Assembly: GCA_034670405.1 (NCBI GenBank)
Contig: JAXDDX010000001.1
Coordinates: 8,463,001 to 8,527,000, forward strand
Length of the DNA stretch: 64,000 nt
Reading direction: 5' to 3'
DNA from: Hoplostethus atlanticus
Taxonomy: Eukaryota; Chordata; Actinopteri; Trachichthyiformes; Trachichthyidae
Below the pieces are notes generated by a model. It saw only the letters and a list, made by a program, of their open reading frames with translations. It did no database searches and was not told the origin of the DNA. Within the stretch, counting starts at the first letter, position 1. Each line of letters opens with the position of its first letter. This document shows, in pieces, positions 1 through 64,000 of the stretch. A program made the position numbers and the translations under genes.

Positions 1-2778
1 TGTCTCCGTTTGTCTCTGGAGCGCATTGGCAGCCATCTTGTCTTCCTCAAGATAGATGGAGAGGGGAAGGTGCTTGGATCATCTCTGCAGACCCTTAGAG
101 AGCTGGTGAAAGAGACTGGGGCAAGGACAGTGCTGGCTAATGCCCTCTACGAGCCCTGGCTGAAGGAGAGGGACGAAGCAGTGGCGTCCTCTCTGCAGAA
201 AGATGGTGTAGAATGTAGGATGGTCCACTCCTATTGTCTCAGAGACCCTTACTCTGTCAGCACAGAAGGGGTGGGACTCAGAGGTTAGCCACAACAGACT
301 GGAGTTGGTTTATTGAGCTTGCATTAATAACTCTTCATTAGATACTGGCAGTAACATCTTTTTGTGGTGAACTATATGTTTTCTTCTGTTGGTTCAGGGA
401 TTGGTTCAGTGTCTCACTTCATGAGCAGAACTCAGGCTCTGGGTTAGGTACTCCCCTGGATCCTCCTGTGTCTCTACCCACCCCCGCCCACTGGCCTCGG
501 GGCATTACTTTGGACATGCTGGGCCTGGCACGCATGCCCTGCAGGAAGGATGGCACCACGGTCAGTAACCACAGCAGAGCAGAGATACAGCCCGGATACA
601 GTGAGGAGACAACGAGACCATGAAGTACTGAATCATTTGCTTCTTTTTATATTTAGATTGACTGGGCGGCTAGCATCCGCAATTCCTGGGATTTCAGTGA
701 GGAAGGAGCTCATGCCCGGCTGGAGGCCTTTCTTCACGATGGTGGGACACCTTACACACATGCTGTATACATACTATAGACTGTTGATAGTAGAATGCTG
801 TGGCATTGTTTCTGTCTAAGTGTGTCATTGATCTAACAGTAATTTATAATATGTGTAATGACTCTTTCCATGTTTCTTAGGTGTGTATAGGTATGAGAAA
901 GAGTCAGGGAGGGCAGATGCCCCGAACACCAGCTGTCTGTCTCCCTACCTCCACTTTGGTTAGCTCAGCCCACGCTGGCTGCTGTGGGATGCCAAAGGGG
1001 CACGCTGCAGACCCCTCAAGTTCCAGCGCAAACTGGCCTGGAGAGATTTGGCCTACTGGCAGCTAACACTATTTCCTGACTTGCCCTGGGAGTCCGTCAG
1101 ACCTCCATACAAGGTAGAAATGGGCTGTAGACAGACAGGCCATTAGCCATTAAGATCCCTCTATATACTGTAAAACCCAAAGAAACACAGTCACATCAGT
1201 AATTACATGCCCATACCACACTATAAATAGACAAATCTTTGACAGACTTGCTCTCTCAAAATGTCACAGAGTTTTTCATCCATAGATATCTGCAGGCTCT
1301 GCGCTGGAGCAGTGAGCGTGGCCACCTGAAGGCGTGACAGCGTGGTAGGACAGGTTACCCTCTGGTGGATGCAGCCATGAGACAGCTGTGGCTGACTGGC
1401 TGGATGAACAACTACATGAGACATGTTGTAGCATCTTTTCTCATAGCATACCTGCATCTGCCCTGGCAAGAGGGCTACCGCTGGTTCCAGGTGAGATGTT
1501 CATGCACACACGCACAAAATACACTCACACACACATCATTTATAACATCTTGTGTAACCTTCACTTTATTCAAGGTTCCTTTGGTCATGGAAAATCTGGA
1601 TTATTTTTTTCAACATTTCCAGCTAGTACCAGTCCTAAGTGAAATAAGACCTGGGACATTCAGTTATTGTAACATGGACTCATGACAAATATTGGTCATG
1701 GAAATTGTGCTATATGTTGTGGAATAATCTTGCAAAAGTCATGGAATTTGATGAGCAAAGAGGTGTAAGATCCCAGTTTATTGTATCTAATGTCTACATG
1801 TGTGTGTAGGACACTCTGGTGGACGCGGACGTTGCCATAGACGCCATGATGTGGCAGAATGGGGGCATGTGTGTGCTGGACCACTGGAACTTTGTCATGC
1901 ACCCTGTCGATGCGGCACTGACCTGTGACCCCTGCGGCAGCTACGTTAGGAAATGGTGCCCTGAACTTGCAGAGCTGTCTGATGAGCTTATTCACAAACC
2001 CTGGAAGTGCCCCGCCTCCATGCTGCGGCGTGCAGGTGAGGGAGATGTTATGATCATCACAGCAAACAGGCAGTGAGGTTTCCAGTTGGCTTCTAAAGCA
2101 GACGTTTTTCTGTAGAATAGCTTGTCGATCTAAACACCACTTCTGTTTTGTATCACAATATCCACATCTCCCTCACAACATTACACAAACCTTGACAAGG
2201 AAATCTCCTGTCCTTCTCATCCTCGCTGCATAGGTGTGGAGTTTGGCCAGACGTACCCCGAGCGAATAGTCACAGACCTGGAGGAGCAGAGGAGCCAGTC
2301 TCTGCAGGATGTAGCTCTGGTGCGCAAGGAGTTTAGAGAGTATGTGGACAAGTGCTCAGGTCCTGACTTGGTGCCTCTGCCCCCACGCCTGGTCTCTGAG
2401 GCCCTGGGCTGGTCACACAGGGATGAGGGTGTGGTGGATACAGGAAAGCAGTTCCTCTTGCCTGTTATTACCCGCATGGAATTCAAACACCAGTTAGATG
2501 ATCCGGATGCAGATGCTGCCTCAAATCCCTACAACGCTGTTCTGAAGGGATATGTGAGCCGCAAGAGGGATGAGACCATTGCCTTCCTCGACGAGAGAGA
2601 CTTTACTGCCAGCGTGATGTATGAGGGAGCCCAGAGAAGGGAGAGACTAGAGAGTGATTATCGGAGAATGGAAGGACTCCCTCGGCCCCCCGCACCACGG
2701 GGCAGGGCCAGGCGAACTCCCACAGCCAAGGACAGGTTCTCTATAGTACCTGGAGGAGTGGTTACCCAACACAGGTGA
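1..2778 (+). pseudogene. Cryptochrome/photolyase-family gene (Cry-P-like), 3' part, inactivated
   Basis: Seen: coding pieces at 1-283, 398-560, 657-741, 881-1113, 1296-1490, 1810-2035 and 2234-2778, joined by GT/AG introns. They encode the photolyase alpha/beta segment (DPYSVSTEGVGLRG, then GIGSVSHFM) and the FAD-binding helical core ([38 protein letters not shown], then GMCVLDHWNFVMHP). A tail of about 120 residues follows, ending at a TGA at 2776. The family contains blue-light FAD photolyases and cryptochromes; the subfamily (Cry-P, the plant-like fish cryptochrome) is my inference. Odd: an in-frame TAG at 961-963 sits where the family has Gln in HFGQLSPR. An in-frame TGA at 1335-1337 replaces Trp in LKAWQRGRTG. 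The 398-560 exon changes frame between about 420 and 445, and its length conflicts with the phases of both flanking introns. The rest is well preserved, so loss looks recent. The 5' end lies outside the window. Confidence 0.8.
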
Positions 2779-2832
2779 CCCAGAGATCAGTGGTGAAAGG
2801 TTACTGGTACTGGTGGCCAGACGGTTACGAGC

Positions 2833-2838
2833 AATAAA
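2833..2838 (+). terminator. Poly(A) signal of the cryptochrome-family pseudogene
   Basis: AATAAA lies 55 bases after the TGA, giving a very short 3' UTR. A second possible signal (ATTAAA) lies near 3141. The convergent gcsh poly(A) signal is about 430 bases further on. Confidence 0.55.
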
Positions 2839-3265
2839 CTCTAATCTCAGGTTTAGTCTGTGTTTAACAATGTACATACTAACCCAAGTGAGTAAGAAAT
2901 GTTGGTTCTTAAAGAATCTAGTGGACATAACAGAGCTGATGAATTACAGTGGGTCCAGAAGGGGAAGATATGTACATTGTGTTAAGTTACTTTTGTATTA
3001 GGTGACAGTACATTTATCCCAAGTGGCATTCAGGCTGCTACCAATTTGTGTGTGCAAATCTGACTGTTTACAATCTGTGATGCTCTTAGTTGTGTAAAAT
3101 GAGAGCTTGAACTTAACATTGAAACATCATGACATGAACATTAAAGTTTATACTCAAGATTACGTGTCAATTCACATCCAATACTGCACTTTTTTTTTTT
3201 TAAAACAAAGTCTAACCTTGCAAGACAACATGCCCACAAAACAAGAAAAACCAAGTGTGAGGAAG

Positions 3266-3271
3266 TTTATT
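3266..3271 (-). terminator. gcsh: Poly(A) signal of gcsh
   Basis: TTTATT on the plus strand reads AATAAA on the minus strand, 385 bases after the gcsh stop codon. It gives a 3' UTR of about 0.4 kb. Between here and 2838 I see only unremarkable AT-rich sequence with one poly-T run. Confidence 0.5.
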
Positions 3272-3655
3272 TTCTAGTGTACAGGTCCCATCTCTCTAGT
3301 GTAGCTTCGTACATACGGTGAAGACCCACATTAATATTACCATAAAGATCAAAGTGCTTTTTTAATTCTCACAGTGTTTTAAAAGAGAAAATCAGATCTT
3401 CCGTTAGATGAAGTGCTTGCAAACTGTTGACAGTGATTAACAGTTTCTCATCCTTTCACTTTTGGGGTTTGAGGCCTCAGTAATCAAACAATATATTCTT
3501 CCTTGTGCCTCAACACTGGATGCTTTGTCAATGCAGGTTGAAATGTCCCCTAAAGTCAGTCATTAACAGTAGATTGAAACGTTCACAGTTCTATAATACT
3601 GGCAGGTCAGCACTGTTGAACTCAGGAGCTCCACTGGTTCCAAGGAAGTATTATC

Positions 3656-5688
3656 TTAGTCCTCAATGGAGCGGATGTATCTCTCATACGCTGCCTCGTC
3701 CATTAGAGCGTCAAGCTCTGCAGGGTTGGCAATGGTCATCTTCATCAGCCAACCTATATTCAAGATCAGGATAGAGGTCAGGTTAAGTTAAGTGATGTTT
3801 AATAGGAAACATACATCCATGTATGAGAACGAATCAGTGAATTAATTCTTGATTTTTGTGTCATGCCACGAGATAACGACGTGAGACATCATAAACATGA
3901 AAATGAGCATTAGACAAGGCCCTGAAATGTTGTCACTCCCCTGCCTACTACAAACCAAACAGTGACAGAGGATATAGCTTCCATAACACTACATATAAAT
4001 TACTGCTCTTCACCTTCTGACATTCTAGTCTCCATTCTTTATCGCTTCCTCTAACTTTCCGATGTCTTCTCTGAATAAGAGAATGAGGGAGTATTTATGG
4101 GTGGATGCTTACCATCTTTGTAGCAGGATTTGTTGACCAGACCGGGCTTGTCTGCCAGTAGTGCATTGACCTCGACAACCTCTCCGGTCAAAGGAGAATA
4201 GAGCTCACTGGCTGCCTTCACACTCTCCAGAGTGCCAAACTCATCTGAGACAGGAGAGGTAAGCCGATTAGTAACAAGCACATATAAATCCAAGTCAGGT
4301 CATGTTAGAACCATGAGAAAGACACCTGGATAAATAGTGCTAAGTGATACAGGTCAGATTTAAGATTTCTTGGGTAACAGGCAGACTAAAGACAGACTAC
4401 AGTAGAGAAAATCCTTGTTAACAAGGAAGGAATTTTCTCCAATATGTAAAAGTCTGAAAGGCATAAAGCTCAAAAGTAAATACCAAGGTGGAGTGAAATA
4501 AAATAACAGCTTTTATTCAAGTGGCCTGACTACAAGTATTTTGTGCCAGTGGGCTTTTATAGCCAAATGCATTTTCATCATGGTTGGAAGGTAGCTGAAC
4601 ACCCGTTTTGCCTCTCTAAATAGGCGTGTGTCTGAAGGAGAAAACAAGTAGCTCTGGCAACAAAGTGCAGAGGGTTAATTCCTTTGGAAAATGTAATGAT
4701 GGTCCTGATTTTTAAAGGCCTGGAATTTTTACACAAAGAATTTCGATAGATTATTGAATGGAGTCTCAGAAAGGACCTAGCCATAAAGCAACTGGCACAA
4801 TACAACACAACTAACCCTATCTTATCAGTTTAATATCTGATACGTCCTCTATAAGGGGACTTTGTATTAAATGGATTTTTAGGATCAGGAGTCGAAAAAG
4901 GGTCTTGCTCTGTTCGCTCCACGCATCGACCCGGTATTGCACTGCCGCTGGGAACCTCTTATGCACACACACTTAGGTAGCGACTACACATAATTTATAT
5001 TATATTACATACATACAATTTCTCATTACTATATTTTTATATTTTTATAGTGCTCTTACTGTAAATATTGTGTTTTTTTTTTATATAGAGCTCTACTGTA
5101 ATACTGTAAATATTGTGTTGGTTTTTTATTGTAAATAGTGTGAACTTGTTGCCCTTTGCACATTCCTGTTGAGCATTGCCACTTTTTCATTTCACTGCAC
5201 ACCCCGTGTGTGTATGTGACAAATAAAGTTCTTGAATCTTGAATCTCTTTTCTGTTTATCATCTTTAATATCCATATGGTTGTTTCTATGTGGGTAGAAC
5301 CAAAACAAGATTAGAAGTTTAGCTTTTGGGACAAAAAATGCCATTCATACTGGGAATCAAGTTTTCATGGATGTGCATTATTGATCTACTGTATGTCATC
5401 CTCTGGTGGGGTGGAGACAACCATTTCCTGAAACAAGATGGGGCTACTGTGGTCAGGTTGCTAGACTGCTGACGAGCTTCACGCTTTTCACACTTATACT
5501 TTATTTACAAGTATTACAAGTAAGGCTTTTTCTCCAAAGCTTTTTTTTTTTAAACAGTAGCCTGCCCTCCATACCTTGTTGAGCCAGCTGTGTGCCCACC
5601 TCTGGCAGTCCACAATAAACTACATCTCCCAGAGCCTCCTGTAAATGTCAAAACAGCAAGGACGAGTTTAGTCTCAAAGAAACCTCCA

Positions 5689-5734
<46 letters not shown>

Positions 5735-6261
5735 GTGTGAGTACATGCACACATCCAGGGACCGTACCTGTGCAAAGTTACTGATACCGACAGTTCCTAT
5801 TTCACCCTCTTCTACTCGGATCCATTCGTGCTTGTCTGTGAATTTTAGCGCTGCAAGATAACAGAGCGACACACTCAAAAACACAGCAGCCTTGCATTAA
5901 GAGTTTAAAGTATGTTGTGATCCCTGGGCACTGTGACAGCCAGGAAGAATATAGAGATTTCACCTGCCGCTGCCCAAGCTGACAGATACAGGTGTCTAAC
6001 AGTGGCGACAGGACTGTCCTTTTCATTCTAGGTACCCTTGCTAATGCTAATGTTAGCTGCATGCTACACTTACATAAGTAAATAACTACAACAAGTAAAC
6101 AAGTAAATACCTGCTAGTAAACGGCTAGAAGTGGAGAGACTTCGTTGAAAATAATGTTTCGATGCCAGTCGCAATGGAGAAAGGGGTGCGGAACGGGTAA
6201 GTAACGGCAAAGCTGTTGAAAAGTTGGAAGATAAGCAACGGAGCAACCCACAAGCAGCCAT
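3656..6261 (-). CDS. gcsh: Glycine cleavage system H protein, mitochondrial (complete, five exons)
   Basis: Carries the lipoyl-bound aminomethyl group between the P, T and L proteins of the mitochondrial glycine cleavage complex. Coding exons in order: 6261-6111, 5850-5768, 5638-5575, 4244-4113, 3753-3656. They join with consistent phases (1, 0, 1, 1) into about 175 residues; the human protein has 173. Residues 1-50 ([14 protein letters not shown]...) are rich in Arg, Ser and Leu without acidic residues, as in a mitochondrial presequence. The mature part opens with [20 protein letters not shown]. The lipoylation motif [13 protein letters not shown] puts the lipoyl lysine at about residue 109. 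The C-terminus [12 protein letters not shown] is typical. All key residues are present and I see no breaks. An out-of-frame ATG at about 6322 could open a short uORF if the 5' UTR extends that far. The window does not show whether this is a or b of a teleost pair. Confidence 0.95.
4905..5250 (+). mobile_element. Non-LTR retrotransposon (LINE) 3' tail in gcsh intron 3
   Basis: AT-rich 3'-UTR-like sequence is followed by CATTCCTGTTGAGCATTGCC, a CATTTCACTGCACA segment and GTATGTGACAAATAAAG. It ends in a short TTGAATC tandem tail. This matches the 3' ends of widespread teleost L2/Rex-type LINEs as I remember them. No coding part remains and the 5' boundary is uncertain. Confidence 0.55.
5696..5731. 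repeat. (TA)n microsatellite in gcsh intron 2
   Basis: About 34 bases of alternating T and A lie about 40 bases inside the intron, just downstream of the exon 2 donor at 5767. Confidence 0.9.
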
Positions 6262-7773
6262 TTTTGTCGCGTTCTGATGACAGCAACGATAGCAAAGACT
6301 GTGTAACGAAATGTTGACTCACTTAATAGTTAAAATACTGGCCCATCTTCCGGTTACCCGAGAGACGTATCTGGTACAGACCTGACACAACCGGACACAA
6401 CAGCTACTTATTACGGAAACGTACATTTTAGTTCTGGCTGTTAACAATACTTTCGTTGTGTGTATTTTGGTCAAACTAAACCAAACTAAAGATATCTTGG
6501 TATTTTTAAAATGAATGCAAACATATAACGAACAACGGAAATGCCGTTAGAGTGACAGCTCCCGATTTTTTCTCTTTGCATTGACCTCTCTGCAGCATTT
6601 CCATCAATGTGAGTCGCATGCGATATGTATCACCAGAGTCTGTGGGGACGCACGCTTTTTGTACAGCACAATTAGTTATATGGACAGTTAAAGCGAGCTG
6701 GCATTTCAAACCCATCGACGCTTCACATGTTTAAAAGCCGCCTTACAAGGCTTCATATGTTCATAAATCTTACACATAAAATATTCTCAGACAGCAAGTT
6801 CAATTAAGTCCAATTAAGTCCAAAACCAAGTTGCCGTCGCCCGATTATCTCTTCTTTTTGTACACATTGATCCATTTTATGCGTTATGTCACCTTACTGG
6901 GAATCGTGTTCACAACATAATAATTATACTTATTTGAGATTTGTTTTAGGTTGGCCTCTGTCGCCCCCATGTGGTTAAACCATTTCCAGTTTTGGTAGAT
7001 GGGACGGTCTTTATCCTGAGAAAGAAAGAGACAGAGTTTGTTGCATTTCAGAAGTAGCCTCCTCGCGTTAGTTTCGCCTTGCAATTAAGTTTCCCAGCAT
7101 GCCATAGTCGCCATTAAACATTGTTCAAATCCTTGACTAAATAACCTACATTTATCAAAGAGATTACGTTTTGGTTTACTGCTTGGCTGTAATATAAAGA
7201 CTGACACTAGTTGGGTTAAAGACAACCTCCCTGACTCTAGCAGCACACAAAAGAAAGAAAAATTAATGGAACATGTTAAAATGATGTTTATTTCAAAGAA
7301 GAGGTTGTATCTGGAGAGGAACACAGGAGTGTGTTATAAATCAACTTGTTCCCATGAGAATAATGATCAGTGTTTGGAGATACACAGACCAGGATGTCAG
7401 ACCTATCACATTCTTTTGTGTGATATTTATCTAACCACGATATGGGCACCACAAAGCAATCACATTCTACTTTCCCACATCATGTAGAGTGATAGCTGAA
7501 TATGCTAAATTGTTTTGCAGCCCCTAATAGTCACTCTAACTCTGATTTGCTGTTTGAAATGTTTTGTCTAAATGTTTTCGGGAGCCAAATAGATATTCCA
7601 AGGACTATGCAATCAGTTAAATCTTTATGACAGGTGGCTCTCGTGTATACACTTCCAATTATACTTTATAATCCTTTGCTCGTTAAAAGCACACAAAGAC
7701 CGATAAGGCAGGCCTCACGCCTTATTCTCATTTACCAACCTAACAAAACTTAAATTATTTATTTAGTAACACT
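6262..7773. other. Spacer between the gcsh 5' end and the fam107b 3' end
   Basis: Apart from the gcsh promoter region I see no gene here. The open frames are short and resemble no protein I know. There is a small 12-base tandem (CAATTAAGTC) near 6800. No transposon could be recognised. Confidence 0.5.
6345..6365. promoter_or_regulatory. ETS-type site upstream of gcsh
   Basis: CTTCCGGTTA lies about 90 bases upstream of the gcsh start codon. An ETS/GABP-like CTTCCGG core is common in TATA-less promoters of nuclear-encoded mitochondrial genes. No TATA box is seen. The function is inferred from motif and position only. Confidence 0.4.
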
Positions 7774-7779
7774 TTTATT
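7774..7779 (-). terminator. fam107b: Likely poly(A) signal of fam107b
   Basis: TTTATT on the plus strand is AATAAA on the minus strand, about 0.83 kb after the stop at 8609. Other AT-rich candidates exist nearby, so the exact site is uncertain. Confidence 0.4.
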
Positions 7780-8608
7780 CATACAAAACAACAGAATATA
7801 TAAAGAAAAGACCACTCTCACACCTGGGAGTTCTAGTATTGCTCAAAATTGCATTAGCTGAGGAAATGGCATGTTTTGAATACAAAAACAAAAAAAAACA
7901 ACTTGTGTTTCACACAACGGTACACTCCCTTTGTCCTGTTGTGGCTTCACAAACTATGCTGTAAAATAAACTAAGATACAGAACGACTAAAAGTCTGCTC
8001 CCTATACCTGGGCTAAAAGCTACAAACATAAATAACAAAAAGCACATTATTTTGGCTTTTACATTACACAGCTTCAAGAGTCCATCCAGTGTCCACTTTT
8101 CCTTATTTGATTCTGAAGATGAAAACAAAAAACCCCAACGACAACGACAACAACATCAATAACAATAAACAGAAATGACAGCTTTCTGTGGAGAGGAGTG
8201 AACAGAGGGGATGAAAACTCCTGATTATCTCGGGTTGTTTCTCCATCAGAGCTCATTGGAAGCTTGCTTGCCCTCGCTGAGAGGCATGTAACATAATGTA
8301 ATGTGTCTGTGTGTTCTAGGTCCCTCCTCTGGGGGGTGCTGTGTGGTGCTGGATGGGTGTGAGGGGCTGAAGTGAGTACTGGTGGTCCGTGGCAGGCAGA
8401 CAGAGGGGTCTTTAGTCTGTTAAGTCTCTCTCCTCACTGCAGGGTGGAACAGCTGGGTTGGGAAAACCAGGAAGTTCTTCTCAGACCACGGTCAGGTCAC
8501 TACTGTGCGCCACAGACAAAACACATGCCCTCTTGTACACACACTCCCGACACCTCCATGCCCACAAAATGCACACAAACAGCCAGACCCAGACACCCCT
8601 GCTGGGCT

Positions 8609-33080
<24,472 letters not shown>

Positions 33081-34092
33081 CTGGCGGAATGAACAATTAC
33101 CAAGAGAGAAAGTAAAACAAATCCTAATTCTACCGACATCAGGCGGATTAAGAGTTTCCCAGAATGTGGGCCAACATCCAACAGTTGGTCTGGGGTGGTT
33201 CCTTAAACATCATCAAACAGTGGAGACTGGGGAGTAGCCATAGTATAATTGTGTCCTATGAGTGGGACAATAGCGAATACTCGGAAAGTTTCTGCACTAC
33301 AGAAGCACAGTTCAAGCACATGTGAAGCACCATTTGAAGTAAAAATGTCTCTTTATCCAGTGAGGACATTCATTTTGCTCCATGCCAATACATGTCATTC
33401 ATCACAAACAAGGATATCCTCAATAGCTGTCCATCTCAGGGTGGGTGTTACTTAGTCATGTGTATAGCAGTAGCTGAATTGTCCATGGTGTCAGAAAGGT
33501 GGAATCCCAGCCTCAGATGTCGGTCCGTCGGTCCGTCGGTCCCTTGGTCAGTAGGTCAGTAGGTGGTTCTGTCATCACATCATCTCTCGCTGTCTCAGAT
33601 CACAGCTCCCCAGCCAGGTTAGTTATAAGTGGGTTCACCTTCTCTCTCTGTGGTGGCACACAGGTGGGGTTCACTCTCTCCTCAGCCCTTCGTAGTCCTC
33701 TGTTTGCCTGCCTGACAACCTGCATGTGTATGAGTGTCTTAGGGGGTACATGAGTGTGTGTGTGTGTGTGTGTGTGTGTTGATGGCAGTGTGTCGGGAGT
33801 GCTGGGTGTCTCATTACTTGAACAGGTAGTCCCTTGTCTGTTGTGAGTTTGGATACTGGGGTTAGCCTACACTGGATCAGCAGGGCTCTGGTTACCATCT
33901 GATTCAGGGTCAGCTACTATTACATTTGGCCATCACTACACTACTATTAAGTAATGAACTCATCTGATCACAAACCAGTTGCCAGAATATAAAGGTTAGC
34001 AGGGTGTTACAGATGGTTGAATATGAGAGCTCAAGTTACAGGTAAGCGATAGGCCTCAGATGAGAAAGAGAAAGGGGGGGCGAGAGAGTGTG

Positions 34093-34096
<4 letters not shown>

Positions 34097-34139
<43 letters not shown>
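34097..34139. repeat. (GA)n microsatellite
   Basis: About 43 bases of pure GA. Confidence 0.95.
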
Positions 34140-34144
<5 letters not shown>

Positions 34145-35439
34145 TGAGACAGGAGAAACCAGGGTCAACTGCTCTTGGGTGACTGCTGCTTAAATATTCA
34201 TACAATCCCATAAAGTAGACTTTTATCATTCTTCATCAAGTCTATCCTAACAGTGGATATTAATTTTTCATGAGCGGTCATAATGCCGAGTAACGACTCT
34301 GAGGAGGACAGAAACAGAGCATCCCATTGGTATTTGGGCCATGCATTCAGGTTTGGATTGTTTTCCCGTATATACCTCCTTATGTATGAGACACTGTGCA
34401 CACAAGTTCTGCTATGAATGAAAATATACAGAGCCATAAATATTTTTTGTGCTCTCTCTCTCTCTCTCTTACACACTCGCTTGTTTGAACAGCTTTGTGT
34501 TGTGGGTGTAGCATGTATTGACAAATTGAACAGAGATGTGAATCATGCATGAGCTCTCCTAATTGGGAATGTAAACGGAGATATAGCTCACACCCAGAGG
34601 CTCAGAGGGACACTGTACACAAGGGTATTTGGCAAAACGTTTTCATATATACACATCAATATCTAATATATTAATCTAATTGCCATTAATTGCATGTTGG
34701 TAGATGAAGAGGCCATTAAGATAAAGATAAAGACATTTACTTTGTGTAAAAGCACCTCGACAGTAATTTTAGCTTCCGAGTAGTAGAATGGTAAAAGGTG
34801 CTATTTTGGAGGAACTGTGGATTTTTGTAAAGACACTAATACATTTTACAGACACCTGAAGAAGGTTATAATGAACATTAATGGCAATAGGGCCTTGAAG
34901 ATTTTGCCTATAGCCTCCCTGGCAGCCAATAAATATGCAACCAATCTTTCCATAGGACTTTCATTGACCATAGCTAAACAACACATTGGGCCAGTAAACG
35001 GCTTGAAATAACAGTAGCAGTAGTGCAAGGAAAGTAACTTTCTAGGAGGTGTATTACAAAAGTCCTTTTGGCTTTAAGTAAAATCTGCAGCGGTCCTGAT
35101 GTCTATTTACTTTGACACAAAATGCAATATTATGTGAATTAGAGTGTTTACTAAAGGTAGTGCATAGGTATACCTAAATATTGTTTTGATGAATGCTGGT
35201 GTGTCTTCAAGGATAATGAGGTGCAACAAAAAAGTGTCTTTATGGTCACTGTTCTTGTGCCACTCTTGTTTTGCTCTCTAAAGCTGATATATTGCAAAGT
35301 GCTTTTATGATACCCTTTAGCACACACCATACCATGGAGCAGAAGACCTACTGACCTCTTTTTTGTCCTACTCTATTGAGCCTTAAAGGAGAAATTTATC
35401 TTTTCACATGCCCTCCTCCATAAGGAGGCCAAAGTGCAG

Positions 35440-35555
35440 GGTCTGCCACAGAACAGCACCCTGTACAGCTAGTAGGTATTCAGACTTGCTCAAAGGCACT
35501 CTGGGTGTTGAACCCAGGCCTAGTCAGTATGCCACCCTTCTAGGCTCCATCTGGT
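35440..35555 (+). mobile_element. Dispersed repeat with the CAAAGGCACT motif, copy 2
   Basis: GACTTGCTCAAAGGCACTCT then GTTGAACCCAGGCCTAGTCA. It resembles the copy at 31180 and the same teleost-wide repeat. Confidence 0.4.
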
Positions 35556-36579
35556 AATTTACTATGTCTCAACACTCATTCAGTTTATACAAGATAATAC
35601 AAAATCCAATCTGAACGCTATCATTATAGCCTACATAAGCAGATATATAACCCTTTCTACTCTACATGACCTGAGCTGAATATGCCTTAGTCACTAAGGC
35701 ATACTTTGACTTCCCTCTGGTGGTCAGCGATAGGAACTACAATGGTCAAAAATACCCTGTATCCAACAATACTAAAGCTATTTTAAAAGATGAAACATTT
35801 CAAGTGCCATTCGAAATAGAAATTATTTCAACGATATCATTCAGTAAACAGATCCGCAACATTAAAGTAATGACATCGATGTGCGTGTGTGAATATAAGT
35901 ATGCATTTCAGCATATCATTTCATAATATTTCACCTAAATGCATTAAGATAGCCAGTAAAATAATGCATTTTGTGTCTATCTGTATATCCTCATGGCAAC
36001 GTCACGAGAGCGTCAGAGTCGGTGGATAGAGGCGCACATCTGCGTCGAGCTAGTCACTTACAGCCAGAATACTACCAGAAGTAAGACATGCCTTCAAAAT
36101 AAAAGCATAAAATGTGTCACTTTTGAAAATATAATAGACTAAGTACGGAGCAACTCGACCTGTAAAATAGATACTAAAAATAATATATTGTATTATTTTG
36201 CACGGAATTTCTCTATGAAAGATGTCTATGTCTATGTCTTGTGGGCGGGTAAAATTAAGTCTCAAAAATATTATTTGGTGACTTCAACACAAAAACAGAT
36301 CCCTCCTTGTAACACGTTCGTCAATGGGGGTTTTATATTGAAAGCTGAACCGGAAGAGTTTTTTTTCCTCTGGCTGGCTTGATTCTGGTGAAGCGGCACT
36401 TGAGCGGCCAGTCAGTATGTAATCGCAGGTGAGGAGGGTTACAATCTCATCTGCTGTCGAGACGAAACAGAGGCAGTGTGGATTCATATCTAACCACGCA
36501 ATAATCTGTCTCGGGTTTATGACAGAATTATTTCTCCTGCATCGTATTTGTTTCGTTTTTTTCCGCTCGGTGATCTACA

Positions 36580-48918
<12,339 letters not shown>

Positions 48919-49528
48919 AGTGAAGGCAGGATGAGGGGAGAGACCAAGCCCTCAAGAGACTTGCCACTAAACGACCCCTTTAACAAACCACCCCCTTTAT
49001 GAGCTTTGGAACCTGGAATACAAACTGTGTGTGCATGAACATACACATTGTGCACCTATGACCAGGTTCAGAGAAGTCACACCTACCTGGTGGCCTTAAA
49101 GCTTGGTACAAGAGAGCAGTCCAACTGAAGTGCTGTGAAACTGTAAGGTGTGTGTGTGTGTGGGGGGGTGGTATGGTAGAGACTACCTGGAAATATGCTG
49201 ATTTAAACTGACATAGGACAGGCTATTGGAAATGCTCAGGTAAAGAAGAGGACCTATTTCAGATGTTTTCTTTTGTATTTATTTCAGTCTTTGTATTGTC
49301 TGCAATTGTTTTAGACAATTAGCCATTGATGTATTTTGTCATCAGAATCACCAATTTCAAAGTAAGTGGCTTGTAATCTCCCATGCACACATACACAGAC
49401 ATACTGATGTCCTCACTTGTTTGGTGTTTTGTTACTAGTTATGGTAGTGAGAGTGCGTGGTGCTGATTAAGAATGAACATGTCACATTATACTGATGAGA
49501 TTGTGTTGCTGACTGTCCATGTAAGTCA

Positions 49529-49534
49529 AATAAA
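49529..49534 (+). terminator. elapor2: Poly(A) signal of elapor2
   Basis: AATAAA about 610 bases after the TAG at 48916, followed by a GT-rich stretch (TTGTAATGTATTTGTC). The 3' UTR therefore spans about 48919-49555. Confidence 0.7.
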
Positions 49535-50353
49535 TTGTAATGTATTTGTCTACAAGTGGACCCAGGGTGATTCTTTACCTTTTCCTAAAAGTTCCTTAGT
49601 TTTAGAAAATTTCTGGGCAAAAATAAGACATATAAAATAAAAGCTCTTGAAGATATCGATTTGGCAATATAAGGAAAAAGCTGAAATGTAGAATACATTT
49701 TGAAAAAAATTGTATCATTGATTGGAGCCAAAAGGGTGTAAGTCCACTTATTGCTCCAGATAATGCAGGGACTATGACTTATGCTCCTTTTGGTTGGTAA
49801 TGTTGGTAAAGAATTAAACAATACTTAAGTAGTAAAAATGGCATAAATTTAAACAAATTAGCTTGGTTTTCTCATGAGATCTTTTATTATGAGAACATTT
49901 ATTGGTATTAAGGTGTCTTTTCTCATACAAGGCCTATGATGGATTCTGATTCACAGCCTCTTATTTCGAGCTATGGAAAAAATAGGGAGAATGTAAATCC
50001 ATTTCTAACCCTGTAAACATGTCAATACACATATTTTCACTTTAGCTGTGTAGAATAACGTGTTATATCAGTTAAGTTATGTTTATCAGTAGGTTTGACA
50101 TATGAAGTTGCCATCATCTAATCAGTGTTTCAGTAATATTGGTGACCAAAAATGTTGTAACCATGGATACGATGGCACAAACTTGCAACTGTGATCACAA
50201 CAATATGACATCACTCTGACAAAGTGTGGATGAGTGAATAAGAATTCTGAGTGTCAGCTGTCCAAAACATCATGAAAGATTTATTGAACCTTTTGATCCC
50301 AAAGAGTTGTAGATTTCCTGGCGCAAAAACATTTGACGCTTGAAAAGCTTCTG

Positions 50354-50518
50354 TCATTTTGCTCACAGCACCATTTATTGGACATCTGACATATTGGTGG
50401 TCCTATTAGCTCTTGATGTGATGTCACAAATTGATTTCCAGTTTGTGACATCACATCAAGAGCTAATAGGACCACCAATATGTCAGATGTCCAATAAATG
50501 GTGCTGTGAGCAAAATGA
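50354..50518. repeat. Perfect inverted repeat, 77-bp arms and 11-base loop
   Basis: The left arm runs from TCATTTTGCTCACAGCACC to GATGTGATGTCACAAA. The loop is TTGATTTCCAG. The right arm is its exact reverse complement ending GTGAGCAAAATGA. Both strands therefore encode nearly the same short open frame. Weaker symmetry continues outward (AAGCTTCTG versus CCAAGC). It could be a foldback element or MITE, or an inverted duplication; no target duplication is clear. Confidence 0.95.
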
Positions 50519-51575
50519 CCAAGCACAGTAGCTTGGTATTATTTTAACATATTATTTTACAGGGTTAGACATGGATTTAAGTTTCCTCTTAAATTTTCCT
50601 TATTCCCCTTTGATATAAGCCTTGTGATCCTTTTTTCATAAAAACAGAAAAAGGACAAAAAAACAACAAAGTAATACATATTAATGATAAAAATAATAAG
50701 TGTGAGTAACATCCTGACGGTATTGGTATCAAAGCCTGTAGGAAAAGTTGCTATGTTTTGGCCCTTTTGTTTCAGCCCTCCATGTCAAAGAGTTTGGGCA
50801 CCCTTGCTGTTTTGTTTTATATGAACATTGTTAGATTTAAGTTTGATCTATTTAATCTTCTCTAGCATACAGCATACAGCATACATTTCTGGTAGTTTTT
50901 TGTATAGCATACATGTGTAAGCAGTTGCATAAGCAAAATCCATGAAAAAGTAAAATGCGATGAATAATTCTTGTGGTACTCAAACTCTAACTTTATACTA
51001 TACTTAGTGTACTTGCACACTTAATCAACTTGTGGTGCCAATAAAGGCAGAAATACTTTTTCTTTATTTTTTATCATTTTAATAATTTTTTAAATAATAT
51101 TATTCATTGAGTAACTCTTTATCTATGCATGTATGTGATGACATTATGATTATCAAAAGTTATTTGCAACAGGTGAATAAAGCATGGAAGGCATGGAAAT
51201 TCCTGCTTGAATTAATTAGGTTTGAAGGTCTTTGGTGTAATGACCCATGCCTACCACCAGGGGGCAATCTAGGCCAGGGCAGCTAGAAGAGTAAACATCC
51301 ACTTCTGCAAGAAGTAAGAGAAGATAGGCAATATGATGTAGCCAAAGACAGAATAGACACAAGTCCAGGGTGGGAAACAGGGAATATACTGCAAGCATCT
51401 TAGTACGTAGCAAAGAGCAACCTCCTTTACCCTTCTTCAGAAACCCATTGACCTCTGACTCGTTTCTAACATACACGTGTCAGACTCTCCTGCGGAGGGC
51501 AGTAGAGGACAGATAACTGTTGACAGACACTCCCCTCTCTGTGATCTTGAGCTTTGTCAGACTCTTTTTTTCCTT

Positions 51576-51604
51576 TCTGTCTGTCTGTCTGTCTGTCTGT
51601 CTGT
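51576..51604. repeat. (CTGT)n microsatellite
   Basis: About seven perfect tetranucleotide copies. Confidence 0.9.
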
Positions 51605-54012
51605 CACACAGAGACACTGACATAGTGGAGTACATTGTCCTAAGGCAGGGAGCAGACTCCAGGAGATGGTTTAATTGGGGTGCAATCACTTAGGGAACAG
51701 ATTAGGCAGAGTGTTAGAGACATCTTTCAAGATTTGCCAACACCCTATGAATAGCCTGTGTGTATGTGTGTATATGTGTGTGAGAAAGAGGGAGAAAAAC
51801 AACAGTGGTGGTGAGGGGCTGTTAATGTTGCTGAAAAGCCAAATTAACCTACACTTGAATGCAGCATTCCTATTTTAGCTGAGATTTATTGATTCCGCAT
51901 ATAGAGACACGGAACAGTTTTTTTTCAGGATCTTGATTAATCATTAGTTGAAGCAGGAGGGACACAGAAGGACGTGCAGACCACAGCAGCTGTTTGCTTG
52001 TTATTATTTATTATGATGTCATCATAGCCTCGTTATTGCACGCATCATAAACACGGAACTATTGCTTTGTGATTGGCCAGTTCCAGAGTTCAGCTTGACC
52101 TCGGCTTGAATCCACCACAGAGATCTTGTCTTGTTTCAAAACCTAGAGACCAAGGACACATTCTTTTATATAGTGTGGCTACAGCACAGAGACCCTTGTA
52201 CAGCACATGGCAGTTGGCACAGGCTGAATAAAGGAACAATAGCGGTTCGCTTGCTGTCGAAAAGGATATTCATGAGTATAGCCAAGTATAGCCAATTAAG
52301 GAAACTGTACTGTACTGCATTGTATGTATTTCAAACGGATGCATTTTCTTTACATCTGCATCCCATTTATATTTTCCCAAATACTCTCCAACCCCTTTGT
52401 GTACCTTCCCCTCATCCCATTTTCCATCTCCTCAAGGCTGCTGCCTTGGCTTGTGTTGCAGTGGGCACCCAGATCTGAGTGCCTCTGTGTAGGCATGGGC
52501 TAGCAATCTGTTGTTCTGGCTTAGGTGGTCTTGGCTGGAACTGACTCAGCAGCAAGTCTCACACATAGAGTCGAGATGAGGTGAACAAAGGTGGCAGGGG
52601 AAAGGTTGAAGGGGTAAGACAGAGTGAGCCAGAGAGGGTGAGAGGAAGAGTGTGAGAGTGTGGTCCAAGAGTGGTCAGCAGACTAAATGAGAGGAGAATG
52701 AGGGTTAAGTGCTCTATTTGTGTGGCCATTAAAAGCTGGGAGTGGAGTACTGGGCCTTGCTGGGCCAAGTCCGATCAATCACTGCCAATTTGAAACAGAA
52801 CCAGCAACCCCTTTCCCTCTTTGCATTCCTCTTTTTTTCACACTCTCCTCACCCCTCCGCCCACCCTCCTCTCCATGCAGACAAATAGACATTCCGGCAG
52901 CGGATGTGGCAGTGGTTGTCCATAGCAACCTGCCATGCGGGGTGTATCTTGTGGGAGCAGGACCACTGAGTGAATGGCTAAGCCTCCTGCTAACAAAGCC
53001 TGTGAATCTCTGGGATGCCTTGAGCTTCCATAGAAGTGCTGTGACTTCTGGGCCGTGGGAGTGCTTTACATAATCCAGCAGCAGCTCCCCTCTGCTCTGC
53101 CACATCAGTCTCTCCCCCTGCTCCCTGCACCTTGCACACACCCTAATGTAGGGCAACATGTCTTTGCACATCCACCACTCAAATTCTTTCAATTTAGCAT
53201 TCAGTGTAATAATCTCCCAGGGTGGTGTGGAGGATAGGGAACTGTGCCAAGGAGGTGTAGGGTGAAGAGACAAATATTCAACCATTCTGCTTTACCTCCT
53301 ATAAAACGTCAACATCCTAGAGCAGGTCTAGGATGCTCATCTGGAGACAAACTACAGTTAAATTGCTGTTGGGGTGAATATCCTTTTTTGTTCATTTAAC
53401 ATTCTGTTGAAAACACATGAGTTACAGCAGTCACACCTCTATTTTAGACAGAATACTATACAACCATTTTAAGCTCGATTTATTAAGCTTCTACTGGCAA
53501 AACCTTGTACCATCCTGAATGCAACAAATTCTTGCAGTGGAAGAAACTTTATGTATTATAATGTACCGTGTGTTGTAGCTATATTAGATTTGAGGCAAAT
53601 CTCTTTTTGCAGCTTTATTCACAGGCAATCTTACAACTACTGATAGTGTTTTTGTCATTTTGTGCGTTTTCCCCCACCATTTTCTCCCAACAGAGAGTTT
53701 TGTCGTATCTCCAGTCACAAATAGAGTTTGATAGGTTTGGAGGTTTTGAGTCCTGTATCTCAGGACTGCTCTAACATCCTTCTGTTGGCTGGGTTCTAAC
53801 AGCAGCTGACATTGTGTACTCTGCTTCCTCGCGTGAGCCTCTCTGGGACCGCCGATGCCAGCTGCTGCACTCTGCCTCTCAATATCAACACATTTAACAC
53901 AGACATGTAAACCTCACACTTTATTAAGTCGATGAGTCAATGTGTCATGGCTGGGCCAGACTCTGCCACTGTTTCCTAGTGTCTCTCTCTCACTCTCTCT
54001 CTCTTGCAGAGT

Positions 54013-54295
54013 TGTGGGCGTGTCATTGGAGTTCTCCATGCCGATTCCCCTCCGCTGTGACCCATCACATAATTGTTTCTGCTCTAAGTTTGATTTAGTT
54101 GCTAGTTCGTTTTCGTATGTTCTGCCGCTGCAACTCTTACTAGTACGCTCGTGTCTAGTCCTAGTTCAGTATTTATTAGTTCCTGTTACCTGTATTTGTA
54201 CCTGTCTTTACTCATCAGTAAAGAACCGTTATCCTTATTCCTGCCTCCAGTCTCCTGTCTGCTCTTGGGTCAGCTAGTAAACCTAATCGTTACAC
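54013..54295 (+). mobile_element. Probable solo LTR fossil (Gypsy-like)
   Basis: A stretch starting TG and ending CA (TGTGGGCGTG ... ATCGTTACA) with a CCTGCCTCCAGTCTCCTG, TCTGCTCTTGGGTCAGC end resembles the 3' part of teleost Gypsy-type LTRs. No internal region or second LTR is seen, so it would be a solo LTR. Age cannot be judged, and no clear target duplication is visible. Confidence 0.35.
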
Positions 54296-55927
54296 AATGA
54301 CTTCATTTTAATGGTATGTGAGCTTTTCTTCCCCTCGCCCTTTTTCATTTCAGCTAATCTGTAAAACATAAGAATAAAGAAATTGATGTGTTAATGTCTG
54401 TCAGAAATATCCTTTTAATGTTGCTGTTATTTCTTTTGTTTTAATTATGGGCTGAAGAAAGAAGGTGGGTGGAGAAAGTCACTTAGAGAACTTTAAACTG
54501 TAGATTGCTTCACTGTACGCCCATTAACACTGTTTCAGGTAAGCAATCAACGACAGAGGGCTTGGTAAGGTATAAAACTAACTAGTGTGATGTTGCCCTT
54601 AAGCACTTACTGTATACTCTGAGGTCACTTTTACATCTACCAAACAAGGATTTAGGATTGGTAATACTAAACTGATCTCTGCCTCCTGATCTCCTCTACC
54701 CGGAGCACTATCAGACATACATTAAGGCACATAGCCATATTCAGAACATCATGACTTATCTATGGGAAACAACAAACATAGCCAAACCACATTCCTGTTG
54801 GCTGAAACGTTAAACTTGTGTTCAGCAAAACAGACTGTTTTGAACTTCCTGTTGAGTCATTTGAGTATGAATTTATAATTTGTTAGGTAGGACACCAATT
54901 TTCTTTGTTGACAGAACTATCCTGGCGCTGGCTGTAATGACAGTTTTGAGGCAAAACAACTGCATTGATGCACTCTATCCTTTCAGACCGATCATTAGTT
55001 ATTATTACCAATCCATTACAGCAATCCTCTAAAGAAACAGCAGTTTGAGAGTGGGAGTGAACATACTGTAGCTTTGGTGAACACAGGTCTTGTACTATGG
55101 CCATTTAGATAAAGGGATTCCATGATTTAGAAATAGAAAAATTAACATTTGTATCAAAAGCAAGACATATTTACCTGCAAAACAGCTACAATGGGTTTCT
55201 TAATACTGATCTAAGATGCAAAGCACATCTGTAAAGATGTGAACAGATGAATTCTCAAAGTGAAAAATTGTGTTCTGCCACAGTATTACTGTAAGTCAAT
55301 GAGTTTGATGTATTCTGTACATGTCCATTCTAGCCATTCTATGCTATTCAGTTCATAGTTTCATTCACAGTCATTCTAGGGTTACAATACTGTCAACATT
55401 GTGCTGTTTGAACCATCAGTAGTATAATATACAAATGTACAGATACACAATAGAAATGCATACAGAATCAGTTATTACAATGAGACCTACAAAAAAGCAT
55501 GAGAATAAAAAGTCTGTGGGATATTGCAGGTGAGGCAAGCAGAGCCACAACTTGCGTCCCAAGTGAGGGACACACACCCTCCTACCATGACCAAGCACAT
55601 GTCTATTTACACAGCATCATAACAAAGCTATCAAAAACAAAGGCTCAAAAAATTCCTCCTAGAAACTTTTTTTGTTCTTTTGTTTCTCTACTTACAACAA
55701 TGTTGATTCCATGTATGTACATCCCTAGAAAATAATTTAATTATAGTTACACACTTTCTACATATGTGAAACAATACAGTTCTAGTCCACAAGGAAGATG
55801 TTTTTGTGTGTGTGTGTGTGTGTGTGTGCATGTGTGGGTTGGGGTATGACGGTTGAAGGGATGGGGCTTATGTTCATGGATTGGCTAACAGTCGGAGGGG
55901 CAGATTTATAGAGTGGATTGGGTGTGG

Positions 55928-64000
<8,073 letters not shown>

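Follow-up and report, generated by a model that had tools for sequence, protein, structure and literature searches.

At its left edge, the window analysed here (the whole stretch of 64,000 nt, positions 8463001-8527000 of contig C1) holds a cryptochrome-like gene with an interrupted reading frame. This raises the question of which member of the photolyase/cryptochrome family the gene represents, and whether and why it has been lost in Hoplostethus atlanticus. The assembly searched comprises 632.8 Mb in 1161 contigs, and its exon structure, microsatellites and gene content suit a bony fish. Coordinates given below are based on the window, with negative numbers lying upstream of it.

Gene model and subfamily identity

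The gene was modelled on the plus strand with nine exons and with GT/AG at every modelled junction. Exon phases are consistent throughout the model except around exon 4. The earlier statement that the other exons are well kept was supported. The first-pass annotation had placed the start of the gene at position 1, which proved wrong, as the gene is truncated by the window edge and its exons 1-2, together with the start of exon 3, extend up to 1.9 kb upstream. This upstream part is lesion-free. Exon 1 (-1903..-1676) and its start codon are predicted solely from the frame and the splice sites, and the exon had no family match in the profile search; exon 2 is located at -905..-224. Exon 3 (-28..283) encodes the alpha-beta (antenna) domain (PF00875, E-value = 2.6e-13 over 1-282). 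It is lesion-free, with phase 1 on entry and on exit and a GT donor, and it was recovered by the antenna-domain search of the genome at C1:8462974-8463267 with zero stops. Exon 4 (398..560) spans 163 bases and has a broken frame, its entry and exit frames being in conflict, while exon 5 (657..741) is lesion-free. Exon 6 (881..1113) holds a TAG lesion and exon 7 (1296..1490) a TGA lesion. The latter exon covers the core of the FAD-binding domain (PF03441, E-value = 7.5e-25 over 1338-1490) and has phase 0 at both ends in the exon frame. Its acceptor, ctgcag followed by GCT with the exon starting at 1296, keeps that phase; an alternative acceptor at 1285 was rejected because phase 0 would be lost. 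Exon 8 (1810..2035; PF03441, E-value = 2e-17 over 1810-2034) is lesion-free, and so is exon 9 (2234..2778), which forms the C-terminal end and closes with the final stop TGA at 2776-2778. The intron between exons 7 and 8 contains a non-coding, SINE-like dispersed repeat on the plus strand (1615..1795).

By sequence, the gene is a PCRY-like (CryP) cryptochrome, an assignment that we base on three motifs. VGLR (pl1) lies at the end of exon 3, WRDLAY (pl2) in exon 6 and MWQNGG (pl3) in exon 8; all of them were found. Both the PF00875 alpha-beta domain and the PF03441 FAD-binding domain were matched, piecewise by exon. The best PDB match of the exon pieces was the DNA photolyase 4u63 (E-value = 3.5e-65), a class III CPD photolyase of bacterial origin; the best plant-type cryptochrome was 6lz7 (E-value = 1.7e-53). 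Although 4u63 and the plant cryptochromes of the PDB are the closest by sequence, they belong to another subfamily and are intact. As for the motifs, MWQNxG (pl3) is present in 100/103 PCRY-like members and in 0/2144 other sequences (PMC9498864, section 36), while WRDLAY (pl2) occurs in 83% and VGLR (pl1) in 74% of PCRY-like members (PMC9498864). The motifs are shared with the PCRY-like (CryP) proteins of fishes, frogs, molluscs and diatoms (Deppisch et al., 2022, PMC9498864; Oliveri et al., 2014, cited by PMC10733189). With the known PCRY-like systems the gene also shares the FAD domain and an aquatic animal host, and here too the genome holds DASH; unlike the known PCRY-like genes, its coding sequence is broken by three lesions. 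Identity as a plant CRY was rejected, given the presence of VGLR, WRDLAY and MWQNGG. The plant photolyase PPL was likewise rejected. Its three motifs, ESxSxxPVYCFDPR, BSJYGANFSCKI and FFRFxTxK as listed in PMC9498864 (section 27), were absent by eye from the exon translations, of which a small part of the broken exon was unreadable. The earlier description of the gene as plant-like was thus supported but narrowed to PCRY-like (CryP), and it does not extend to plant CRY or PPL. One scan of prokaryote contigs for relatives returned a single pattern match, which is not a relative, and one scan of viral contigs returned none.

The upstream exons (-1903..-224) encode a long N-terminal extension of ~245 residues that precedes the photolyase domain and carries a weak UIM-like motif, DDELEIALALSLLE (PF23625 UIM_2, E-value = 0.0096, 16.4 bits, under the cut-off of 21). 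Downstream in the window, GCSH (3656-6318) and GRM3 (57170-61268) are both located on the minus strand, each with one exon that matches its family in an open frame and with more exons recognised by eye. Between them, on the plus strand, lies a gene at 36574-48762 that we presume to be ELAPOR-like. GA-type and CA-type microsatellites of great length adjoin each other at 16749-17250.

Lesions and their expected effect

The assembled sequence shows three lesions, namely a broken frame in exon 4 and two stop codons, a TAG at 961-963 and a TGA at 1335-1337. The first had been described earlier as shifting the frame and breaking the phase agreement of the flanking introns, and exon length bears this out. 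The 163 bases correspond to 1 mod 3, whereas a preceding intron of phase 1 and a following intron of phase 0 require 2 mod 3. In the entry frame the exon reads GIGSVSHFMSRTQALG and then a stop, while the exit frame ends in GLGTPLDPPVSLPTPAHWPRGITLDMLGLARMPCRKDGTT. With modelled splicing, the first premature stop met is a TAG at 445..447 on the plus strand (codon 424 of 889), which lies 855 nt upstream of the last exon junction, is created by the frame break and precedes the flavin domain. The two nonsense codons reported in the first-pass annotation are also there, on the plus strand and in their exon frames, the TAG within HFG-x-LSPR. The further claim that both strike invariant positions stands for the TGA, as the residue is Trp in the relatives inspected, namely in 8/8 other FAD-domain loci of the genome (by eye) and in three PDB alignments. 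It fails for the TAG, where the aligned residue is Glu in three PDB relatives and Cys in the eight other loci.

A normally spliced transcript would stop at 445-447 as a result of the frame break in exon 4, ahead of the FAD-binding domain, and would be expected to undergo nonsense-mediated decay; the protein is probably absent. Either the TAG at 961 or the TGA at 1335 alone would leave little or nothing of the flavin domain. In other respects the exons retain a coding character: 2 premature stops occur in the 888 codons of the exon frames, vs 75 stops in 2651 codons when all three frames of these exons are pooled, and coding composition is still strong (GC3 of 0.62 vs 0.385 in introns).

The age of the loss was estimated from 2658 coding bases, in which 4.0% of random substitutions are nonsense (transition weight 2). 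Neutral divergence as estimated from the two nonsense codons is 1.9%, with a Poisson 95% interval of 0.23-6.75%. If 2, 4 or 8 changes per billion sites are assumed to occur each year, the loss would date to 9.4, 4.7 or 2.3 million years ago, respectively, all with wide limits. A calculation on all three lesions, in which indels were assumed to arise at 0.1 times the rate of substitutions, put the divergence at 0.9% (0.19-2.6%). The lesions are few enough to fit the recent loss proposed before, and we infer a recent date on these figures.

Copy number and related loci

The FAD-domain search of the genome returned 25 exon matches at nine loci, among which the window's is the sole PCRY-like one by sequence. 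At the DNA level, no second copy of coding length was found among 40 scored of 434 candidates when positions 1-2778 were used as query; the 39 matches from elsewhere in the genome all fell inside 1615-1795, i.e., within the intronic repeat. With 1810-2778 as query, both candidates (2/2) were scored and neither was such a copy. A second copy or haplotig elsewhere was rejected, as nothing of coding length was found. The frame is disabled and the genome searches yielded no intact copy, as in a unitary pseudogene. A separate stretch of 88 bp at C1:5082000-5082087, 3.4 Mb away, shares 80% identity with a portion of exon 9 within otherwise unrelated sequence and looks like an old partial duplicate.

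Regarding the other loci, C60 matches the DASH model and C82 the class II CPD photolyase model (partial matches, below the whole-protein cut-offs). By a reading of their peptides, we take C10 to be the 6-4 photolyase and C9, C13, C120, C316, C1:13.1M and C1:18.7M to be animal-type cryptochromes. The DASH exons are open along the length of a zebrafish DASH protein, and the single exon missed by the alignment is present in an open frame. The exons of the C82 and C10 loci are open as read exon by exon, a reading that could miss a frame break at the junctions. All 25 FAD-domain matches were examined for stop codons. Five matches contain six stops in total, of which five border introns and one, the TGA of the PCRY-like gene, is internal; the match at C316:46226-46396 is open. 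Among the 24 matches of the antenna-domain search, five (at C316 and C9) hold six stops, each of which we read as lying at a splice donor or beyond it. General decay of the photolyase/cryptochrome genes was not seen, the stops of the other loci being placed by our reading at the edges of introns or inside them. At C316, an animal-type cryptochrome is preceded by two near-identical copies of a first exon (C316:22637-22819 and C316:28414-28599), spaced 5.8 kb apart. The GTAAG at the splice donor of the second copy is missing from the first. Exon 1 may have been duplicated in tandem recently, or the assembly may have produced the pair.

Explanations and meaning of the probable loss

Taken as a whole, these data make it highly probable that the gene is a recently inactivated (unitary) pseudogene of a PCRY-like/CryP cryptochrome and the sole copy found in the genome. 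This is supported by three independent lesions in one coding sequence, with the first stop as early as codon 424, by the presence of a single PCRY-like gene among the nine FAD-domain loci with all three motifs kept, by the retained codon composition and by the open DASH exons. It is unlikely that this is a null allele restricted to the individual or strain sequenced, other members of the species commonly having intact copies. Such an allele would agree with the small number of lesions and with a neutral divergence interval that extends down to 0.2%, but time is needed for three separate lesions to accumulate on one haplotype. Nor did the DNA searches of the assembly turn up a copy from a second haplotype, although it would be missing if a single haplotype had been kept. 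The disabled state of the pseudogene is presumably fixed in the species.

A dim, deep or nocturnal habitat had been suggested as the driver of the loss. In its favour, PCRY-like proteins are presumed light receptors and the deep-living coelacanth has lost light-sensitive members of the family (PMC9498864, section 47). However, the DASH (C60), 6-4 (C10) and class II CPD (C82) loci are lesion-free in what was read. PCRY-like genes are, in any case, found in many but not all fishes, usually alongside DASH (PMC9498864, section 47). The blind cavefish Phreatichthys andruzzii offers a comparison, as it likewise shows loss of function in light-dependent flavoprotein genes of a fish: its 6-4 and DASH genes carry loss-of-function changes and CPD is kept (PMC12340131). 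Here, 6-4 and DASH are lesion-free as read and the PCRY-like gene is broken. Since the pattern is, in what was read, the reverse of that of P. andruzzii, a dark habitat is a poor explanation, and we find this suggestion unsupported and rather improbable. The loss would instead be confined to the PCRY-like gene, and relaxed selection on a dispensable light sensor may be its cause, as opposed to decay of the whole light response.

An error of assembly or base calling, with the living gene intact, has a low probability. Small frame breaks are a frequent error type of long-read assemblies and one of the lesions is of this kind, but the remaining 2/3 are substitutions to stop codons. In addition, the neighbouring GRM3 and GCSH exons each match their family in an open frame, and the six stops of the five antenna-domain matches lie, by our reading, in intron sequence. 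The absence of internal stops from the exon matches of the other family loci, the TGA of the PCRY-like gene being the only stop away from an edge among the 25 FAD-domain matches, argues against general assembly noise.

What speaks against a pseudogene, and for a truncated product, is that all three lesions fall outside exons 1-3 (P = 0.16 by chance). It is very doubtful that a flavin-free protein of ~423 residues, encoded by exons 1-3 and the start of exon 4, is still in use; conceivably, such a product would comprise the N-terminal extension with its UIM-like motif and the antenna domain. Rescue by splicing was scanned over subsets of skipped internal exons combined with two cryptic exon 4 acceptors. 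These acceptors (exon start 436 or 448) both open exon 4 in the correct exit frame, and yet translation still stops at codon index 504 or 500. No full frame resulted from skipping up to two internal exons, with or without either acceptor. Over all internal-exon subsets and the two acceptors, the smallest frame-restoring changes remove three exons, among them exons 6 and 7 with the nonsense codons; splice rescue was rejected for the variants tried. With early stops after either cryptic acceptor, and a full frame attained only when three or more exons are skipped, we expect no working flavin domain, and a gene kept functional by alternative splicing that removes the frame break is hardly credible.

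As a unitary pseudogene, the case looks like an ordinary but informative recent gene loss. Horizontal transfer is seen by one paper as an important contributor to the patchy pattern of PCRY-like genes (PMC9498864, section 36), while another reads the pattern as frequent loss (PMC10733189). No earlier report of a PCRY-like pseudogene in a fish was found in searches of open-licence papers. With PCRY-like genes scattered across aquatic animals, a readable remnant is direct evidence that this patchiness involves loss, and its exons, splice sites and genomic place are still legible where a search of annotated proteins might just report absence. It also provides an example of a genome with PCRY-like broken and DASH kept. 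Since the function of PCRY-like proteins is described as largely unknown (PMC10733189), fishes that have lost the gene would serve as natural knock-outs.
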